Shown: positions 1-64,000 of the stretch, piece after piece | How the letters are laid out: each line of letters opens with the position of its first letter | How positions within the stretch are numbered: the stretch's first letter is position 1 | Notes under the pieces: generated by a model | What the model was told of the DNA's origin: nothing | The model's input: only the letters and a program-made list of their open reading frames with translations | The model's database searches: none | Made by a program: the position numbers and the translations under genes | Source of the DNA: Halalkaliarchaeum sp. AArc-CO | Lineage (GTDB): Archaea; Halobacteriota; Halobacteria; Halobacteriales; Haloferacaceae | DNA length: 64,000 nt | Assembly: GCF_024972735.1 (NCBI RefSeq) | Contig: NZ_CP087723.1 | Location: 2,790,001 to 2,854,000, forward strand | Direction of reading: 5' to 3'

Positions 1-52
1 GTCCCTCGTCGATCCAGTCCCGGAGACGCGCAGGTGTGATCGTTTCGACCAT
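1..52 (-). CDS. N-terminus of a possible rhodanese-like protein (cut by window edge)
   Basis: Only the first 17 codons lie in the window. They start at ATG 52..50 and read MVETITPARLRDWIDEG before running off the left edge. The pattern resembles the start of single-domain rhodanese-like sulfurtransferases of haloarchaea, but this is too short to be sure. A TATA-like stretch (minus strand AGTATATGG, about 75-83) sits about 27 nt before the ATG, which fits a leaderless transcript. The identity is inferred; the start codon and promoter spacing are seen. Confidence 0.45.
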   Translation of the reverse strand, partial: MVETITPARLRDWIDEG

Positions 53-117
53 GCAGATGGTACGGACTCACACTCCATATACTGTGGCAAGACCGAGATG
101 CCCCTTGCTGTTTAGGT

Positions 118-169
118 TCCCTCGACTATTCGTTCTCACTTCGTTCGAACAGAATAGTCCCACCAGGAT
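118..169. repeat. 52-bp direct repeat, distal copy of a tRNA-Gln 3'-end unit
   Basis: This copy matches 234..285 with a single mismatch. It contains the last ~15 nt of the tRNA-Gln gene (on the minus strand) followed by a spacer with the element CTCACTTCGTTCG. Past the repeat the T-arm-like sequence continues, degenerate, to about 178. No complete tRNA can be folded here, so it is a partial duplication and not a second gene. Confidence 0.85.
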
Positions 170-181
170 ATCGAACCGGAA

Positions 182-220
182 CCAGACGTGCTCGCTCACC
201 CTCGTTCGCTGCGCGCGACT
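182..220. repeat. GC-rich core shared with the tRNA-Pro locus
   Basis: The core starts CCAGACGTGCTCGCTC and ends TCGCTGCGCGCG. Both parts recur at 51893..51930 next to tRNA-Pro. It lies between the two 52-bp repeats and can fold back on itself (CCAG-type ends). It is followed on the plus strand by a T-arm-like GGGCTCGAATCCC (226-238), opposite in orientation to the tRNA. Confidence 0.75.
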
Positions 221-233
221 GGTAGGGCTCGAA

Positions 234-285
234 TCCCTCGACTATTCGTCCTCACTTCGTTCGAACAGAATAGTCCCACCAGGAT
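234..285. repeat. 52-bp direct repeat, proximal copy overlapping the tRNA-Gln 3' end
   Basis: This is the proximal copy of the repeat at 118..169, offset by 116 bp. Bases 271-285 belong to the tRNA-Gln gene itself, so the duplication includes the tRNA 3' terminus plus its downstream flank. Confidence 0.85.
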
Positions 286-343
286 TCGAACCTGGGTCGC
301 GAGCCCCAGAAGCTCGCAGGATTGGCCACTACCCCATGGGACT
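271..343 (-). tRNA. tRNA-Gln (anticodon CUG)
   Basis: A 73-nt cloverleaf reads 5'-AGTCCCA at 343 and pairs with TGGGACT, with discriminator A at 271. The anticodon stem CGAGC/GCTCG encloses loop TTCTGGG, giving anticodon CUG (reads CAG). The T-loop is GGTTCGAATCC and no CCA is encoded. A CTAAAC TATA-like stretch at about 364-379 lies roughly 27 nt upstream on the minus strand. Directly downstream on the minus strand lies the tRNA-derived repeat unit. Confidence 0.93.
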
Positions 344-451
344 GCACTCGTCGGTTGGTCTCAGTTCCGTTTAGATGTTGCGATCCAGACCGACTGCCAC
401 CCGGTGGGATGCAAAGGAAGCGGTAAGTGATCCGGGGATCTACGCCTCGCC

Positions 452-2956
452 ATGCGGGACCCGGTCGCGTGGTATCTGTCGATCTTTCGGAGACGCCGAC
501 GGGCGATCGTCGTCGTGCTGTTGCTCGCGACCGTCGTCGTCGGCGCCGGTGCGGCCGGGCTCTCGGGCGATCTCGCGATCGTCGAGTTCGACGCCGACTC
601 CGAGGCGGCCGCTGCCGACGAGTACGTCGACCGCCACTTCGTGACCGACAGCAGGACAGTCACGCTGGTGGTCCTTCACGGCGAGAACACGCTCACCCGG
701 GAATCGCTGGCGGAGAGCCTCGAGTTCCAGCGGGCGGTCCGCGAGAACGACACCGTCGCCCCGACGCTCGTGAAGCGTCGACCAACCGTCGGGACTGGCT
801 CGGCCTTCGTCGAGACGTATCTCCGGTCGCTCGGGGCGTTCGGAACGCTCACGATTGAGGACAAACAACGGACGTTCGCCACGTTCGACGAGGAGGAACT
901 CACAACGGAGCTCCCGGCAGCGATCGAAAGCGACCGTCCGATCCTCGGACCGGGGACGACCGCGAGGACCCTGTTGCCGACCGACTATCGGACCGGTTCG
1001 ACCCAGGCGGACGCCCGTCTCGTGGTCGTCGTTCACGACGCCGACGTGGAGCCGGCGGCGCTTTTGGACGCCCAGCTGGCCATCGAGGACCTGGCCGACG
1101 ACCACCTGGCGTCCACGGACCAGTTCGTCTTCGGGCAGGCGCTCGTCGAACGGCGGGCCTCCGCCGCGACGGAAGCGGCGTTTTCGGTGCTGGGACCGCT
1201 GGCGCTGGTCGTCATCGTGGGGCTGTTGCTGGTGGCGTACCGGGATCCCGTCGACGTCGCGGTGACGCTGTTCGGGCTCGGCGTCGTGCTGGTCTGGACC
1301 GCCGGGTTCGTCGGCTGGACCGGGATCCAGCTCACCCAGCTGCTCGTTGCGGTGCCGTGGCTGCTCGTCGGCCTCGCCATCGACTACGGGTTGCACGTGG
1401 TGATGCGGTATCGGGAGACCCGGGAGGCGGGAACGGCGGACCCGGTGACGGCGATGACAGCCGGGCTGGCGGGCGTCCTGGTGGCGATCGGCGTGACGAC
1501 TCTCACGACCGCCGCCGGGTTCCTCTCGGGGGTGTTCGGCCCGTTCCCGGCAGTGAGAGAGTTCGGCGTCGTCGCCGCCTTCGGGATCGTCGCTGCGTTT
1601 CTCGTCTTCGGCGGGCTGGTGCCGGCGCTCAAACTCGAACTCGACGAATTGCTGGATCAGGACGACCGGACGCGCCCAGTGGGACGGCTCCCGGCCGTGG
1701 AACGCCTCCTTTCGGTCGGTGTCCTCGGAGCCAAACGCGCCCCGGTAGCGGTCGTGGCGGTTGCGCTGCTCGTGACGCTTGCGGGCGCCTACGGGGCTGC
1801 ACACGTCGACACGTCGGTCGACCGGACGGACTTTTACCCGGGCGACCCGCCCGACTGGGTCTCGCTGTTTCCGGGCGGTGGCGACGCGACCGACCGCGAG
1901 GGGCCCGGGAGCCTCCGCGAGCAGGCGGCGTTCCTCGACGAGCGGTTCGAAATCGCCGGCGGGGACCAGCGCGTGGAGATCCTGATACGCGGGGCGGTGA
2001 CGAGCGAGGCGGGCGTACGGGCGATCCACGCGGCCGAACAGGGGGCGCTCGAGACCGGCGTCCTGCGCGGCGACGATCCGGAGGCGTCGGTGTACACCCC
2101 GTTCGACGCCGTCGACAGGATCGCGGCGTTCGACGACGACGTCGAGGCGGAACGGTCGGCGGCCGACCGGACCGGCGACGGCCGGCCGGACGGTGACGTG
2201 ACCGCCCTCTTCGATGCCGCCTTCGACACCGATCCGGACACGATGGCCGGAGTCGTCAATCGCGACGCGGACGGCGACTACCGGGCCGTCAGAGTGACCG
2301 TCGTCGTCGACAGCGGCGCCGACGCCAGGACCGTGGCCGCCGACCTCCGCGAGGTCGCCGCGTCGGCCGACGAGGAACCTGGCGTCACCGCGACGGCGAC
2401 CGGAGCGCCGGTCGTGCGGGCCGACGCACAGACGGCGCTGCTCCGCCAGCTGATCGAGTCGTTCGCGATCGCGCTGGCCGTGACGTTCCTGCTTTTGGTG
2501 GCGCTGTTCCGGCGCCGGTTCGACAGTGCAAGCCTCGGCGCGACGACGGCGATCCCGGTCGTGTTCGCGCTCTCGTGGGTGCTCGGAACGATGTCCCTGC
2601 TCGAGATCCCGTACAACGCCGAGACGGCGATCATCACCGGGATCGCAATCGGGCTCGGCGTCGACTACGCGATCCACGTCAGTGCGCGCTACCAGCAGGA
2701 ACGGGAGGCACAATCCCAGAATCGCTCCGACACGGGGGAGCCGACCGCCGCGCTCTCGCGGGCGGTTCGGGACACCGGCGGCACGCTGTTTGCAAGCGCC
2801 GTCACCACGGCCGCCGGGCTCGGCGTGTTGCTGTTTACGTTCGTCCCGTCGCTCCAGCGGTTCGGGCTCGTGATGATCCTGGTCGTCGGCTACGCGTTCC
2901 TTGCGTCGGTGGTGCTACTGCCGAGCCTGCTCGTCTTGTACTCGCGGTATCGGTGA
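452..2956 (+). CDS. RND/MMPL-family membrane exporter
   Basis: The 834-residue protein has the duplicated RND/MMPL layout. A first transmembrane helix (about 17-38) follows an RRRRR stretch, then come an exported domain, a five-helix bundle (about 245-395), a second anchor helix near 430, a second exported domain and a final five-helix bundle (about 670-834). The bundle motifs LAIDYGLHVVMRYRE and IGLGVDYAIHVSARY carry the Asp-Tyr pair of proton-driven RND transporters. It probably exports lipids or hydrophobic compounds at the cytoplasmic membrane, but the substrate is unknown. No partner genes adjoin it. The ATG at 452 is the first start that keeps the whole first helix. Confidence 0.88.
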   Translation: MRDPVAWYLSIFRRRRRAIVVVLLLATVVVGAGAAGLSGDLAIVEFDADSEAAAADEYVDRHFVTDSRTVTLVVLHGENTLTRESLAESLEFQRAVRENDTVAPTLVKRRPTVGTGSAFVETYLRSLGAFGTLTIEDKQRTFATFDEEELTTELPAAIESDRPILGPGTTARTLLPTDYRTGSTQADARLVVVVHDADVEPAALLDAQLAIEDLADDHLASTDQFVFGQALVERRASAATEAAFSVLGPLALVVIVGLLLVAYRDPVDVAVTLFGLGVVLVWTAGFVGWTGIQLTQLLVAVPWLLVGLAIDYGLHVVMRYRETREAGTADPVTAMTAGLAGVLVAIGVTTLTTAAGFLSGVFGPFPAVREFGVVAAFGIVAAFLVFGGLVPALKLELDELLDQDDRTRPVGRLPAVERLLSVGVLGAKRAPVAVVAVALLVTLAGAYGAAHVDTSVDRTDFYPGDPPDWVSLFPGGGDATDREGPGSLREQAAFLDERFEIAGGDQRVEILIRGAVTSEAGVRAIHAAEQGALETGVLRGDDPEASVYTPFDAVDRIAAFDDDVEAERSAADRTGDGRPDGDVTALFDAAFDTDPDTMAGVVNRDADGDYRAVRVTVVVDSGADARTVAADLREVAASADEEPGVTATATGAPVVRADAQTALLRQLIESFAIALAVTFLLLVALFRRRFDSASLGATTAIPVVFALSWVLGTMSLLEIPYNAETAIITGIAIGLGVDYAIHVSARYQQEREAQSQNRSDTGEPTAALSRAVRDTGGTLFASAVTTAAGLGVLLFTFVPSLQRFGLVMILVVGYAFLASVVLLPSLLVLYSRYR

Positions 2957-2980
2957 GAACTGGCGGTCGGCGGGATCGAG

Positions 2981-4342
2981 CTATCTCGTTTCGGCGTCGG
3001 CTTCCGACGTCGACTCCTCGGCATCACACTCCGATTTCTCGCGAACGTCGTCGACCGCGATCTCGTCGACCGTTCGATCGAACAGCGTCAGCCAGGCGTC
3101 GACCGTCTCCCGGTCGTCGGTGGCGGCTGCCTGCCGCAGCGCCGTCGTCTTCGGGTGGAGGAGTTTGTTGACGAGCGCCTCCGAGAAATCGCGCATCGCC
3201 GCCTCCTGTTCGGGAGTGAGCTGCTCGCTTTCGGCGTCCAGGCGGTCGAGCGCGCGCTCGAATTCGGCTTCCCGGCGTTCGTGTGCCCGCGAGTAGATCT
3301 GCGACAGCGTGTCGTCGACCTCTTCGGCCCGCAACTGTTCGGCGAGCCGGACCCGCTCTTCGGCGATGATCTCCTCGACGGCCGGAATCGCCGCCTCCCG
3401 CTGCTGTAATCCGTCGTTGCGCACCGACAGCACGTCCTCGATCGTGACGAGTGCAACGTCATCGAGGTCGTCGACTGCCGGGTCGACGTCGCGGGGGTTC
3501 GCCAGGTCGAAGACGACGAGTTCGTGGCCGACCAGGTCCGCGATCGAGAGCACGCGGTCGTCGGCACCCGTCGCGGTGACGACGAGATCGGCCGCCGACA
3601 GGTGATCGTCGCCCAGATCCACGAGTGCGACCGCCTCGCCGCCGACCACCGCGGCGAGTTCTTCGGCGTTCTCCAGCGTGCGGTTGGCGACAGTGAGGCT
3701 GGCCTCGTCGTCGGTATCGTCGACCGCGATCCTGTGAGCGAGCGCTTTGACGACGAGTTGTGCGACCTCTCCAGCGCCGACGACGAGGACGTTTGCGTCT
3801 TGGAGTTCGTCGACGCCGGAGACCTCCGGAAGCTCTTCGCGCGCCCGGTCTAGGGTGACACTACCCAGCGAGACCCGGCCCTCGTTGATTCGGGTCTCGG
3901 TGCGGGCGCGTTCGCCCACTCTGAGCGCTTTCAGCGCGATCGTATCCAGCGTGTCACCGAGCGCGTCGGCCTCGCTCGCGCGCTTGTAGGCCCCGCGCAG
4001 TTGGCCGAGGATCTCGTCCTCTCCGAGGACGCCGCTTTCGAGCCCGCAGGCCACCCGCAAGAGGTGCTCGACGACGGAATTGCCGACGAGCAGGCGGTCG
4101 GAGTCGGGAGAAACGTCGACGCCGATCTTCCGTCCGAGCCCCTTCAGAACCGCCGCCGCTTCTGGCCCGTGGAGGTACAGTTCGTATCGCTGGCAGGTGC
4201 GCAAGACGAGCGCCTCGTCTACCCCCTCCTTTCCGAGCAGGAACGACCGGACCGACGACTCCTCGTGGCTGCAGGCGATCTCGAACCGCTCGAACCCGTC
4301 TTCCTCGAGCGTGAATCGGAGGCCGGCGACGTCGTCGTACAT
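2981..4342 (-). CDS. hemA: glutamyl-tRNA reductase
   Basis: The product is 453 residues and catalyses the first step of tetrapyrrole synthesis by the C5 pathway, reducing Glu-tRNA(Glu) to glutamate-1-semialdehyde. The nucleophile lies in LRTCQRYELY at Cys50, the same position as in characterised homologues. GVLGEDEILGQLRGAY follows, then the Rossmann NADPH motif VLVVGAGEVAQ near 185 and a helical dimerisation domain. The C-terminus has an acidic tail. The gene stands alone and is not joined to sirC, which lies in the cobalamin operon 10 kb away. It supplies both heme and cobalamin branches. Confidence 0.95.
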   Translation of the reverse strand: MYDDVAGLRFTLEEDGFERFEIACSHEESSVRSFLLGKEGVDEALVLRTCQRYELYLHGPEAAAVLKGLGRKIGVDVSPDSDRLLVGNSVVEHLLRVACGLESGVLGEDEILGQLRGAYKRASEADALGDTLDTIALKALRVGERARTETRINEGRVSLGSVTLDRAREELPEVSGVDELQDANVLVVGAGEVAQLVVKALAHRIAVDDTDDEASLTVANRTLENAEELAAVVGGEAVALVDLGDDHLSAADLVVTATGADDRVLSIADLVGHELVVFDLANPRDVDPAVDDLDDVALVTIEDVLSVRNDGLQQREAAIPAVEEIIAEERVRLAEQLRAEEVDDTLSQIYSRAHERREAEFERALDRLDAESEQLTPEQEAAMRDFSEALVNKLLHPKTTALRQAAATDDRETVDAWLTLFDRTVDEIAVDDVREKSECDAEESTSEADAETR

Positions 4343-4548
4343 TGATTTGATGTGTGGTGGATCGCTGTGGTAAGTCGTCGAATCGATGTCAGTGTCGGGG
4401 CTGGCGGTGGGAATCGGCCGCGTGGTACTGGTTCTCGTTTCCTCCTACACCCTTCTCCGTTTTGGCTTCTTCGATCGGAATCGCGTACTGAAAACGCGAT
4501 CCCGCCCAACCGACGAGTGGATTCCCGGTTCGACCGGGGGTCAGGCAG
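4343..4548. other. intergenic region without a recognisable gene
   Basis: This is the upstream flank of hemA and the downstream side of the remnant at 4549. An open frame exists on the plus strand from 4386, but it has no family resemblance and its second half is arginine-rich as in out-of-frame GC-rich DNA. I see no other element here. Confidence 0.5.
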
Positions 4549-4701
4549 TTATTTTCGGGGCGCGTGGGCGTCCTCGAGTTCGGTCATCCGCTGGGCGAAC
4601 GCCTCGGGGTTCTCGTCGTGGTACTCCCAGATGGTGATATCGGCGTTGCGCACCTCGTCGACGCGGGGGTGCTCGCCGCTGGTGAGCCACGTCCAGTTCA
4701 G
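4549..4701 (-). pseudogene. C-terminal remnant of an unidentified protein
   Basis: The last 50 codons of this minus-strand frame look like real haloarchaeal protein (acidic, with DITIWEYHDENPEAFAQR and tail LEDAHAPRK). Upstream of about 4700 the frame enters AT-rich DNA and loses coding character. No ATG, GTG or TTG in frame lies near the transition. An isolated TATA-like box (4713-4722) sits just before it. A gene truncated at its 5' end by deletion or rearrangement is the best explanation. A non-canonical short gene cannot be excluded. Confidence 0.5.
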
Positions 4702-4712
4702 TTTAAAGAGCC

Positions 4713-4722
4713 CTTTATAAAT
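4713..4722. promoter_or_regulatory. isolated TATA-like box in an AT-rich patch
   Basis: The sequence CTTTATAAAT reads as a TATA-like box on both strands. It sits in a short AT-rich island (about 4700-4742) inside GC-rich DNA. On the minus strand it would place a start near 4690, inside the truncated frame. On the plus strand it is too far from purO (about 210 bp) to be its main promoter. Confidence 0.35.
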
Positions 4723-4895
4723 GATATTCAAAATGGAATATGCAGGACGGTACCAAATCCGGGGACAGAAGGAGCAGAAGGGGTTGATGGAGGAAAATAC
4801 GAGGTAAAAGGCCCTCTCTTTTGCAGCGGGAGGAAAGCAAGTGTGACCAGGGGGCCAGACCGGGACAACCGGGAGACAGCAGGAGGACGACCGGT

Positions 4896-4906
4896 AGCTA
4901 TAACTC
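4896..4906 (+). promoter_or_regulatory. TATA box of purO
   Basis: AGCTATAACTC lies about 27 nt before the ATG at 4929. That is the spacing expected for a leaderless haloarchaeal transcript, and it supports the choice of that start. Confidence 0.55.
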
Positions 4907-4928
4907 GAAACCACCGCCAGACACGTGC

Positions 4929-5540
4929 ATGTACGTCGGACGATTCGTCGTTGTCGGCCCCGGAATCGGCGGGTATCGCGTCTCCTCGCGCTCGTTCCCG
5001 AACCGCCATATTCACGAACGCGACGGCACGCTCACGGTTTCGCCGACCCCCGACGCCCCCGAGACGGATAACCCGTACATCGCCTACAACTGCGTCCGGA
5101 CGGTGACCCCGGGGGCGGCAACCGACCGGACGACCGGTGACGACACACTGGCAGTCGTCGGCAACGGCTCACACGTCGACCCGATCACCGAAAAGCTCTC
5201 GCTGGGCTACCCCGCCCGCGACGCCCTCGCGAGTGCGCTGCTCGCGCTGGACTTCGAGAAGGACGACTACGACACCCCCCGGATCGCCGGCGTCGTCGGC
5301 ACTGAGACGGCCCACGTCGGGACGGTCCGCCGCGACGCGCTGCTCGTCCGGGAAGTGGCGGAGTCGACGCTCGTGGCCACCTACGAGCGCGACGATCCCG
5401 AAGCGTGGGAGCTGGCGGCGACGACGGCCGACGGTGTCGCGAGCGAACTGTACGAGGCCGACTTCGAACACGCGGTCTGTGCGGCGGGTGTGACCGTCGA
5501 CGCCGACGGCGTGGAGACGGCGATCGAAAACGGCGAGTAA
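4929..5540 (+). CDS. purO: archaeal IMP cyclohydrolase
   Basis: The 203-residue protein opens [12 protein letters not shown] and continues [11 protein letters not shown], the hallmark of the archaeal PurO family. This family closes FAICAR to IMP in the last step of purine synthesis and replaces bacterial PurH. The NYIAYN-like segment [10 protein letters not shown] and GNGSHVDPI are also typical. The frame is open further upstream to 4821. The ATG at 4929 is preferred because the family begins at this point and a TATA box lies 27 nt before it. It is a single-gene unit. Confidence 0.93.
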
Positions 5541-5571
5541 AAGGAAGCACTCCCGCCGGGTTTGCCGTCAG

Positions 5572-5901
5572 CTATCTGAGATATGATTCCAGTTCGTCGA
5601 GAGCACGATCGACGAACCCGTCTGTGGTCCGACCTTGCCACGCGACAATGTCCTCGATTCGGGGAGAGTGTATTGCCCATGGAGAGACGAAAGACTCCTG
5701 TGGCACGCCACCAGTCTCCCAAACCTCCGGATCGAGCGCAAGTGAGCGATCGTACTTCGTGGTCGAGACGGCGACCGCGATGAACTGTTCTTCATCGAAC
5801 GGATGTGATTCGTTGTTGACGATGAGCCACGGTCGCTGCCGCTCGCTTCCGAGTTTGAACGGGTCGAGACTCCGAACAACGTCTCCCTGTTCCGGCCGCA
5901 T
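5572..5901 (-). CDS. PemK/MazF-family toxin-like protein
   Basis: The 109-residue protein begins with the family signature GDVVRSLDP and has RPWLIVNNESHPF and FIAVAVSTT, matching the beta-barrel core of MazF/PemK mRNA endonucleases. The usual role is cleavage of mRNA as the toxic half of a type II toxin-antitoxin pair. Its ATG directly follows the stop codon of the upstream gene (TGAATG), so the two are cotranscribed and probably translationally coupled. RNase activity is inferred from the family and not proved. Confidence 0.85.
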   Translation of the reverse strand: MRPEQGDVVRSLDPFKLGSERQRPWLIVNNESHPFDEEQFIAVAVSTTKYDRSLALDPEVWETGGVPQESFVSPWAIHSPRIEDIVAWQGRTTDGFVDRALDELESYLR

Positions 5902-6276
5902 TCATCGCCTCTGCTCATCGTTCTGTTCGCTCGGATGCGGTTCGTCCGGCGCGACCGACTCCCACTCTTCGTGGTCGATACCCCCATCCTCCTCGTCGAG
6001 GCGTTCCATCGCCGTATGGAGGTCATACGCGTCAGTCAGTCGCTCCCGGTCGTCGGTTATTGCCCAGTAATTCCCCTTATGTCGGACGAGATTGCGCTTC
6101 TTTAAACGCGAAAGAGCCGTCCCGACCGCGTTCTGGTCCTCGTCGATTCCGGCAGCGATCTCCGAGCGAGTGAACGCCTTGTCCCGGTGGGCGTAGAGGT
6201 ATTCGACGACCTGCTCGGGCACGCTTCGGTCTCGAGTGAAATCACTTGCCTCGAAATCTTCGATCCGTACTGGCAT
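5902..6276 (-). CDS. winged-helix protein, likely antitoxin/regulator partner of the MazF-like toxin
   Basis: The 124-residue protein has an N-terminal MarR-like winged helix: PEQVVEYLYAHRDKAFTRSE, then AGIDEDQNAVGTALSRLKKR, then the wing VRHKGNYWAI. The C-terminus is acidic and probably unstructured (about 95-124), suited to binding a toxin. The start at 6276 is chosen because a TATA-like CTTATC lies about 27 nt upstream. The gene abuts the toxin with zero gap, the standard antitoxin-first order. It likely represses its own promoter, where several GTAC motifs are clustered. It differs from the usual AbrB-fold MazE. Confidence 0.75.
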   Translation of the reverse strand: MPVRIEDFEASDFTRDRSVPEQVVEYLYAHRDKAFTRSEIAAGIDEDQNAVGTALSRLKKRNLVRHKGNYWAITDDRERLTDAYDLHTAMERLDEEDGGIDHEEWESVAPDEPHPSEQNDEQRR

Positions 6277-6330
6277 GCTTTGTACTTGGTGTACTCGTGT
6301 GATAAGTGTACTGACGTACTTTCGGATCGT
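6277..6330 (-). promoter_or_regulatory. promoter with repeated GTAC motifs, candidate operator
   Basis: GTAC occurs at 6282, 6291, 6308 and 6316, with one more at 6267 inside the first codons. The two pairs (9 and 8 bp apart) flank a TATA-like CTTATC at 6301-6306. Such clustering around the promoter of an autoregulated DNA-binding gene suggests an operator for the winged-helix protein. The motifs are seen; their use is inferred. Confidence 0.45.
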
Positions 6331-6408
6331 GGACGGCTGCATGGTTTCGAGATCGTAACAGCACCGACAGCCGTCCGGTTTTTCCGCCGGGCACCCGTAC
6401 GCCGCCAC

Positions 6409-7137
6409 ATGCGAGTCGGCGTGATCTCCGACGTCCACGGCAACCTCCCGGCCTTCGAAGCGATACTCTCTGCTATGCCCGAGGTCCACGCGCTCGTGTG
6501 CGCGGGTGACGTGGTCGGCTACAACCCCTGGCCGGCGGAGTGTCTCGAACGAGTTCGGGAGCTGGAAATCCCGACAGTACAGGGGAACCACGACCGGGCG
6601 GTCGCCGGGGGCGGCGGCTTCGGCTTCAACTCGATGGCGGGGGCGGGCGTGGAGTACGCCCGCGGGGAACTCGACGAGGAGGCGATCTCGTGGCTGGGAT
6701 CGCTGCCAGCCATGCGATCTGAATTCGATGGTCGGATCCACATCGCCCACGGCCATCCGGACAATCCGGACCGCTACACCTACCCCGAGGAGTTCTCGGC
6801 CCGGTTGCTCGAGGGGGGCGAGGGAGGGAACGTAGAAACCCAGGATCCCGACGTTCTCGTGCTCGGCCACACCCACGTGCAGGGGCACCGCGTCTTCGAG
6901 GAGGGTGTGGTGATGAACCCCGGCAGCGTCGGCCAACCCCGGGACGGCGACCCCCGGGCGGCGTACGCCCTGCTGGAACTCGGCGATCCCGAGGACCCGG
7001 TCGATACAGGGACCTCCGGCGACGTGCCGACAGTGGAGGAACATCGGGTCGAGTACGACATCGAAACGGTCGTCGAAGCCGTCGAGGAGGCGGGACTTCC
7101 GAAACGGATCGGAACGCGGTTGCGCGAGGGGCGGTGA
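6409..7137 (+). CDS. calcineurin-like metallophosphoesterase (YfcE/MJ0936 type)
   Basis: The 242-residue protein carries the full set of metal-binding blocks: ISDVHGN (residues 6-12), AGDVVGYNP, GNHDRAV, and GHTHVQGH near 165 followed by NPGSVGQPRDG. These place it with YfcE-like phosphodiesterases, which hydrolyse phosphodiester or phosphomonoester bonds using two metals. The substrate is unknown. The frame is open from 6187, but the family begins exactly at MRVGVISDVHGN, so ATG 6409 is used. It is divergent from the toxin module. Confidence 0.9.
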   Translation: MRVGVISDVHGNLPAFEAILSAMPEVHALVCAGDVVGYNPWPAECLERVRELEIPTVQGNHDRAVAGGGGFGFNSMAGAGVEYARGELDEEAISWLGSLPAMRSEFDGRIHIAHGHPDNPDRYTYPEEFSARLLEGGEGGNVETQDPDVLVLGHTHVQGHRVFEEGVVMNPGSVGQPRDGDPRAAYALLELGDPEDPVDTGTSGDVPTVEEHRVEYDIETVVEAVEEAGLPKRIGTRLREGR

Positions 7138-7169
7138 ACTGAAGTCGCCGTCTGCGTCGAGGGTGTAGA

Positions 7170-8759
7170 TTACTCCCCGCCGTCGACCAGCCGGTCGACC
7201 GTCCGGTTGATCTCGTTTACGGTGGCGGTCTGCTGTTCGTTCGCGGCGGCGACCTGTTCGACCTCGTCGCGGACGTCCTGTGCCTTCTCGCTGGCCTCCC
7301 CGACCATGCTTGCGACCTCCTCGGTGCTGGCCGCCTGGTCGTCGGTCGCGTCGGCGACTTCGGCGATCCCTTCGGAGGTCTCTTCGACGGCCTCGACGAT
7401 CTCCTCTAAGTTCTCCATCGCCGACTCGACGCTGTCGACCCCCTCGTCGATCTGGTCGGTAGCGGTGCCGAGGCTCTCGACGGTGCGTTCGGTGTCGGAT
7501 TTGATCCGGTCGATCGTGGCCTCGATCTGGCCGGCCTGCTCCTGTGACTCCTCGGCCAGGCTCTTCACCTCGTCGGCGACGACCGCGAAGCCCGAGCCAG
7601 CGTCGCCGGCCCTTGCAGCCTCGATCGAGGCGTTGAGCGCGAGCAGGTTCGTCTGGTCGGCGATGTCGTTGATGACGTCCACGATGTCGTCGATCTCGTC
7701 GATCCGGTCGTCGAGCCGGTCGACGTCGTCTGCCACCTCGTCGGCGGCGTCGCCGACGTCCTCGATCACGTCGACTGCTTCGCCGGCGGACTCCCGGCCA
7801 GTCACGGCCAGTTTCTCGGCCCGGCTGCTGGTGGCCTCCACCTGGTCGGCCGTGGAGGCGATCTCCTCGACGGTCGCGCTGAGGTTCGACACCTCGCCGG
7901 CGACCTCCTGCATCCCCTCGGCCTGCTCGTCGGCGATCTCGGCGATCTCCTGGGTGCTCCGGGAGACGTCCTCGGACATCTCGCGGAGTTCGTCCACGGA
8001 GTTTTTCACCTCCTCGCCCACGCGTTCCTGGCGCTCGAGTTCGCCCTCCAGCCGGGAGCTGTACGACTCGATGTAGGTGTCCATCGCGACCTGCTGGTCG
8101 AGGTTCATCAGCTTCAGCACCGACAGCGCCCGGTCGACCACCTCGTCGACGGCTTCCTCGACCGACTCGACGGGTTCGGCGTCCGTGATTCTGGCCTCCT
8201 CGAGGGCTGGTTCGAAGGGATCGTCGGCGTCAGCGACCCCGTCCGGCTCCGCCGTCGCACCGCCGTCGGTCGCCGTTCCGTCACGGGCGCCGGCGCCCTC
8301 CGCGCGGGCTTTCACGTCCTCGGCGATCGCCTCCAAAAGCCGTCGGTAGTAGATCGAATAGGCGCCGAGATACATCCGCGGCCCCAGATCCAGCATGTCG
8401 TGGATCTTGCCGATCCGGGCACGCCGGTCGAAGTACGACTGGTCGTAGGTGCCCGCCCCGAGATCACGGAGGTACTCCGTCTGGGTGCGCTTGAGCGCCT
8501 CGACCCCTTTGCTGGAGGAGTCGATGACCGCCATCGACTCCGAATGAGACTGGAGATGATTGTAGAACTCGTCGACGACGTCGTCTGCGATGCCGTCGAA
8601 GAGGGGATCCATCTCCTGGAGTCGCCGGGCGTCGTCGCGTTCGAACTGCGTGAACTGCTTGCGCCACCGGATCTCCTCGTCGTCGATTCCGATCTCGTCG
8701 GTCAGGCTCGCGCCGTCGACACCGCGGCGTTCTTCAGCGCCGATCTTGTGTTCGGACAT
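7170..8759 (-). CDS. hemAT: HemAT-type globin-coupled aerotaxis transducer
   Basis: The 529-residue soluble protein joins an N-terminal sensor globin (about 30-180) to a methyl-accepting chemotaxis domain (about 245-529). The proximal heme ligand is His120 in [12 protein letters not shown]. It is followed by [12 protein letters not shown] as in HemAT proteins. An acidic linker (about 178-200) separates the globin from the coiled coil. The signalling tip contains [20 protein letters not shown] and [16 protein letters not shown]. It senses oxygen and signals to CheA/CheW. No chemotaxis genes lie nearby. No membrane helix is present, so it acts in the cytoplasm. Confidence 0.93.
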
Positions 8760-8928
8760 GATTGCTTATCGGTGAGTCCGGAAGCTGGAATATGTAAGTT
8801 GGCTCCCGATTACGACGACTGATAATAGCAGCAAGGCGAGACGACGAGGCGAGAGAATTCAGCTGGTAGGCTGAAGGACGGTTAAAGACCGAGCCACGTC
8901 CGAGAGAATGGGAGACCCAGGGGCGGAT

Positions 8929-9567
8929 CTATAGCGCGTTTTTGACTTCCGAGAGGAACTGCTGTGGCGGGAGATTCCCCGTGAACTCGCCGTCTGTCCC
9001 GTTAACGTTAATCTGGGGAACGCCCCGGACGCCGTACTCCTGGGCGACCTCCATGAACTCCTGGGACTGAATCATCTCGCCGCTGACCTGGTCGTTGACC
9101 ATCGCAAACCGGTGGGCAGTCTGAACTGCACCCGGGCAGTGCGGGCACGTGGGCGTGACGAACACGGTGATGTCGACCGGGTCGTCGATCTCCTGGACCG
9201 CCTCGACCAGGTCCCCAGAGAGGTCGGGCGCCCCGGTGGACAGCTCCACGATGTCGGTGATGTAGGAGTTGATCTCCTGGCCCGTCGGGAGCCCAAAGTA
9301 CTTCACGCCGGAGACATCCCCGCCCTCGAGCACCTGCACGGGGCCGTGGTCGTACTTCGTTGCACCGTACTCCTCGGCCGCCTCGCTGTCGAAGTCGTGT
9401 TCTTCGATCGAGAGCAAGTCGGACGTCTCGACCATCTCCCGGTTGAACGCGAGACATTCTTCGCAGGTCTCACAGTCGTCGGTGAACGTGTGGATTGTCA
9501 CCGGTTCGTCCATCCGCTCGAGGAGGTCGCCGATCTGTCGTTTGTTCTCGTCGGTCAGCAGTGACAT
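8929..9567 (-). CDS. pdo: glutaredoxin-like protein disulfide oxidoreductase with two thioredoxin folds
   Basis: The 212-residue protein is a tandem of two thioredoxin-fold units, each with a CxxC site. The first is Cys32-Glu-Thr-Cys35 followed by Cys38, and the second is Cys141-Pro-His-Cys144. The cis-Pro region is RGVPQINVNG. Archaeal PDOs keep cytoplasmic thiols balanced and can act with thioredoxin reductase. The extra Cys38 after the first site is unusual. The gene is monocistronic, with an ATG-first leaderless start. Confidence 0.9.
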   Translation of the reverse strand: MSLLTDENKRQIGDLLERMDEPVTIHTFTDDCETCEECLAFNREMVETSDLLSIEEHDFDSEAAEEYGATKYDHGPVQVLEGGDVSGVKYFGLPTGQEINSYITDIVELSTGAPDLSGDLVEAVQEIDDPVDITVFVTPTCPHCPGAVQTAHRFAMVNDQVSGEMIQSQEFMEVAQEYGVRGVPQINVNGTDGEFTGNLPPQQFLSEVKNAL

Positions 9568-9875
9568 GGGTCCCGTTTCGTCGCCAGTGCTTAAATGTGT
9601 GTTGACTCTACAATACTAATTCCAAAGGAGGATGTTCCGATGTTAGGGTACTGTTCTTCATATACGGGGTATTTAGGCAAAGTCAAAACCGATTTGGTAG
9701 GCCTTAAACTCCCTGATCATTGCCCATCAAACGCACTATTAACGACACATTACAGTTGGATATGATAAGAGCAGCAAGGGCGGTGACGCCGAGCAACTGA
9801 ACCGCGCCGGTGAGCCGAATCGTGGTTAAAAACGAACCACCGAAAGGCGCCGGGATTCCCGGGTACGGACCATCA
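9568..9875. other. intergenic region between the cobalamin operon and pdo
   Basis: The region holds the pdo promoter side and the end of the cobalamin operon. No credible gene is visible. It contains GATAAGAGCAGCAAGG (9764-9779), which nearly matches 8821-8836 upstream of hemAT, and a small hairpin near 9830. Confidence 0.5.
9822..9840 (-). terminator. small hairpin downstream of the cobalamin operon
   Basis: A perfect 6-bp inverted repeat GTGGTT...AACCAC encloses a 7-nt loop. On the minus strand the loop reads CGTTTTT and follows the last gene of the operon by about 36 nt. It could end transcription or protect the 3' end. This is inferred from position only. Confidence 0.35.
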
Positions 9876-10706
9876 CTAGTAGTCGTACTTCGTCTCGTAC
9901 CCCCGCGGGGTAATCATCCGACCGTCGTAGACGTAGGTGTCCTCGGTGCCGACCAGAAGCGTCGACCGCATGTCGAGAACGTCGCTGTCGCCCATCGATT
10001 CCAGCTCCCCGAGCTCGACGATCTCGACGCGTTCGTCCTCGCGGCCGGCGGCGTGGACGATTCCGACCGGCGTCTCTGGGTCGCGGTGTTCCAGCAGGAT
10101 TTCACAGCATCGTTCGAAGTTCCCCTCCCGTCGCCGACTCCAGGGGTTGTAGACGACGATCGCCAGCTTCTCGGGGGCGACCGCGTGCAGTCGCGACTCG
10201 ATCTCCGCCATCGGGACGAGGTGATCCGAAAGCGAGATGGTGACGGTGTCGTTCACGAGCGGCGCGCCCAGCCGGGCGGCACACGACTGGGCGGCCGGGA
10301 CGCCGGGGACGACCTCGAAGTCGAGGTCGCTGGGGGTCGCGTCCTTCGACTCGATTATCTCGAGTGTGAGCCCCGCCAACGCGTACACGTTGGGGTCGCC
10401 GCTGCCGACGATCGCCACGTCGTGGCCCGCGATCGCCCGATCGACCGCCTCCTCGGTCCGGGAGACTTCCCCGCCCATCGACGTGGCGTAGACGTCCGCG
10501 GCCGCCTCGATGATCTCCTCGGGCAGCAGGTCGACGTAGGTAGTGTAGCCGACGACGTGGTCGGCGTCGAGAAGCGCCTCCCGCGCCCGGATCGTCATCC
10601 CCTCCGGGTGACCGGGGCCGAGCCCGACAGCCGTAAGCGTGCCGTGGGTCGGTTCCTCGTCCTGTGCCGCCGTCCGTTCGTCGGTTCCGTCAGTAGCTGT
10701 TGTCAT
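9876..10706 (-). CDS. cbiH1: cobalt-precorrin-3B C17-methyltransferase, first CbiH-like protein
   Basis: The 276-residue product is a tetrapyrrole methylase of the CbiH/CobJ type, which methylates C17 and drives ring contraction in anaerobic cobalamin synthesis. The SAM-binding blocks are LGPGHPEGMTIRA near 33-45, VGSGDPNVYALAG near 100 and EVVPGVPAAQSCAARLGAPL near 132-151, with VYNPWSRRR typical of CbiH. About 27 disordered residues precede the domain. It is the last gene of the minus-strand operon, 15 nt after the other CbiH-like gene. Which of the two performs the C17 step cannot be told from sequence alone. Confidence 0.88.
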   Translation of the reverse strand: MTTATDGTDERTAAQDEEPTHGTLTAVGLGPGHPEGMTIRAREALLDADHVVGYTTYVDLLPEEIIEAAADVYATSMGGEVSRTEEAVDRAIAGHDVAIVGSGDPNVYALAGLTLEIIESKDATPSDLDFEVVPGVPAAQSCAARLGAPLVNDTVTISLSDHLVPMAEIESRLHAVAPEKLAIVVYNPWSRRREGNFERCCEILLEHRDPETPVGIVHAAGREDERVEIVELGELESMGDSDVLDMRSTLLVGTEDTYVYDGRMITPRGYETKYDY

Positions 10707-10721
10707 ACGCTGATCGAATCC

Positions 10722-11660
10722 TCAAAAGTCGGTTATCTCGCGGTCGCCGCGGGGGGTGAACATACAGCGCCGACCACCGAATTCCCGAATCTCCGTCCCC
10801 GCGTTTCCGACGACGAGCGTTGTCGCCATCGCGTCGATTCCGTCATCGCTGGCTTCGTCCTCGTTGCCGTCGTTGCCGTCGTCCTCGTTGTCCAGTAGCT
10901 CCTCGAGCGTCGCGATCCGTCGCCGCTCGCCGACGCGTCCGGCTTCCTTCCGGCCGACGTCGGTGACGACGGCGACGGGAACGTCTCCGGCGCGTTCCTC
11001 GCGGATCGTCGCGAGCGCGCGACGGTGGTTCCCTCGAGGGTTGTACAGCACAATCACGAAGCCGCTTTCGGCGGCCGCCCGCAGCTTCCGGCCGATCTCG
11101 TCCCAGGGACGCCACCGCTCGGACAGCGAGACGGTACAGAAGTCGTTGGAAAGCGGCGCCCCCAGCGCCGCAGCCGCGCCGGTCGCCGCCGTTACGCCCG
11201 GAACGACTTCGATCGGGAGGTCCTCGGCGCCAGCCTGCTGTGCGGCCGAAAACAGCAGGTCCGCCTTGCCGTAGACGTTCGGATCGCCGCCGGAGACGTG
11301 GACGACGTCCTCGCCGTCGCGGACGCGCCGGACGGACAGCTCCGCGAGTTCCCGCTGGCGTCCCATGCTGGACCGCACCAGCGTCTGTTCGTGGCCGCTC
11401 TCCCGGACAACCACTTCCTCGTCAAACGTCGTCCCGTCCCCGTCGGCAATCGAGTCGTCCTCGAGCGCCGCCGGAGGGAGAATTCCGCCCTCACAGAGGA
11501 ATCGGCGGTACAGGTCGGCGACGATCACGCAGTCGGCGTTCCTGATGACCTCCTGTGCCCGCCGGGTCGCGTGCTCGGGCAACCCCGGGCCGATACCGAC
11601 GACGTACAGGGTTCCGTAGTCGTCTTCCCGGTCGGACGACGGGGAATCGTCCCCGGTCAT
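10722..11660 (-). CDS. cbiH2: second CbiH-like tetrapyrrole methyltransferase
   Basis: The 312-residue paralogue of the next gene has IGPGLPEHATRRA, SGGDPNVYGKAD, EVVPGVTAATGAAAALGAPL and LYNPRGNHRRA. It differs by an insertion around CEGGILPPAALEDD (about 56-80) and an acidic, asparagine-rich stretch near 255-275. It overlaps cbiG by 4 nt. Paired CbiH genes are known in haloarchaeal cobalamin clusters. The second copy may have a shifted substrate, but this is inference. Confidence 0.85.
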   Translation of the reverse strand: MTGDDSPSSDREDDYGTLYVVGIGPGLPEHATRRAQEVIRNADCVIVADLYRRFLCEGGILPPAALEDDSIADGDGTTFDEEVVVRESGHEQTLVRSSMGRQRELAELSVRRVRDGEDVVHVSGGDPNVYGKADLLFSAAQQAGAEDLPIEVVPGVTAATGAAAALGAPLSNDFCTVSLSERWRPWDEIGRKLRAAAESGFVIVLYNPRGNHRRALATIREERAGDVPVAVVTDVGRKEAGRVGERRRIATLEELLDNEDDGNDGNEDEASDDGIDAMATTLVVGNAGTEIREFGGRRCMFTPRGDREITDF

Positions 11661-12601
11661 CGCGCGATCGCCACCGTGATCTCGCCGCCGTAGCTCGTCT
11701 TCTCCAGCAGGAGCTCACCCTCGCGGCCGCCCGCGATGGCCGACGACTCCGCGATCCCCGGCCAGCCGACGAGCTCCCGCGACTTCGAGGGGGTCGGCCC
11801 CTCGTGGTCGAAAAGTGTCTCCCTATCGAACGTCACCACACCGATGCCGAACTCGGCTGCCGCCTCGTAGAGGCCCTCCTCGCCCTCCTTCAGCGCCCCG
11901 GTAGCCACGAACTCGACGTCCCCTGGCCCGTGTGTGGTCCGGTCGAGGGCGTCCCGCCAGGCGTCGAGCAACGCCTCCGCGCCGGCGCCCGAGACGCAGC
12001 CGGTCCCGATCACGACGCCGTCGTTGCCGGCCGCCCGGGTCCCCCGCTCGAGTACGGTCACCTCGTCGTCGACGAGCACCGCTCGGGGGCCGTCGATCCT
12101 GACGACGGGACCTAGCTCCCCCGCAAGCGCCGCACTGTTCGTCGCGACCGTCGAGTCGGGGGTGACGATCCGCGCATTCAGCGCCCCGGCCCGCGTCTCG
12201 ACGGCCGGCTCGGCGTCGGGGTTTCCGGTTGTCTCCGTCGCGGTCGTCACCGCCGGCGTCGCCCCCAGCGCCGCGAGCTCGCTGGCGATCCGGTTGCCGC
12301 CGTGGTGCCCCCCGACCAGCGGGATCGCCCAGGTCATCCCGGCGTCGACGACGACGACCGCCGGATCGGACCACTTGTCATCGAGCAGTCCGGCGACTTT
12401 CCTGATCGCGATTCCGCTGGCCATCACGGCCACGAAGCAGTCGAACGCCCCCCAGCCGTCGGTGAAGACGTCGGCGTGATATTCCAGGACGTCGGCCTCG
12501 CGTTCGGATCCACCCAGCTCGTCGGCGATCTCCCCTGCGATGTCCTGGTTCCGATCGAAGGCGACGACTGCGACCGATTCGACTCCGTTGGTGTCGCTCA
12601 C
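11657..12601 (-). CDS. cbiG: cobalt-precorrin-5A hydrolase
   Basis: The 314-residue protein opens the C20 lactone of cobalt-precorrin-5A, releasing acetaldehyde after ring contraction. CbiG features are visible: FDCFVAVMASGIAIRKVAGL, the PAVVVVDAGM block and PLVGGHHGGNR in the N-terminal half. The C-terminal domain contains VIGTGCVSGAGAEALLDAWR and ATGALKEGEEGL. It sits 4 nt after cbiF and overlaps the following CbiH gene by 4 nt, so the three steps are coupled in one transcript. Confidence 0.92.
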   Translation of the reverse strand: MSDTNGVESVAVVAFDRNQDIAGEIADELGGSEREADVLEYHADVFTDGWGAFDCFVAVMASGIAIRKVAGLLDDKWSDPAVVVVDAGMTWAIPLVGGHHGGNRIASELAALGATPAVTTATETTGNPDAEPAVETRAGALNARIVTPDSTVATNSAALAGELGPVVRIDGPRAVLVDDEVTVLERGTRAAGNDGVVIGTGCVSGAGAEALLDAWRDALDRTTHGPGDVEFVATGALKEGEEGLYEAAAEFGIGVVTFDRETLFDHEGPTPSKSRELVGWPGIAESSAIAGGREGELLLEKTSYGGEITVAIAR

Positions 12602-12605
12602 GCGA

Positions 12606-13385
12606 TCAGTCCTCCCAGTCGTGATCGCTGTTGGCCCACCCGCCGTAGAGGTGGGATCGCTCGTAGCCCGATCCGGTGACCGCCTCGCCGATCACCACCA
12701 GCGCGGAGGCGCGGTAGCCGGCCTCCTCGACCCGGTCGGCGATGGTGTCGATCGTGCCCGTGATGACGTCCTCGTCGGGCCAGGAGGCGTGATACACGAC
12801 CGCCACCGGCGTGTCGGGGTCCTGGCCGTCCTCGAGCAGTCGGTCCATCGTCTCCCTGACTGCGTGGGTTCCCAGATAGACACAGGTCGTCACGTCGCCC
12901 ATGTCGACGAACTCGGTGATGTGATCGTTCTCGGCGTCGAGGGTCCGGCCCTGGGGACGGGTGATGACAACGTGGTTCGAGACCTCCGGCAGCGTGAGCT
13001 GGGTGCCGAGCGTCGCGCTCGCGGCGAAGGCCGCGGTGACGCCGGGCACGAGGTAGCTCGGGATCCCGCGCTCGGCGAGGGCGTCCATCTGCTCGACGGC
13101 TGCGCCGTATATCGACGGGTCGCCGCTGTGGAGTCTGACGACCGTCTCCTCTGCCTCGTATGCGTCGGCCATCAGCGGGATCAGTTCCTCGAGATCCTTG
13201 CCCGCGGAGTTCACGGTCCGGGCGTCCTCGCAGTATTCTTCGAGAAGCTGGCCGTTGACCAGCGATCCCGCGTGGACGACCAGATCGGCCTCCCCGAGCA
13301 GCCGCCTGCCGGCGACGGTCAGAAGTTCGGGGTCACCGGGCCCTGCCCCCACGAACGGGATCCCATCCTGCTGGTCGTCGATCAT
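12606..13385 (-). CDS. cbiF: cobalt-precorrin-4 C11-methyltransferase
   Basis: The 259-residue SAM enzyme has the CbiF/CobM blocks FVGAGPGDPELLTVAGRRLL, LHSGDPSIYGA near 106 and VPGVTAAFAASATLGTQLT, then ITRPQGRT and CVYLGTHAV. It methylates C11 in the cobalamin pathway. Its start overlaps the end of cbiL by 4 nt. Confidence 0.93.
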   Translation of the reverse strand: MIDDQQDGIPFVGAGPGDPELLTVAGRRLLGEADLVVHAGSLVNGQLLEEYCEDARTVNSAGKDLEELIPLMADAYEAEETVVRLHSGDPSIYGAAVEQMDALAERGIPSYLVPGVTAAFAASATLGTQLTLPEVSNHVVITRPQGRTLDAENDHITEFVDMGDVTTCVYLGTHAVRETMDRLLEDGQDPDTPVAVVYHASWPDEDVITGTIDTIADRVEEAGYRASALVVIGEAVTGSGYERSHLYGGWANSDHDWED

Positions 13386-14122
13386 CGCTGTCCCTCCGTC
13401 CGGAACTCGTCGGTCCGGAGCTCGTCGGACTGGGACTCCTCGGTTCGGAACTCGTCGGTCAGGAACTCCCTATCGAGGTCGCGCTTTTCGGCATACGCGA
13501 GCGTGAAATACCCCCCGTCAGTCAGATCTGCAGGATCGTCGGTTATCACTGTCTCTCCCTCCATGAACAGTCGCCGGCCGAACCGGACGTCGTAGCCCGC
13601 CTCGGCCAACTTCTCCGCCGTCGTTTCCGCGTCCGTAACCTTGAACAGCACCAGTCGGTCCGGGCCGACCGGCGCCACCCCGTCGATCGCCTCCCGGAGA
13701 GCGATCCCGGAGCCGGCTTCGATCTCGACGCCAAGGGCGCTCGCGAACGCGGTCGCGGCGCTGACGCCGGGGATCACCTCGACTTCGACGTCCGGGTACA
13801 GCACGTCCAGCGTCCGGCGGAGGTGGCCGAACGTGGAGTAGACGTTCGGGTCTCCGAGAGTGACCACCGCGACGTCGCCCACCCGATTCGCCTCGGCGAC
13901 CCGCCGGGCGGCCGTCCGCCAGGCCCGGCGCAACTGCTCGTCGTCGTCGGTCATCGGGAACGAAAGCTCCTCGATCGTCGCTGCCGGGACGTGGTCTGCG
14001 GCGATCGACTGCGAGAGCTCACCCGACGCGTAGACGGTGTCTGCGGCCTCGAGCAGTCGTTTCCCCTCGATCGTGAGCAGGTCGGCGTCGCCGGGACCAA
14101 GTCCGATACCGTACACCGTCAC
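13382..14122 (-). CDS. cbiL: cobalt-precorrin-2 C20-methyltransferase
   Basis: The 246-residue protein has the CbiL set GIGLGPGDADLLTIEGKRLL, TLGDPNVYSTFGHL and VIPGVSAATAFASALGV. It methylates C20 of cobalt-precorrin-2, the branch point from siroheme. The C-terminus carries an unusual degenerate repeat of LRTDEFRTE type (about 224-246) not needed for the fold. It overlaps cbiT and cbiF by 4 nt each. Confidence 0.92.
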   Translation of the reverse strand: MTVYGIGLGPGDADLLTIEGKRLLEAADTVYASGELSQSIAADHVPAATIEELSFPMTDDDEQLRRAWRTAARRVAEANRVGDVAVVTLGDPNVYSTFGHLRRTLDVLYPDVEVEVIPGVSAATAFASALGVEIEAGSGIALREAIDGVAPVGPDRLVLFKVTDAETTAEKLAEAGYDVRFGRRLFMEGETVITDDPADLTDGGYFTLAYAEKRDLDREFLTDEFRTEESQSDELRTDEFRTEGQR

Positions 14123-14712
14123 GGTTCGTTTCCTCCACTCCCTGGGTTGTCGGCGAGTTCGTCGCCCGATCCGCCACGCCGTCCGACGATCACGAACACA
14201 GGGTTCCCGGCCGACAACCCGGTTTCGCCGGCGAGGTCGTATCCTCTGCTCACCTGGAGCTGGATCGTCTCCGCGAGCAGGTCTCGCGACCGGAACGCCT
14301 CGATCGCCCTCGCGGCGGTTTCGATCCGACAGACGTTCATCACGATCCGCTCGACGCCCGTCTCGACGGCGCGATCCAGCACCGCCTCGGCGTTCCGGCT
14401 CCCGCCCAGGAACAGCGCGTCGGCGTCCTCGGGAAGGCCGTCGGGCGCCTCTGCCTCCCGCAGCCGCACGTCGCCGTCGTAGTCGTTTGCCGCCAGGTTC
14501 CCCCGGGCGGCATCGATCCGTTCGGGGTCACGTTCCAGCGCGGTCACGGTCGCCACCCGGCGCGCCAGTTCCACTGTCACGGCGCCCGTACACGCCCCGA
14601 CCTCGGCGACGTGATCCGTGGGCCGCACCGCGAGCTTCGAAATCGCCACCGCGCGGACCTCCGGCTTCGTCGGCCCGGCGTCCGCCTCGTGTGGCAGCGA
14701 GAGTTCGGTCAT
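14119..14712 (-). CDS. cbiT: cobalt-precorrin-6B C15-methyltransferase (decarboxylating)
   Basis: About 197 residues start MTELSLPHEADAGPTKPEVR, followed by the Rossmann SAM motif AEVGACTGAVTVELAR and LFLGGSRN. CbiT methylates C15 and decarboxylates the C12 acetate. The frame stays open to 14745, but ATG 14712 is preferred. A TTTAAA box (14734-14740) lies about 25 nt upstream, and the family starts at the T-K-P-E-V-R segment. No cbiE is adjacent in this window. Confidence 0.9.
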   Translation of the reverse strand: MTELSLPHEADAGPTKPEVRAVAISKLAVRPTDHVAEVGACTGAVTVELARRVATVTALERDPERIDAARGNLAANDYDGDVRLREAEAPDGLPEDADALFLGGSRNAEAVLDRAVETGVERIVMNVCRIETAARAIEAFRSRDLLAETIQLQVSRGYDLAGETGLSAGNPVFVIVGRRGGSGDELADNPGSGGNEP

Positions 14713-14733
14713 CGGACGTACTGTTCGAACCAT

Positions 14734-14740
14734 GTTTAAA
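14734..14740 (-). promoter_or_regulatory. internal TATA box before cbiT
   Basis: TTTAAAC sits about 25 nt upstream of the chosen cbiT start and in the 61-nt gap after sirC. It may allow the Cbi genes to be transcribed separately from the siroheme pair. Confidence 0.5.
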
Positions 14741-14773
14741 AACAATTCCGTTTGTTGTATGGAAACTCTGTTT

Positions 14774-15415
14774 TCATTCTGTGGATCCCATCCAGACTAT
14801 CTCGATCGCACGATCCCTGGCGTCGTCGTGCCGTCCGTCTTCGAGTGCCCGCCAGACGCCGTCGTCGTCGATGACGCGGCGGAGCGCTTGCCGGCGCTGC
14901 TTGCTCGACAGGTCGGGGTCGTCGCCGAGCCGGTTGCGGAGGTCGGCCTGGAGCGCGACCATCGGCTCGGTCCGTTCGAGGAGCGGCTCGATTTCGCGCC
15001 GGAGATGCCGCGCGACCGCAGGACTTTCGCCGCCCGTCGAGATGGCGACGGTGAGCGGTCCCGACTCGGCTCGGGCCGGCGTGACAGTGTCGCCGCGTTC
15101 GTCGACCCGGTTCACCAGCGCGTCCGCCTCCCGGCCCGCCCTCGCGATCGCGTCGTTGAGCGCTCGGTCGTCGGTTGCGGGGATCACGAGGAACAGTTCC
15201 CCCTTCAGGCTCGCGAGGAGTTCGTCGGCCTCGTCGGGTTCGACCCGTCGCCGGCGACGTTGGCAGTCGACGCCGTCGAACCCGTCCGCGAACGCGTCGG
15301 CGACGACAGTCACGTCGGCCTCGGCGGCGAACGTTCGGGCCTTTCGCAGCGCGACCCGGCCGCCGCCGACGATCACCACTGACCTGCCCTCGAAGTCGTG
15401 AAACAGCGGTAGCAT
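14774..15415 (-). CDS. sirC: precorrin-2 dehydrogenase / siroheme synthase N-terminal type
   Basis: The 213-residue protein starts MLPLFHDFEGRSVVIVGGGRVALRKAR in shape, an NAD-binding Rossmann fold, with FLVIPATDDRALNDAIA and GPLTVAISTGGESPAVARHL typical of CysG-B/SirC/Met8p. It oxidises precorrin-2 to sirohydrochlorin. The family can also chelate iron, but single-domain SirC usually only dehydrogenates. It lies 22 nt after the SUMT gene and feeds both siroheme and the cobalt-early pathway. Confidence 0.9.
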   Translation of the reverse strand: MLPLFHDFEGRSVVIVGGGRVALRKARTFAAEADVTVVADAFADGFDGVDCQRRRRRVEPDEADELLASLKGELFLVIPATDDRALNDAIARAGREADALVNRVDERGDTVTPARAESGPLTVAISTGGESPAVARHLRREIEPLLERTEPMVALQADLRNRLGDDPDLSSKQRRQALRRVIDDDGVWRALEDGRHDDARDRAIEIVWMGSTE

Positions 15416-15437
15416 GTCGTTTCTCTCCGTTCGGACG

Positions 15438-16250
15438 TTACGCAGGTTCGAACTCCTTCAGGTATCGGTCGATGTCGTCGTACACCTCGATCACGTCCCC
15501 GATCACGACCGTTGCGGGCGAGCCGATCTCCGACTCCTCGACGCGGTCTACGACCGACTCCAGGCTCGCCCGGACGACGTGTTGGGTCTCCCAGCTGGCT
15601 TTCTGTATCACTGCGACAGGGGTGTCACCGTCGAGACCGTTGTCCTGCAGCGCCCGCACGTTCCGGTCGAGCGTCCGCACGCCCATCAGGATCACGAGCG
15701 TGCCGCCGCCGCCGACGTGGCGGGCGAGCGCGTCCCACTCGAGAGTGCTCTCCTCTTTTTCGGGAGTCTCGTGGCCGGTGATGACGGTGAACCGCGAGGA
15801 GACTTTCCTGTGGGTAAGCGGAATCCCCGCGATCCCGGGCGCTGCGGTCGCACTGGAAATTCCGGGCACGATCTCGAAGGGAATCCTCCGCTTTGCGAGA
15901 TACTGGGCCTCCTCGCCCCCGCGTCCGAAGACGAACGGGTCGCCTCCCTTCAGCCGGACCACGGCGTCGCCGTCGTCGGCGTGTGCCTCCATCAGTCGGT
16001 TGATCTGTTCCTGGGGTGTCTTGTGGTCGACTCGCTTGCCGACGTCCAGTACAGTCGCGGACGACGGGAGGCAGTCGACGAGCGTCTCCCGGACGAGCGC
16101 ATCGTGAAGGATGACGTCTGCAGTCTCGATCAGATACCGCGCACGCACCGTAAGCAGATCGGGGTCCCCCGGCCCAGCCCCGATCAGGTACACGGTTCCC
16201 GACTCCGCACGTGCCCGATCCGGGACTGGCTCGAACGTGGCGTGTTCCAT
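15438..16250 (-). CDS. cobA: uroporphyrinogen-III C-methyltransferase (SUMT)
   Basis: The 270-residue enzyme methylates uroporphyrinogen III at C2 and C7 to precorrin-2. It shows YLIGAGPGDPDLLTVRA, RLKGGDPFVFGRGGEEA and VPGISSATAAPGIAGIPLTHR, the diagnostic SUMT blocks, plus ITGHE. It is the first gene of the minus-strand operon that continues through sirC and the cbi genes to 9876. The same transcript thus makes precorrin-2 and commits it to siroheme or cobalamin. Confidence 0.94.
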   Translation of the reverse strand: MEHATFEPVPDRARAESGTVYLIGAGPGDPDLLTVRARYLIETADVILHDALVRETLVDCLPSSATVLDVGKRVDHKTPQEQINRLMEAHADDGDAVVRLKGGDPFVFGRGGEEAQYLAKRRIPFEIVPGISSATAAPGIAGIPLTHRKVSSRFTVITGHETPEKEESTLEWDALARHVGGGGTLVILMGVRTLDRNVRALQDNGLDGDTPVAVIQKASWETQHVVRASLESVVDRVEESEIGSPATVVIGDVIEVYDDIDRYLKEFEPA

Positions 16251-16263
16251 CGGTCGTTACGGC

Positions 16264-16333
16264 TCATTTGTGACACCTTCAATTCGCTTGTCCGCTCTCG
16301 GGAGGTGGGAGTCGCCGGAAGGTTTACAAATGA
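16264..16333. promoter_or_regulatory. divergent control region with inverted ACAAATGA copies
   Basis: ACAAATGA occurs on the minus strand at 16264-16271 and on the plus strand at 16326-16333, facing each gene. The plus copy with TTTAC (16323-16330) lies about 32-39 nt before the GTG at 16362 and may be its TATA element. The minus copy is only 14 nt before the cobA ATG, so it is more likely an operator half than a TATA box. Confidence 0.3.
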
Positions 16334-16361
16334 ATTTGATTTAGCGAAACTCGAGATTACC

Positions 16362-16991
16362 GTGTCGCCGACATCGTCGACCGACGCCGGTGTAAAACGA
16401 GGCGTGTTGAAGCGTGCCTTCGCCGACCTCGAACAGTCCTTCGCCTCGGTTCCGTGGCTGTTCGAGCTGCTCGTCGAGTTCTATCGTCCAGTCGTCCGCC
16501 GGGAGGTGGCGATGGCGAACGTGGACACCTCCGATCGTGTTCTCGCTGTCGGGTGTGGGGCGCTCCCGTACACGGCTGCGCTGATCGCGGAGTGTTCTCG
16601 CGCGACCGTGTTCGCGCTCGACTGCGATCGGGACGCCCTCGCCGGTGCCCGTCGAACGCTGACCCGCGCTGACGGCGATGGCCGGGTCGAACTCGTTGCC
16701 GGCGACGGGACCCAGGTTTCCCTGTCGTCGCTGGACGTCGATTCGCTCGACGTCGCGTTCGTGGCGGTCCAGGCCGGCCCCAAGACCGAGATCGTCGAGC
16801 ATCTCCGATCGATGGAGGAGGGCCCCGACCGGATCGTCGTTCGTCGCCCTCGCCCCTCGTTTGTCTCGGCGTACGGATCGCTTCCGGCGGGGTACGAACC
16901 GATCGATTCGGTCGCCCAGCCCGCGTTCGCGTTCGGTCGGTCGGCGCTGTTCGGCGGGCGAAAACAGGGTGGCGTCCACACTCGCGCATGA
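16362..16991 (+). CDS. SAM-dependent methyltransferase-like protein
   Basis: A 209-residue protein with a class I Rossmann core: DRVLAVGCGALPYTAALIAE (motif I), FALDCDRDALAGARRTL and VELVAGDGTQVSL. It is followed by a short C-terminal half rich in RPRPSFV. The start is taken as GTG 16362, as the frame before it is not protein-like. The target is unknown. It is divergent from the cobalamin operon and overlaps the next gene by 4 nt (ATGA), so it is cotranscribed with a flippase-like membrane protein. The layout resembles nicotianamine-synthase-like methyltransferases, but that is not certain. Confidence 0.7.
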   Translation: MSPTSSTDAGVKRGVLKRAFADLEQSFASVPWLFELLVEFYRPVVRREVAMANVDTSDRVLAVGCGALPYTAALIAECSRATVFALDCDRDALAGARRTLTRADGDGRVELVAGDGTQVSLSSLDVDSLDVAFVAVQAGPKTEIVEHLRSMEEGPDRIVVRRPRPSFVSAYGSLPAGYEPIDSVAQPAFAFGRSALFGGRKQGGVHTRA

Positions 16992-18055
16992 ACCGCAAGC
17001 ACCTGCTGTGGCTCGTCGGGATCGCGCTGCTGGTCGGGCTGACAGTCGCCGCCGGCTGGCGAGAGCTGTCGACCGCGTTGCGCCGGGGGAATCCGCTGGT
17101 CCTTTTGGCCCTCTGTGGCGTGCAGGTGATCACCCTCGGGATCGTCGCCTACCAGTGGCAGTATCTCCTCGGCCGGGCCGGGGCCGCGATCCCGTTCCGG
17201 CTGGCCGCCGTGGTGACGCTTGCGGGCACGTTCGTCGAGAGCGCCACCCCGTCCTCGAAACTGGGGGGGATGGCTGCAACGGTGTACCTGTTCGAGCGGA
17301 CGACCGACGCCGCGTACGACACCCTCTCGTCAGTGCTTCTCGCTCAGAAGTACGTCTCGCTTCCGCCGCTTGCGATTCTCGTCGTCGGCACCGTCGCCGT
17401 CGCCGTCACCCGGACGGACGTGGCGGTTTCCTCCGGCGCCTACGCCGCAGTCGGAGGGTTCGTCGCCGTCGTGGTCGTGCTCTCGCTACTGTTTGCGCTG
17501 TTCCGGCGGTGGGGCGCAACCGGCGACGGTGGGACAGTCACCGGGGAAAACGAGCCCGAGCCGATCGCCGCGGACGGCGCCGGCCAGGAGACAGACCCGC
17601 TCACCCGCGGGATCTCGACGCTTCGGTCCGTTCTGCGGGAGGCGGGAACGCTGCTTGACCGTCGCAGCCGGTACTGGCTGTACACGCTCGCGTTTCTCCT
17701 GTGGGTGGTGTACCCGCTCAAGATCTACGTCGTCGCGGTGACGCTCGGTGTCGACGCCGGCGTGACCGTCGCCTTCGTCGGGACGTATCTCGCGTATCTG
17801 GTGAGCCTCGCGCCAATCTCTCCGGGCGGGACGGGCACGTTCGAGGGGACACTTGCGCTTGTGTACGTCGCCGCCGGCGTCCCGTTCGTCGACGGACTCT
17901 CGATCGCACTTTTGGGTCGGGTTGTCACGTTCTGGTTCCCGCTTGTCCTTTCGGCGGTCACGACGGGGCTGCTTCTCACCGTCGACGACGCGGTGCCGTC
18001 GCTGCAGGGCGTCGCCGAGACGACCGGGGAACTGCTCGGCCGGAGAAGCGGCTGA
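16988..18055 (+). CDS. UPF0104 / flippase-like integral membrane protein
   Basis: A 355-residue protein with about eight transmembrane helices. It ends in the family block SLAPISPGGTGTFEGTLALV, the archaeal form of the PGG-x-G-x-x-E signature of the LPG-synthase transmembrane (UPF0104/AglD-like) family. The SATPSSKLGGMAA segment near 77-88 is also typical. Members flip or modify lipid-linked substrates, but the substrate here is unknown. The central loop (about 180-215) is acidic. It overlaps the methyltransferase upstream by 4 nt. Confidence 0.82.
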   Translation: MNRKHLLWLVGIALLVGLTVAAGWRELSTALRRGNPLVLLALCGVQVITLGIVAYQWQYLLGRAGAAIPFRLAAVVTLAGTFVESATPSSKLGGMAATVYLFERTTDAAYDTLSSVLLAQKYVSLPPLAILVVGTVAVAVTRTDVAVSSGAYAAVGGFVAVVVVLSLLFALFRRWGATGDGGTVTGENEPEPIAADGAGQETDPLTRGISTLRSVLREAGTLLDRRSRYWLYTLAFLLWVVYPLKIYVVAVTLGVDAGVTVAFVGTYLAYLVSLAPISPGGTGTFEGTLALVYVAAGVPFVDGLSIALLGRVVTFWFPLVLSAVTTGLLLTVDDAVPSLQGVAETTGELLGRRSG

Positions 18056-18079
18056 CCTACTTTAAAGCCCGTTTTGATC

Positions 18080-18706
18080 TCACTCGTCCGGATATTTCGG
18101 TTCCCGCCGTTTTGCTCGCCGCAGCGCACGTTCGATCACGTCTCTGACGGAGTCGCCGTCCGAACTCGCCTCGTAGGGGTCGCCGTGGCCGGCGTACATC
18201 GCGGTCACGCTCTCCGGAAGCCGATCGAGCAGCGTCTCCAGGCTCTCGATCAGCCGGTCCCGCGACTGGCCGGCCATGTCCGTCCGACCGAAGGAGCCGT
18301 CGTCGAACGCACCGTCGTTGTAGACGACGACGTCGCCGCTGAACAGGGTCGTCTCGCCGACGAAACAGACGTGATCGTCGGCGTGTCCCGGGGTAAAAAC
18401 GACCTCGGCAGTCTCGGTGCCGAGCTGGATCTCGTCGCCGTCCTCGATCGCGTGGGTCCGCCGGGGGTGGTCGGCGAAGGCGTAACAGTCGGGATCGAAC
18501 CGGTCGAGCACCGCCTCGAGTTCGGCCACGTGATCGCCGTGCTGGTGGGTGAGCACCACCCGGTCGAGCCCGTCGACGTGCTCGGCGACGATGTCCTCGA
18601 CCCCGGGGACGGCCCCGACGTCCACGAGCGTCGTCGTCCCCTCCGTCAGGAGGTAGGCGTTGCAGGTGAACCGCTCGGCGCCGTCGGTGACGGTGATCGG
18701 ATCCAT
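18080..18706 (-). CDS. metallo-beta-lactamase-fold hydrolase (glyoxalase II-like)
   Basis: About 208 residues starting MDPITVTDGAERFTCNAYLL, with the metal-binding motif THQHGDH near 57-63, TPGHADDHV, FSGDVV and a terminal AGHGDPYE. These are the ligands of a two-metal MBL hydrolase close to glyoxalase II. The frame is open to 18727, but ATG 18706 matches the family start. The substrate is unknown. It converges with the flippase-like gene, with 24 bp between them. Confidence 0.85.
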   Translation of the reverse strand: MDPITVTDGAERFTCNAYLLTEGTTTLVDVGAVPGVEDIVAEHVDGLDRVVLTHQHGDHVAELEAVLDRFDPDCYAFADHPRRTHAIEDGDEIQLGTETAEVVFTPGHADDHVCFVGETTLFSGDVVVYNDGAFDDGSFGRTDMAGQSRDRLIESLETLLDRLPESVTAMYAGHGDPYEASSDGDSVRDVIERALRRAKRREPKYPDE

Positions 18707-18841
18707 ACAGGCTGCTCGAACGCCCACGAGGAAAAGCCAGCGGCCGAGATCGCAGGGTTGAGATCGTGGAGAAGGATGACGGAAAAGATGTCAAAAAACG
18801 GTCGGGAGATTTTTCCGTACGGGACGGTTACGATTACCTGT

Positions 18842-19018
18842 ATGGGCTTCGGGAGCTACGACGAATCCGAACAGGAGAACCAGAACCTCGACGCCGACTT
18901 CGACGATTCTGGCGGCGTTCAAACCGCGGAGAACAACCACGAGGGAAGCGTCGAGTTCGAGTTCGAAGCGTCCAACGACGAACTCCTCGACCGGCTCAAG
19001 GAGATCAAAGGCGAGTGA
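18842..19018 (+). CDS. small acidic haloarchaeal protein (DUF5786-like)
   Basis: A 58-residue protein beginning MGFGSYDESEQENQ and ending with an amphipathic helix NDELLDRLKEIKGE. I recognise the pattern as a conserved haloarchaeal small protein, probably DUF5786. Its function is not known. It is highly acidic with no cysteine. The next gene begins 23 nt downstream and may share its transcript. Confidence 0.75.
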   Translation: MGFGSYDESEQENQNLDADFDDSGGVQTAENNHEGSVEFEFEASNDELLDRLKEIKGE

Positions 19019-19041
19019 GTGCCGGGGAGTAGACCCTGGGG

Positions 19042-19662
19042 ATGAAACCCGGCGCCAGGCTGCTGGGTATCGCCGCCTCCGACGCCGCAGCGCGGAGCTA
19101 CCTCGCCGGGGCACTCGTCCGCGTCGATCGGGTCGTCGACGGGTTCGGGGTCGCAAGCTGCACCGTCGGCGGGCTGGACGCCACGGAGTCTGTTCTTTCG
19201 CTCTTCGATCGGCTCGACCGCGAGGACTGCCGACTGCTTCTGCTGTCGGGAGTCGCCCCCGCGTGGTTTAACCTGTACGACCTCGATCTGATCCACGACG
19301 CCGTCGACCGACCGGTGCTTTCGGTCTCCTTCGAACCGAGCCCCGGCCTCGAGGCGGCGCTTCGCGAACACTTTTCGGGGGACGAACTCGACGACCGACT
19401 CCGGATATACCGAACCCTCCCCCCGCGGCGGCCCGTCGACGTCGGGGATACCCGCCTCCACGTTCGCGCAGTCGGCTGCAGCAACATGCGGGCCGGTGAG
19501 GTCGTTCGTGCGGCGACCCACGACGGCCGCGTCCCCGAGCCGATCCGGGTGGCACAGCTCGCGGCCGGAGCGGTTCGGGCGGCTGCCGAAGCCGACGGGG
19601 ACGCCGACCGGGACGGGGACGCCGACCGGGACGGGGACGCGACCGGCGTCGATTTCGAGTAA
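19042..19662 (+). CDS. DUF99 family protein
   Basis: A 206-residue protein of the archaeal DUF99 family, whose fold is related to endonuclease V. LGIAASDAA, LLLLSGVAPAWFNLYDLDLI and RPVLSVSFEPSPGLE are characteristic. Enzymatic activity is not established for the family. The C-terminus ends in a tandem acidic repeat (ADRDGDADRDGDA, about 185-200), encoded by a near-perfect DNA repeat at 19605-19640. This looks like recent replication slippage. Confidence 0.85.
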   Translation: MKPGARLLGIAASDAAARSYLAGALVRVDRVVDGFGVASCTVGGLDATESVLSLFDRLDREDCRLLLLSGVAPAWFNLYDLDLIHDAVDRPVLSVSFEPSPGLEAALREHFSGDELDDRLRIYRTLPPRRPVDVGDTRLHVRAVGCSNMRAGEVVRAATHDGRVPEPIRVAQLAAGAVRAAAEADGDADRDGDADRDGDATGVDFE

Positions 19663-19674
19663 CGCAGTCCGTCG

Positions 19675-20970
19675 CTACGAGGTCGCGGCCTCGATTGCGC
19701 GTTCGAGGTCCTCGATGATGTCCTGTGGGTCCTCGATGCCGACCGACAGTCTGACCATGTCGTCGGTGACGCCAGCCGCCTCGAGTTCTTCCTCGGAGAG
19801 CTGCTGGTGGGTGGTGCTCGCCGGATGGATCACGAGCGTTTTCGCGTCGCCGACGTTCGCGAGCAGCGACGCCAGCTCGGTCGATTCGACGGTGGTTCTG
19901 GCGGCCTCGTACCCCTCCTCCAGGCCGAACGTGATCATGCTGCCGTAGCCGTCGAGATACTCCGTGGCCTCCTCGTGGGTCTGGTGGGTCTCCAGGCCGG
20001 GGTAGTTCACCCACGACACCTCGGGATGCTCGGAGAGGTATTCAGCGACGGCCTGGGCGTTTTCGACGTGGCGCTGGATCCGGAGCGGCAGGGTCTCGAG
20101 CTTCTGGAGGGTCACCCACGCGTCGAACGGCGACTGGGCGCTGCCGATGTCGCGCAGGCCACGGGCGATCGCGGCGTAGGTGAACGCGGCGTCGCCGAAC
20201 CGCTCGGCGAAGTTGACACCGTGGTACGCCGGGTTCGACTGGGCGATCTCGGGATAGTCGTCGGCGTACTCTTCCCACGGGAACGACCCGCCGTCGACGA
20301 GCACCCCGCCGATCGTCGACCCGGCGCCGTGGAGCCACTTCGTCGTCGACTCCCAGACCAGGTCGGCGCCGTGCTCGAGGGGTCGACACTGCACCGGCGT
20401 CGCGAAGGTGTTGTCGACGAAGAAGGGGATCCCGTTGTCGTGGGCGATGTCGGCGAGTCGCTCGAAATCCGGCGTGTCCAGCGCCGGGTTGCCGATCGTC
20501 TCGCAGTGGAGGTAGGCGGTGTCCTCGTCGATCGCCTCCTCGTAGGCCTCGTAATCGAGGGTGTCGACGAACCGCGTCTCGATCCCCCGGCGTTCGACCG
20601 AGTGGGTGAGGTAGGTGTACGTTCCGCCGTACAGCGACGAGGCGGTGACGATGTTGTCACCCGACTCCGCGAGCAGGAACGTCGCCAGGTCCAGCGCGGC
20701 CATGCCGGAGGCCGTTGGCACCGCGCCGACGCCGCCCTCCAGCGAGGCGAGCTTCTCGCCCAACCGGGCGACGGTTGGATTCAACAGGCGACTGTAGATG
20801 AAGCCCTCCTCCTCGAGCGCGAACAGCCGGGCCGCGTGGTCGGCGTCGTCGAAGACGTACGACGTCGTCTGGTGGATCGGCGGCGCCCGTGCGTTGGTCG
20901 CCGGGTCGGGTGCTTCGCCGTCGTGAACGCTTCTGGTGTCGAACCGGTAGCCGTCCGAATCTTCTGGCAT
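19675..20970 (-). CDS. metY: O-acetylhomoserine aminocarboxypropyltransferase (sulfhydrylase)
   Basis: A 431-residue PLP enzyme of the Cys/Met metabolism family. The Schiff-base lysine is in ESTTKWLHGAGSTIGGV near residue 210. GLEEGYEAA and NVGDAKTLVIHPASTTH mark the MetY subgroup, which makes homocysteine directly from O-acetylhomoserine and sulfide. A TATA-like GGTTTAGG lies about 28 nt before the ATG, suggesting a leaderless transcript. No metX is adjacent. Confidence 0.92.
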   Translation of the reverse strand: MPEDSDGYRFDTRSVHDGEAPDPATNARAPPIHQTTSYVFDDADHAARLFALEEEGFIYSRLLNPTVARLGEKLASLEGGVGAVPTASGMAALDLATFLLAESGDNIVTASSLYGGTYTYLTHSVERRGIETRFVDTLDYEAYEEAIDEDTAYLHCETIGNPALDTPDFERLADIAHDNGIPFFVDNTFATPVQCRPLEHGADLVWESTTKWLHGAGSTIGGVLVDGGSFPWEEYADDYPEIAQSNPAYHGVNFAERFGDAAFTYAAIARGLRDIGSAQSPFDAWVTLQKLETLPLRIQRHVENAQAVAEYLSEHPEVSWVNYPGLETHQTHEEATEYLDGYGSMITFGLEEGYEAARTTVESTELASLLANVGDAKTLVIHPASTTHQQLSEEELEAAGVTDDMVRLSVGIEDPQDIIEDLERAIEAATS

Positions 20971-21182
20971 GAACGCCCCTACGTCGGGCTCCCTCCTAAA
21001 CCATCGAGGCCGGGTCAGGACCTGCCGGTGTCTCCAACGCCGGCAAAAACAGTCGTCTTTCCTGTCGCCAATGTCTAACTCCTGTCACCTTTCCAAAACG
21101 GGATGGGTTAGCCCCTACTTAAAAGGGCCTGCACAGTAAGTGTGCGGCGGGCGCACCCAACCGACCGGGAACCCCAGCGCTC

Positions 21183-21947
21183 CTAGCGGATGATCCCGCG
21201 TGGATCGATCTCGTCCCGCAACAGCCGGAGTTCCTCGTCGGTCGGCTCGGGGCTCCGGCCGTAGTCGTCGGGCACGTTGATCTCGAAGCCGCTGTTTTCG
21301 TGGATCTCCTCGAGATCGACGCCCGGATGCAGTGCGTCCAGCGTCATCTCCCGGGTTTCCTCGTCGAACCGGTAGACGCCCAGCTGGGTGATCACCCGAC
21401 TCGGACCGGTGTCGCTGGGGAGGCCGGCCTCCTCGCGGGCGCCCGGGCCGTCGAGGTAACCGGGTGTCGTCCGGAAGTCCAGCTCCTCGACGAACGATTC
21501 CTCGCGTTGCCGCATCGCGATGATCGTTTCGTTGGCCCACGAGCCGATGTCGTTGGCACCGCCGCTGCCGGGAAACCGGACCGTCGGCGACTCCCAGTCG
21601 CCGATGACAGTGGAGTTGAGGTTGCCGTAGCGGTCGATCTGTGCACCGCCCAGGAAGCCGTAGTCGATCAGCCCCGCCTGGCCGTACGACATCACCTCGT
21701 GCATGCCCGCCGCCGTCAGCGCCCGGTGGAAGGTGCGCTCGTCGCCCACCGAGACGGGGAGTGCGGGGGCGTCGGCACCGATCCCACCCGCCTCGTAGAC
21801 GAGGGTGACGTCCGGAGCGTGGGTGCGCTGGGCCAACATCGCCGAAAGCATCGGCATCCCCGTCCCGACCATCACGGTGCGTTCGTCCTCGAGTATCTTC
21901 GATGCGACCGTCGTCAGCAGTTCGGTGTCGGTGTACTCTCCGGTCAT
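21183..21947 (-). CDS. CoA-transferase, subunit B (GctB/class I type)
   Basis: A 254-residue beta subunit of a class I CoA transferase. The catalytic glutamate is likely Glu52 in LVYEAGGIGAD, which forms the glutamyl-CoA thioester. QIDRYGNLNSTVIG and FPGSGGANDI are family blocks. The frame is open to 21974, but ATG 21947, four nt after the stop of subunit A, fits the operon and the family start. The acyl substrate is unknown. The pair most resembles the glutaconate/3-oxoadipate CoA-transferase group. Confidence 0.88.
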   Translation of the reverse strand: MTGEYTDTELLTTVASKILEDERTVMVGTGMPMLSAMLAQRTHAPDVTLVYEAGGIGADAPALPVSVGDERTFHRALTAAGMHEVMSYGQAGLIDYGFLGGAQIDRYGNLNSTVIGDWESPTVRFPGSGGANDIGSWANETIIAMRQREESFVEELDFRTTPGYLDGPGAREEAGLPSDTGPSRVITQLGVYRFDEETREMTLDALHPGVDLEEIHENSGFEINVPDDYGRSPEPTDEELRLLRDEIDPRGIIR

Positions 21948-21951
21948 ACGT

Positions 21952-22959
21952 TCACGCCCACGGGTAGTCGGCAACTCGGTCGTACTGTTCGATCGCTTCC
22001 AGGTCGGCGAGTTTCTCCTCCCCGCCGATCGTTTCGAGATACTCCTCGAAGTCGTCGGTGCCGGTGACGTACCGCTCGACGTACTCCCGAGCGCCGGCTT
22101 CGGTCTCCGACAGCTCGATCCACTCGGCGAGGTGCGCCTCGTCGAAGTAGTACTGGCGGGGCATCTCCCCGGGATGGCTCCCGTAGGGCGCCTCGACGAC
22201 GGCGTCGACCTGGAAGAACGGGATATCGGTCGCGTCGGGGTCCCCCCGAATTTCTTCGGTGTCGACGATTTCCTCTGCGGTGACGATTAGCCGCTTTGCC
22301 GCCCCCGCGAGCTGGGGGTCCTCGACGGCGATCCCGTCGATGACGGCATTGCCGTACCTGTCGGCCTTCGAGACGTGGATCGCCGCGACGTCGGGATAGC
22401 AAGCCGGAAGCAGCGTCACCGGATCGCCGGTCCAGGGGTCCTCGACGACCTTCGCGGAGCTCTTCTCGAAGGTGTCTGTCCCCGACATGATCCGGGCCGG
22501 GACGAACGGGATCCCCATACTGGCTGCGAGGAAGCGCCACTGGAGCGCGCCGTTGCTCGCCTCGGCGAGGACCTTGACTTCCCCACCTTCGATCTTCCGC
22601 CGGGAGGCGGGGGCGAGCCCCCGCGTCTCGTGGCCGAACGAGTAGGCGACCTCGACGCCTGCGACCTGTCCCGCGCCGATCAGCAGGTCGAGATCGAAGA
22701 CGGCGGTCTTGCCCGAGACGACGAGGTCGGCTACGTCCTGGCGGATGATCTCGTGGAGGATCGGCGTCGAGATCCTCACGTGGCCAAAGCCCCCACCGGC
22801 GATCAGGTCGCCGTCCTCGATGTACGCTTCGACCGCCTCTGCGGCGGTCATCCGCTTGTCCTCGAACGCCCGGGACTTCTCTTCGGCCATCCACTCCCTG
22901 GCGTCGTCGGGGTGTTCCCACCCCACCAGTTCGCCGTTGCCCTCCTCGATGACGTTCAT
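21952..22959 (-). CDS. CoA-transferase, subunit A (GctA/class I type)
   Basis: The 335-residue alpha subunit has the CoA-binding pattern YIEDGDLIAGGGFGHVRIS near 47-64 and HVSKADRYGNAVIDG, with SFGHETRGLAPASRR. It lies 4 nt before subunit B and forms the heterodimeric enzyme with it. About 36 residues precede the conserved domain. Degradation of a branched or aromatic carboxylic acid is likely, but no pathway genes accompany the pair to fix the substrate. Confidence 0.88.
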   Translation of the reverse strand: MNVIEEGNGELVGWEHPDDAREWMAEEKSRAFEDKRMTAAEAVEAYIEDGDLIAGGGFGHVRISTPILHEIIRQDVADLVVSGKTAVFDLDLLIGAGQVAGVEVAYSFGHETRGLAPASRRKIEGGEVKVLAEASNGALQWRFLAASMGIPFVPARIMSGTDTFEKSSAKVVEDPWTGDPVTLLPACYPDVAAIHVSKADRYGNAVIDGIAVEDPQLAGAAKRLIVTAEEIVDTEEIRGDPDATDIPFFQVDAVVEAPYGSHPGEMPRQYYFDEAHLAEWIELSETEAGAREYVERYVTGTDDFEEYLETIGGEEKLADLEAIEQYDRVADYPWA

Positions 22960-23070
22960 CGTTTGGTCACGTCCGGAGCTACGGCCATGCTCCCCTTGAC
23001 TGCACCGACTGTTCGCGGTCGGCGGATGACGGACGGAGGTTTAAGGCCGCCCGAACCGACCGTGGAGCCG

Positions 23071-23247
23071 ATGGCGTCAAAGGGAGATCCTCGGGTCCAC
23101 TTCGTGATGAACGTGATCCTGTCGGCGGCGTTCGTCTACGTCGCGCTGGTGGGGCTGGATTTCGTCGGTGCCGCAGAGTTCACGCTACAGACGTATCTGA
23201 TCGCGACGGCGGTGCTCGTCGCCCTCACGCACGTGCTGGTCAGGTGA
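23071..23247 (+). CDS. small two-helix membrane protein
   Basis: A 58-residue protein with two predicted transmembrane helices (about 12-29 and 37-57) and a short basic N-terminus MASKGDPR. ATG 23071 is supported by a GGTTTAAGG box about 27 nt upstream. It belongs to no family I can name. It is divergent from the CoA transferase genes. Confidence 0.7.
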   Translation: MASKGDPRVHFVMNVILSAAFVYVALVGLDFVGAAEFTLQTYLIATAVLVALTHVLVR

Positions 23248-23280
23248 CCGCGGTCCGCTGAGAGGATTGTCTCTCTCGCC

Positions 23281-23493
23281 TCAACAGGCGCAACTCGCAG
23301 TCCCGGGCGATCGCTCGAACGACATCTCTGCCCCACAGGAAGGACACTCGGGAGCGGCGTCCTCCGGGACGTCGCCCCCGGGGATTCGTTCGTCACAGTC
23401 GTGACACCAGTAGGCACCGACGGACTCGGATGCCGAGGGACGGTGCCGTGCCGGTTCCGAGAACAGGTTCCGCACCGAGTCGAGCAGTCCCAT
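23281..23493 (-). CDS. small zinc-ribbon protein
   Basis: A 70-residue protein with one zinc ribbon, YWCHDCDERIPG then APECPSCGAEMSF (two CxxC knuckles, about 29-32 and 50-53), and a C-terminal Cys-Ala-Cys. It probably contacts nucleic acid or protein. The N-terminal MGLLDSVRNLFSEP may be an amphipathic helix. It converges with the small membrane protein gene. Confidence 0.78.
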   Translation of the reverse strand: MGLLDSVRNLFSEPARHRPSASESVGAYWCHDCDERIPGGDVPEDAAPECPSCGAEMSFERSPGTASCAC

Positions 23494-23653
23494 ATTCGAG
23501 AGACAACTGCCAAACAGTTAGTTTTCTCCCGGATGTGTGAGCTATTTGCACACCTGGGCGTCGTCCGTCCGTACTGCTCTCGTTCTGGTGACGGCGCGAC
23601 TTTGTATGGTAGCATACGACACGCTTTTTAGGGTAACTCCCTACGTTCGGTCG

Positions 23654-23974
23654 ATGCAGCTCCGGAACCGCGAGGGGACGCCGATCGATCCCGTGCCGTT
23701 CCTGGTCGCGGCGCTGCTGGCCGCCACGATCGCGATCGCCTGGGGCCCGGTGTATCTGCTGGAGTTCGGAGTCGATCTCGCGGTCGCCGTCGCGGTCTCG
23801 GTTGCTGTCGCCGCAGTTTCTGTCGCCGTCGCGTACTATCGGCTGGTGTGGACGGCGAATCCGACCATTCGCGAGGAAGTTCCCGCGGACGTTCGGTTCC
23901 GGAAGTTCCTGTACGCCATCCTCGTGGCCGTGATCGTCCTGTTCGTGCTCCAGGGGATCCAGGTGTCTCGGTAA
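23654..23974 (+). CDS. small haloarchaeal membrane protein
   Basis: A 106-residue protein with three likely transmembrane helices (about 14-32, 37-56 and 86-103) and a conserved-looking loop WTANPTIREEVPADVRFRKF. ATG 23654 is preferred over upstream codons, as TTTTTAGGG lies about 25 nt before it. The function is unknown. Confidence 0.68.
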   Translation: MQLRNREGTPIDPVPFLVAALLAATIAIAWGPVYLLEFGVDLAVAVAVSVAVAAVSVAVAYYRLVWTANPTIREEVPADVRFRKFLYAILVAVIVLFVLQGIQVSR

Positions 23975-24005
23975 TCACCCCCGTTTTCGGCGGCTCCGCC
24001 GCCGC

Positions 24006-25262
24006 TCACCGACGGTCGATCTCGACGGATTCGCCCGTCTCTACCGGGTATCTCGCCCCGGTTTCCGTCCGTTCTCTCGTCTCCCACTCCCCGGCGTCCC
24101 ATTCGTCGTCGGTCACGAGACAGTCGTCGAGGCGGTCTGGGATCCCCGCGTCGTCGACGTCGCGACCGATGAATACGAGTTCGGTCCGGCGGTCGCCGTG
24201 TTCGTCGTCCCACGGCAGATCCGAGTTGCCGTCGCGGTACAGCTCCTGTTCGATTTCCGGAAGCCCCGCGATCCATGGCCCGACGGCCTCGAACCTGACG
24301 GTTGAACCGGCCTGACTGTACGACACCGCCAGGTCGTCCCTGCCGGCGATCCAGCACAGCCCCTTCGAGCGGACGACCGCTCCCGGGAGGTCGGTTACGA
24401 ACTCCCACAGCCGTTCCGGATGGAACGGTCGGCGACGCCGGTAACTGATCGAGGTGATTCCGTACGTTCGCTCGGGTGATACATGGCCATGGTCGTGGTC
24501 GTGATCGTGATCGTGGTCGTGATCGTGATGTTCGTGCATGTGGCGGTCGATCTCGAACGTCGGCGCCCCGCCAGTCTCGCCGAGGTCATCGGGGTCGAAG
24601 CGACCGGTGGCGAGAATCTCCCCGGGATCGACCCGCCCGTGGACGCTCCCGACGAGTTTCGCTCCGGGGTTGAGCGTCGAGAGCAGTTCCTCGGCCAGTT
24701 CGCGTTCCTCCTCGTCGACGAGATCACACTTGTTCAAAAGCAGAACGTTGGCGGTTTCGATCTGTTCGACGAGGAGATCCGAGAGGGGCCTGTCTTCCGA
24801 TCCAGGCGCTGTTTCCCGTTCGACTGTTTCGGTGTCACCGAACGTCTCGAGGAACTGCGTCGCGTCGACGACGGTCACGAGGGTGTCGAGGTCGTAGACG
24901 GCCGCCGCCCGTGACGCGGTCGTGAACAGTCGGGCGACCGGCTCCGGTTCGCTGATTCCCGACGCCTCGACGACCAGGTAGTCGAACTCGCGTTCGTCGG
25001 CGAGCCGTGCGACCTCCGTCTCCAGGTCGTCCTGGCGCTCACAGCAGATACAGCCGTTCGACAGTTCTGCGACCCCTCCGTCGGCAGCGACGTCGGTTCC
25101 CGTAGAGAGCAGTTCGGCGTCCACGTTGATCTCGCCCATGTCGTTTACCAGCACCGCGATCCGTCGGTCACCGGCGTTCTCGAGCAGGTGATTCAGCGTG
25201 CTCGTCTTGCCGGCTCCCAGACTTCCGCTGAGCAGCGTGACGGGGATCTCATTCGTGGTCAT
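24006..25262 (-). CDS. CobW/COG0523-family metallochaperone GTPase
   Basis: A 418-residue GTPase with Walker A GSLGAGKTS (13-21), the diagnostic metal site GCICC (70-74), EASGISEP and the guanine motif LLNKCDLV. A histidine-rich run of repeated His-Asp (about 245-262) sits before the C-terminal CobW_C domain, as in zinc-handling members. COG0523 proteins insert zinc, cobalt or iron into client enzymes. No Zur gene or cobaltochelatase is adjacent, so the metal is inferred as zinc only from the His-rich loop. The start follows directly from the family N-terminus MTTNEIPVTLLSG. Confidence 0.9.
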   Translation of the reverse strand: MTTNEIPVTLLSGSLGAGKTSTLNHLLENAGDRRIAVLVNDMGEINVDAELLSTGTDVAADGGVAELSNGCICCERQDDLETEVARLADEREFDYLVVEASGISEPEPVARLFTTASRAAAVYDLDTLVTVVDATQFLETFGDTETVERETAPGSEDRPLSDLLVEQIETANVLLLNKCDLVDEEERELAEELLSTLNPGAKLVGSVHGRVDPGEILATGRFDPDDLGETGGAPTFEIDRHMHEHHDHDHDHDHDHDHGHVSPERTYGITSISYRRRRPFHPERLWEFVTDLPGAVVRSKGLCWIAGRDDLAVSYSQAGSTVRFEAVGPWIAGLPEIEQELYRDGNSDLPWDDEHGDRRTELVFIGRDVDDAGIPDRLDDCLVTDDEWDAGEWETRERTETGARYPVETGESVEIDRR

Positions 25263-25372
25263 TGAAGACTCATCGATTGCCGAGCTACTTGACCTCCCGG
25301 GTGCCCCTAGCGACGACTGTTCTCGGTTGATGCCACCTCAACTGTTATGCAAGCGGCCCGAATTGGTCACGT

Positions 25373-25750
25373 ATGGAAGTCATCCACACGGCGCTCTGGA
25401 CCGACGATCTCGAGGCGACGCTCGCGTTCTACACCGACGTGCTCGACCTCGAACGAGTCTGGGGATTCACCGCCGACGACGGGGTAGAAAACGTGTACGT
25501 CGGAACGGAGTCGGGGGCCGAAATCCAGTTCAAGCACGATCCCGACGGCGACGAGGTTCCGGAGCCAGCCGGCATCGATCACGTCGCGATCGCGGTCGAG
25601 GACACGGACGCGACCTACGAGCACACCGTCGACGAGACCGGCTGCGAGGTTGTCGTCGAACCCGTAACGATGGACCACATCGACGTCAAAGCAGCCTTCG
25701 TCCGCGATCCGAACGGCTACGTCGTCGAGTTCGTCGAACATCTCGAGTGA
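25373..25750 (+). CDS. VOC (glyoxalase/dioxygenase) superfamily protein
   Basis: A 125-residue single VOC domain made of two beta-alpha-beta-beta-beta repeats. Likely metal ligands are His4 or His5 (VIHTALWTDDLEATLAFYTDV), His64 in IDHVAIAVED and Glu near 118 in GYVVEFVEH. The family includes glyoxalase I and lyases. The substrate is unknown. It is divergent from the CobW gene, with about 110 bp between. Confidence 0.85.
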   Translation: MEVIHTALWTDDLEATLAFYTDVLDLERVWGFTADDGVENVYVGTESGAEIQFKHDPDGDEVPEPAGIDHVAIAVEDTDATYEHTVDETGCEVVVEPVTMDHIDVKAAFVRDPNGYVVEFVEHLE

Positions 25751-25844
25751 GGGGAACGGCCGCGGTCGGCGCGGTCGAACTGTTTCGATCCCGCCCCTCT
25801 GTCGCCGGAGGAGTTTTGACCACGTGGCGTCCATACGCTGGCAT

Positions 25845-26141
25845 ATGGAGCTACGTTCCCGTATCGACGCGTTCCTGGAGACGCTCGACGAGTGGCTCAG
25901 GGGGCTGTACCACGGCCTCCTCACGCATCCGGCCTACGAGAAGATCGAAAATGAGGCGGAGGATCTGGAGGACGCGTTCATGCTGGCGTGCTTCCCCGAC
26001 GCCTTCGGCATCCCGAGCCCGGTGTCGTACTACACGGCGGAGTTTCTGCCGTACCTCGAAGACGAGTACGAGGCCTGGCAGCGCCGGATGTGGGACCGGG
26101 ACACGCTGATCGAACGGAAAGGACAGCAGTACCACTTCTGA
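25845..26141 (+). CDS. small acidic helical protein, partner of the following Get3/ArsA-like ATPase
   Basis: A 98-residue protein with helices LRSRIDAFLETLDEWLRGLY and IENEAEDLEDAFMLACF, a central PSPVSYYTAEFLPYL and a charged C-terminus. I cannot name the family. Its stop overlaps the ATPase ATG by 1 nt (TGATG), so the two are translationally coupled. It may be a client adapter or regulator of the ATPase. It has one cysteine and no signal peptide. The ATG at 25845 is preferred over 25824 because the leaderless spacing fits. Confidence 0.7.
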   Translation: MELRSRIDAFLETLDEWLRGLYHGLLTHPAYEKIENEAEDLEDAFMLACFPDAFGIPSPVSYYTAEFLPYLEDEYEAWQRRMWDRDTLIERKGQQYHF

Positions 26142-27115
26142 TGGCGACGTTCACGTTCTTCGGCGGCAAGGGCGGCGTCGGCAAGACTACGGTCTCGTCG
26201 GCGTTCGGGCTCAAGAGTGCCCGTGCCGGGCTGGAGACGCTGCTGGTCTCGACTGATCCCGCCCACAGCACCGCCGACGTGTTCGACCAGCCGTTCGGCG
26301 ACGAGCCGTCCCCGGTCGACGGGATCGACGGACTCCACGCGATGGAGATCGATCCCGAGGAAGAGGTCGACCGCCACCGCCAGGAGATCCGCCGACAGCT
26401 CGGACAGCAGCTCAGTCCGGCGATGGTAAACGAGATCACCATGCAACTCGAAATGGCCCACCGCACCCCCGGCGCTTACGAGGCGGCGCTTTTCGACCGC
26501 TTCATCGACGTCATGCGCGAATCCGACCCGTACGATCGAGTGGTGTTCGACACCTCACCCACCGGCGGAACGCTCCGGCTGCTTGCCCTGCCGGAGTATC
26601 TCGAAAAGTGGATCGACCGCCTGCATCACAAACGCGAAAAGAGCATCGAGTACTACGAACGCGCCGCGATCGGCGACCGCCAGGCCAGACGAATGATGGA
26701 GGGCGACCCGATCCTCGCCCGCCTCCGTGAGCGGAAGGAGCGATTCGCCTTCGCCGGGGAGACGCTCCGCGAGAACGCCGCATTCCATCTGGTGCTCAAC
26801 CCCGACGAGCTGTCGATCCGGGAGACTCGACGCGCAGTCGACTCGCTCGAGGAGAGTGAGCTCACCGTCGCGGGGCTGGTCGTCAACAAGCTCACGCCGG
26901 CGCCCGATCCCGACGAAGACGGCCGGGGTGCCCGGTATCTCCGCGAACGAGTCGAGACGGAACAGGAGCGTCTCGAGACGATCCACGGCTCCTTTTCGGT
27001 CCCGGTCGTCGCCGAAATCGAAAACCGCGTCCGCGAGATCAAAGGTGATCTCCTCGAAAACGTCGCCGACGAACTCGCCATCGATCCGGCGGCGGCCACA
27101 CACGCGTCAGGGTGA
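26141..27115 (+). CDS. Get3/ArsA-family ATPase
   Basis: A 324-residue ATPase starting MATFTFFGGKGGVGKTT, the deviant Walker A of the SIMIBI class, with switch I STDPAHS and switch II DTSPTGGTLRLLALPE. The middle is helical (about 150-230), as in Get3 client-binding subdomains. It has no cysteines, so the zinc-binding CxxC of eukaryotic Get3 and the arsenite site of ArsA are both absent. It probably acts in membrane-protein handling or another ATP-driven complex and not in arsenic export. It is coupled to the small upstream gene. Confidence 0.88.
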   Translation: MATFTFFGGKGGVGKTTVSSAFGLKSARAGLETLLVSTDPAHSTADVFDQPFGDEPSPVDGIDGLHAMEIDPEEEVDRHRQEIRRQLGQQLSPAMVNEITMQLEMAHRTPGAYEAALFDRFIDVMRESDPYDRVVFDTSPTGGTLRLLALPEYLEKWIDRLHHKREKSIEYYERAAIGDRQARRMMEGDPILARLRERKERFAFAGETLRENAAFHLVLNPDELSIRETRRAVDSLEESELTVAGLVVNKLTPAPDPDEDGRGARYLRERVETEQERLETIHGSFSVPVVAEIENRVREIKGDLLENVADELAIDPAAATHASG

Positions 27116-27203
27116 TTTCTGTCGGTCAATTACCACGCTCTCGTCGTATTTCTCCCAACCAATACATTTATTATGATGTTTGTTACTTATCTACACACTT
27201 CCT

Positions 27204-29087
27204 ATGGCAGGGGTAATATGGATCGTGGCGCTGGTTCTCGGCACGTTCACGGTAGCGTACCTCGGGTATGGACGCTACCTGTCACAGTTCGTCGAGCTCG
27301 ACGACAGCCGTGAGACGCCAGCCCACAAATACCAGGACGGGCAGGAGTACGTACCGGCGAAGAAACCAGTATTGCTCGGACATCACTACTCGTCGATCGC
27401 GGGCGGCGCCCCGATCGTCGGTCCGATCACGGCGGCGTTCGTCTGGGGATGGGTGCCGGCCGTGCTGTGGGTCGCGATCGGCAACCCACTTTTGGGGGCG
27501 GTTCACGACTTCACCTCGCTTTCCAGCAGCCTGCGACACGAGGGGAAGTCGATCGGCTATATCATCGGCGAGTACGTCGGCGAGCGCGGCAAGAACATGC
27601 TGCTGTGGTTCGCGTTCCTCCTGGTGATCCTCGTGGTCGCGGTGTTCGCGCTGGTCATCGGGGTCGTGTTCGACGCGTACCCGGCGGCGGCCACGGCCGG
27701 GATCATCTATATCGGGCTGGCGCTTCTGTTCGGCGTCTGGCTCTACCAGCTGAATCTCTCGTTCGCCGTCGGGACCGTGATCTTCGTGGCCGGCGTGTTC
27801 GCGTCGGTGTTCGTCGGGATCGAGTATCCGATCGCCTTCGTCGGCGAGCATCCCGCAGGAACCACCGTACTGCTGGGTGAGACGGCTCCCGGGCTCGTTC
27901 CCGAACTGCTCGGGAGCGCGAACATCGGCGCCTGGGTGTTGACGCTGCTCGTTTACGGCGGTGCAGCGAGCGTCCTCCCGGTGTGGGTGCTGCTCCAGCC
28001 GCGTGACTACCTGTCGTCGTTCCTGCTGTACACCGGGGTCGGGGGCGGCATCCTCGCGGTGATCGTCGGCACCTTCATCACCGGGATGGATGCGACTCAC
28101 CCCGAGACGGGCGAGGCGCTCTCGTTCACGATCGTTCAGGACGCGTGGTACGGGTTCTTCGGGGCGGGCAGCCCGTTCGCGGGGGAACTCCCGTTGATGC
28201 CGTTGTTCCCGCTGCTGTTCGTTACGATCGCCTGCGGGACGATCAGCGGCTTCCACTCGCTCGTGTCATCGGGAACGACAGCAAAACAGCTCGACAAGGA
28301 AACTGACGCCCGGCTGATCGGCTACGGCGGCATGCTCGGGGAGGGGCTGCTGGCGGCAGTCGCGCTGGCAGCGGTCGCCGTCGTCGCGATCCCGGCCGGC
28401 ACCGGCGGCATCGGGCTCGCGTTGCCGAACTTCGCGCTGGGCGGTGGCGCGATCTTGACGGCGCTGGGCGTTCCCTTCGCCGTCGGCGAGGTGTTCATGG
28501 CGCTGGTGCTGTCTGCGTTCCTGCTGACGAGCATGGACACCGCGGTCCGCCTGGGCCGATACATGGTCGAAGAGATCGTCGGCACGCCGGAGACATCGGT
28601 TCAGGAGGCGGGCGCGAACCGCTACGTCAACACCACGGTCATCGTCGTCGTGGCGTTCTTCCTGCTGGGAAGCGGCCGGTGGGAGGACCTCTGGACGTTG
28701 TTCGGCGGCGCGAACCAGCTCCTGGCTGCGATGGCACTTCTCACGGTTACCGTCTGGCTCGCGAACTGGGACGACACCAAGCAGCTGATGTCCACCGGCC
28801 TTCCGATGGCATTGATGGTGACCATCGCCGGCTTCGGGCTACTGTGGGTATCGATGTACCAGGTGCTCGGTGGTCGGCTACTCGGGATCACCGCCGAGGC
28901 CGAGACGACGCTGCTCGGACAGGTGTCTGCGGTCGCACAGATCCTCATCGCGCTGACGCTCGTCGGGCTCGCGGTGAGCCTGGTGTGGATGGGCTACGGC
29001 AACATCAGGGACGTTCGCGGTCCCGGCGACGAAGCGGTTGCTGCCGACGGCGGCGAACCCGAAGCTGACACGCCGGACGACGACTAG
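27204..29087 (+). CDS. cstA: carbon starvation protein A family transporter
   Basis: A 627-residue membrane protein with about 16 helices and the CstA blocks YGRYLSQFVELDD, LLGHHYSSIAGGAPIVGP, WGWVPAVLW and GTISGFHSLVSSGTTAKQL. CstA members take up peptides or pyruvate. The C-terminus is a short acidic tail. ATG 27204 gives the family start MAGVIWIVALVLG; upstream codons add an unlikely extension. Confidence 0.93.
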   Translation: MAGVIWIVALVLGTFTVAYLGYGRYLSQFVELDDSRETPAHKYQDGQEYVPAKKPVLLGHHYSSIAGGAPIVGPITAAFVWGWVPAVLWVAIGNPLLGAVHDFTSLSSSLRHEGKSIGYIIGEYVGERGKNMLLWFAFLLVILVVAVFALVIGVVFDAYPAAATAGIIYIGLALLFGVWLYQLNLSFAVGTVIFVAGVFASVFVGIEYPIAFVGEHPAGTTVLLGETAPGLVPELLGSANIGAWVLTLLVYGGAASVLPVWVLLQPRDYLSSFLLYTGVGGGILAVIVGTFITGMDATHPETGEALSFTIVQDAWYGFFGAGSPFAGELPLMPLFPLLFVTIACGTISGFHSLVSSGTTAKQLDKETDARLIGYGGMLGEGLLAAVALAAVAVVAIPAGTGGIGLALPNFALGGGAILTALGVPFAVGEVFMALVLSAFLLTSMDTAVRLGRYMVEEIVGTPETSVQEAGANRYVNTTVIVVVAFFLLGSGRWEDLWTLFGGANQLLAAMALLTVTVWLANWDDTKQLMSTGLPMALMVTIAGFGLLWVSMYQVLGGRLLGITAEAETTLLGQVSAVAQILIALTLVGLAVSLVWMGYGNIRDVRGPGDEAVAADGGEPEADTPDDD

Positions 29088-29124
29088 CGGGCTGTTCCCG
29101 TTTTCGACCGTTTCCTCGATCGAC

Positions 29125-29844
29125 TCAGAACTCGAGTCGCCGAGCGATCAGCCCGAGCAGTCCGGGGTCGTCTCTCTCGATCGGATCCCAGATACGGAAC
29201 GCCTCCTCGACGTCGGCGCCGTCGCTTGCAACGAGTTCTTCCCGGTCGGGGGCAACGACCACGACGTTGATGTCGTAGTGGCCGTAGTAGCCGTACTTGA
29301 GCAGGGTCCGCTCGTCGAGGTTCTCCACCCGCGACTGGATGGTGTCGGGGATCTCGGGGACGACGAGTACGAACGTGAAGTCCGTCGAGTAGTGTTCTTC
29401 GTCGGGGGCGATCAATTCGTCTGCCAGTTCGTGACCGAACTCCACGAGCCGATCGATCTCCCGTTCGCTCGGTCGGTCGGTTCGGCGGACGAACAGATAC
29501 TCGTGTGACTCGTGGTGAGCGAACGACAGCGCCGGGTGAAAGAAGTGTTTCTCGCTGTGCAGCTCCATGTGGCCGTACAGGTCGAATCGTTCGCCGCCGA
29601 TCGCGTGCTCCTTTTTCAGGTCGTAGTTGAACAGAAGCCGACCGCTGACCGTCTCGAGATACTCGTCGTCCCACTCGGGGACGTCCGGCGGCTTCCCCTC
29701 CGCCTTTTCCCGCTCTGCTGCCGTGGTTCCCGTTCCGGTCGGCCTGTCGACGCCGTCGTCGAGCTCGTCGATCCCGTCGTCACGTCCGTTGTGGACGTCG
29801 TTCTCGTCGTCGCTGCCGATTTCCCAGTCGTCAGTTTCGCTCAT
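29125..29844 (-). CDS. conserved haloarchaeal protein of unknown function
   Basis: A 239-residue protein with an acidic disordered N-terminus (1-60) and a folded part rich in His and aromatic residues (HMELHSEKHFFHPALSFAHH near 91-111). A block near 175-200 contains LKYGYYGHYDINVVVVAP. I do not recognise the family. Its ATG overlaps the stop of the cupin gene by 4 nt, so both are expressed together. It converges with cstA. Confidence 0.7.
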   Translation of the reverse strand: MSETDDWEIGSDDENDVHNGRDDGIDELDDGVDRPTGTGTTAAEREKAEGKPPDVPEWDDEYLETVSGRLLFNYDLKKEHAIGGERFDLYGHMELHSEKHFFHPALSFAHHESHEYLFVRRTDRPSEREIDRLVEFGHELADELIAPDEEHYSTDFTFVLVVPEIPDTIQSRVENLDERTLLKYGYYGHYDINVVVVAPDREELVASDGADVEEAFRIWDPIERDDPGLLGLIARRLEF

Positions 29845-30209
29845 GGTTCGTACTCGTGGGCGTCGTCGACTGTGGGTGCCCCAACTGCAAGCAGGCGCAC
29901 GGGCCCGTCGGCGCCGGTCTGGTTGTACGCCCGGTGTGGGCTCTCGGGTTCTGCCACGAACGCCTGCCCCGCCTCGATCTCGAACGTCCCTTCGGGGGTC
30001 TCTACCGAGAGAGTTCCTTCGAGGACGTACAGGACTTCCTCCTGCTCGTCGTGGAAGTGGTACACGTACGGCACCTGTTCGCCCGGGTCAACCCCGTAGA
30101 CGTGGACTCCGACAGCCTCCAGTCCCGCGGCGTCGCTTATCGAACGCTTCTCCGACGGGCGATCCGGGGCCGGGTCGACGGTGTCGGGATCGACGACGTG
30201 GTATCCCAT
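29841..30209 (-). CDS. cupin-domain protein
   Basis: A 122-residue single cupin. Motif 1 is YHFHDEQEEVLYVLEGTLSV, with metal ligands His and Glu near 51-57. Motif 2 is ESPHRAYNQTG near 89. It is probably a small-molecule sensor or enzyme. It is the first gene of a two-gene minus-strand unit, divergent from the small gene at 30303. Confidence 0.85.
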   Translation of the reverse strand: MGYHVVDPDTVDPAPDRPSEKRSISDAAGLEAVGVHVYGVDPGEQVPYVYHFHDEQEEVLYVLEGTLSVETPEGTFEIEAGQAFVAEPESPHRAYNQTGADGPVRLLAVGAPTVDDAHEYEP

Positions 30210-30291
30210 GTGAACACACGTGCCGCCGCCGCGCTAAATAGTTCTCGTCGCCACCGGCAAGGTTTAAGCGTCCTTCGTCCCAATAGTGTGT

Positions 30292-30302
30292 GAGTAATAC
30301 TC
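30292..30302. promoter_or_regulatory. perfect 11-bp palindrome abutting a start codon
   Basis: GAGTAATACTC ends directly before the ATG at 30303. A GGTTTAAGC box (30261-30269) lies about 35-40 nt upstream of that ATG. The palindrome could be an operator or a small 5' hairpin. Confidence 0.35.
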
Positions 30303-30527
30303 ATGGGTGGAAAGCAAACCGAGGCGTGCGGCCGATGTAGCCTCTCGACGGTCGTCGACGCGACCGACGCCGAGGACGGGAACTCCAGTGGCAGGAACCC
30401 GTTCGACGGCGCCCGGATCGAACTCGACGAGGAGGAGGTTCGATCTGTGGTCCGCCACGAGGTGTTCTTCTCCCGGCTCCGCCGCCGGCTCGACGAGTGG
30501 GCGACCCGGTTTACGTTCGGGCGCTGA
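30303..30527 (+). CDS. small haloarchaeal protein with N-terminal CxxC
   Basis: A 74-residue protein with a Cys-Gly-Arg-Cys pair at 9-12, an acidic middle and a basic C-terminal helix HEVFFSRLRRRLDEWATRF. I do not recognise the family. The single CxxC could bind metal only as a dimer or with other ligands. Confidence 0.6.
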   Translation: MGGKQTEACGRCSLSTVVDATDAEDGNSSGRNPFDGARIELDEEEVRSVVRHEVFFSRLRRRLDEWATRFTFGR

Positions 30528-30595
30528 CTCGCTTTCTTCAGGACGTCCAAACCGACTGTTTTTAACAGACGGGGCGTGCAGACACGCTCACCGAT

Positions 30596-31585
30596 ATGAT
30601 CGCTTCAGGGCCGGATCTGCTTCGGCTGCTCGTGGTTCCGGTGTTCGCGTGGGCGGCGTACCGGGACGTCCGGACCCGTCGACTCCCCAACCGGTTGTGG
30701 CCGCCGTTGATCGCGCTGGGATTGCTCGCGCTCGCCTGGGAGTCGTGGATCCGGCTCCCGCTCGCGGGCGTTTCCGACCGCCTGTTTCTGGTCCAGGTCG
30801 TGATCAGCCTGTGTTTCGTCGCACCGTTGGGGTATCTGTTCTGGCGCATCGGTGGCTTCGGCGGCGCCGACGCGAAGGCGCTGATCTCGCTTGCGGTGGT
30901 GTATCCGACGTATCCTGCCTACTGGCTCCCGGTGGCGTGGCTCCCGACGCTCCCGGCCGTGGCGTCGAACGTCGGCGTGTTTTCGCTCACGATCCTCACA
31001 AACACCGTTCTGGTCGGACTGGCGTATCCGCTCGCGCTCGCCTTCGGGAACCTCCTTTCGGGGCGACTCTCTCCGGTGATGTTCCTCGCCCGCCCGGTTC
31101 CAGTGAAGTCGGTAATCCATCGTCACGGCCGGCTGTTCGAGACCCGGAGCGGCTACACGAGGCGGGGACTGGACCTCGACGCGCTCCGGATGTATCTCCG
31201 CTGGCGCGGGATCAGCTTCGAGGAGCTCGTCGATCGACCGGCAGAGCTCCGCGACCCGGAAAGCGTCGGGGAGACGTTCGATCCGACCGACGGGGCCGTC
31301 TCCGGCCGGTCGACTGACGGACCGGTCGTCACGGACGGTGGGAATCACCCCCTCGAGGAGGAACCCGACGACTGGGCGGCACGACGGTTCTGCGAGGAGG
31401 TCGGTCCGGCCTACGGAACGACGCCCGACTCGCTGCGGGAGGGGATCGAGACGCTGGTAGAGCGCGACCGGGTGTGGGTCTCGCCCGGGCTCCCGTTCGT
31501 CGTTCCGATGTTCGTCGGTCTCGTCGTCGCCGTCGTCTACGGCGATCTGCTCTTCGCTGCCATGCGTCTCCTCGGGTTGGTCTGA
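30596..31585 (+). CDS. pibD: prepilin/prearchaellin peptidase (A24 family)
   Basis: A 329-residue aspartic membrane peptidase that cleaves class III signal peptides of pilins and archaellins. The two catalytic aspartates are Asp24 in YRDVRTRRLPNRL and Asp92 in GGFGGADAKAL. Five or six helices occupy 1-160. An unusually long soluble region (about 165-300), with IHRHGRLFETRSGYTRR and an acidic part, precedes a last helix (about 303-325). It is monocistronic. Confidence 0.9.
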   Translation: MIASGPDLLRLLVVPVFAWAAYRDVRTRRLPNRLWPPLIALGLLALAWESWIRLPLAGVSDRLFLVQVVISLCFVAPLGYLFWRIGGFGGADAKALISLAVVYPTYPAYWLPVAWLPTLPAVASNVGVFSLTILTNTVLVGLAYPLALAFGNLLSGRLSPVMFLARPVPVKSVIHRHGRLFETRSGYTRRGLDLDALRMYLRWRGISFEELVDRPAELRDPESVGETFDPTDGAVSGRSTDGPVVTDGGNHPLEEEPDDWAARRFCEEVGPAYGTTPDSLREGIETLVERDRVWVSPGLPFVVPMFVGLVVAVVYGDLLFAAMRLLGLV

Positions 31586-31673
31586 CTCGACGGAACGGGA
31601 CCCGTTCGATCTAGAGAAAAGTTCCTCCGCTTCCCGACAGGTTTAACCCGCCTAATCGACCACTTTCGGATGA

Positions 31674-33557
31674 ATGACCTCCACCCGGGACGCGGTTTTG
31701 CGGGTCGATCTTTCGGCGGGAACGGTTCGACGGGAGACCGTTCCGGAACGCTGGCGCCGCGAGTTCCTCGGCGGGAAAGGCCTCGGCGCACGCTACCTCT
31801 ACGAGGAACTTTCCGCTGGTGCGGATCCGTGGGGGCCGGAGAACCTCCTCGGATTCTTCGTCGGTCCGCTGTCGGGGTTTCTTCCGGGAGAGTCGCGGTA
31901 CGCAGCCGTGACGAAATCACCGCTTACCGGCGCGTTTCTCGACTCCTACAGCGGCGGCGAGTTCGCCGCACGGCTGTCGGGGTCGCTCGGGGACACCCTC
32001 GGATTGGTCGTCGTCGGGACCGCCGACGAACCGGTTCGAATCGAACTCTCCGGCGGGGAGGTGACGCTGTCGCGGGCCGAGACCTGGGGTGCAGACGCGG
32101 CCGAAACCGCGGCGGCGTTTCCCGACGCGGCGGTCGCGTGTGTGGGCCCGGCCGGCGAGTCTGGCGTCGAGTACGCGACGATCGCCTCCGACGGCGGCGA
32201 GCACCACGCCGGCCGCGGCGGCGCGGGGGCTGTAATGGGCGCAAAGCGATTGAAGGCGATCGTCGCTCACGACGAACCACCCACCCTCCCGCCGAGCGTC
32301 GGGACGCTCCAGGAAAAGTACGTCGACGCCTACGAGAACCACGACGTCGGGCGGTGGCAGGCCGCAGGCGAGACGCTCGAGAGCATCGACTTCGCAAACG
32401 AGGTCGGCGTGCTGCCCACCGAGGGATGGACGCGGAGCCGGTTCGACGGGACCGACGAGATCGGGATCGAACGGGCACGCGAACACTCGACCGGCAGGGA
32501 ACGTCCCGACGACGCCGTCCCCGGTGGATTTCGGATCGAAACGGAGGAGGGCGAGACGGTCCCCCGGGGGGCGACGCCGATGACGCTGGGGGCCGGACTC
32601 GGGGTCGACGAGTTCGACGCCGTCGCGGCGCTGGGGGGGGTCTGTGATCGGCTCGGAGTCGACGTTATCTCGGCCGGAAACGCCGTCGCGTGGGCGGTCC
32701 GTGCCGGCGAGGAAGGGATCGCAGACGTCGGTCTCGATTTCGGCGACGAGGCGGGAATCCGCCGGCTGATCGAGGCGATCGCCCACGGGACCGCGGACGC
32801 GCCGGATCGGCCGGACGGTGCGGCGCCGCCCTGGCCGCCCGAACTCCCTGCACTTCTCGGGGACGGCGTCGACGCAGCCGCGGCAGTCTACGGCGGCGAC
32901 GACCTCATCCCGACCGTGAAGTCGATGGAGCTACCCTCCTACGATCCGCGTGGTGCTGCCGGGATGGCGCTCGCGTACGCCACGAGCGACCGGGGCGGCT
33001 GTCACCGTCGGGCTCGTCCGATCGAGACGGAGGTGTTCGCCGCCGACCGGTGGGGGACGGCCGACCGCGCCCGCGCGGTTGCAGTGGCACAGGACGTCCG
33101 GTCCGTGCTGTGGAGCCTGATCGCCGACGACTTCGCCGGCGAGACGATGTGGGGCGACCTCGGCGCCGAGTGGCTCGAGGCGATCGGACTGGAGTACATG
33201 CCCGAGGAACTCGCCGAGGTCGGCGAACGGGTCTGGACGCTCGTTCGGCTGTTCAACGTCCGGGAGGGGTTCGACCGGACGGACGACGAACTTCCGGCGA
33301 CGCTCACCTCGCCCATCGACGACGGCCCCGCCGCCGGGGAGTCGATCGATCCCGAGGAGTTCGACCGGATGCTCGAGGCGTACTACGCGATGCGGGAGTG
33401 GGGCGAGAACGGCCGGCCCACCCGCGCCTGCCTCGACCGGCTGGACCTCCTCGACGTCGTCGACGAGGCGACGCCACTCGACGACCCGTGGACGGACGCG
33501 CCGTTCGATCCCGAACGCCACGGCGCCGCCGAGCGGCTCGAACGGTCGGTTGAGTGA
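31674..33557 (+). CDS. aldehyde ferredoxin oxidoreductase family protein lacking the Fe-S ligands
   Basis: A 627-residue member of the tungsten/molybdopterin AOR family. FLGGKGLGARYLYEEL (31-46), GAVMGAKRLKAIVAHD and ATSDRGGCHRRARP (436-449) show the pterin-binding core. In active AORs a CX2CX3C motif and a fourth distal Cys bind one [4Fe-4S] cluster. Here the aligned positions are Asp279, Val282 and Phe286 (in DDAVPGGF). The region of the fourth ligand (VRSVLWSLIADDF) also has no Cys. The enzyme either works without the cluster or has changed function. It is monocistronic, and no ferredoxin is adjacent. Confidence 0.85.
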   Translation: MTSTRDAVLRVDLSAGTVRRETVPERWRREFLGGKGLGARYLYEELSAGADPWGPENLLGFFVGPLSGFLPGESRYAAVTKSPLTGAFLDSYSGGEFAARLSGSLGDTLGLVVVGTADEPVRIELSGGEVTLSRAETWGADAAETAAAFPDAAVACVGPAGESGVEYATIASDGGEHHAGRGGAGAVMGAKRLKAIVAHDEPPTLPPSVGTLQEKYVDAYENHDVGRWQAAGETLESIDFANEVGVLPTEGWTRSRFDGTDEIGIERAREHSTGRERPDDAVPGGFRIETEEGETVPRGATPMTLGAGLGVDEFDAVAALGGVCDRLGVDVISAGNAVAWAVRAGEEGIADVGLDFGDEAGIRRLIEAIAHGTADAPDRPDGAAPPWPPELPALLGDGVDAAAAVYGGDDLIPTVKSMELPSYDPRGAAGMALAYATSDRGGCHRRARPIETEVFAADRWGTADRARAVAVAQDVRSVLWSLIADDFAGETMWGDLGAEWLEAIGLEYMPEELAEVGERVWTLVRLFNVREGFDRTDDELPATLTSPIDDGPAAGESIDPEEFDRMLEAYYAMREWGENGRPTRACLDRLDLLDVVDEATPLDDPWTDAPFDPERHGAAERLERSVE

Positions 33558-33575
33558 TATAAGTCCTCGAGACCG

Positions 33576-34736
33576 CTACTCCCGGTCTCCGTAGCCGACG
33601 GCAGCTGCGTCGGCCCGGGCCCGTGCTGCGGCCTCGTCCAGCTCGAACAGTCCGTCGTCGGCGACCACGCTCCCGTCCCTGATCACCGGCTCGAGGAGCG
33701 GTTCTGCGTCCACGGGGGCGTCCCGCGAGGCGAGTCCGACGTGGTGGGCACCGTCGTCGGTCCGGTAGGCCTGTTTCCCACCGGAGAGTTTGCCCCGTTT
33801 GGCCGCGGGCTCGCCTTCGACTTCGACGATGTCGAGCGCGAAGTCGACCGGATCCGCGTTCGAGACGTATCCCCCGACGCCGAACCCGTCGGCGAGATCC
33901 CGGAGCTCCCGGAGCGCGTCTGGACCGAGCCCGCCACTGAGGAAGATCTCGACGTCGTCGTGGCCGCGGGCGGAAAGCTCCCACTGTACCTCCCGGACGA
34001 TGTGCCGGAAGTCTCCCCGTCGCGAGCCGGTGGTGTCGAGTCGAACGCCGGCCAGCCGGTCGCCCAGCGCGTCGACGGCGCGGAGGCTCTCGTCGACCTC
34101 GTCGGTGTAGGTGTCACACAGCGCGATCCGGGGAACCGACTCCGGTACCGCCTCGTCGAACGCCCGCCAGGCGTCCTCCTGGTTGCCGTTCCCGAAACAG
34201 ATCACCAGCGCGTGTGGCATCGTTCCGCTCGCCTCTCGGCCGATGACCTCCCCGGCGGCGACGTGGGAGATACCGTCGAGGCCGCCCGCCAGCGCCGACC
34301 GTTCGATCATCGCCGCGATCGAGGGGTGAACGTGGCGGGCGCCGAAGGAGAGCACCGTCGAGTCGGGAGCGGCAACGCGACAGTCCAGCGCGGCGGTCGC
34401 GACGCCGGAGGCGTGGGAGAGAAAGCCCAGAAGCGACGTCTCCAGTTCCGCGAACTCGAGATACGGTCCCTCGATCCGCAGAACTGGGCCGCCGTCGAAC
34501 AGCCGACCTTCGGGGATCGCGTCGACGTCGACGCCGCGACCCTCCAGAAGCGCCGTCGCGTCCTTCAGACCGGCAAACAGCTCGAACTCGCCGGAGGGGA
34601 ACTGGTCGGCGGTGACCTCGGCGGTGACGGTCGGGTTCCGGCCCGCGTGTTCGAGTGCAGCCGTCGTCCGTTCGAAGTACGCGTCCGTCGCCCGTCCCTC
34701 GTGGATCGCCGACGGGGGGACGATGTCGAATTCCAT
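33576..34736 (-). CDS. pncB: nicotinate phosphoribosyltransferase
   Basis: A 386-residue enzyme of NAD salvage, converting nicotinate and PRPP to nicotinate mononucleotide. It contains FPSGEFELFAGLKDA, FLSHASGVATAA, SFGARHVHPSIA, CDTYTDEVDES, VRLDTTGSRRGDFR and the PRPP-site stretch EIFLSGGLGPDALRELRD. This is the short archaeal type. ATG 34736 (MEFDIVPPSAIHEG) is used over a start 33 nt upstream because the family begins there. It converges with the AOR-like gene, with 18 bp between. Confidence 0.9.
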   Translation of the reverse strand: MEFDIVPPSAIHEGRATDAYFERTTAALEHAGRNPTVTAEVTADQFPSGEFELFAGLKDATALLEGRGVDVDAIPEGRLFDGGPVLRIEGPYLEFAELETSLLGFLSHASGVATAALDCRVAAPDSTVLSFGARHVHPSIAAMIERSALAGGLDGISHVAAGEVIGREASGTMPHALVICFGNGNQEDAWRAFDEAVPESVPRIALCDTYTDEVDESLRAVDALGDRLAGVRLDTTGSRRGDFRHIVREVQWELSARGHDDVEIFLSGGLGPDALRELRDLADGFGVGGYVSNADPVDFALDIVEVEGEPAAKRGKLSGGKQAYRTDDGAHHVGLASRDAPVDAEPLLEPVIRDGSVVADDGLFELDEAAARARADAAAVGYGDRE

Positions 34737-34814
34737 GCCGGGACTTTTCCGGCGGGAACAAAAAACCATCCGGCCGCGGGTCGCGGCGGGCTTTTGTGGC
34801 GGATTTCGTACGGA

Positions 34815-36548
34815 TTATCGGCGACGGCCGGCCCCCAGCAGCGCGATGGTTGCAAGCAGGGCGGCGACAGCGATCCCGATACCGAACCCGGGCGTCTCGA
34901 GGTCGATAGCGCCGTCATCGTCGGGAGCGTCGGGGGCGTCGGGTTCGGTCGTCGTCTCGATCTCGCCCGGCTCGTCCGGTTCGCCCGGATCGGTCGGCGT
35001 GCCGTCGCGGATCTCCGCTGCGAGGTCCGGACGGATGTCCGAGACCGCACCGATCGTGGGCCCGTGGACGATCGTCACCCGGGTGTCGTCAGTCGACACG
35101 AGGTACGCCCCGCGGAACGGTCCGTCGTCGATCACGTGGTAGCCGTCGTCCTGCCGGACGTCGTGGGCCTCGAGCATCGCGCCGTAGGCGTCCCGGAACT
35201 GCTGGGCGTCGGTTGTGGTCTCCCACTCGGTCACCCAGACGTAGCCGTCCTGGTCGTCGCCGCGCCTGTACGGATACAGCTCGTCGTTTGCCCACCCGGA
35301 GGAAGGCTCGGAGACGTAGTTGTACGTCTCGCGGGGGTGGTCGGCCTGCGAGAACTCCCGCCAGTCGATCGTGTCGGCGTTGTGGAACCGCGCCTGGTAC
35401 CAGAACATCGCGTAGATCGACGCCTCGCCCACCGTGTCGGCCCCCTCGACGCCCTGGTCGGGATAGTGTTCCCACCCACTTTCTGCGGTGTGTTCGTAGT
35501 CGATCGGGGTCGGTTCGCGGTCGGTGCGGTGGATCACCTGCGTCGTCGATTTCGGCGGCTCGTCCATCCGATCGGCGATCCCCTCCCAGCCGTCCTCCTC
35601 GACGATGTCGGCGGCGTATCCCGGCCCGTCCGAATACGGCTGGAACACCGTCAGGAAGATCCCCAGGTTCGGTTCCGGTCCGTCGTCCCCGGTCCCGTCA
35701 GTGGCGGGCGTCTCGACACACTCCCACTCGCCGGACTCACAGCGCTCTTCGTAGACGTGTTCCATGTAGACGACTTCACCCTCGACGATGCCGTCGATCG
35801 CGAGATCGGCGTCCTGGGTGGCGCCGCGGTAGGTCGGATCGGAGAGGTTGTGGTACTGATCCTGCATCGCGTGGCCGAGTTCGTGCAGCAGCGTCGATCC
35901 GTCGACCACCGGGTTGTCACCGTCGTCGGTCACGATCACGACCCGATCCTCGGCGGGGGAGTAGAACCCGGCGACTGCTCCGGAGAAGACGGTGTCGATC
36001 TCCGCTTCGGAGGACTCGTCTTCGCCGACGATGAACAGCCCCTTCCACACCTGATCGTTCCAGCGGTTGAACTCCGCGTCGCTCTCGCGTTCTTCGCGCA
36101 TCTCGCGGAACTCCTCGCGGGTCATCACGTCGACGGGCACGTCCGAGCGGTACTTCTGGTCGCGAATCTCCTCGACGCGGGCCATCTTCCGGTAGACGTA
36201 CGCCTCGAGTTCCTCGTCGGTGAGGCCGTCGGCCTGATCGACGTCGATGGTGTCGTTGTGCCAGTAGCCGTTGACCTTCCCGATCGGTTCCCCGGAGAAC
36301 TCACTGTCCTCCTCGTCTGGATCGGCTGTTTCGTTGTCGGTCGACGCGGTGGCACTCCCCCCGGAAATCCCGACGGGTTCGCTCGTCGACAGCGGTGACT
36401 CGGCGTCGCCGTCGACAGTCGTATCGAAGGAGGGCGTCGGGACTGCGGTCCGATCGTCCGCGGCACCCGGCGGTGCGGCGGTGACCACTGGTGCGAACAT
36501 CGCCGTCACCATCAGCACGGACATCGCGAGGATGAGTGCCCGTCGCAT
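34815..36548 (-). CDS. secreted HExxH surface protein with PGF-CTERM-type anchor
   Basis: A 577-residue surface protein of the Hvo_1808 type. A signal peptide (1-24, RRALILAMS then AAPPGAA) is followed by an acidic linker and a zincin-like domain with HELGH (222-226), plus EGEVVYMEH as likely third-ligand helix. The C-terminus has a low-complexity PEPDEP linker and ETPGFGIGIAVAALLATIAL then GRRR. This is the PGF-CTERM signal processed by archaeosortase A and linked to lipid. Protease activity is plausible but unproven. The start at 36548 is the one giving a signal peptide. Confidence 0.85.
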   Translation of the reverse strand: MRRALILAMSVLMVTAMFAPVVTAAPPGAADDRTAVPTPSFDTTVDGDAESPLSTSEPVGISGGSATASTDNETADPDEEDSEFSGEPIGKVNGYWHNDTIDVDQADGLTDEELEAYVYRKMARVEEIRDQKYRSDVPVDVMTREEFREMREERESDAEFNRWNDQVWKGLFIVGEDESSEAEIDTVFSGAVAGFYSPAEDRVVIVTDDGDNPVVDGSTLLHELGHAMQDQYHNLSDPTYRGATQDADLAIDGIVEGEVVYMEHVYEERCESGEWECVETPATDGTGDDGPEPNLGIFLTVFQPYSDGPGYAADIVEEDGWEGIADRMDEPPKSTTQVIHRTDREPTPIDYEHTAESGWEHYPDQGVEGADTVGEASIYAMFWYQARFHNADTIDWREFSQADHPRETYNYVSEPSSGWANDELYPYRRGDDQDGYVWVTEWETTTDAQQFRDAYGAMLEAHDVRQDDGYHVIDDGPFRGAYLVSTDDTRVTIVHGPTIGAVSDIRPDLAAEIRDGTPTDPGEPDEPGEIETTTEPDAPDAPDDDGAIDLETPGFGIGIAVAALLATIALLGAGRRR

Positions 36549-36663
36549 ACCGAATCGTTGGGCTGCAGGAATATCATGTTTCCCCAATGTTTCCCGTCGT
36601 CGGGGTCGAATCGAGCTCTCGTTCGGTGGTCGCTGCTCCGGGCGCCCGAATCGGATCGGCCGG

Positions 36664-36876
36664 TTAGAGTCTATCGCGACCAAGAATGAGGTACAGTACC
36701 AGTCCCAAAATCGGGGCGAGGAAGACCACGATCGCCCACAGGAACGCCGGATGGCTGCTGTTCTTTTGAGCGTCGGTGTACGTCCACCAGATGATCGCGA
36801 CCGTTACGGCGAGCACCAGGAGGAAAAACACCATCGCTCCGGCGGCGCCTGACTGCAACAGTATGCTGGAGGGCAT
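36664..36876 (-). CDS. PLDc_N-type two-helix membrane protein
   Basis: A 70-residue protein with two transmembrane helices (about 11-31 and 44-64) and the linker YTDAQKNSSHPAFLWAIVVF typical of the phospholipase D N-terminal (PLDc_N) domain. No nuclease domain follows. The function is unknown. Confidence 0.82.
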   Translation of the reverse strand: MPSSILLQSGAAGAMVFFLLVLAVTVAIIWWTYTDAQKNSSHPAFLWAIVVFLAPILGLVLYLILGRDRL

Positions 36877-37014
36877 ACCTCACCGATTGGGTTGCACTGT
36901 AAAATCGTTTCTGCATCGCCGTTTCCGCATCGCCAATCCCCGGGTACGCCAAGCTGAGTCCGGCAGGTCCGTACAGGTACTTAGTGTTGCGGAACAATAC
37001 ACGGACGAGGCGAG

Positions 37015-37542
37015 GTGCTTGAACCAGTGATCGTCCGTTCCCTCTCAGACCGGGAGGACGCGCGAGGCGTTCTCCGGGTCAACGCGCTCTCATGGCGGGA
37101 GGCCTACAGTGATCTGGTGCCCGAGGAGGTGCTGGAACGGCAGGATCCGAACCCGAAGCCGGCGGACGTCGACCGCCTGTTGCAGGCGCTCCCGGAGGAA
37201 GGGGTCGTCCTCGTCGCCGTCGAGGATGGCTCCGTTCGGGGCTTTGCGGACTTCCGATGGGATGAGGAGTCGACAAAGGAATTCGTCGGGCCGGCGGAGG
37301 CCGGGTTGCGAGCGATCTATGTCCATCCGGACGACTGGGGACGCGGCATCGGGACGGCGCTTCTCGCGGAGGGGCTGTCGCGGCTTCCAGACCGGATTCG
37401 GGCAGTGCGACTCGAAGTGCTGGCGGACAACGAGCGCGCCCGGGAGTTTTACCAATCGCGTGGATTCGAGCAGACCGGGTCCGACACCCACGACATCGCC
37501 GACACCGAGTATCCGACCGCGATATATACCAGGACGCTGTAG
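37015..37542 (+). CDS. GNAT-family N-acetyltransferase
   Basis: About 175 residues starting with GTG 37015. The acetyl-CoA loop is VHPDDWGRGIGTALL (104-118), followed by VRLEVLADNERAREFYQSRGF, the classic GNAT motif A and B run. The acceptor is unknown. The start is uncertain: a second GTG lies four codons downstream. Confidence 0.85.
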   Translation: MLEPVIVRSLSDREDARGVLRVNALSWREAYSDLVPEEVLERQDPNPKPADVDRLLQALPEEGVVLVAVEDGSVRGFADFRWDEESTKEFVGPAEAGLRAIYVHPDDWGRGIGTALLAEGLSRLPDRIRAVRLEVLADNERAREFYQSRGFEQTGSDTHDIADTEYPTAIYTRTL

Positions 37543-37623
37543 CGCCCCGAGAAACAGGGAAAGCCGTAAGTTCACGACGCTCGGAGTTGCGGGCATGAAT
37601 TCGCCGTCTCGCGAGGGGAGACC

Positions 37624-38130
37624 ATGAGCGTCGGAGCGGTCAGCTCCGATCGTCAGCTCGCGCGCCTGCTCCAGCTGGGGATCGTGCTGGAGGAGGTCGT
37701 GGAGGCCCGGGCGTACCACCACTATCGGAGTCTGGACGCCGAACTCGACGAGGAGGTGGAAGCGCTGCTCGAGGAGGCCGCAGAAGAGTCGGCCGAACAT
37801 CGGGACCGCCTCGAGAAACTCGTCGAGCAGCTCGGCGTCGAGAGCGTGCCCTTCGAGGAGGTCGAGTCCCTGGTCGAGGCACAGTACGGGAAGACCAAAC
37901 CGGAGGACTTCGACGGCGTCCTGTACGACCAGCTGTGCAACGAGGAGACCGCCTACAAGTTCTACGACGATCTCATTGCGGCAATCGAGGACAGCGACGC
38001 TCGCTTTTCGGTGGACCGGGAGACGTTACTCGAGACGCTGCGGGAGATTCAGGCGGAGGAGGCCGAAGGCGTAGAGGAAGTGACAGAGCTGATGGAGCGA
38101 TCCGGAAGCGGGGGGAGCCTGGAGACATGA
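37624..38130 (+). CDS. ferritin-like helical-bundle protein
   Basis: A 168-residue protein that reads as a four-helix ferritin/rubrerythrin-like bundle. Helix 1 holds LEEVVEARAYHHY, helix 2 EAAEESAEHRDRLE (Glu55, Glu58, His59), helix 3 CNEETAYKFYDDL and helix 4 REIQAEEAEGVEEV. The acidic and His positions could hold a di-iron site, but helix 4 lacks the usual histidine. It overlaps the DtxR-type regulator by 4 nt. This suggests a role in iron or manganese storage or protection. Confidence 0.75.
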   Translation: MSVGAVSSDRQLARLLQLGIVLEEVVEARAYHHYRSLDAELDEEVEALLEEAAEESAEHRDRLEKLVEQLGVESVPFEEVESLVEAQYGKTKPEDFDGVLYDQLCNEETAYKFYDDLIAAIEDSDARFSVDRETLLETLREIQAEEAEGVEEVTELMERSGSGGSLET

Positions 38131-38555
38131 ACACGGCAGACCAGTATCTCAAAGCGATCTACCTCATCCAAACACAGGCGGACGGTCCCGCCTCGACGGG
38201 GGAACTCGCCGAACGGCTGTCGGTGAGTCCGGCAAGCGCAAACGAGATGATCGGCAAGCTCGAGGAGCGTGGCTTCGCGGAACACGAGAAGTACAAGGGC
38301 GTTCGTCTCACCGACGAGGGGATCGGTCGCGCCCGCGACGCCTTACAGACGTACTGCATCATCGAGCGGTTCCTGGCGAACGTCCTCGACGTCGAGGAGT
38401 TCCAGTCGGAGGCGCGGGAGATGGAGTCGGTGATCGACGAGACAGTCGCCGAGCGCATCGACACCATCATCGATCGCAATCCCGAGTGTCCGGACTGTTT
38501 CGACGCCGAGACGGACGCGTGTTCGTGTCTCGAGGGCGGCGAAGTCGCGGATTAA
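38127..38555 (+). CDS. sirR: DtxR/SirR-family metal-dependent transcription regulator
   Basis: A 142-residue protein with an N-terminal winged helix (AERLSVSPASANEMIGKLEERG, then HEKYKGVRLTDEG). A dimer/metal domain follows with YCIIERFLANVLDVEEFQSEA and a C-terminal Cys cluster ECPDCFDAETDACSCLEGG. It likely represses iron or manganese uptake genes when metal is bound. It is translated with the ferritin-like protein through a 4-nt overlap, which links sensing with storage. Confidence 0.88.
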   Translation: MNTADQYLKAIYLIQTQADGPASTGELAERLSVSPASANEMIGKLEERGFAEHEKYKGVRLTDEGIGRARDALQTYCIIERFLANVLDVEEFQSEAREMESVIDETVAERIDTIIDRNPECPDCFDAETDACSCLEGGEVAD

Positions 38556-38623
38556 AAAGCAACCCGGCCGGCGCTGTTGCGAACCGCAACTGTTTGGTAT
38601 CTCAAGCGGTAAGAACCGGGTGG

Positions 38624-38696
38624 AGTCCCGTGGTGTAGTGGCCAATCATAGCGGCCTTTGGAGCCGTTGACGGCGGTTCGAATCCGCCCGGGACTA
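38624..38696 (+). tRNA. tRNA-Gln (anticodon UUG)
   Basis: A 73-nt cloverleaf. Acceptor AGTCCCG pairs with CGGGACT, with discriminator A at 38696. Anticodon stem GCGGC/GCCGT encloses loop CTTTGGA (UUG, reads CAA). The T-loop is GGTTCGAATCC. It has no flanking repeat of the kind seen at the other two tRNA genes. Confidence 0.93.
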
Positions 38697-38800
38697 TCCT
38701 GCTGTGGCCGACCGTCACCCCCCATACCTCAAATACTGACTGTCCCCCGATATTGACATTCAAGTCACACTTTTACACTCATTGGAGAATATCAACATGC

Positions 38801-40156
38801 ATGAAACCAGCTACGATGAAAACAGCGGCGCTTCTGATGTCGCTGATGATGTTGCTTCCGATGGCAGGTGCCGTCGGGGCCCAGGAACAACCGCCCGCAG
38901 CAAACGTCCCGGACGAGGCTGGCGCTGCGGTGACGTTCTCCGACCAAGTATCTGATGGAATGACGGTCACCGTCGACGCAGTGAACACGACCGACGGCGG
39001 TTTCGTGGCGATTCACGACAGCAGCCTCCTCGAGGGAGATGCCGTCGGTAGCGTCGTCGGCGTCTCGCCGTACCTCGAGCCGGGACTTCACGAGAACGTG
39101 ACAGTCCAACTGTTCGACGTCCCGGGTGGGGACTACGACACGACTGAACTCACTGAAAACCAGACGCTGATTGCGATGCCCCACCAGGACACGAACGCAA
39201 ACCAAACCTACGACTTCGTCCGCACGAACGGCGCGGTCGACGGGCCGTATCTCGATAACGAGACTCCGGTGACTGACGCCGCGAACGTCACCGTCGAGCC
39301 GGCGGAACCCACCACGGGCGAGTCGTTCGACGTGTCGGAGCTGACGGCGCCTGAGCTCGTCGAACAGGGTGACGAGGTGCAAGTCAACGCGACTATCACC
39401 AACCCCAACGACGTCGCCGACACCCAGGAAGTCGAATACCGGTTCGACGGCGAGGTGCTCGTCCGTGAGCAGATCAGCCTCGAGCCGAGAGAGTCGACGA
39501 CGTTTACGACAACGGTCAACACGACAGAGAGGGAGATGGCACTCACGTTCCACGGCGTTTACACGAGAGACCGTGGAGCGGGCGACCAGATCAGGATCGT
39601 TGAGGAGATACAGTCGTTCCACGTGTCGAACCTGACGGCGCCGGAAACCGTCTCGGTCGGTGAGAACCTCACCGTGACCGCGACAGTTACCAACCCGAAT
39701 GAGTTCGCGGCCACACAGCCAGTCCAGTACCGCTTCGACGGGAATCTCGTTGAGACACAAAGTGTGACCGTCGACGGGGAGGACTCCGAGACAGTCGAGT
39801 TCCAGATAGCAACCGATGATCTGGAACTGGGAACCTACATCCACAGCGTCTTCTCGATCGACTTCGGACAGAATGCGCTGATTACTGTGGATACCGTCGA
39901 TGAGGCTGACGAAGGTGACGAGGCTGACGAAGGTGACGAGGCCGATGAGGCTGACGAAGGTGACGAGGCTGACGAAGGTGACGAGGCCGATGAGGCTGAC
40001 GAAGGTGACGAGGCTGACGAGGCCGATGAGGCTGACGAAGGTGACGAGGCTGACGAAGGTGACGAGGCCGATGAGGCTGACGAGGGCGACGAGGTTGACG
40101 AGGGCGACGAGGTTGACGAGCAGGACGAACAGGAGACGGAAGAAACGGAGGAGTGA
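38801..40156 (+). CDS. secreted surface protein with DUF7282-like and CARDB-like domains and acidic repeat tail
   Basis: A 451-residue exported protein. The signal peptide is about 1-27 (KTAALLMSLMMLLPMAGAVGA). A DUF7282-like domain follows (about 35-160, with VSDGMTVTVDAVNTTDGGFV). Two CARDB-like beta domains come next (about 170-260 and 270-360, each with VNATITNPNDV or VTATVTNPNEF). The last about 85 residues are tandem Asp-Glu-Ala-Asp-Glu-Gly units. Many NxT/NxS sites suggest N-glycosylation. There is no PGF-CTERM or lipobox, so how it stays at the surface is unclear. TTTTAC near 38771 gives a leaderless ATG at 38801. Confidence 0.8.
   Translation: MKPATMKTAALLMSLMMLLPMAGAVGAQEQPPAANVPDEAGAAVTFSDQVSDGMTVTVDAVNTTDGGFVAIHDSSLLEGDAVGSVVGVSPYLEPGLHENVTVQLFDVPGGDYDTTELTENQTLIAMPHQDTNANQTYDFVRTNGAVDGPYLDNETPVTDAANVTVEPAEPTTGESFDVSELTAPELVEQGDEVQVNATITNPNDVADTQEVEYRFDGEVLVREQISLEPRESTTFTTTVNTTEREMALTFHGVYTRDRGAGDQIRIVEEIQSFHVSNLTAPETVSVGENLTVTATVTNPNEFAATQPVQYRFDGNLVETQSVTVDGEDSETVEFQIATDDLELGTYIHSVFSIDFGQNALITVDTVDEADEGDEADEGDEADEADEGDEADEGDEADEADEGDEADEADEADEGDEADEGDEADEADEGDEVDEGDEVDEQDEQETEETEE
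39901..40114 (+). repeat. tandem 18-bp repeat in the coding tail
   Basis: The unit GAGGCTGACGAAGGTGAC alternates with GAGGCCGAT over about 210 bp. Copies are nearly identical at DNA level, including synonymous positions, so the array arose by recent slippage or unequal exchange. It encodes only Asp, Glu, Ala and Gly (Val near the end). Confidence 0.9.
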
Positions 40157-40181
40157 TTTGAGGCTCGATCGACGGCGATCC

Positions 40182-40391
40182 TCACTGGACGATGGTCACC
40201 GGAACCTCGGCTCGCCGGGGTGACGATCTCGATCGGATCGACCGTGGGATCCGATGACGATCCCGTCGATCCTTTCTTCGGCAGCGTACTCCGTAATCAC
40301 GCGCTCTTGATCCCCGATCTCGGCGGTCGACGACACTCTCGTTTTCACAGTCAGTGACGAGCACGCCCCCGATGTCGGGGGGACCGTTCAC
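40182..40391 (-). pseudogene. broken UspA-domain gene
   Basis: The minus strand encodes the second half of a universal stress protein in two frames. One frame gives ITEYAAEERIDGIVIGSHGRSDRDR, then shifts. The other gives RRAEVPVTIVQ and the stop at 40182. The Gly-x-x-Gly loop segment between them (FGSV-type) is missing. The N-terminal half is also absent. It resembles the intact UspA gene at 40934 but is a separate, decayed copy. Confidence 0.75.
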
Positions 40392-40434
40392 CGTTATCTT
40401 CCTGCCGATATTATGTAACCCACATCCTCACAAC

Positions 40435-40444
40435 AAGTATATAT
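40435..40444 (+). promoter_or_regulatory. TATA box of the HalOD1 gene
   Basis: AGTATATATG is about 27 nt before ATG 40466. A GGAG just before the ATG lies within the predicted start-site distance and may not be in the mRNA. Confidence 0.55.
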
Positions 40445-40465
40445 GTTGGTGGAGAAAGGAGAGCT

Positions 40466-40810
40466 ATGAGAACGAACGGACAATTGGCCGTCTATCGTTG
40501 CTGTGTCCCTGTGGTGGACACGCGATACGATAAAGCCGTTGACGAACACATCACTGAAGTACTCGTCGAGGCAGTGGCGGAGGCAGAAGGTGTCGACGCT
40601 ACCGATATCGGTCCGCTGTACGACGTCGTCGATCTCGAGGCCGTCTCCCAACTGTTCACCATGCACGACGGGACATCCGGCCCGGAAGCAGTATTCAGTT
40701 TCACGTTCGGGAACTGGAACGTGTTTATTCGCGCCGATGGCCGAATCCGGGTTTGTGACGGCACTCGTTCCACCGCTCCGGAACCCGTTTTTGAAGGCGG
40801 CACGGCCTGA
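40466..40810 (+). CDS. stand-alone HalOD1 output-domain protein
   Basis: A 114-residue single HalOD1 domain. The core is IGPLYDVVDLEAVSQLF, followed by FSFTFGNWNVFIRADGRIRV. HalOD1 is found at the end of haloarchaeal two-component proteins and as free output domains. Its molecular role is not established. No sensor kinase lies nearby. Confidence 0.85.
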   Translation: MRTNGQLAVYRCCVPVVDTRYDKAVDEHITEVLVEAVAEAEGVDATDIGPLYDVVDLEAVSQLFTMHDGTSGPEAVFSFTFGNWNVFIRADGRIRVCDGTRSTAPEPVFEGGTA

Positions 40811-40933
40811 TAACGAGACGCTCTGTCTGCAGATCTTCGGGGTGAGTTCCCCAGGCTCCCGTCGTGTCGCACACGACGTGAAAAATCAACAGAGATCGGA
40901 AGGGGAAACGGCACTGGAGCCTCGGCCGCCGCC

Positions 40934-41389
40934 TCACCGAACGAGCGTCACGGGAACGCTCACCCGCCTTGCCACGATCTCGGTGACGCTTCCGAACAGC
41001 GACCGTTCTTTCTCCGTTCGTCCGTGCGCTCCAAGCACCACGTGATCGACGGCTTCCTCCTCGGTGTAGTCGACGATGATCCGCTTCGGGTCTCCGATCT
41101 CCGAGCTCGTTTCGACCTCGCGGTCGTAGTCCGCAGCAACTGATTCGACCTCTTCGAAGAGCTGTTCGGTGACCTCGTCGGCCCGTTCGTACCACTCCTC
41201 GGTGCCCATTAACGGCTCGTAGGAACTTTCGAATTCGGGGTCGGTTCCGTAGCCAGGTTCGAACAGATCGACGACGTGCAGGACGACGATCTCCGCGTCC
41301 GGAAACGTCGTCAGCGCGTGGCGAAGCGCGTCGAACGACAGCGGCGATCCGTCCATCGGGACGAGGACGGTCGTGCCGGGAGCGCTCAT
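40934..41389 (-). CDS. universal stress protein (UspA family)
   Basis: A 151-residue single USP domain: TTVLVPMDGSPLSFDALRHA at the N-terminus, then GAHGRTEKERSLFGSVTEIV carrying the ATP-binding G-x2-G-x9-G(S/T) pattern, and VSVPVTLVR at the end. It likely binds ATP. Its ATG overlaps the stop of the PAC2 gene by 4 nt, so the two are made together. Confidence 0.88.
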   Translation of the reverse strand: MSAPGTTVLVPMDGSPLSFDALRHALTTFPDAEIVVLHVVDLFEPGYGTDPEFESSYEPLMGTEEWYERADEVTEQLFEEVESVAADYDREVETSSEIGDPKRIIVDYTEEEAVDHVVLGAHGRTEKERSLFGSVTEIVARRVSVPVTLVR

Positions 41390-42144
41390 TGGAACATTCC
41401 CGGCGTCGGTGACTGCTGTTCCTGCTGTTGTTGCTGAAGCTGCTGGAGCTGCTGGGCGATCTGGTGTTTCTGCCGCTGGATTTCCTCGGCCTGCTCGAGC
41501 AGTTCCTGGGTGTCGATGTCGAAGTCGACCAGTGGTTCGAGGGCGTTCTCGACGACTTCGCGGGCGGCCCCCGGATCCGGAATGTACGGATGCGATCGGA
41601 CGACGAGCACGGACGCCGGGATGTCGTCGTGATAGCAGGCAGCCAACAGCGCACCAGTGATACCACCGATGACCCCGGCTCCATCGGCAAGCGTGATCCC
41701 CGCGTCGACGAGGTCCGCTTCCAGTTCGTCCGTCGTCGCGATGCCCACGATCTCTCCGATTTCCGCTTCCGTCTCCGCTGGCGCGCCGGCGAGAAACACC
41801 GCCTTCTCGAAGTCCTCGGCCAGTTCGGTCAACACGCACTGGCTCAGCGCTTCGACGGCGTTCGGCGGTATCGGCACGTCGCTTTGAAGCGTCATCACGT
41901 CCGGATCCTCTCCGGCGTACACCCGCACCGCGTCACGGACGCGGCCGTCATTGAACGACGCGACCGGTGGAAATTCGTCCGATCTGATTGTTCCGTACTG
42001 TTCGAGTTCGAGCTGTTTCGTGATCTGGTCGACCGCGATCGACGCGACTAATCCCAGTCCGGGGAGTCCCTCGATGAGCGTCGGCGAATCGGCGGCCAGT
42101 TCCTTCGTCCGGTCGTAGCGCGCTTTTGTGGTGTCCCTGGTCAT
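41386..42144 (-). CDS. PAC2-family proteasome-assembly-chaperone-like protein
   Basis: A 252-residue archaeal PAC2 (COG1938) protein with LIEGLPGLGLVASIAVDQI near 23-41, VFLAGAPAETE and ADGAGVIGGITGALLAACY. A C-terminal coiled coil ends in a glutamine-rich stretch (about 230-243). Eukaryotic PAC2 helps assemble the 20S proteasome; the archaeal role is less clear. It is cotranscribed with UspA. Confidence 0.88.
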   Translation of the reverse strand: MTRDTTKARYDRTKELAADSPTLIEGLPGLGLVASIAVDQITKQLELEQYGTIRSDEFPPVASFNDGRVRDAVRVYAGEDPDVMTLQSDVPIPPNAVEALSQCVLTELAEDFEKAVFLAGAPAETEAEIGEIVGIATTDELEADLVDAGITLADGAGVIGGITGALLAACYHDDIPASVLVVRSHPYIPDPGAAREVVENALEPLVDFDIDTQELLEQAEEIQRQKHQIAQQLQQLQQQQQEQQSPTPGMFQ

Positions 42145-42270
42145 GATCCCCTCCCAGGAGTACGGTTCACACGGCGACGCTTAACCTCCGCCGATAATTG
42201 TCATCGAACGAGAATTAGGGCCGGGAGAGCGCCCCGCACTTCACTGCGGATCGGGACTCGCGCTCACGTG

Positions 42271-43245
42271 TTATTGGTCGTTGGTATCGTCGTCGCCATC
42301 CTCATCGTCTTCGTCGTCAGCGTGTGGTCCGCCCGCGTGGTCCGGGGGTCCACGTTCGTCGTCATCTCCGTTGTCGCCGTCGTCACCACCGGGGCCCGCG
42401 TGATCCGGCGGTCCACGCTCGTCGTCGGTTTCGTTTCCGGCGTCGGCGTCAGCACCGGGGCCAGCGTGGTCCGGGGGCCCGGCGTGCTCCGGTGGGCCGG
42501 CGTGGGCGGGCGCGTTACCCGGGTTGTGTTTCGTCACCCAGTTGGCCACGTGGTGACCGAACGGGTGTTCGTCATCCTCGATAGTGTCCATGTACTGCTG
42601 GAGCTGCTGTCCGAACGGCAGGGTCGGATCGATATCGTGAGCCTGGAGCGTCGCAGTCGTCCAGGCAGTGCGATCGTCGTCCGTGGCGGTGACGTCAACG
42701 GTCACTGTTTCGTTAGGGACCGGTAGCTCGACGGTGCCGTCAGCATCGGTTTCGTAGTCGCCGACGCCGTCGTAGGTTGCGTTCTCGTCGTCGACGGTGA
42801 CGTTCACCGACGCGTTCTCGACGGCGCTCCCGTTGTCGGTGACGCTCACGATGGCTGTCTCACCGGGGTCCTGGTCGACGCTCAGTTGGAATCCCGGCGC
42901 GGCCTCGAGCGTCGTCGAAACCGTCGCGGTTTCGTTCTCGTAGTCTGCCGTGATCGTGACGTTCACTTCCTCCTCAGGTGCCGGAAGCACCACGGCGCCG
43001 TCCTCGTCGGTTTCGTAGTCGCCGGCGCCGTCGTAGCTGACGTTCTCGTCATCGACGGTGACGTTCACCGACGCGGTCTCGACTGGCGTTTCGTTTTCCG
43101 TTACCTCGACGGTGACCTCGCCGGTGGCGTCGTTCTGTGCGACGGCCACCTCGAGATCTCCGTCTGCACCCGCGACCGCCGCCGACGCGCCGCCGGCGAC
43201 CACCATGAGTGCGATTGCAAGGGAGAGCAGTGTTTTCGGATTCAT
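42271..43245 (-). CDS. secreted protein with two Ig-like repeats and a Gly-Pro-His-Asp tail
   Basis: A 324-residue exported protein. After the signal peptide (1-26, ALMVVAGGASAAVA) come two repeats of about 85 residues. Each contains VNVTVDDEN(V/A)(S/T)YDG and GDYETD(E/A)DG, typical of carboxypeptidase-regulatory or bacterial Ig-like beta sandwiches. The last third is low complexity with repeated GPPDHAGP and Asp/Glu runs. No anchor is visible. The two beta repeats are very close in sequence, which suggests internal duplication. Confidence 0.75.
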   Translation of the reverse strand: MNPKTLLSLAIALMVVAGGASAAVAGADGDLEVAVAQNDATGEVTVEVTENETPVETASVNVTVDDENVSYDGAGDYETDEDGAVVLPAPEEEVNVTITADYENETATVSTTLEAAPGFQLSVDQDPGETAIVSVTDNGSAVENASVNVTVDDENATYDGVGDYETDADGTVELPVPNETVTVDVTATDDDRTAWTTATLQAHDIDPTLPFGQQLQQYMDTIEDDEHPFGHHVANWVTKHNPGNAPAHAGPPEHAGPPDHAGPGADADAGNETDDERGPPDHAGPGGDDGDNGDDDERGPPDHAGGPHADDEDDEDGDDDTNDQ

Positions 43246-43344
43246 CCTCGTCTCACGGAACCACCCCTACCTACATTAATCGGGAAGACAGTCAGGTCGA
43301 TTTACCACCGATTTAACCCGAATTAACTGGCCGAATCCACGTGT

Positions 43345-44022
43345 TCAAACTTGAGATTCGGGCCTGTCCCACACCGCGACTGCCGGCCCCCGATGGGAAC
43401 GGTCCAACCGAACGATCCGGGAGGCAGGAAAATCGTACGCCTTTAGATCCCCGACGTCGCGATCCGGAGCGAGTCCCGAGGCGTACACCGCGCGGACGAT
43501 CGGCTCGTGGTCCCCGTAGCCGGTGTTTGTCGGATACTCGGCCACGATTCGCCCCTCGTCGGTTTCGACGGCGTCTGCCCGGTCGGTCGTGACGGCGACG
43601 ACGACCAGAAGCGAGCCGGTTTCCCGGTCGCGGACCACTTCGCCGACGGCGGGACGGTGTTGTTCACACAGGTACGATCCCGACTCGCAGCGAGGAACGA
43701 ACAGCTCCCGCCCGCAGATCGCACAGGCCCCCAGACGCTCGTCGGGCCCGGGGACGGATTCGGCCGCGATCTCGAAGGCAACGCGCCGGAGGTGTTTACA
43801 GTGTTCCCCGCGGATAGCGTGATCCGGACAGGTACAGGATGCCCCTTCGACATCGACGACGTACGTTCCACCCTCGGTTTCCACCACGTATCGGCCGTCC
43901 CGTAGCGGCCGAACCGTCATCTCCTCGGTCAACGCCCGGTGGGTGCGTCCCGAAATCCCGGACGTCCGTCTGACACAGTTGCGACCTTCGTTTGGTCCCT
44001 CCGGCGTTTCGGCTGTCGTCAT
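43345..44022 (-). CDS. SWIM zinc-finger protein
   Basis: A 225-residue protein. The SWIM motif CxCxnCxH is Cys63-Thr-Cys65 and Cys75-Lys-His77. A second zinc site follows: CAICGRELFVPRCES and YLCEQH. The rest (about 125-225) is a conserved haloarchaeal domain with VRAVYASGLAPDRDVGDL. SWIM domains bind DNA or protein. Met35 is a possible alternative start. Confidence 0.82.
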   Translation of the reverse strand: MTTAETPEGPNEGRNCVRRTSGISGRTHRALTEEMTVRPLRDGRYVVETEGGTYVVDVEGASCTCPDHAIRGEHCKHLRRVAFEIAAESVPGPDERLGACAICGRELFVPRCESGSYLCEQHRPAVGEVVRDRETGSLLVVVAVTTDRADAVETDEGRIVAEYPTNTGYGDHEPIVRAVYASGLAPDRDVGDLKAYDFPASRIVRLDRSHRGPAVAVWDRPESQV

Positions 44023-44178
44023 CGTTTCTCCCGGGATAGACCCCGATTTCGACTGGAACTACGCGTCCGGCAAAGGTTAACTTTCGGGCCGAAATGCGTT
44101 CCGGTGGAGGGTTCTCGGGGGGATTTCCGTCAGCGGACATTCGACGGCCTTTTGTGAAGTCCGGAGATACCGCAGAGT

Positions 44179-44385
44179 ATGGAAATCGACGAGGAGGTCC
44201 GTCGGAAGACGATCGTTTCGATCTCCGCTGTCGCCGTGTTTCTGGCTGCGCTACTCGGGGTCGGGATCTTCTACGACGGCGGCGACTCGCTGCCGGAAGC
44301 CGGTGCGATGGCTATCGTCGGCCTGCTCGTGGCGTTCGTCTTCCTGATGGCAGCGGTCGGCTTTTACCTCGACCGAACCGAGTGA
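44179..44385 (+). CDS. small two-helix membrane protein
   Basis: A 68-residue protein with helices at about 11-31 and 43-63 and a charged N-terminus MEIDEEVRRK. It looks like a conserved haloarchaeal small membrane protein. Its function is unknown. It is divergent from the SWIM gene. Confidence 0.72.
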   Translation: MEIDEEVRRKTIVSISAVAVFLAALLGVGIFYDGGDSLPEAGAMAIVGLLVAFVFLMAAVGFYLDRTE

Positions 44386-44433
44386 GCGATCGGCGTGTCG
44401 GGTGTATCCAAGAACTGCCCGTAGCTTCCGGTG

Positions 44434-45525
44434 TCACGCGTCCGTCGTTGCCCGCCAGTCGGTGATCGCATCCGAATCGACCGCCTCGACTCGCTTTTCG
44501 TAGTACGCGAGCGGGTGGGAGGCGACTTTCCAGTGGTCGTCCTCGTTGTGACAGATCCCGTACGCAGACAGCGTCTCGCAGGACGGAGGCGGGTACTGTG
44601 ATCCCGACTCGTCGCGGAGATATTCCAGTTGGAAGCGGAGCGTCTCGACCTCGAGTGAGGTGTCCGCACAGAAGGCGACGATTTCGTCTGCGGACATCCC
44701 GATCCCGGCAAGGAACGCCATCAGCGAGAACCCTTCGACTGAAGACAGCTCCGTCCCCCGGGTGGCCTTGTCGATCAGGTTTTGTAAACACGGCGGGAAC
44801 AACTCGGGAGCGACGACGTCGACCTCGTGGACTCGCGTCCGGTCGGACAGCAAGCCTCGAAGGTCGGCGACCTGCGGCGAAAGCTCCGCAGCGATTCCTT
44901 CCTCCTGCGGGAGATCGAACGGGAGCCCCTCCGCGACCCGGTTCCGGATCGCGGTCTCGAGCAGTTCATAAAGCTCCGACCGGGTGATCTTCACCGTTCC
45001 GTCGGCGACTTCGCGTGCGACCAGTCGCCACTCGCGACCCCAGCTGGACGACGACAGCGACAGGTAGGCGCCCACGCCGATCCTGTACCACTGTTCGCCG
45101 TGATCTCGGGCGGACCGATCGTCGGGACGGACGTCGTCTTCGAGACCGAACTCCGCGAGCACGTCGTCGAGATCCAGGCTGGTCGTCTTGGTCGACCGGA
45201 GATCGTCTTCCCGCGTGACGTCCTCGCGGATCCGTCCGATCGCCGTCGACGCCTCGGCTGCGGCGTACTTGTCGATCGCAGCCGAGGAGTCCAGAAGCGA
45301 CACGAGGATCCGGGCGATCGGATACGAAAGCAGTTCGGTTTCGGGATCGACGTCGTCGGCCTCCGGCAGAACGGTCCCTTCGAGCAGCGCCCGCTGGACG
45401 CGCTCGCGCCCCCGATCGACCGCCGGCGCTCCCCGGGAAACTAGCGCGGGAAGCGAGACGTCGGCCGTCTCGACGGCCGCTCGGGCCGACTCGAAGAACG
45501 GGTACCGCGCGTCCAGCCGGTTCAT
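44434..45525 (-). CDS. priL: DNA primase large subunit
   Basis: A 363-residue protein that makes the primase complex with PriS and controls primer length. The C-terminal domain has the four cysteines of the [4Fe-4S] cluster: Cys246 (LFPPCLQNL), Cys286 (VAFCADTS), Cys316 (PSCETL) and Cys325 (YGICHN). ATG 45525 overlaps the eIF1A stop by 1 nt (TGATG), so expression is coupled. PriS is not in the window. Confidence 0.93.
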   Translation of the reverse strand: MNRLDARYPFFESARAAVETADVSLPALVSRGAPAVDRGRERVQRALLEGTVLPEADDVDPETELLSYPIARILVSLLDSSAAIDKYAAAEASTAIGRIREDVTREDDLRSTKTTSLDLDDVLAEFGLEDDVRPDDRSARDHGEQWYRIGVGAYLSLSSSSWGREWRLVAREVADGTVKITRSELYELLETAIRNRVAEGLPFDLPQEEGIAAELSPQVADLRGLLSDRTRVHEVDVVAPELFPPCLQNLIDKATRGTELSSVEGFSLMAFLAGIGMSADEIVAFCADTSLEVETLRFQLEYLRDESGSQYPPPSCETLSAYGICHNEDDHWKVASHPLAYYEKRVEAVDSDAITDWRATTDA

Positions 45526-45809
45526 CACCGAATGTGGCCTTCCTCGCGGAGCTGGTCGGCCTCGGATTTTTCGTACCGCCAGGTCACGTCCGCCTTCTCG
45601 TCTTGCCAGTCCCACGGCTCGACGAGGACGATGTCGTCCTCCCGGATCCAGATCCGCTTTTGCATCCGTCCGGGGATCCGAGCCGTCCGTTCGACCCCGT
45701 CGGCGCAGCGTACTTTCACGCGATTCGCTCCGAGCATGTTGGTGACCTCCGCGAACACCTCGTTGTCGTCCGGCATCCGGAGGTCGCGTCGCCCCTCGTT
45801 TTCGCCCAT
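45525..45809 (-). CDS. eif1a: translation initiation factor eIF-1A
   Basis: A 94-residue OB-fold protein: [20 protein letters not shown] start, then [41 protein letters not shown] and a short acidic tail. It binds the small ribosomal subunit and helps start-codon selection. The frame is open to 45836, but ATG 45809 is the family start. It is the first gene of a two-gene unit with priL. Confidence 0.95.
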
Positions 45810-45947
45810 GTCGGGTGATGGTTGGTGCCCGAACAATTAAATGGCATGGGGTTCGCTTCGGCGCACGGGTCCGATCCGGCCGACACTGCTTGTCTGGATC
45901 GCGCCGACACCGGAACCGTTACCAGTCCGCCGGTTGCATCCCGGCGT

Positions 45948-46127
45948 ATGCTCGATACACTCGGAACCGAAGGACTCCTCGGTGTCGGATTGATCGTGCT
46001 CGCGATCGCGCTTTTGACCTGGTACGATCCGATCGTGGGTGCGGGAGTGATGATCCTCGTCGCGGGGTTCGCGCTGGTCGCCCGGGGAGTTGCCGACAGC
46101 GTGATGCAGCTTTTCGGAATGAAGTGA
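45948..46127 (+). CDS. small two-helix membrane protein
   Basis: A 59-residue protein, MLDTLGTEGLLGVG then two adjoining hydrophobic helices joined by TWYDPIVGAG. It is probably a conserved haloarchaeal family of unknown function. An upstream in-frame ATG (45822) exists, but its extension is not protein-like and would overlap the eIF1A promoter. Confidence 0.7.
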   Translation: MLDTLGTEGLLGVGLIVLAIALLTWYDPIVGAGVMILVAGFALVARGVADSVMQLFGMK

Positions 46128-46164
46128 GGTCGGAGGAACCCCGGGGCGAGTACACCGGAACGCG

Positions 46165-46608
46165 TTAGGCCGAATCGGAGGACAGCGTTACCGCGATTTC
46201 GGTTTCGTTTTCGATGTTGTCGCTGACGGGACAGCGGCGTTCGATCTCGGCGATCCACTCCTCGATGGTTTCTCGATCGGCGTCGGCCTCGACGTCGACT
46301 GTCACGTCGAACCCCTGAAAGCCGGCTCGGGCGTCGACGTCTTCTCCGAGGTAGATCCGTGGATCGTAGCTCGCTTCCACGGATACTTCGAGGCTCTCGA
46401 TGTCCATCCCCCAGTCGCGTGCCACCTGGCTCCCCGTCGAGTTGATGCAGGCTGCATAGGAGCCGAGCAGATGGTGTAGTGGACTCCCGTCGGAGCCGAT
46501 CGTGAACTCGGAGTCGCCGGTGTCGATCGTCATCCGCTTCGGGCTGATCCGGGTTCCTGTGACCGTCTTGGTCGACAGCTCCGAATCGGAATTGTCCTCT
46601 GTTGTCAT
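46165..46608 (-). CDS. OsmC/Ohr-family protein
   Basis: A 147-residue OsmC-like thiol peroxidase fold. The two redox cysteines are in YAACINST (about 54) and RRCPVSDNIENE (about 125), with SDGSPLHHLLGSYAAC as a family block. It likely reduces organic hydroperoxides or handles polysulfides. It is divergent from prs. Confidence 0.87.
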   Translation of the reverse strand: MTTEDNSDSELSTKTVTGTRISPKRMTIDTGDSEFTIGSDGSPLHHLLGSYAACINSTGSQVARDWGMDIESLEVSVEASYDPRIYLGEDVDARAGFQGFDVTVDVEADADRETIEEWIAEIERRCPVSDNIENETEIAVTLSSDSA

Positions 46609-46734
46609 CAGTGTACATTACAGCCCGGATCCGCATATATGCTCTGGTGTCGCTCCGCGAGAGACGGTGCCGAGCTATCGCGGCACCGCAGGTCTTTGGA
46701 AACCGGTTTATCGTCCCGGGGAGATATCCCGGAC

Positions 46735-47598
46735 ATGATCGTTCCCGGCTCCAGTTCACAGGCGCTTTCGGCGGCGCTCGCGGCGGAGACTGGACTCCCC
46801 CTTGCGACGCCTACGTACGACAGATTTCCGGACGGAGAGACGCTCGCGGGCGTTCCGGAGTTCGACGCCGACCACGCGGTCGTCGTCGCTGCGACGCCCA
46901 GCAACGACGCCTACGTCGAACTACTCCAGCTTCAGGACGCCGTCCGGGAGGCCGGCGCGGAGTCGGTGACAACGGTGTTGCCGTACATGGGGTACTCCAG
47001 ACAGGACAAAGCGTTCAAACACGGTCAGCCAGTGTCCGCCAGGGCGATGGCCCGGGCAGTCTCGACGGGAACCGACCGGGTCGCGGTTGTCAACCCACAC
47101 GAACCCGGTATCGCGGAGTTCTTCGACGTTCCCTGCGAGTCGATCGACGCGGCCGACAGGCTGGCCGAGCCGCTGCCGGAGGATCTCTCCGATCCCCTGT
47201 TTCTCGCCCCCGACGAGGGTGCCGTCGATCTGATCGACAGCGTTCGGGACGGCTACGGCCGCGGCGAGACAGACTTCTTCGAGAAAACGAGGGATCTCGA
47301 CACCGGCGACGTGGAGGTCACGCCGAGCGACGCCCCGGTCACGGATCGGGACGTCGTCGTCGCCGACGACATCATCGCCACCGGATCGACGATGAGCGAC
47401 GCCGTCGAGGTGCTGCTGTCGCGGGGGGCTGCCCGGGTGTTCCTCGCGTGCGTCCACCCGCTGCTCGTCGGTAACGCGTTTACAAAACTCTCCAGGGCCG
47501 GGATCGACGGCGTGTACGGAACGGACACCCTCGAACGATCCGTCTCGTCAGTTACGGCTGCGCCAGCGATCGCCGAAGCTGTCGAAACCGGGGTATGA
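46735..47598 (+). CDS. prs: ribose-phosphate pyrophosphokinase
   Basis: A 287-residue class of archaeal PRPP synthetase. PDGETLAG near 32, LPYMGYSRQDKAFKHGQPVS (the flexible ATP loop), and the PRPP loop DVVVADDIIATGSTMSDAVE near 206-225 are all present. It makes PRPP for purine, pyrimidine, NAD and lipid synthesis. Its 3' end overlaps a convergent gene by 47 nt. Confidence 0.95.
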   Translation: MIVPGSSSQALSAALAAETGLPLATPTYDRFPDGETLAGVPEFDADHAVVVAATPSNDAYVELLQLQDAVREAGAESVTTVLPYMGYSRQDKAFKHGQPVSARAMARAVSTGTDRVAVVNPHEPGIAEFFDVPCESIDAADRLAEPLPEDLSDPLFLAPDEGAVDLIDSVRDGYGRGETDFFEKTRDLDTGDVEVTPSDAPVTDRDVVVADDIIATGSTMSDAVEVLLSRGAARVFLACVHPLLVGNAFTKLSRAGIDGVYGTDTLERSVSSVTAAPAIAEAVETGV

Positions 47599-47809
47599 CC
47601 TCCGAGAGCCCGAGCGCGTACACGCCGAAGTACAGCGCGACCAGCCCGGCGGCAAACAACCAGACAGCGACCTCGAACTGTCCGCCCGACAGTGCCCCGA
47701 GTGCGAGCGATTCGAGGTAGATGCCCACCGCGGAGATGACGCCGGCCCCGATCGTCGCCACAACGAGCTCGACTATTTCCGCGAGGTGTGTTGCGATCGT
47801 TTCGTCCAT
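47552..47809 (-). CDS. small two-helix membrane protein overlapping the prs 3' end
   Basis: An 85-residue protein starting MDETIATHLAEIVELVVATI, with helices at about 11-30 and 41-62 and a basic tail RFRQLRRSL. It is probably a conserved haloarchaeal family. Its last 47 nt are antisense to prs (47552-47598), so both transcripts would form a duplex there. ATG 47809 is preferred over 47911. Confidence 0.65.
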   Translation of the reverse strand: MDETIATHLAEIVELVVATIGAGVISAVGIYLESLALGALSGGQFEVAVWLFAAGLVALYFGVYALGLSEVIPRFRQLRRSLAQP

Positions 47810-47936
47810 GCAGGCCGTACGCAGGCCAGCTGATGTACGTCTTTCGCTCTCGCCGTCTCGATCGACCGTCGAACTGTCGGATGTGTTTCGACCCTGATGC
47901 GAAACGGTCATCTAGGTCGCTATCAGAGTGCCGCAT

Positions 47937-48167
47937 ATGGCAGGGCGTTACGGCGATCTGAACTACGGACAGCTCACAAAGGGCGGCGTCGCGTTCGGGG
48001 CACTCCTCTTTGCGGTCGGTCTCGGGGGCGAACTCGTCGGGCGGTTCCTGCTGGGCGGAGTCTCCCCGTTCGAGGACACCCTTTTCGTCACGTTCGAATT
48101 CCTCGGTCCGATGATCGCCATCTTGGCCGTACTGGTGTTTGGAATCGCAATGCCGTTGACAGAATAA
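47937..48167 (+). CDS. small haloarchaeal membrane protein
   Basis: A 76-residue protein starting MAGRYGDLNYGQLTKGGVAF, with two helices (about 17-37 and 54-73). It looks conserved in haloarchaea, with no known role. The next gene follows after 69 bp. Confidence 0.68.
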   Translation: MAGRYGDLNYGQLTKGGVAFGALLFAVGLGGELVGRFLLGGVSPFEDTLFVTFEFLGPMIAILAVLVFGIAMPLTE

Positions 48168-48236
48168 CTGACTAGAGGTCGTGGAGGAAACGCGGTGGAC
48201 AGAAGTTTCAAGCCCGTTCCGGGTGACTCAACGCCC

Positions 48237-48659
48237 ATGAGCGAAGAGACCATCTTCGACAAGATCGTCGCCGGCGAGATCCCGGCCCGTACCGTCCACG
48301 AAACCGACACTACCCTCGCGTTCCTCGATGCCAACCCCCTGGCGCCGGGGCACACGCTTGTCATCCCGAAGGACGGGTACGAGCGCGTACGCGACCTCCC
48401 GCCGTCGCTGTCGGCGGACCTGTTCGCCGCCGTCCACGAGCTCACCCCTCGGATCGAGGATGCCGTCGACGCCGACGCAACCACGATCGGCATCAACGAC
48501 GGGCCTGCAGCCGGTCAGGAAGTCCCCCACGTCCACGTCCACATCGTCCCCCGATTCGAGGGCGACGGCGGCGGACCGATCCACGGCATCGCCGGCAGTC
48601 CCCCCGATATCGCGGACGAAGAACTGGACGACATCGCCGCGTCGATCCGGAACGACTGA
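48237..48659 (+). CDS. HIT-family nucleotide hydrolase
   Basis: A 140-residue HIT protein. The catalytic triad motif is His98-Val-His100-Val-His102-Ile-Val, with IFDKIVAGEIPARTV at the start and NPLAPGHTLVIPK. It likely hydrolyses dinucleotide polyphosphates or AMP-linked compounds. ATG 48237 matches the family start. The next gene lies 6 nt downstream. Confidence 0.92.
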   Translation: MSEETIFDKIVAGEIPARTVHETDTTLAFLDANPLAPGHTLVIPKDGYERVRDLPPSLSADLFAAVHELTPRIEDAVDADATTIGINDGPAAGQEVPHVHVHIVPRFEGDGGGPIHGIAGSPPDIADEELDDIAASIRND

Positions 48660-48665
48660 CTCGCG

Positions 48666-49319
48666 ATGTTCGGCTCGCTCGGCTACGTCGTCTTCGTCGC
48701 ACTCGCGTTCCTGCTGGCGACGACGCTCGGGCCGTTGTACGTCAACGTCCGACTGCGACGCACGCGGGAACCGACGGATGCCGAACAGTCGCGGCTGGAG
48801 CGCTACTGTGAGGCGACGGCGCTGTCCCCCGACCGGACGTACGTCGTCGAGACGGTCGGCGAAGCGTCGGTCGACGTCAAGGCGGTGGGGGTCCCGGGAT
48901 ACCGGGTGTTGCTCGTCACCGATTACGCGCTGGAGTCGCTCGACGACGACGTGTTGATCGGATTGCTGGCTGCCGAGAGGGGACGGACTGCGACGTACTA
49001 CGCCGAGTTCCGCGCGGTCGCCGTGACGGTCGTGATCGCGCTGCTCGTGTCGACGTTCGCGGGCTTTGTCACGTTCGACGTCGGCTTTCTCCTCATCGGC
49101 GTCGGTGCGCTCGTCGCCTTCGCGGCCGGTCGCCGGATCCAGTACCGGGCCGACACGATCGCCGCCCGGCAGGTCGGCGGCGACCTCGTCGCCGACGCGT
49201 TCGAAGCCGTCGCGGACGTCCGCGGCGTCGAACCGAAAACCGGCTCCTGGCGGACGCTGTTCGAGATTCAGCCGCCGCTGGGGGATCGCATCGCCCGGCT
49301 CCGTGGTCGGCAGTCGTGA
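48666..49319 (+). CDS. degenerate M48-peptidase-like membrane protein
   Basis: A 217-residue protein with one N-terminal helix (1-24) and a hairpin of two helices (about 115-153), laid out like HtpX/M48 peptidases. The position of HExxH reads Ala103-Glu-Arg-Gly-Arg107 in LLAAERGRTATYY. Both zinc histidines are therefore lost. The third-ligand helix survives as QYRADTIAARQVGGD. It is probably not a protease. It follows the HIT gene by 6 nt and may be cotranscribed. Confidence 0.7.
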   Translation: MFGSLGYVVFVALAFLLATTLGPLYVNVRLRRTREPTDAEQSRLERYCEATALSPDRTYVVETVGEASVDVKAVGVPGYRVLLVTDYALESLDDDVLIGLLAAERGRTATYYAEFRAVAVTVVIALLVSTFAGFVTFDVGFLLIGVGALVAFAAGRRIQYRADTIAARQVGGDLVADAFEAVADVRGVEPKTGSWRTLFEIQPPLGDRIARLRGRQS

Positions 49320-49562
49320 GTTAATCGCTGCCGGCAGAACTGCCTCATACGCACATTACCACCATCACCACCCTTTTCACTTGACTAACGTCTCTTCAGG
49401 GGGCCTTTCCTTGGTACTGTTCGGGTCTTCTATTCTAGCGCCGGTAGTAGTATTGTATCAAAACCACAATTCAGCAACAACCCTTTTCCGCATTCGTCCC
49501 CTTTTTTAGCGTATGAACGAGCACGGACAAGCGAAAACGGATCTCGCGATCCACGATCGACT

Positions 49563-51017
49563 GTGAGCCGGGACGCTAGCTCCCCGATCGGTCGACGGCG
49601 GGCGCTCCAGATCGGCGCGGGAGTGGCGGGCGTGGCGGGGCTCGGAGCCGTCGGCTTCGCACTCGGCGGGGACGGCGACGGCGGGACGGCTGCGGCGTAT
49701 CCGGAGCCGGAATACGGCGACCCCGACCGGACGTACCGTCTGACCGCGAGCGAACACGAAATCGACATCGCCGGCGGCGACACCTACGACGGCTGGACGT
49801 ACGACGGGTCGTACCCCGGTCCCGAAATCCGGGCACTCGAGGGGGAACGCGTTCGGGTGGTCGTCGAAAACGACCTTCCCGAGGAGACGACCGTCCACTG
49901 GCACGGCATGACCCTCCGCGGCGACAACGCGATGGACGGCGTTCCGGGCGTCACCCAGGAGTCGATCGCCCCGGGCGAGGAGTTCGTCTACGAGTTCGAC
50001 GCCGAGCCGGCCGGAACGCACTGGTATCACAGTCACGTCGGGCTCCAGCTTGATCGGGAGCTGCTCGGGCCGCTCGTAATCGAGGAACGAAACCCACACG
50101 TGGAGTACGACGCCGAGCACACGTTGATCCTCGATGAATACCTTCCCGAGGAGCCGCGGGTCGAATCCGCGGACGGCACGGATGGGATGGGCGGAATGGG
50201 CGGAATGGGTGGTTCGTTCCCGGGAGCGCCGCCGGCAAAGGGAACCCTCGTCAACGGCGCGCTCCCGAGTGATCCGGCAGAGTTCGGTATCGCCGAGGGC
50301 GAACGCGTCAGGCTTCGCCTCGTCAATGCGGCGGCGGCGACGACGTACGCCGTCGGCATCGACGACCACAGCCTGACGGTGACTCACGCCGACGGGCCGG
50401 CAGTGGAACCCGTGACCGTCGACACGCTGGAGATCGGGATGGGCGAACGCTACGACGTCATCGTCGAGGGGACATCGCCCGGGCGGTGGCCGATCCGGAT
50501 CGCGCCGGTCGATTCGGTCGCCCCTGCCGGTCGCGGGATCCTCGCGTACGAGGGCGCGACTGGCGGCATCGACGAGGGTGCGATCGGCGGTCGCCGGCTC
50601 CGGTACCCCGACCTCCGGTCGCTGGAGCCGATCCCGGGCGTCGAGGGGTCGCCCGACCGAACGATCGATCTCGAACTCTCGGCTGGCGGGACGATGGGGG
50701 TGATGGGCGGTTCCGGCGAGGACGGCGAGTGGACGATAAACGGTCAGGCGTTCCCGGACGCCGATCCGATCCGGATCGAGGAGGGCGACCACGTCCGGTT
50801 CCGGATGCGGAACCGGAGCCCGATGCGGCACCCGATGCATCTCCACGGCCACCACTTCCAGGTCGGCGACGTCGTCAAGGACACCATCACGGTTCCCGGA
50901 CACATGGGTCAGGTCGAGTTCGACTTCGTTGCCGACAACTCGGGCACGTGGCTGTTCCACTGCCATCACCTGTATCACATGGAGACCGGGATGGTACGGA
51001 TCGTGGAATACGAGTAG
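49563..51017 (+). CDS. multicopper oxidase, Tat-exported
   Basis: A 484-residue three-domain oxidase. The N-terminus SPIGRRRALQIGAGVAGVAG is a twin-arginine signal. The copper sites are His112-Trp-His (HWHG), His153-Trp-Tyr-His-Ser-His, HPMHLHGH and HCHHLYHMETGM. These make the trinuclear cluster and the type 1 site. It oxidises metals or phenolics or may reduce nitrite; the cluster pattern is that of laccase/CueO. A Met/Gly-rich loop (GMGGMGGMGG near 205) may bind copper. The start is GTG 49563. Confidence 0.93.
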   Translation: MSRDASSPIGRRRALQIGAGVAGVAGLGAVGFALGGDGDGGTAAAYPEPEYGDPDRTYRLTASEHEIDIAGGDTYDGWTYDGSYPGPEIRALEGERVRVVVENDLPEETTVHWHGMTLRGDNAMDGVPGVTQESIAPGEEFVYEFDAEPAGTHWYHSHVGLQLDRELLGPLVIEERNPHVEYDAEHTLILDEYLPEEPRVESADGTDGMGGMGGMGGSFPGAPPAKGTLVNGALPSDPAEFGIAEGERVRLRLVNAAAATTYAVGIDDHSLTVTHADGPAVEPVTVDTLEIGMGERYDVIVEGTSPGRWPIRIAPVDSVAPAGRGILAYEGATGGIDEGAIGGRRLRYPDLRSLEPIPGVEGSPDRTIDLELSAGGTMGVMGGSGEDGEWTINGQAFPDADPIRIEEGDHVRFRMRNRSPMRHPMHLHGHHFQVGDVVKDTITVPGHMGQVEFDFVADNSGTWLFHCHHLYHMETGMVRIVEYE

Positions 51018-51101
51018 GGGTATCCGAAGAATAGGTTATCGGAGCGATCCAGCCAACGATGCTTCTCTCGAATTTTCGTTGCGGTGACCGAGAACCGAAA
51101 C

Positions 51102-51230
51102 TCAGTCTGCGCCGTGTTTCGGACCGAACCGGCAGTCGCGACACTGCCACGACTGCTGTTTGTACGCGAGCGTTCCACCACAGCTCGGACAGCGATACGT
51201 TTCTTCCGTTCGATGCTGGCTTGCTGCCAT
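51102..51230 (-). CDS. 42-residue zinc-ribbon mini-protein
   Basis: ATG 51230 to TGA 51104..51102 encodes a complete zinc ribbon: YRCPSCGGTLAYKQQSW, then QCRDCRFGPKHGAD. The four cysteines form two CxxC knuckles, and the spacing is right for zinc. A TTAAC box about 27 nt upstream (near 51253-51262) supports leaderless expression. It is short but coding-like, with haloarchaeal codon use. It may bind nucleic acid or protein. Confidence 0.75.
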   Translation of the reverse strand: MAASQHRTEETYRCPSCGGTLAYKQQSWQCRDCRFGPKHGAD

Positions 51231-51284
51231 CGACACGAATCAGCGACCGGACGTAGTTAAGCCCACCTCTTATTCACTCGGTAG

Positions 51285-51314
51285 TATATAAGGGAAATTG
51301 TATGTTATATAAGG
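51285..51314 (+). promoter_or_regulatory. two identical TATATAAGG boxes 21 bp apart
   Basis: TATATAAGG occurs at 51285-51293 and 51306-51314, on the same face of the helix. On the plus strand these would start transcripts near 51312 and 51333, heading antisense into the gene at 51351. No plus-strand gene follows. They might also have minus-strand roles. Confidence 0.4.
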
Positions 51315-51350
51315 TACTGGAGACCCGTCGAGTTGCCCGATGTCCGCCCC

Positions 51351-51596
51351 TCAGAGTGCGGCATTGCAATGAGCACACTCGACGGCGTCGGGGGCGTTCG
51401 CGGAGCCGCAGTCGTCGCAGGTCTGTCGATCGGTCGACGAGTCGGTGATCGTTCGGCCGACGAGGAGGGCGAATCCGATCACGACGAGTGCGGCACCGAC
51501 GGCCATGCCGCTGAGCTGGAGTGAAAAATACTCGAAGACGAGGGCGAGGACTACTATCGCGAACCCCGTCGCGACGAGCGTATCTCCGAGGTGCAT
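51351..51596 (-). CDS. small membrane protein with C-terminal zinc ribbon
   Basis: An 81-residue protein. Two helices (about 5-25 and 30-48) precede a zinc ribbon TCDDCGSANAPDAVECAHCN (two CxxC pairs). It is of the double-helix plus zinc-ribbon kind found in archaea, with no known function. Confidence 0.75.
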   Translation of the reverse strand: MHLGDTLVATGFAIVVLALVFEYFSLQLSGMAVGAALVVIGFALLVGRTITDSSTDRQTCDDCGSANAPDAVECAHCNAAL

Positions 51597-51659
51597 GGGT
51601 GCCGGAATGTGCCCCTCAAAAATTACTGTTTTGTTGGCTCAAACGGGTGGTGAAGTTAC

Positions 51660-51690
51660 TCCTGCGCTCTTCGTTCGCAGGGGTAATGGG
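51660..51690. repeat. degenerate third copy of the tRNA-Pro downstream hairpin unit
   Basis: CTCCTGCG...TTCGTTCGCAGGGGTAATGGG resembles the spacer of the 78-bp repeats (51841-51870). It is separated from a degenerate T-arm copy (GGGCTCGCGCGGATTGTGAACC, about 51744-51765) by the short tandem repeat. It is an older, eroded copy of the same unit. Confidence 0.5.
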
Positions 51691-51739
51691 GTGGGATAGA
51701 GGGGTGGATAGAGGGGTGGGATAGAGGGGTGGGATTGGG
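51691..51739. repeat. 13-bp tandem minisatellite
   Basis: GTGGGATAGAGGG is repeated about four times, with one copy missing a G and the last ending GTGGGATTGGG. It lies inside the eroded repeat unit, which suggests slippage within non-coding DNA. Confidence 0.8.
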
Positions 51740-51810
51740 AACTGGGCTCGCGCGGATTGTGAACCTCGCCAGCGAGCTTCCCTCGCTTCGCTCGGGACTC
51801 CTCGCTGTCT

Positions 51811-51888
51811 GGTTCAAATCCGGCTCGCAGAAACTCACCCACTGCTCACTTCGTTCGCAGGGGTGATGGGCTCGCGCGGATTTGAACC
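51811..51888. repeat. 78-bp perfect direct repeat, distal copy (tRNA-Pro 3'-end unit)
   Basis: Identical over all 78 bp to 51936..52013. It runs from an inverted T-arm half (GGTTCAAATCCGG, plus orientation) through CTGCTCACTTCGTTCGCAG to the tRNA-Pro 3' end (TGGGCTCGCGCGGATTTGAA, minus orientation). Each unit is thus an inverted repeat of the tRNA end around a spacer with a hairpin. Confidence 0.92.
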
Positions 51889-51892
51889 GGAT

Positions 51893-51930
51893 CCAGACGT
51901 GCTCGCTCCCTCCGGTCGCTGCGCGCGTCT
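51893..51930. repeat. GC-rich core shared with the tRNA-Gln locus
   Basis: CCAGACGTGCTCGCTC followed by CCTCCGGTCGCTGCGCGCG. The first 16 bases and the GTCGCTGCGCGCG-type end match 182..220. It fills the gap between the two 78-bp repeats exactly where the core lies at tRNA-Gln. Confidence 0.8.
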
Positions 51931-51935
51931 GACAG

Positions 51936-52013
51936 GGTTCAAATCCGGCTCGCAGAAACTCACCCACTGCTCACTTCGTTCGCAGGGGTGATGGGCTCGC
52001 GCGGATTTGAACC
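51936..52013. repeat. 78-bp perfect direct repeat, proximal copy overlapping the tRNA-Pro 3' end
   Basis: Second copy, offset 125 bp from the first. Bases 51992-52013 belong to tRNA-Pro itself. Complete identity over 78 bp implies recent duplication or gene conversion. Confidence 0.92.
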
Positions 52014-52064
52014 GCGGTCAACGGCACCCAAGGCCGCAAGTATACCAGGCTAACCCACGAGCCC
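51992..52064 (-). tRNA. tRNA-Pro (anticodon UGG)
   Basis: A 73-nt cloverleaf. Acceptor GGGCTCG (52064 side) pairs with CGAGCCC, with discriminator A at 51992. Anticodon stem GCGGC/GCCGT encloses loop CTTGGGT (UGG, reads CCA). The T-arm is CGCGGTTCAAATCCGCG. A GTTTTACACC element about 27 nt upstream (52092-52102) may be the TATA box. Its downstream side is the repeat array. Confidence 0.9.
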
Positions 52065-52124
52065 TCACTTATATGAAGGCCGTCCAGCGGTGTAAAACGT
52101 TTCGTTCGACCCTCCATAGACCGC

Positions 52125-54047
52125 TCACACCGTACACCCACCCGGCGGACACACTCCCCAGATCGCGGCAATCCCCAGCGTCGTCACCACCGCGAGCAAC
52201 AACTGCAACGGCCCGCCGACGCGGGCGAAGTCCGAAAACCGGTAGCCGCCGGGGCCGTATACCATCAAATTCGTCTGGTAGCCGACCGGCGTCATGAACG
52301 CCGTCGAGGCTGCGAACGTCACCGCCAGCACGAACGAAAACACGTTCGCACCGAGCGCGGCCGCGGCGTCGAACGCCACCGGGATCATCAACACGACGCT
52401 CGCGTTGTTGCTGATGAGGTTCGTCAACGCCGCGGTGACGAGATAGAATACGCCGAGCAATATGATCGGCTCGTAGCCGCCCGCGGTCGACAGCGTCACC
52501 GCCGCGAGCCACTCTGCACCGCCGGTCCGCTCCATTGCAATCCCCAGCGGAATCACGCCTGCCAGCAGGAAGATCACGTTCCAGTCGACTGCGTCGTACA
52601 CCTCTGTGGGCTTCAGACAGCCAGTGACGACCATCGCCACCATCCCCGCAAGCGCTGTCAGGAGGATCGAATAGCCCGTAAACGCCGCCCCGAAGACGAC
52701 CGCCGCGACGATTCCGACGGCGATCGGTGTCTTCTCTTCCCTGAACTGGGGGCGCTCGACGTCGCCGACGACGACGAACGCCCGGTTGCCCGCCAGGCGC
52801 CGCACCGTTTCGTCACTGGCCTGGAGCAACAGCGTGTCGCCGCCGCGAAGTGGCCGTTCGTCCATCCGGGCGTGGATGATCTCCCCGCCGCGACGGATCG
52901 CGAGCACCGACGCGTCGTACCGGTCCCTGAAACTCAGCGTTTCCAGGGTCTCACCGATGATTCCACTGTCCGGCGAGACGACGACTTCCACGAGACGCTG
53001 TTCGGTCTCGGACGTCGTCTCCGCAGTCTCCACCTGTAGCTGTGTCTCGTCGACTTCGGCGTCGGGTGCCAGCTTCAGCCCCTCGGTTTCGATGAGTTCG
53101 ATGAGGCTGTCCCGGTCGGTTCGGAGTACGAGTACGTCGTCGACCTGCACCTGTTTTCGCGCCAGCGGTTCGGTAAACGCCTCCGACCCACGAACTAACT
53201 GCACCAGATCCCCGTCGATGTCGACCTCGTCGAAACATTGTCCCACGGTCCTGCCGACGAACGGCGACTCCTCGGTGACGACTACCTCGGTGAGGTACTC
53301 GGTCATCTCGAACTCCTCGGTGAGATCCTCGCGGGGTTGGATTCGCTCGGGCACCAGCCACGGACTCAGGACGTATAAGTAGACGCTGCCGACTGCAAGC
53401 ACCAGGACGCCGAGCGCGGTGAACTCGAACATGCCGAACGGCGTCGTCTCGGCTCCCCCGAGCCGGTCGTACACGTCCGAGGCCAGGATGTTCGTCGAGG
53501 TTCCGATCAGCGTGAGCGTCCCACCCATCATCGATGCGAACGACAGCGGCATGAGGAGCTTCGAGGGCGACGTCTTCGTCCGGTTTGCGATGTTCGCCAC
53601 CATCGGGATCATCACCGCCACGACCGGCGTGTTGTTGATGAACCCGGCCGATCCACCCGAGAGTCCGATCACCGCTCCCAGTTGCCGCTTGGGGTCGTCG
53701 CCAGTCCAGTCGACGATCCGATCGCCGATCGTCCGAACGACTCCAGTCCGTCGAATCCCCTCGCTCAACACGAACATCGCCAGCACGGTAATCGTGGCCG
53801 GCGAGGCGAAGCCGGAAATACCGTCAGCGGGGCTGATCGTCGTAAACGGCTCGAGGACGACGAGCACGACGATGAGCGCCACCGCGGTGATGTCGATGGG
53901 CACTGGCTCGGTGAGAAACAACACGAGGGCAAGTCCGATCACGCCGAAGACGACGAACATCTCCGGCGTCACCGGTGGAACCTCGGCGACGAGTGGCGCC
54001 CACGCTACGGCTGCGGTCGGCAGTGACTCGCCGACAGGTATCGGCAT
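52125..54047 (-). CDS. SLC13/DASS-type anion transporter with two RCK_C domains
   Basis: A 640-residue protein. An N-terminal transport half has SGFASPATITVLAMFVLSEG and GGSAGFINNTPVVAVMIPMV, plus the LIGTSTNILASDV motif of the divalent anion:Na+ symporter family. Two TrkA-C/RCK_C domains (about 245-325 and 345-425) follow, and then the second transport half with NLISNNASVVLMIPVAF. Members carry sulfate, phosphate or dicarboxylates. The substrate is unknown. ATG 54047 is preferred to a TTG at 54107. Its 3' end lies 60 bp from tRNA-Pro. Confidence 0.9.
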   Translation of the reverse strand: MPIPVGESLPTAAVAWAPLVAEVPPVTPEMFVVFGVIGLALVLFLTEPVPIDITAVALIVVLVVLEPFTTISPADGISGFASPATITVLAMFVLSEGIRRTGVVRTIGDRIVDWTGDDPKRQLGAVIGLSGGSAGFINNTPVVAVMIPMVANIANRTKTSPSKLLMPLSFASMMGGTLTLIGTSTNILASDVYDRLGGAETTPFGMFEFTALGVLVLAVGSVYLYVLSPWLVPERIQPREDLTEEFEMTEYLTEVVVTEESPFVGRTVGQCFDEVDIDGDLVQLVRGSEAFTEPLARKQVQVDDVLVLRTDRDSLIELIETEGLKLAPDAEVDETQLQVETAETTSETEQRLVEVVVSPDSGIIGETLETLSFRDRYDASVLAIRRGGEIIHARMDERPLRGGDTLLLQASDETVRRLAGNRAFVVVGDVERPQFREEKTPIAVGIVAAVVFGAAFTGYSILLTALAGMVAMVVTGCLKPTEVYDAVDWNVIFLLAGVIPLGIAMERTGGAEWLAAVTLSTAGGYEPIILLGVFYLVTAALTNLISNNASVVLMIPVAFDAAAALGANVFSFVLAVTFAASTAFMTPVGYQTNLMVYGPGGYRFSDFARVGGPLQLLLAVVTTLGIAAIWGVCPPGGCTV

Positions 54048-54166
54048 CCGGAGCGACGCGATCGTACACCCGAGAACCACACCCACTATCTCGCCGCAGG
54101 CGAACAAAAAGATTGGAGGTCAGCGGAACGAACGATTTCGGCCCGAGGCTGGAGCTTCGCTGGCGA

Positions 54167-56206
54167 TCACAGTTCGTTTTCCGCCAGTTCCAGATCAGCA
54201 ACCAGGTCGTACGGATCCGTCCCCGTACGGATCCCATCGAGGATCCGGAACGCCTGATCGGGAGCCAGGAAGTGCCGCGTCACCGCCCGCCCCAGCGGCG
54301 TCGGGGAGAAGCCGTCGATGAATCCCCATTCGAGGAGTTTGCCGATCGCGTGTTTCGTCGGGACCTCCCCGACCATCCGGTCGTTGAGCCGCTTCGCGCG
54401 TTTGCCGGCGACGGTGACGTTCGCGAGCGTCTCCTCGACGGCCGCCCGCTCGTCGTACTGGGTGATCACGTCCTCCATCTCCCCTTTCAGGAGTTTGAAC
54501 GCAACCTCGTCTTCTGTTCCCTCCATGGAGTTGTGATACGCACAGTCGGGTTCGACCAGCAGGTACACCCTCCCCCTGTCGTGGTAGTCCGGCCGACCGG
54601 CACGACCGAGCATCTGCTCGAACTCCTGGACCGAGAGCCACTCGATGCCCATCGCCAGCGAATCGAAGACCACCTGCGAGGCGGGGAAGTCGACACCCGC
54701 CGCGAGCGCCGCGGTCGTGACCACCGCCGCGAGGTCCTGGTCGCCGAACTGGCGCTCGACTCGCTTGCGCTGTCGGTAGTCGAGCCCGGCGTGATACGGC
54801 GCCGACGAGTACTGTAATTTCCGCGAGATCTCGTGGCATCGTCGCCGGGAGTTGGTAAAGACGATCGTTTGCCCCCGGTACCCTTTCGAGGACTTGGTGT
54901 CGAACTCGCGTTTTACCAGGCGATCGGCGATCCGGACTTTCTCCCGACCGTCGGCGAAGGTGACGTGCCGCTCGATCGGTACCGGCCGTTCCTCGAACTC
55001 GATCAGCGTCGCCCGGAGCCGCCGAGCCAGTTCCTCCGGGTTCCCGACGGTCGCCGAAAGGAAGACCCACTGTGCCGGTGACTCGTTTTCCGTCTCGGCG
55101 TAGTACCGGAGCCGCGAGATGAGGCCGTCGAGCCGGTGGCCTCGCTCTGGCTCTTTCAAGGTGTGGATCTCGTCGATCACGACGGTGCCGACCTCGCCGA
55201 GGTCCTTGCCGGTCCGGAGGGCGTGGTCGACCCCCTCGTAGGTGCCAACGATCACGTCGGCGCCGGGGTCGAACCGGGTGCCGTCGTCGTTGATTCGCGA
55301 GGCGCCCACGCGGATGGTGACGTCGACGAGGTCGCCGTACCGTTCCTCGAAGTCCTCATGTTTCTGGTTCGCAAGCGCGACCAGCGGCACCAGAAACAGC
55401 AGCTTCCCGTCGCCTTTCAGCGCCCGATCGATCCCCGCCAGCTCGCCCACGAGCGTCTTCCCGGTCGCGGTCGCGCTGACGACCAGCTGGTCGCGCCCCT
55501 CGAGGAGGCCGTTTCGAACCGACAGCGACTGGACGGGAAGCAGCGTCTCGAATCGCTCTTCGGTGCGCGCCTTCAGCTCCGGATGGACGTCGAGATCGGC
55601 GGTCCGGACGGGGTCGACGTCGTCGACTGTCGCTGACACCTCGTCGAACTTGGTGAGATCGGGATCCAGTCCGCCCTGGACGAGGTTCGTGATGCGCTGG
55701 AGGTCGCGCGTCTCGAGTAACAACTCTTCGAGCCGATCCTTCGCAGCCGCTGTAAACTCACCCTTATAAGCGAGCTCGCGCTCCAGCTGTTCGCGGGCGC
55801 AGTCCGGACAGATCTCCTCGTGTTCGGTCGTGATCGCGGTGTCGGACGTGATCGGCCGGTAACGGCCGTCGTTTGCACACCGGCGGCAGGTCCGGACGAC
55901 CTGCGCTTCGAGCTGATATCCCGAAAGGAGGTCCTGTAGCTCCGTTCGTCCCGATATCGAGGTCTGTTCGGAGATGCGGATCCGCTCTGCCCGGCGAGCG
56001 AGTTCGACGAACTCCTCGGGCGACCGGGGTTCACGCTGCTCGCCGCGGACGATCAGAAACTTCCCGGGCCGGGGCCCCGCCGACGTCTCCTTCGTCTCCA
56101 ACACGCCACGGAAGCGTCGCTTCCCGTCGCGCCGGACGACGACGGTGTACTCGTCGCCCGACTCGTGCAAGAACAGCGTTTCGACGTCGAGGGCCTGCTT
56201 CGACAC
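54167..56206 (-). CDS. DEAD/DEAH-box helicase of the DUF5814 group
   Basis: A 679-residue superfamily 2 helicase. The N-terminal part (1-200) has a four-cysteine zinc site (Cys107, Cys110, Cys133, Cys136) and a coiled coil. The helicase core follows: Walker A SATATGKT (about 244-251), DEIH (345-348), FLSATVGN and, in the second RecA domain, MLGRAGRPDYHDRGR. It resembles Hel308/Ski2-like enzymes in the core, but with the haloarchaeal N-terminus. It may act in DNA repair or RNA processing. Alone in its transcript. Confidence 0.87.
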   Translation of the reverse strand: MSKQALDVETLFLHESGDEYTVVVRRDGKRRFRGVLETKETSAGPRPGKFLIVRGEQREPRSPEEFVELARRAERIRISEQTSISGRTELQDLLSGYQLEAQVVRTCRRCANDGRYRPITSDTAITTEHEEICPDCAREQLERELAYKGEFTAAAKDRLEELLLETRDLQRITNLVQGGLDPDLTKFDEVSATVDDVDPVRTADLDVHPELKARTEERFETLLPVQSLSVRNGLLEGRDQLVVSATATGKTLVGELAGIDRALKGDGKLLFLVPLVALANQKHEDFEERYGDLVDVTIRVGASRINDDGTRFDPGADVIVGTYEGVDHALRTGKDLGEVGTVVIDEIHTLKEPERGHRLDGLISRLRYYAETENESPAQWVFLSATVGNPEELARRLRATLIEFEERPVPIERHVTFADGREKVRIADRLVKREFDTKSSKGYRGQTIVFTNSRRRCHEISRKLQYSSAPYHAGLDYRQRKRVERQFGDQDLAAVVTTAALAAGVDFPASQVVFDSLAMGIEWLSVQEFEQMLGRAGRPDYHDRGRVYLLVEPDCAYHNSMEGTEDEVAFKLLKGEMEDVITQYDERAAVEETLANVTVAGKRAKRLNDRMVGEVPTKHAIGKLLEWGFIDGFSPTPLGRAVTRHFLAPDQAFRILDGIRTGTDPYDLVADLELAENEL

Positions 56207-56365
56207 GGTTTGGCGACTGTATGCGAGTCGGATACTTCAGCGATTCGTTGCAGAACGGTCGGATCGGGGACAACGACGCCGAGAACCACCAGTGGCCGGG
56301 GTCAGTTATCGGCGTTCGGAGGGAGAATCGGTTCGCTGCGGGGATCGGGCGAACGACCGGAAGCC

Positions 56366-56530
56366 TCACTCGGCGCGGTCGACGTCGATCTGCTCTCGGA
56401 GGGCGGAGAGCTCGTCGGACTCGGCGAGCTCCTCCAGGCGCTCCTGGAAATGTTCCTCACAGAGGCCGACGCGGATGCTGTCCTTCTCCGCGGCGTATGC
56501 GGCCTCCCGGTCGCAGTAGTGGCAACGCAT
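56366..56530 (-). CDS. 54-residue haloarchaeal zinc-finger mini-protein
   Basis: ATG 56530 to TGA 56368..56366 encodes MRCHYCDREAAYAAEKDS, then VGLCEEHFQERLEELAESDE and an acidic tail. The Cys3, Cys6, Cys24, His27 set can bind one zinc in a CxxC...CxxH finger. The rest is a helix. The family is common in haloarchaea by pattern, but its function is unknown. It lies 47 bp before the PHP gene on the same strand. Confidence 0.82.
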   Translation of the reverse strand: MRCHYCDREAAYAAEKDSIRVGLCEEHFQERLEELAESDELSALREQIDVDRAE

Positions 56531-56577
56531 ACCTGGGGTTACGTGCGTTCGGATTTAAGCGTTGGCAAGATGATCCG

Positions 56578-57459
56578 TCAGTTGTCTTTGAGCAACTGCT
56601 CTCGAACCGGGGCGAACGCCGCCGTGTCGAGCCCCGCCGTCCCAAGCTCCGTTCCGTGGGCGTCGCTGCCGCCCGTCGCGAGTAAATCGTGTCGACATCG
56701 GGCGTCTTCGACTGCGGCGGCGCCCTCCCGGTCGGGATCGACGCCGTCGCCGTACGGGTAGTACACCTCGACGGCGTCGAGCCCCCCGGCGAGTTCCAGT
56801 GCAGCCTCCGGATCCCCATATCGGAGCGGGTGCGCCAGCCCGACGAGCCGGCCCGCCTCCCGCAGGAGTTCGACCCCGCGCTCGAAGGAGGGGACGTTCC
56901 TGGCGACGAAACACGGCCCGCCGTCGCCGATCAGTTCGTCGAACGCCCCTTCGTAATCCAGCGGCGCGTCGCTTTCGGCGATCGCTCGCGCGACGTGTGG
57001 CCGACCGACACCTCGTTCGATCGGGACGTCGAGTTCGACGCCCAGCTTCGACTCGACGAGCCGGACGATCTCTCGAGCGCGCTCGATTCGGTCCTCCTGG
57101 ATCCGGTCCAGTTCCGATCGAAGCTCCGCCGTCGGTTCGATCGCGTACCCGAGCAGGTCGACGCGGAACGGTTCCTTCGATCGAGCAGTCCCGGCCGCGT
57201 TCTCTGCTAGCCGATCGGGCTCTCCCTCGACCCGGAGTTCGATACCCCGGACGATCCGGACGCCCTCCCGCCGGACGATCGGCGACGACAGCTCGGGATG
57301 GAGCCGATCGTGATCCGTGATCCCCACCCACGAGAGCCCGGCGTCCCGTGCCGCCGCCGGAACCGCCCCCAGCTCCAGTTCGCCGTCCGAAACGGTCGTG
57401 TGGACGTGGAGATCGGCCACCAGCCCGCTGTCGACAGTTCTGGATCCCTGAGTACCCAT
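56578..57459 (-). CDS. PHP-domain phosphoesterase
   Basis: A 293-residue protein of the PHP family. The metal motifs are ADLHVHTTVSDGELEL near 16-31, GITDHDRLHPE, GLAHPLRYGD and GGSDAHGTELG near 263. It likely hydrolyses phosphoesters such as nucleotides or 3',5'-bisphosphates (the RNase AM/YciV group is a close model). ATG 57459 is the family start; upstream frame is not protein-like. Confidence 0.9.
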   Translation of the reverse strand: MGTQGSRTVDSGLVADLHVHTTVSDGELELGAVPAAARDAGLSWVGITDHDRLHPELSSPIVRREGVRIVRGIELRVEGEPDRLAENAAGTARSKEPFRVDLLGYAIEPTAELRSELDRIQEDRIERAREIVRLVESKLGVELDVPIERGVGRPHVARAIAESDAPLDYEGAFDELIGDGGPCFVARNVPSFERGVELLREAGRLVGLAHPLRYGDPEAALELAGGLDAVEVYYPYGDGVDPDREGAAAVEDARCRHDLLATGGSDAHGTELGTAGLDTAAFAPVREQLLKDN

Positions 57460-57651
57460 CTGGAACGGCGTTGTGCGCTTGGCGGCATGAATCCTCCGTG
57501 TTTCCGGCCGGCGTCTTCTCTGCCGGTCGCTATTCTTCCGATGTCTCTTCGATCGACCGCCTACCAATCGACGGACGTGGCACTCCTGCACACATTATCA
57601 TCCTTAAGGACGTCGTAACAGTTCAGCCAAACTAAGGTTCTACATGGCAAA

Positions 57652-57662
57652 TAATTATATTA
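57652..57662 (+). promoter_or_regulatory. TATA box of the gene at 57684
   Basis: AATTATATTAG lies about 27 nt before ATG 57684 in an AT-rich patch (57643-57664). It predicts a leaderless transcript. Confidence 0.6.
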
Positions 57663-57683
57663 GTCCGGCAGTCACCATCGCCC

Positions 57684-57968
57684 ATGCGACTGAATGGCAC
57701 CGGCGACAAGCTGGACACTCACGAGTATCCCGCAACGCGCGAGGAGATCATCGAGGCGTATGGCGATCGTAGCATTGAACTGCCAAACGGGACGGAGACG
57801 CTTGGGTCGGTGCTCGAACGGATCGGGGACGAGACCTACGAGGACGCTGCGGACGCCCGGACGGCGGTGTTCACCGGCGTCGGCTACGAGGCTGTCGGCC
57901 GGCGGTTCTACAGCGACCGCGATCCGACCGCCCTGGGCGAGGACGGTCCCGAACCCGTCTCCTTTTGA
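57684..57968 (+). CDS. DUF5789-like small haloarchaeal protein
   Basis: A 94-residue protein, MRLNGTGDKLDTHEYPATRE start, then IELPNGTETLGSVLERIGDETYED and a compact C-terminus GVGYEAVGRRFYSDRD. I recognise the DUF5789/DUF2795-related pattern with moderate confidence. Its function is unknown. Strong promoter upstream. Confidence 0.8.
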   Translation: MRLNGTGDKLDTHEYPATREEIIEAYGDRSIELPNGTETLGSVLERIGDETYEDAADARTAVFTGVGYEAVGRRFYSDRDPTALGEDGPEPVSF

Positions 57969-58020
57969 GCGATCGTTCGGGTCTCTGATCCGGAACCGCA
58001 GTCGGACCTCGATTTCCCAC

Positions 58021-58030
58021 TAGATATATC
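58021..58030 (+). promoter_or_regulatory. TATA box of the DUF2157 gene
   Basis: TAGATATATC lies about 28 nt before GTG 58055, and supports that non-ATG start. Confidence 0.55.
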
Positions 58031-58054
58031 TTCACGCCGACTGACACTCTACCC

Positions 58055-59248
58055 GTGGACCCCGACGACCTCCGCGGAGAAGTCGTCGACTGGGTCGAGG
58101 AGGGGCTGATCTCGCCCGACCAGGCCCGCCGGATCCTCGACCGGTACGACGTCGACCCGCCCGAACCCCTCCAGGAACCGTCGGGAGCCGAGCGCTCCCG
58201 AACCGTCACCGCGATCGCCCTCATGGGTGGCCTGCTCGTCGCCGCCGGGATCGGCCTGTACGTCGCCACCGCCTGGGAGAACATCCCGCGACTGCTCCGT
58301 GCGGGGATCCTGCTCGTGGTTCCCGCCGTCGGCTTCCTCGGCTCGCTCCGACTCGTCGCCCGACAACGTCCGCGGGTCGGACACGGCATCTGGTTTGCGA
58401 GTGCCGCGTTCGTCGGCGCGACGGTGTTCTTGCTGTCGGACCTGTACACACTCGACGTCGAGTCGGCGTGGCTGTTCCTCGTCTGGGCGGGTGTAGCGAT
58501 CGCCGCCGGCCACGCGTATCCCTCGCGACCGACGACGGCGCTGGGGCTGCTTCTCTCGGGCGCGCTCGTCGTCGACGTGGCCGACGGACTCGGCGTGGAT
58601 CCGGTGTTCCCGGTCGGCGCGCTCGGGGTGTTTCTCTTCGTCGTCGGCGCGAATCGACTCGACGCATTTGCACTCGAGGCTGGGACTGCGGATTCGGGCG
58701 TGGACGCGATCTATCGACTCGTCGGCTTCGGCTTTGCGGTCCTCGGAGTGCTCGCTATCGCTGCCTCCTCGAGCGTGGGGTCGTTTCCGGACCCGGGAGG
58801 GACGCTCATGGCGCTGTTGTTCGCCGTCGCCGCCGTCGCGACGGTCGGCGTCGGATGGAGGCTGTACGGGGCCGGCATTTCCCCGTCGTCGTCGCGCGGG
58901 ACGGCCGCACTCTGGGCCGCCGGCGTCCTCCTCGTTCTGGGATTTGGGACCGTGTTCGTCCAGTACGCCACGGGACTTCCGGAGCTCGTGGGCGTGTTCG
59001 GGACGCACGCGCTCTCGCTTGCCGTGCTGGTCGGGGGCGTCGTCGTCGGCTATCGGACCGACGCTCGGGGAATCGTGAACGTCGTCGCGCTGGCGTTTCT
59101 CCTCCAGCTTTTGTTTTTCCTGGAGGCGACGATCGCTGGGGTACTCCCCCAGTCGCTGGCGCTGGTGATCGCCGGGATCGTCCTGCTTTCGGCTGCGTTC
59201 GGGCTCGAACGCGGTCGCCGGCGGCTGTTCGCCCGGATGAACAGGTAA
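58055..59248 (+). CDS. DUF2157 integral membrane protein
   Basis: A 397-residue protein. The N-terminal cytoplasmic helix pair (DLRGEVVDWVEEGLISPDQARRILDRY in shape, 5-31) is the DUF2157 mark, followed by about 11 transmembrane helices. YVATAWENIPRLLRAGILLV is typical of the family. The function is unknown. The start is GTG 58055, with a TATA box 28 nt before it. Confidence 0.82.
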   Translation: MDPDDLRGEVVDWVEEGLISPDQARRILDRYDVDPPEPLQEPSGAERSRTVTAIALMGGLLVAAGIGLYVATAWENIPRLLRAGILLVVPAVGFLGSLRLVARQRPRVGHGIWFASAAFVGATVFLLSDLYTLDVESAWLFLVWAGVAIAAGHAYPSRPTTALGLLLSGALVVDVADGLGVDPVFPVGALGVFLFVVGANRLDAFALEAGTADSGVDAIYRLVGFGFAVLGVLAIAASSSVGSFPDPGGTLMALLFAVAAVATVGVGWRLYGAGISPSSSRGTAALWAAGVLLVLGFGTVFVQYATGLPELVGVFGTHALSLAVLVGGVVVGYRTDARGIVNVVALAFLLQLLFFLEATIAGVLPQSLALVIAGIVLLSAAFGLERGRRRLFARMNR

Positions 59249-59321
59249 TCGTCTGCAGGATCGACGCTCGCGACGAGGCGCAACCGGTTTTACTTTAGTC
59301 TTTGCGCGGCAGCTATCGACA

Positions 59322-61637
59322 ATGAGCGACGAGGTCCAGGACGTTCACTACGCTGAACCGGACAACCCCTATCTCCGGGACGCGCCGGCGGAATTCGAGC
59401 CCGTCGAGGAGATCGACGCCGGGACGGCACGCGAGCAGGCCGAACGGTTGCGCGAGGCGATCCGGGAACACGACTACCGGTACTACGTGCTCGCGGACCC
59501 GATCGTCGCAGACGAGACGTACGACCGGCTGTTCGCCCGCCTCGAGGAACTCGAATCCGCCTTCGAGCTGGTGACCGAGGACTCTCCGACCCAGCGAGTC
59601 GGCGGGGAACCGCTCGACGAACTGGAGACGGTCGAGCACACCGCGCCGATGCTGTCGATCGACCAGTCGACGGACGCCGACGACCTCCGGGAGTTCGACG
59701 ACCGGGTACGCCGGGAGCTACGGAATGCTGGCTTCGACGAGCCGACGTATCTGTGCGAGCCGAAGTTCGACGGGCTCTCCGTGGAAATCGTTTATCGCGA
59801 CGGCAACTACGTCAGGGCGGCGACCCGGGGGGACGGCCGTCGCGGCGACGACGTCACCGAACAGGTCCGGACGATCCGGGCTGTGCCCATGCGACTTCGG
59901 GGGAATCCCCCCGCGGTCCTGGCCGTCCGCGGGGAGGTGTACATGCCGAAGGACGACTTCAGGGCGTACAACCGCGACCGCGTCGAGGCAGGCGAGGACC
60001 CGTTCGCCAACCCCCGCAACGCGGCCGCCGGAACCATCCGTCAGCTCGACCCGGACGTCGTCGCCGAGCGACCGCTCTCGATCTACTTTTTCGACGTGCT
60101 CGCCTGGGAGACCGATCCGGATCCTGACGCGCTCCCCGAGGCGCTTTCGCGGGCGAGTACCGGCGACACGTCGGACGAATCCCCCGGGACTGCCGCCGGG
60201 GAGGAGGATCAGCTCACGCTCGATGCGCTCGAGGAGGCGGTCGACTCCGGCGAGGAGGGCGGGGACCGAGACGACGGGGACCAGTCGACGGACGCCGAGA
60301 CCCTTTCCGGCGGTCGGGAGCAGCCCCCGACCCACGCCGCGGAGTTCGAGGCGTTCAGGGAGTTCGGGCTCCGTGTGGCCCACGAGCACGTCGAGCAGGT
60401 CGACGACGTCGAGGCGGCCGTCGCGTATCGGGACCGGATGATGGACCTCCGCGAGGGGCTCCCGTTCGAAATCGACGGCACGGTGATCAAGGTGAACAAC
60501 CGGGAGGCCTGCGATCACCTCGGGGCGACAGCCCGGTCGGTCAGGTGGGCGTTCGCCTACAAGTTCCCGGCCAGAAGCGGCGAGACGACGATCCGGGACG
60601 TGGTGGTTCAGGTCGGCCGGACGGGACGGCTCACCCCGGTCGCCCTGCTCGACCCAGTCGAGGTCGGCGGGGTCACCGTTTCGCGGGCGACGCTGCACAA
60701 CCCCAGCGAGATCGAAACGCTGGGCGTCGGCGTCGGAGATCGGGTGGCGGTAAAGCGGGCGGGGGACGTCATTCCGCAGGTGACGGAGGTGCTCGAACAC
60801 GGATCGCAGGGCCACTTCGAGTTCCCCGAGGAGTGTCCCGTCTGCGGAAGCCCAGTGGATCGTGACGGCCCGCTGGCGTACTGCAGCGGGGGGTTGGGCT
60901 GTCCCGCCCAGCTGGAACGGACGATCGAACATTACACCAGCCGCCAGGCGCTCGACATCGACGGGCTGGGTCCCGAACGCGTCGAACAGCTCCGGGAGGC
61001 AGGGCTCGTGGAGTCGTTGGCCGACCTCTACCGACTCGACCGCGAGGACCTCGCCCAGCTCGAAGGCTGGGGCGAAAAGAGCGCCGAGAACCTGCTCTCC
61101 GAACTCGAGGGGACCCGGGAACCGTCGCTCGCGGACTTCCTCACCGGGCTGGGGATCCCGGAGGTGGGGGCGTCGACGGCGACGGAGCTCGCCCGGGCGT
61201 TCGGAACCCTCGGCGCCGTGATGGACGCCGATCGGGAGGAGCTGGAGGCGGTGCCGGACGTCGGCCCCGAGGTCGCCCGGAAGATCCGAGACTTCTTCGA
61301 CACCGAGGAGAACCGTCGGGCAATCGAGGAGCTCACCGAGTACGTCGACCCCCAGTCCCCCGATGTCGACGACGCCGGCGACGAACTCGAGGGGCTGACG
61401 TTCGTCTTTACCGGATCGCTGTCGATATCGCGACGCGAGGCGAGCGACCTGCTCGAACGGTACGGCGCGAACGTCACCTCGAGCGTCTCCGGCAACACAG
61501 ACTACCTCGTCGTCGGCGAGGATCCGGGAACATCGAAGCGGGAGGACGCCGACGCCAACGACGTACAGCAGATCGGAGAGGAGGGACTGGCAGGGATGCT
61601 TTCGGACCGCGGGATCGAGTGGCCGGAATCCGGCTGA
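59322..61637 (+). CDS. ligA: NAD+-dependent DNA ligase
   Basis: A 771-residue ligase of the bacterial type. The adenylated lysine is Lys148 in CEPKFDGLS; the domain Ia (YRYYVLADPIVADETYD) is present. A four-cysteine zinc finger (CPVCGSP and CSGGLGCPAQ), a helix-hairpin-helix domain (about 545-670) and a C-terminal BRCT domain (about 690-771) complete it. An acidic, low-complexity insert (about 266-338) breaks the nucleotidyltransferase domain. NAD+ ligases in haloarchaea are known to come from bacteria by transfer. It acts in replication and repair, alongside the ATP-dependent archaeal ligase. Confidence 0.95.
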   Translation: MSDEVQDVHYAEPDNPYLRDAPAEFEPVEEIDAGTAREQAERLREAIREHDYRYYVLADPIVADETYDRLFARLEELESAFELVTEDSPTQRVGGEPLDELETVEHTAPMLSIDQSTDADDLREFDDRVRRELRNAGFDEPTYLCEPKFDGLSVEIVYRDGNYVRAATRGDGRRGDDVTEQVRTIRAVPMRLRGNPPAVLAVRGEVYMPKDDFRAYNRDRVEAGEDPFANPRNAAAGTIRQLDPDVVAERPLSIYFFDVLAWETDPDPDALPEALSRASTGDTSDESPGTAAGEEDQLTLDALEEAVDSGEEGGDRDDGDQSTDAETLSGGREQPPTHAAEFEAFREFGLRVAHEHVEQVDDVEAAVAYRDRMMDLREGLPFEIDGTVIKVNNREACDHLGATARSVRWAFAYKFPARSGETTIRDVVVQVGRTGRLTPVALLDPVEVGGVTVSRATLHNPSEIETLGVGVGDRVAVKRAGDVIPQVTEVLEHGSQGHFEFPEECPVCGSPVDRDGPLAYCSGGLGCPAQLERTIEHYTSRQALDIDGLGPERVEQLREAGLVESLADLYRLDREDLAQLEGWGEKSAENLLSELEGTREPSLADFLTGLGIPEVGASTATELARAFGTLGAVMDADREELEAVPDVGPEVARKIRDFFDTEENRRAIEELTEYVDPQSPDVDDAGDELEGLTFVFTGSLSISRREASDLLERYGANVTSSVSGNTDYLVVGEDPGTSKREDADANDVQQIGEEGLAGMLSDRGIEWPESG

Positions 61638-61879
61638 TACGGGACGTGTTTCGCTTCGTCGGCACTTGGGAGTGTCTGTCCGCTCGTGCGATCAGTCCAT
61701 CGCCCGGCATAGTCTCCCGATCGCATCCCACTTCGATCAGTTCGTTCGACGTTCCCCCCGAGTTCGCCGTGGTTCTCCGCCGTCCCGATCGTATCGATCG
61801 CCGTCACACCGCCGACTGCCTTCAAATATCTGGCCGTACTAGATGACTTTATCAGTTCGAACGGTCATTATTCACCTGG

Positions 61880-62503
61880 ATGAGAAAACTCCTGCGTCGC
61901 ACGTACCTGAACGGTGGTGTGACCTTGCTCTTCGGAGGTGCCTTGAGCGGTTGTCTCGGCAACAGGGACGACTCCGTACCCACCGAGAACGACGCATCGA
62001 CACCGGAGGAACCGGATTCCGAAGGGGAATTGGAACCACAGACCGAAGACGAGGAGTGTCCCGACGACGAGGAAACCGAAGCGGGGAACCGGGAGACCGA
62101 CCTCCCGCGCATCGAAAACCTCGTTCTAGCTGTCGACGAACCGACTGGCTATCGGGAGTACACTCCAGTCCAGGACGCCGTCTACTCCCCTGGGTCTACT
62201 GTCTGGATATACTTCGAACCGTTCGGCCTCGCGACTCAGTCGGGTGGATGCGGGGCGGCTCGTCTCCGATACAGTCACTCGCTGGTTGGAACTGGTCCCG
62301 GTGGAGACATCTTTCTCGAGGATGAAGAAGTCGTTTACAGAGAAGTCTCGACGGACGAAAGCAAGAAACAGTACGTGGTTCGAAGGTTCGACCTCGCGGA
62401 AACAGCTGATCCGGGGACTTACTCCCTCGATGTGACGATAGTTGATTCCTACACGAACGAACAGGATTCTCGGACGATTACGGTCACTGTTGCCAGTGAG
62501 TGA
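61880..62503 (+). CDS. secreted lipoprotein of unknown function
   Basis: A 207-residue protein with an N-terminal RRTYLNGG (possible Tat signal), hydrophobic core and lipobox ALSGCLG, so Cys25 is probably lipidated. An acidic linker (about 30-75) leads to a beta-rich domain (about 80-205) ending YSLDVTIVDSYTNEQDSRTI. No domain recognised. Base composition is lower in GC than its neighbours, which suggests later acquisition. The 242 bp before it hold only the promoter region. Confidence 0.72.
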   Translation: MRKLLRRTYLNGGVTLLFGGALSGCLGNRDDSVPTENDASTPEEPDSEGELEPQTEDEECPDDEETEAGNRETDLPRIENLVLAVDEPTGYREYTPVQDAVYSPGSTVWIYFEPFGLATQSGGCGAARLRYSHSLVGTGPGGDIFLEDEEVVYREVSTDESKKQYVVRRFDLAETADPGTYSLDVTIVDSYTNEQDSRTITVTVASE

Positions 62504-62571
62504 GGTGCGACGTGCGTCGAGATCGGGTAACCGCTCCATCGCTGTGAAATTTTAAAAACAACCTGCCAGTA

Positions 62572-63099
62572 TCAGAAGAGAGCGTCTTCGGTGGCGTCCG
62601 CGAGTTCGGCGTAGAACGGCTCGCGAGTCTCGGCACGCACTCCGTCGAGGAACGACCGCATCCACTGGCGTGGGTGTTCCTCGAGGAACTGCCCGAGGGC
62701 GTCGGCGTCCCCTTCGGCAGCCAGATGTCCAGCGAACTCGAGTTCAGTGGCGACGTGGTCTGGGAGGTCCGGCCAGTCCGGATCCAGCCCTAGATCGTAC
62801 GTCTGGTACCACTTTACGACGGCGCCTGTCGAGGGGCCCAGTACGTTCCCAGGAGCAGCCTCTTCTCCATCGCGGTAGACACTCTCGTATGGTGGACACG
62901 GCGGTCCCTTCGGTCCGACGAACAGGCGGGTGTGTTCGAGGCGCAACTCCTCGGCCGTCACCGTCTCCACGTCCGGAACGACTGCCGACAGCGTATCCTC
63001 ATTGATCGCCTCGACGAGCGCCTCGTCCGGCTGTCGCCAGCAGCGCGCGAGCACCGCATATCCGCTGGCAAGCTGTCTGGTATCGTCGGCGGTTGCCAT
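62572..63099 (-). CDS. dmsD: TorD/DmsD-family redox-enzyme maturation chaperone
   Basis: About 175 residues, with PPCPPYESVYRDG near 78-90 and a helical fold. This is the TorD/DmsD signature (PYESVY region). It holds the molybdopterin catalytic subunit before Tat export. ATG 63099 lies 4 nt after the stop of the membrane-subunit gene; ATG 63135 would overlap that gene by 32 nt. The pairing with an NrfD/DmsC subunit points to a DMSO/TMAO reductase operon. Confidence 0.85.
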   Translation of the reverse strand: MATADDTRQLASGYAVLARCWRQPDEALVEAINEDTLSAVVPDVETVTAEELRLEHTRLFVGPKGPPCPPYESVYRDGEEAAPGNVLGPSTGAVVKWYQTYDLGLDPDWPDLPDHVATELEFAGHLAAEGDADALGQFLEEHPRQWMRSFLDGVRAETREPFYAELADATEDALF

Positions 63100-63103
63100 C
63101 ACG

Positions 63104-64000
63104 TCACTCACCACGCCCTCGTTCGTCGCGTTCACAGCCGCCGTCGGCGACTGCCGCGTCAGTCACGGGCGCGTCGCGCTCGTGGAGTCCGACGGTTTCG
63201 CCGGGCTGAATTGGGATGAACCGCAGTCCGACAGTCACGATCAGTGCGCCCAGTGCGATGATACCCACTGAAACGAGCAGCTCTATGGGTGTCGGCGTGT
63301 AGGCGCCGACGGTCGTCCAGACGTCCGCCCCGATGCCGGTGTAGCCACGACCAGTCGTTACACCCGGAGAGTCCCCGATGTTTAGCTCGGTGTAACCGGT
63401 GAACACCAGATAGATCCCTTCAAAGAGGATCCCGACGATCGCCAGGACGCTCGCGGTGACGACCGCCCAGACTTTCTTGCGGACCGACGGAATCACTAGC
63501 AGCGCGAGCGGGATCGCACCGCCGACGACCGTCCAGATCCAGAAGTGGATCGAGTCGCCGATCAGGAACGAACTGGTAATCGCCCAGAACTCGAAGTTCT
63601 CCGCCCAGGCGATCGGGAGGCGTTCGGCCGCCACGAGGTAGACGATGTGGAGTGCGATGAAGACGCCCAGGATTTTCCCGAGTTCCGGCACCAGCTTTTC
63701 GGGCAGGCGGTAGCGGGTGAATTTATCCGCGAGCACCGCGGTCACCAGCAGGAGGCCGAGGCCGGACACGAGCGCTTTCATGATGAACATCGGCGCGACG
63801 AGCGGGCTGAACCAGTCGCCACGACCGATCTGGAGGCCGAAGATCCAGCCGGTCACGGAGTGAAGCATGATGGCGAGCGGGATAGCGACCGCGGCCGCCC
63901 AGAAGGCTTTTTTGCGGTCGGCTTCCCGTCCGGTTTCGGTGTCCTGGACGCCGAAGGCCAGCGGCGAGCCCATCTTTGCGAGGTCACGGCGGGTCAACAG
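63104..64000 (-). CDS. NrfD/PsrC/DmsC-type membrane subunit (5' end outside window)
   Basis: The frame is open to the right edge, so the N-terminus is missing (at least the first helices). The visible 298 residues carry seven to eight helices, with WIFGLQIGRGDWFSPLVAP and a C-terminal helix (about 250-270) before an acidic tail. This is the quinone-facing anchor of molybdoenzymes such as DMSO or polysulfide reductase. The following TorD chaperone supports a DMSO/TMAO reductase operon whose catalytic and Fe-S subunits lie further right. Confidence 0.87.
   Translation of the reverse strand: MLTRRDLAKMGSPLAFGVQDTETGREADRKKAFWAAAVAIPLAIMLHSVTGWIFGLQIGRGDWFSPLVAPMFIMKALVSGLGLLLVTAVLADKFTRYRLPEKLVPELGKILGVFIALHIVYLVAAERLPIAWAENFEFWAITSSFLIGDSIHFWIWTVVGGAIPLALLVIPSVRKKVWAVVTASVLAIVGILFEGIYLVFTGYTELNIGDSPGVTTGRGYTGIGADVWTTVGAYTPTPIELLVSVGIIALGALIVTVGLRFIPIQPGETVGLHERDAPVTDAAVADGGCERDERGRGE

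Follow-up and report, generated by a model that had tools for sequence, protein, structure and literature searches.

Hairpin arrays at the T-loop of tRNA genes in Halobacteriales: candidate small mobile elements with tandem amplification

Behind tRNA-Pro of Halalkaliarchaeum sp. AArc-CO (genome G000), we found a tandem array in which copies of the tRNA 3' end alternate with two kinds of hairpin and with inverted copies of the T-loop. The same anatomy is linked to tRNA genes elsewhere in this genome and is spread across the order Halobacteriales. One of its hairpins (H2) is exchanged, and the units change in number, between congeners; the same H2 occurs at different tRNAs, each time with arms of the local tRNA; and on one plasmid a hairpin module is cleanly inserted in front of T54 of a tRNA gene. 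We consider, with a probability of about one half, that the array is made of small mobile DNA hairpins, non-autonomous and targeted to the T-loop of Halobacteriales tRNA genes, together with tandem amplification.

Anatomy of the array behind tRNA-Pro

The stretch of DNA analyzed, referred to as the window, comprises 64,000 bp of a haloarchaeal chromosome (G000:C2:2790001-2854000), and the positions below count from its first base. T denotes the tRNA 3' end from the T-loop on, T' the inverted T-loop, and H1 and H2 the two hairpins. The parts of the array are as follows.

51992-52064, minus strand: tRNA-Pro(TGG), called by ARAGORN and matching Rfam RF00005 with 56.4 bits
51992-52011, minus strand: first T of the array, from the T-loop to the 3' end of tRNA-Pro
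51946-51991, minus strand: H1 hairpin of unit 1 (TCACCC CTGC..GCAG TGGGTGA)
51938-51945, minus strand: T' of unit 1, the local T-loop inverted (GATTTGAA)
51887-51937, minus strand: H2 hairpin of unit 1, type A (CCCTGTCAGACGCGCGCAGCG..GCACGTCTGGATCCGG), with about 20 relatives in its own genome; fold z = -4.1
51867-51886, minus strand: second T copy, 20 nt of the local tRNA 3' end (TTCAAATCCGCGCGAGCCCA), 20/20 identical
51821-51866, minus strand: H1 of unit 2, with the same sequence as in unit 1
51813-51820, minus strand: T' of unit 2
51764-51812, minus strand: H2 of unit 2, type D
51743-51763, minus strand: third T copy, with an extra C in the T-loop (TTCACAAT)
51662-51690, minus strand: eroded H1 remnant past a 13-bp minisatellite, 90% similar to H1

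Read on the tRNA strand, the order is T - H1 - T' - H2 - T - H1 - T' - H2 - T, with T consisting of 20 nt (the T-loop TTCAAAT, the 3' half of the T-stem and the acceptor strand). The first-pass annotation had described perfect 78-bp copies behind tRNA-Pro. Two direct repeats (51811-51889 and 51936-52014, spaced 125 bp) are indeed 100% identical and are accompanied by eroded pieces, one of which is a recurrence of the 16-mer TGGGCTCGCGCGGATT at 51743-51758, but each repeat measures 79 bp rather than 78 bp. A perfect repeat of this length does not arise by chance. The hairpin and inverted T-arm that had been ascribed to each unit were confirmed: four inverted repeats (I1-I4) are 93-100% complementary, and, when folded as single-stranded DNA, T-H1-T' reached z = -6.1 and T'-H2-T z = -3.1 to -4.1 relative to dinucleotide-shuffled sequences. 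The first-pass annotation had overlooked that the stretch separating the two 79-mers is a conserved hairpin too (H2) and that many further tRNA genes are followed by the same arrangement. Whereas H1 and T' are the same in both units, the two H2 hairpins (types A and D) are only 61% identical.

At the far end of the array, before the last H1-like remnant, lies a 13-bp minisatellite (GGGGTGGGATAGA) of 3.8 copies (51688-51735). The extra C that distinguishes TTCACAAT from TTCAAAT in the third T copy is also seen in array copies at Thr-TGT, Phe and Trp of the congener G001, and it would leave an unpaired base in the T'/T stem. Elsewhere in the window (39898-40120) tandem repeats of 9/18/27/45 bp (GAGGCTGACGAAGGTGAC) are densely packed and may encode an acidic repeat.

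The arrangement at other tRNA genes and in other genomes

A second tRNA gene of the window is occupied in the same manner.

271-343, minus strand: tRNA-Gln(CTG), called by ARAGORN
119-270, minus strand: its array, with H1 (236-270), T' (228-235), type A H2 (176-227), a T copy (155-175) and a second H1 (~119-154)

When H2 was searched against its own genome, ~20 copies were returned, nearly all directly behind tRNA genes, and inspection of all tRNA 3' flanks of G000 revealed the same anatomy at about half of them. A whole-genome search with a T'-H2-T pattern (GGATTYGA-N28-58-TTCRAATCC) gave 24 matches, of which 23 sit 31-553 bp downstream of a tRNA gene in the same orientation, within ~1% of the chromosome; the remaining match overlaps a tRNA gene. 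In G000, where ARAGORN called 44 tRNAs including one false call, 20 of them are followed by direct copies of the local 3' end; the corresponding figures are 17 of 43 in the congener G001, 15 of 44 in genome G003 and 28 of 57 in genome G038, the last being inflated by a dense tRNA cluster. Two matches without a called tRNA nearby, in G001 and G003, adjoin, by eye, a truncated tRNA-Leu and an uncalled tRNA-like sequence. In every array read, the units were gene-free and ~85-180 bp long. A known RNA family was considered and rejected, as Rfam returned tRNA only, plus the tRNA-like mascRNA under its cut-off.

The spread of the pattern was surveyed in 393 genomes of the phylum Halobacteriota (81 Halobacteriales and 312 others). 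At least one T'-H2-T match was present in 77 of the 81 Halobacteriales, with 472 forward matches and a maximum of 26 per genome; among the others, 17 of 312 had one or two matches each. The reversed pattern, used as a control, gave 0 matches among the 81 Halobacteriales. A strict type A pattern run over the genome contigs was too tight and returned only two matches. Since H2 is found at other tRNAs and in other species, a purely local duplication of tRNA-Pro is out. The earlier view of a local, tRNA-Pro-derived array is too narrow: the T and T' arms are local, but H2 is not derived from tRNA-Pro and is common to several tRNA loci and species.

Plasmid-borne tRNA genes also carry such elements. 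On a plasmid of Haloarcula halophila, a 69-bp insert with a type A H2 divides tRNA-Cys exactly between G53 and T54, and ~4 bp (CGGT) flank the insert. A normal tRNA-Cys(GCA) results when the flanks are joined, and even with the insert in place the gene reaches a tRNA score of 36.9 bits. An archaeal tRNA intron seems a less likely explanation of this insert: by eye, its internal loops are opposite one another and are not the offset bulges of a BHB motif. A plasmid of Natronorubrum bangense carries a tRNA-Val with a complete unit. The Haloarcula halophila plasmid holds ~22 tRNA genes in 3 kb, and a similar cluster lies near 2.635 Mb in G038.

Local arms, exchangeable hairpins and turnover

In direct copies chosen by their match to the tRNA part after position 60, identity with the tRNA was 0.15-0.45 at positions 47-51, 0.82 at position 52 and 0.99-1.0 from position 53 through the T-loop. 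Identity starts sharply at 52-54 and continues to the tRNA end, and therefore the joint is the T-loop. The inverted copies are local as well. Base R57 of T' agreed with the local tRNA in 93% of 81 cases, compared with 51% when the genome's other tRNAs were used. The total match of T' to the local tRNA was 854, and 2000 permutations gave a mean of 747 (sd 11.6) and a maximum of 787. This agreement extends across the T-loop and reaches two to four bases past it.

A second class of joint was also observed, in which some 3'-end copies start near tRNA position 60/61. Here an inverted acceptor stem and a direct acceptor copy accompany a hairpin (TTACCCCC or TAGTCCC ... GGGGATCC or GGGACTCC), and the class occurs at Arg-CCG, Arg-CCT, Arg-GCG and Gly-TCC of G000, at Arg-CCG and Lys-CTT of G001, and at Ala of G038. 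In G001, tRNA-Val(GAC) is directly followed by a CRISPR-like array with GTTTCAATCCCGTGCTGGGTTTTCTCCC repeats, located ~150-300 bases behind the gene.

The H2 module is ~28-65 bp long and has conserved arms and a variable tip. Pro of G000 and Lys-CTT of G001 have exactly the same 47-bp core of type D (AGACAGCGAGGAGTCCCGAGCGAAGCGAGGGAAGCTCGCTGGCGAGG), from which the copies at Trp and Pro of G001 differ by 1 and 2 bases, respectively; each copy is flanked by the arms of its own tRNA, and H1 differs among these loci. Between the Asp arrays of G000 and G001, H1 is 99% identical and H2 50%, and one Gly array has the same H1-T' with two H2 types in the order A, other, A. The occurrence of the same H1-T' with different H2 hairpins in the Pro, Gly and Asp arrays indicates that H2 is swapped as a module. 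H1 modules too recur at different tRNAs, and the arrays are therefore mosaics.

A 30-bp motif resembling the type A core (GCGCGCAGCGACC..GAGCGAGCACG, also written GCGCGCAGCGACC..GAGCGAGCACGGAGCGG) recurs on plasmids and, on two of them, adjoins a TFB gene without a tRNA. Two plasmid matches and a match on contig C1 of G000 were dropped as array members, having only this motif in common and lacking tRNA context.

Array presence, copy number and H2 type vary between congeners. At Leu-CAA, G000 carries four units and G001 a single one, with a downstream flank that is 91% identical; Pro has two units in G000 and one in G001; and for Thr-TGT and His, alignment offsets point to ~three extra units in G001. 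The differences at Leu-CAA and Pro bear out the recent duplication that had been proposed from the perfect identity of the tRNA-Pro copies, and copy number is not constant between these genomes, contrary to the outcome that the first-pass annotation had named as a refutation (a constant number of copies, with purifying selection limited to the tRNA part). In an occupancy table compiled by hand, the overlap of occupied tRNAs was not significant for any pair of four genomes (Fisher p 0.12 to 1.0), and seven tRNA types were occupied in none of the four. That occupancy is not significantly common to the genomes favors gain and loss of the arrays over a host function that is fixed.

The inner stem of H2 was examined in 28 dissimilar arm pairs, which formed a mean of 5.18 bp; re-paired arms formed 3.86 (sd 0.17), and the observed value was reached by 0 of 2000 re-pairings. 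The H2 arms thus co-vary, indicating that the hairpin is preserved while its sequence changes. By a motif rule, the orientation of H2 relative to the tRNA was constant in 29 of 30 scorable cases; one type A element, at Phe of G038, is reversed and falls outside the scoring of this rule. The array of the window also has a strong predicted RNA fold.

Candidate mechanisms and relation to known systems

If the arrays are mobile hairpins, an H2 module would insert, or be swapped, at the T-loop of the local tRNA or of its 3'-end copy. Each unit would bring 20 bp copied from the tRNA 3' end (from T54 onwards), which would keep the tRNA intact, and an inverted T-loop, with which T'-H2-T could fold and rebuild a double-stranded T-loop site. 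Whole tandem units would be gained and lost, and arrays would grow and shrink. The moving would be done by a recombinase acting at the T-loop heptamer, perhaps on a folded single strand like integron attC or CTXphi attP. A recombinase would be the simplest agent to assume: the T stem-loop and tRNA 3' ends already serve tyrosine integrases of archaea and bacteria (PMC8371274), and folded T'-H2-T has the layout of a folded recombination site, with outer paired boxes, an asymmetric unpaired spacer, inner paired boxes, a variable tip and a fixed orientation. A module arriving from another tRNA should bring foreign arms, yet the arms are local, so that a further step, conversion or selection for pairing, would be needed. 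No enzyme gene, circular form or fresh insertion was seen in the arrays and genomes studied, and a search of G000 for the integrase domain PF00589 gave seven matches, none within an array. We regard as unlikely a wider reading, according to which a recombination system common to the order Halobacteriales uses as its sites tRNA T-loops that single-stranded DNA rebuilds by folding (T'-H2-T), and captures and shuffles hairpin modules in the arrays behind tRNA genes; archaea would then have their own equivalent of integron attC arrays, anchored at the tRNA gene.

A serious rival needs no dedicated enzyme: palindrome-driven replication errors, namely template switching and slippage at the hairpin-rich 3' flank of the tRNA, would copy the tRNA end in both orientations, direct and inverted, and short-tract conversion would spread hairpins between loci. 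It is serious because the local identity of T' follows more directly from it, and it accounts directly for the match of both T' and T to the local tRNA, for the perfect tandem units and for the second joint class near 60/61. We nevertheless judge it somewhat unlikely, as replication errors leave unexplained why one 47-bp H2 core is unchanged at different tRNAs in two species, why the joint is nearly always the T-loop, and why the arrays are restricted to Halobacteriales although hairpins and the T-loop sequence occur more widely. Improbable in our estimate is that the arrays are scars of tRNA-targeting integrative elements, left as att sites and bits of attP arms by repeated integration and loss through tyrosine integrases. 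The direct copies resemble attR in their identity from the crossover to the tRNA end, and tyrosine integrases use the tRNA T stem-loop or 3' end in the bacterial T-loop class and in the archaeal SNJ2, pNOB8 and SSV types (PMC8371274). However, the ~85-180 bp units are without genes and each contains an inverted T-loop, the same H2 stands at many different tRNAs, and a tRNA-Thr with an integrase ~0.8 kb downstream lacks an array, its 3' end is not repeated anywhere in the 16 kb that were searched, and it thus offered no link to the hairpins. A viral or phage carrier was not found either: a phage search gave no match, and five patterns run on viral contigs returned nothing relevant, the three matches of the loosest being unrelated.

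The compensatory changes that preserve the hairpin, the pairing of T' with the local T, the fixed orientation relative to the tRNA and the strong RNA fold of the window array would suit a host RNA function, in which hairpins in pre-tRNA trailers steer termination or 3' processing or yield a small RNA and T'-T pairing is selected. This seems to us quite improbable, given that presence and H2 type vary between congeners, that occupancy is not significantly shared, that seven tRNA types are never occupied in four genomes, and that there is no Rfam family. Very improbable, finally, is that H1-T'-H2 transposes as one element into the tRNA 3' end and duplicates 20 bp of its target, whether by a casposase/Cas1-like enzyme or otherwise. 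The T copies match the local tRNA exactly and stop where it stops, as a target duplication would, and the tRNA is left intact, but H2 differs between units with identical H1-T', so that H1-T'-H2 is not one mobile unit; only ~4 bp (CGGT) flank the plasmid tRNA-Cys insert, and the unit ends are not mutual inverted repeats.

The arrays share features with several known systems and differ from each. Like tRNA att sites of tyrosine integrases, they have a joint at the T stem-loop, a 3' end restored by a copy with the displaced copy downstream, and a duplicated 3' end, with identity running here from a fixed crossover (52-54) to the tRNA end. Unlike them, they have no integrase or cargo between copies, the ~85-180 bp units leaving no room for a gene, and they combine an inverted T-loop per unit and the same hairpin at many tRNAs with tandem units of ~100 bp. 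Integron attC and CTXphi attP are recombination sites formed by a folded single strand, and T'-H2-T resembles them in its outer and inner paired boxes, unpaired asymmetric spacer, variable tip, fixed orientation and array layout. In contrast to attC, however, the boxes are GGTTCRAAT / ATTYGAACC, from the tRNA T-loop, and not GTTRRRY / RYYYAAC (the fourth base is C, not R), and, unlike integrons, the arrays are anchored at a tRNA gene and those read contain no cassette genes.

The tyrT (rtT) repeats behind tRNA-Tyr of E. coli are 178 bp long and include 19 bp from the 3' end of the tRNA. Compared by layout, they too are tandem repeats behind a tRNA, each with a 3'-end piece, but they occupy one or few loci, whereas the arrays described here occupy about half of a genome's tRNA genes, occur in most species of an order, and contain an inverted T-loop as well as a hairpin that is shared between loci and can be exchanged. 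MITEs and REP/BIME elements are likewise short, gene-free, palindromic, multi-copy and non-autonomous; they differ from the present elements, which show strict tRNA T-loop targeting, local arms and no known transposase ends. As to the ends, the inverted arms are tRNA-derived, ~4 bp (CGGT) flank the plasmid insert and a parent transposon was not found; unlike REP, the elements are restricted to tRNA 3' flanks. Casposons target and duplicate tRNA 3' ends, as seen here, but they are kilobase elements with Cas1 and terminal inverted repeats, and the present units, which carry no gene, show none of these traits.

In the open-access full-text literature, outside which most subscription journals and preprints lie, we found no description of such tRNA-linked hairpin arrays. 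They apparently constitute an undescribed, order-wide family of small mobile-looking elements at one point of many tRNA genes, an architecture that stands behind about half of the tRNA genes of Halalkaliarchaeum sp. AArc-CO and is present in almost all of the Halobacteriales species in the sample. Should the modules move by T-loop recombination, the arrays would represent a new recombination site and a model for small non-coding elements that inhabit essential genes harmlessly, and they would allow a direct test of why insertions favor tRNA 3' ends.
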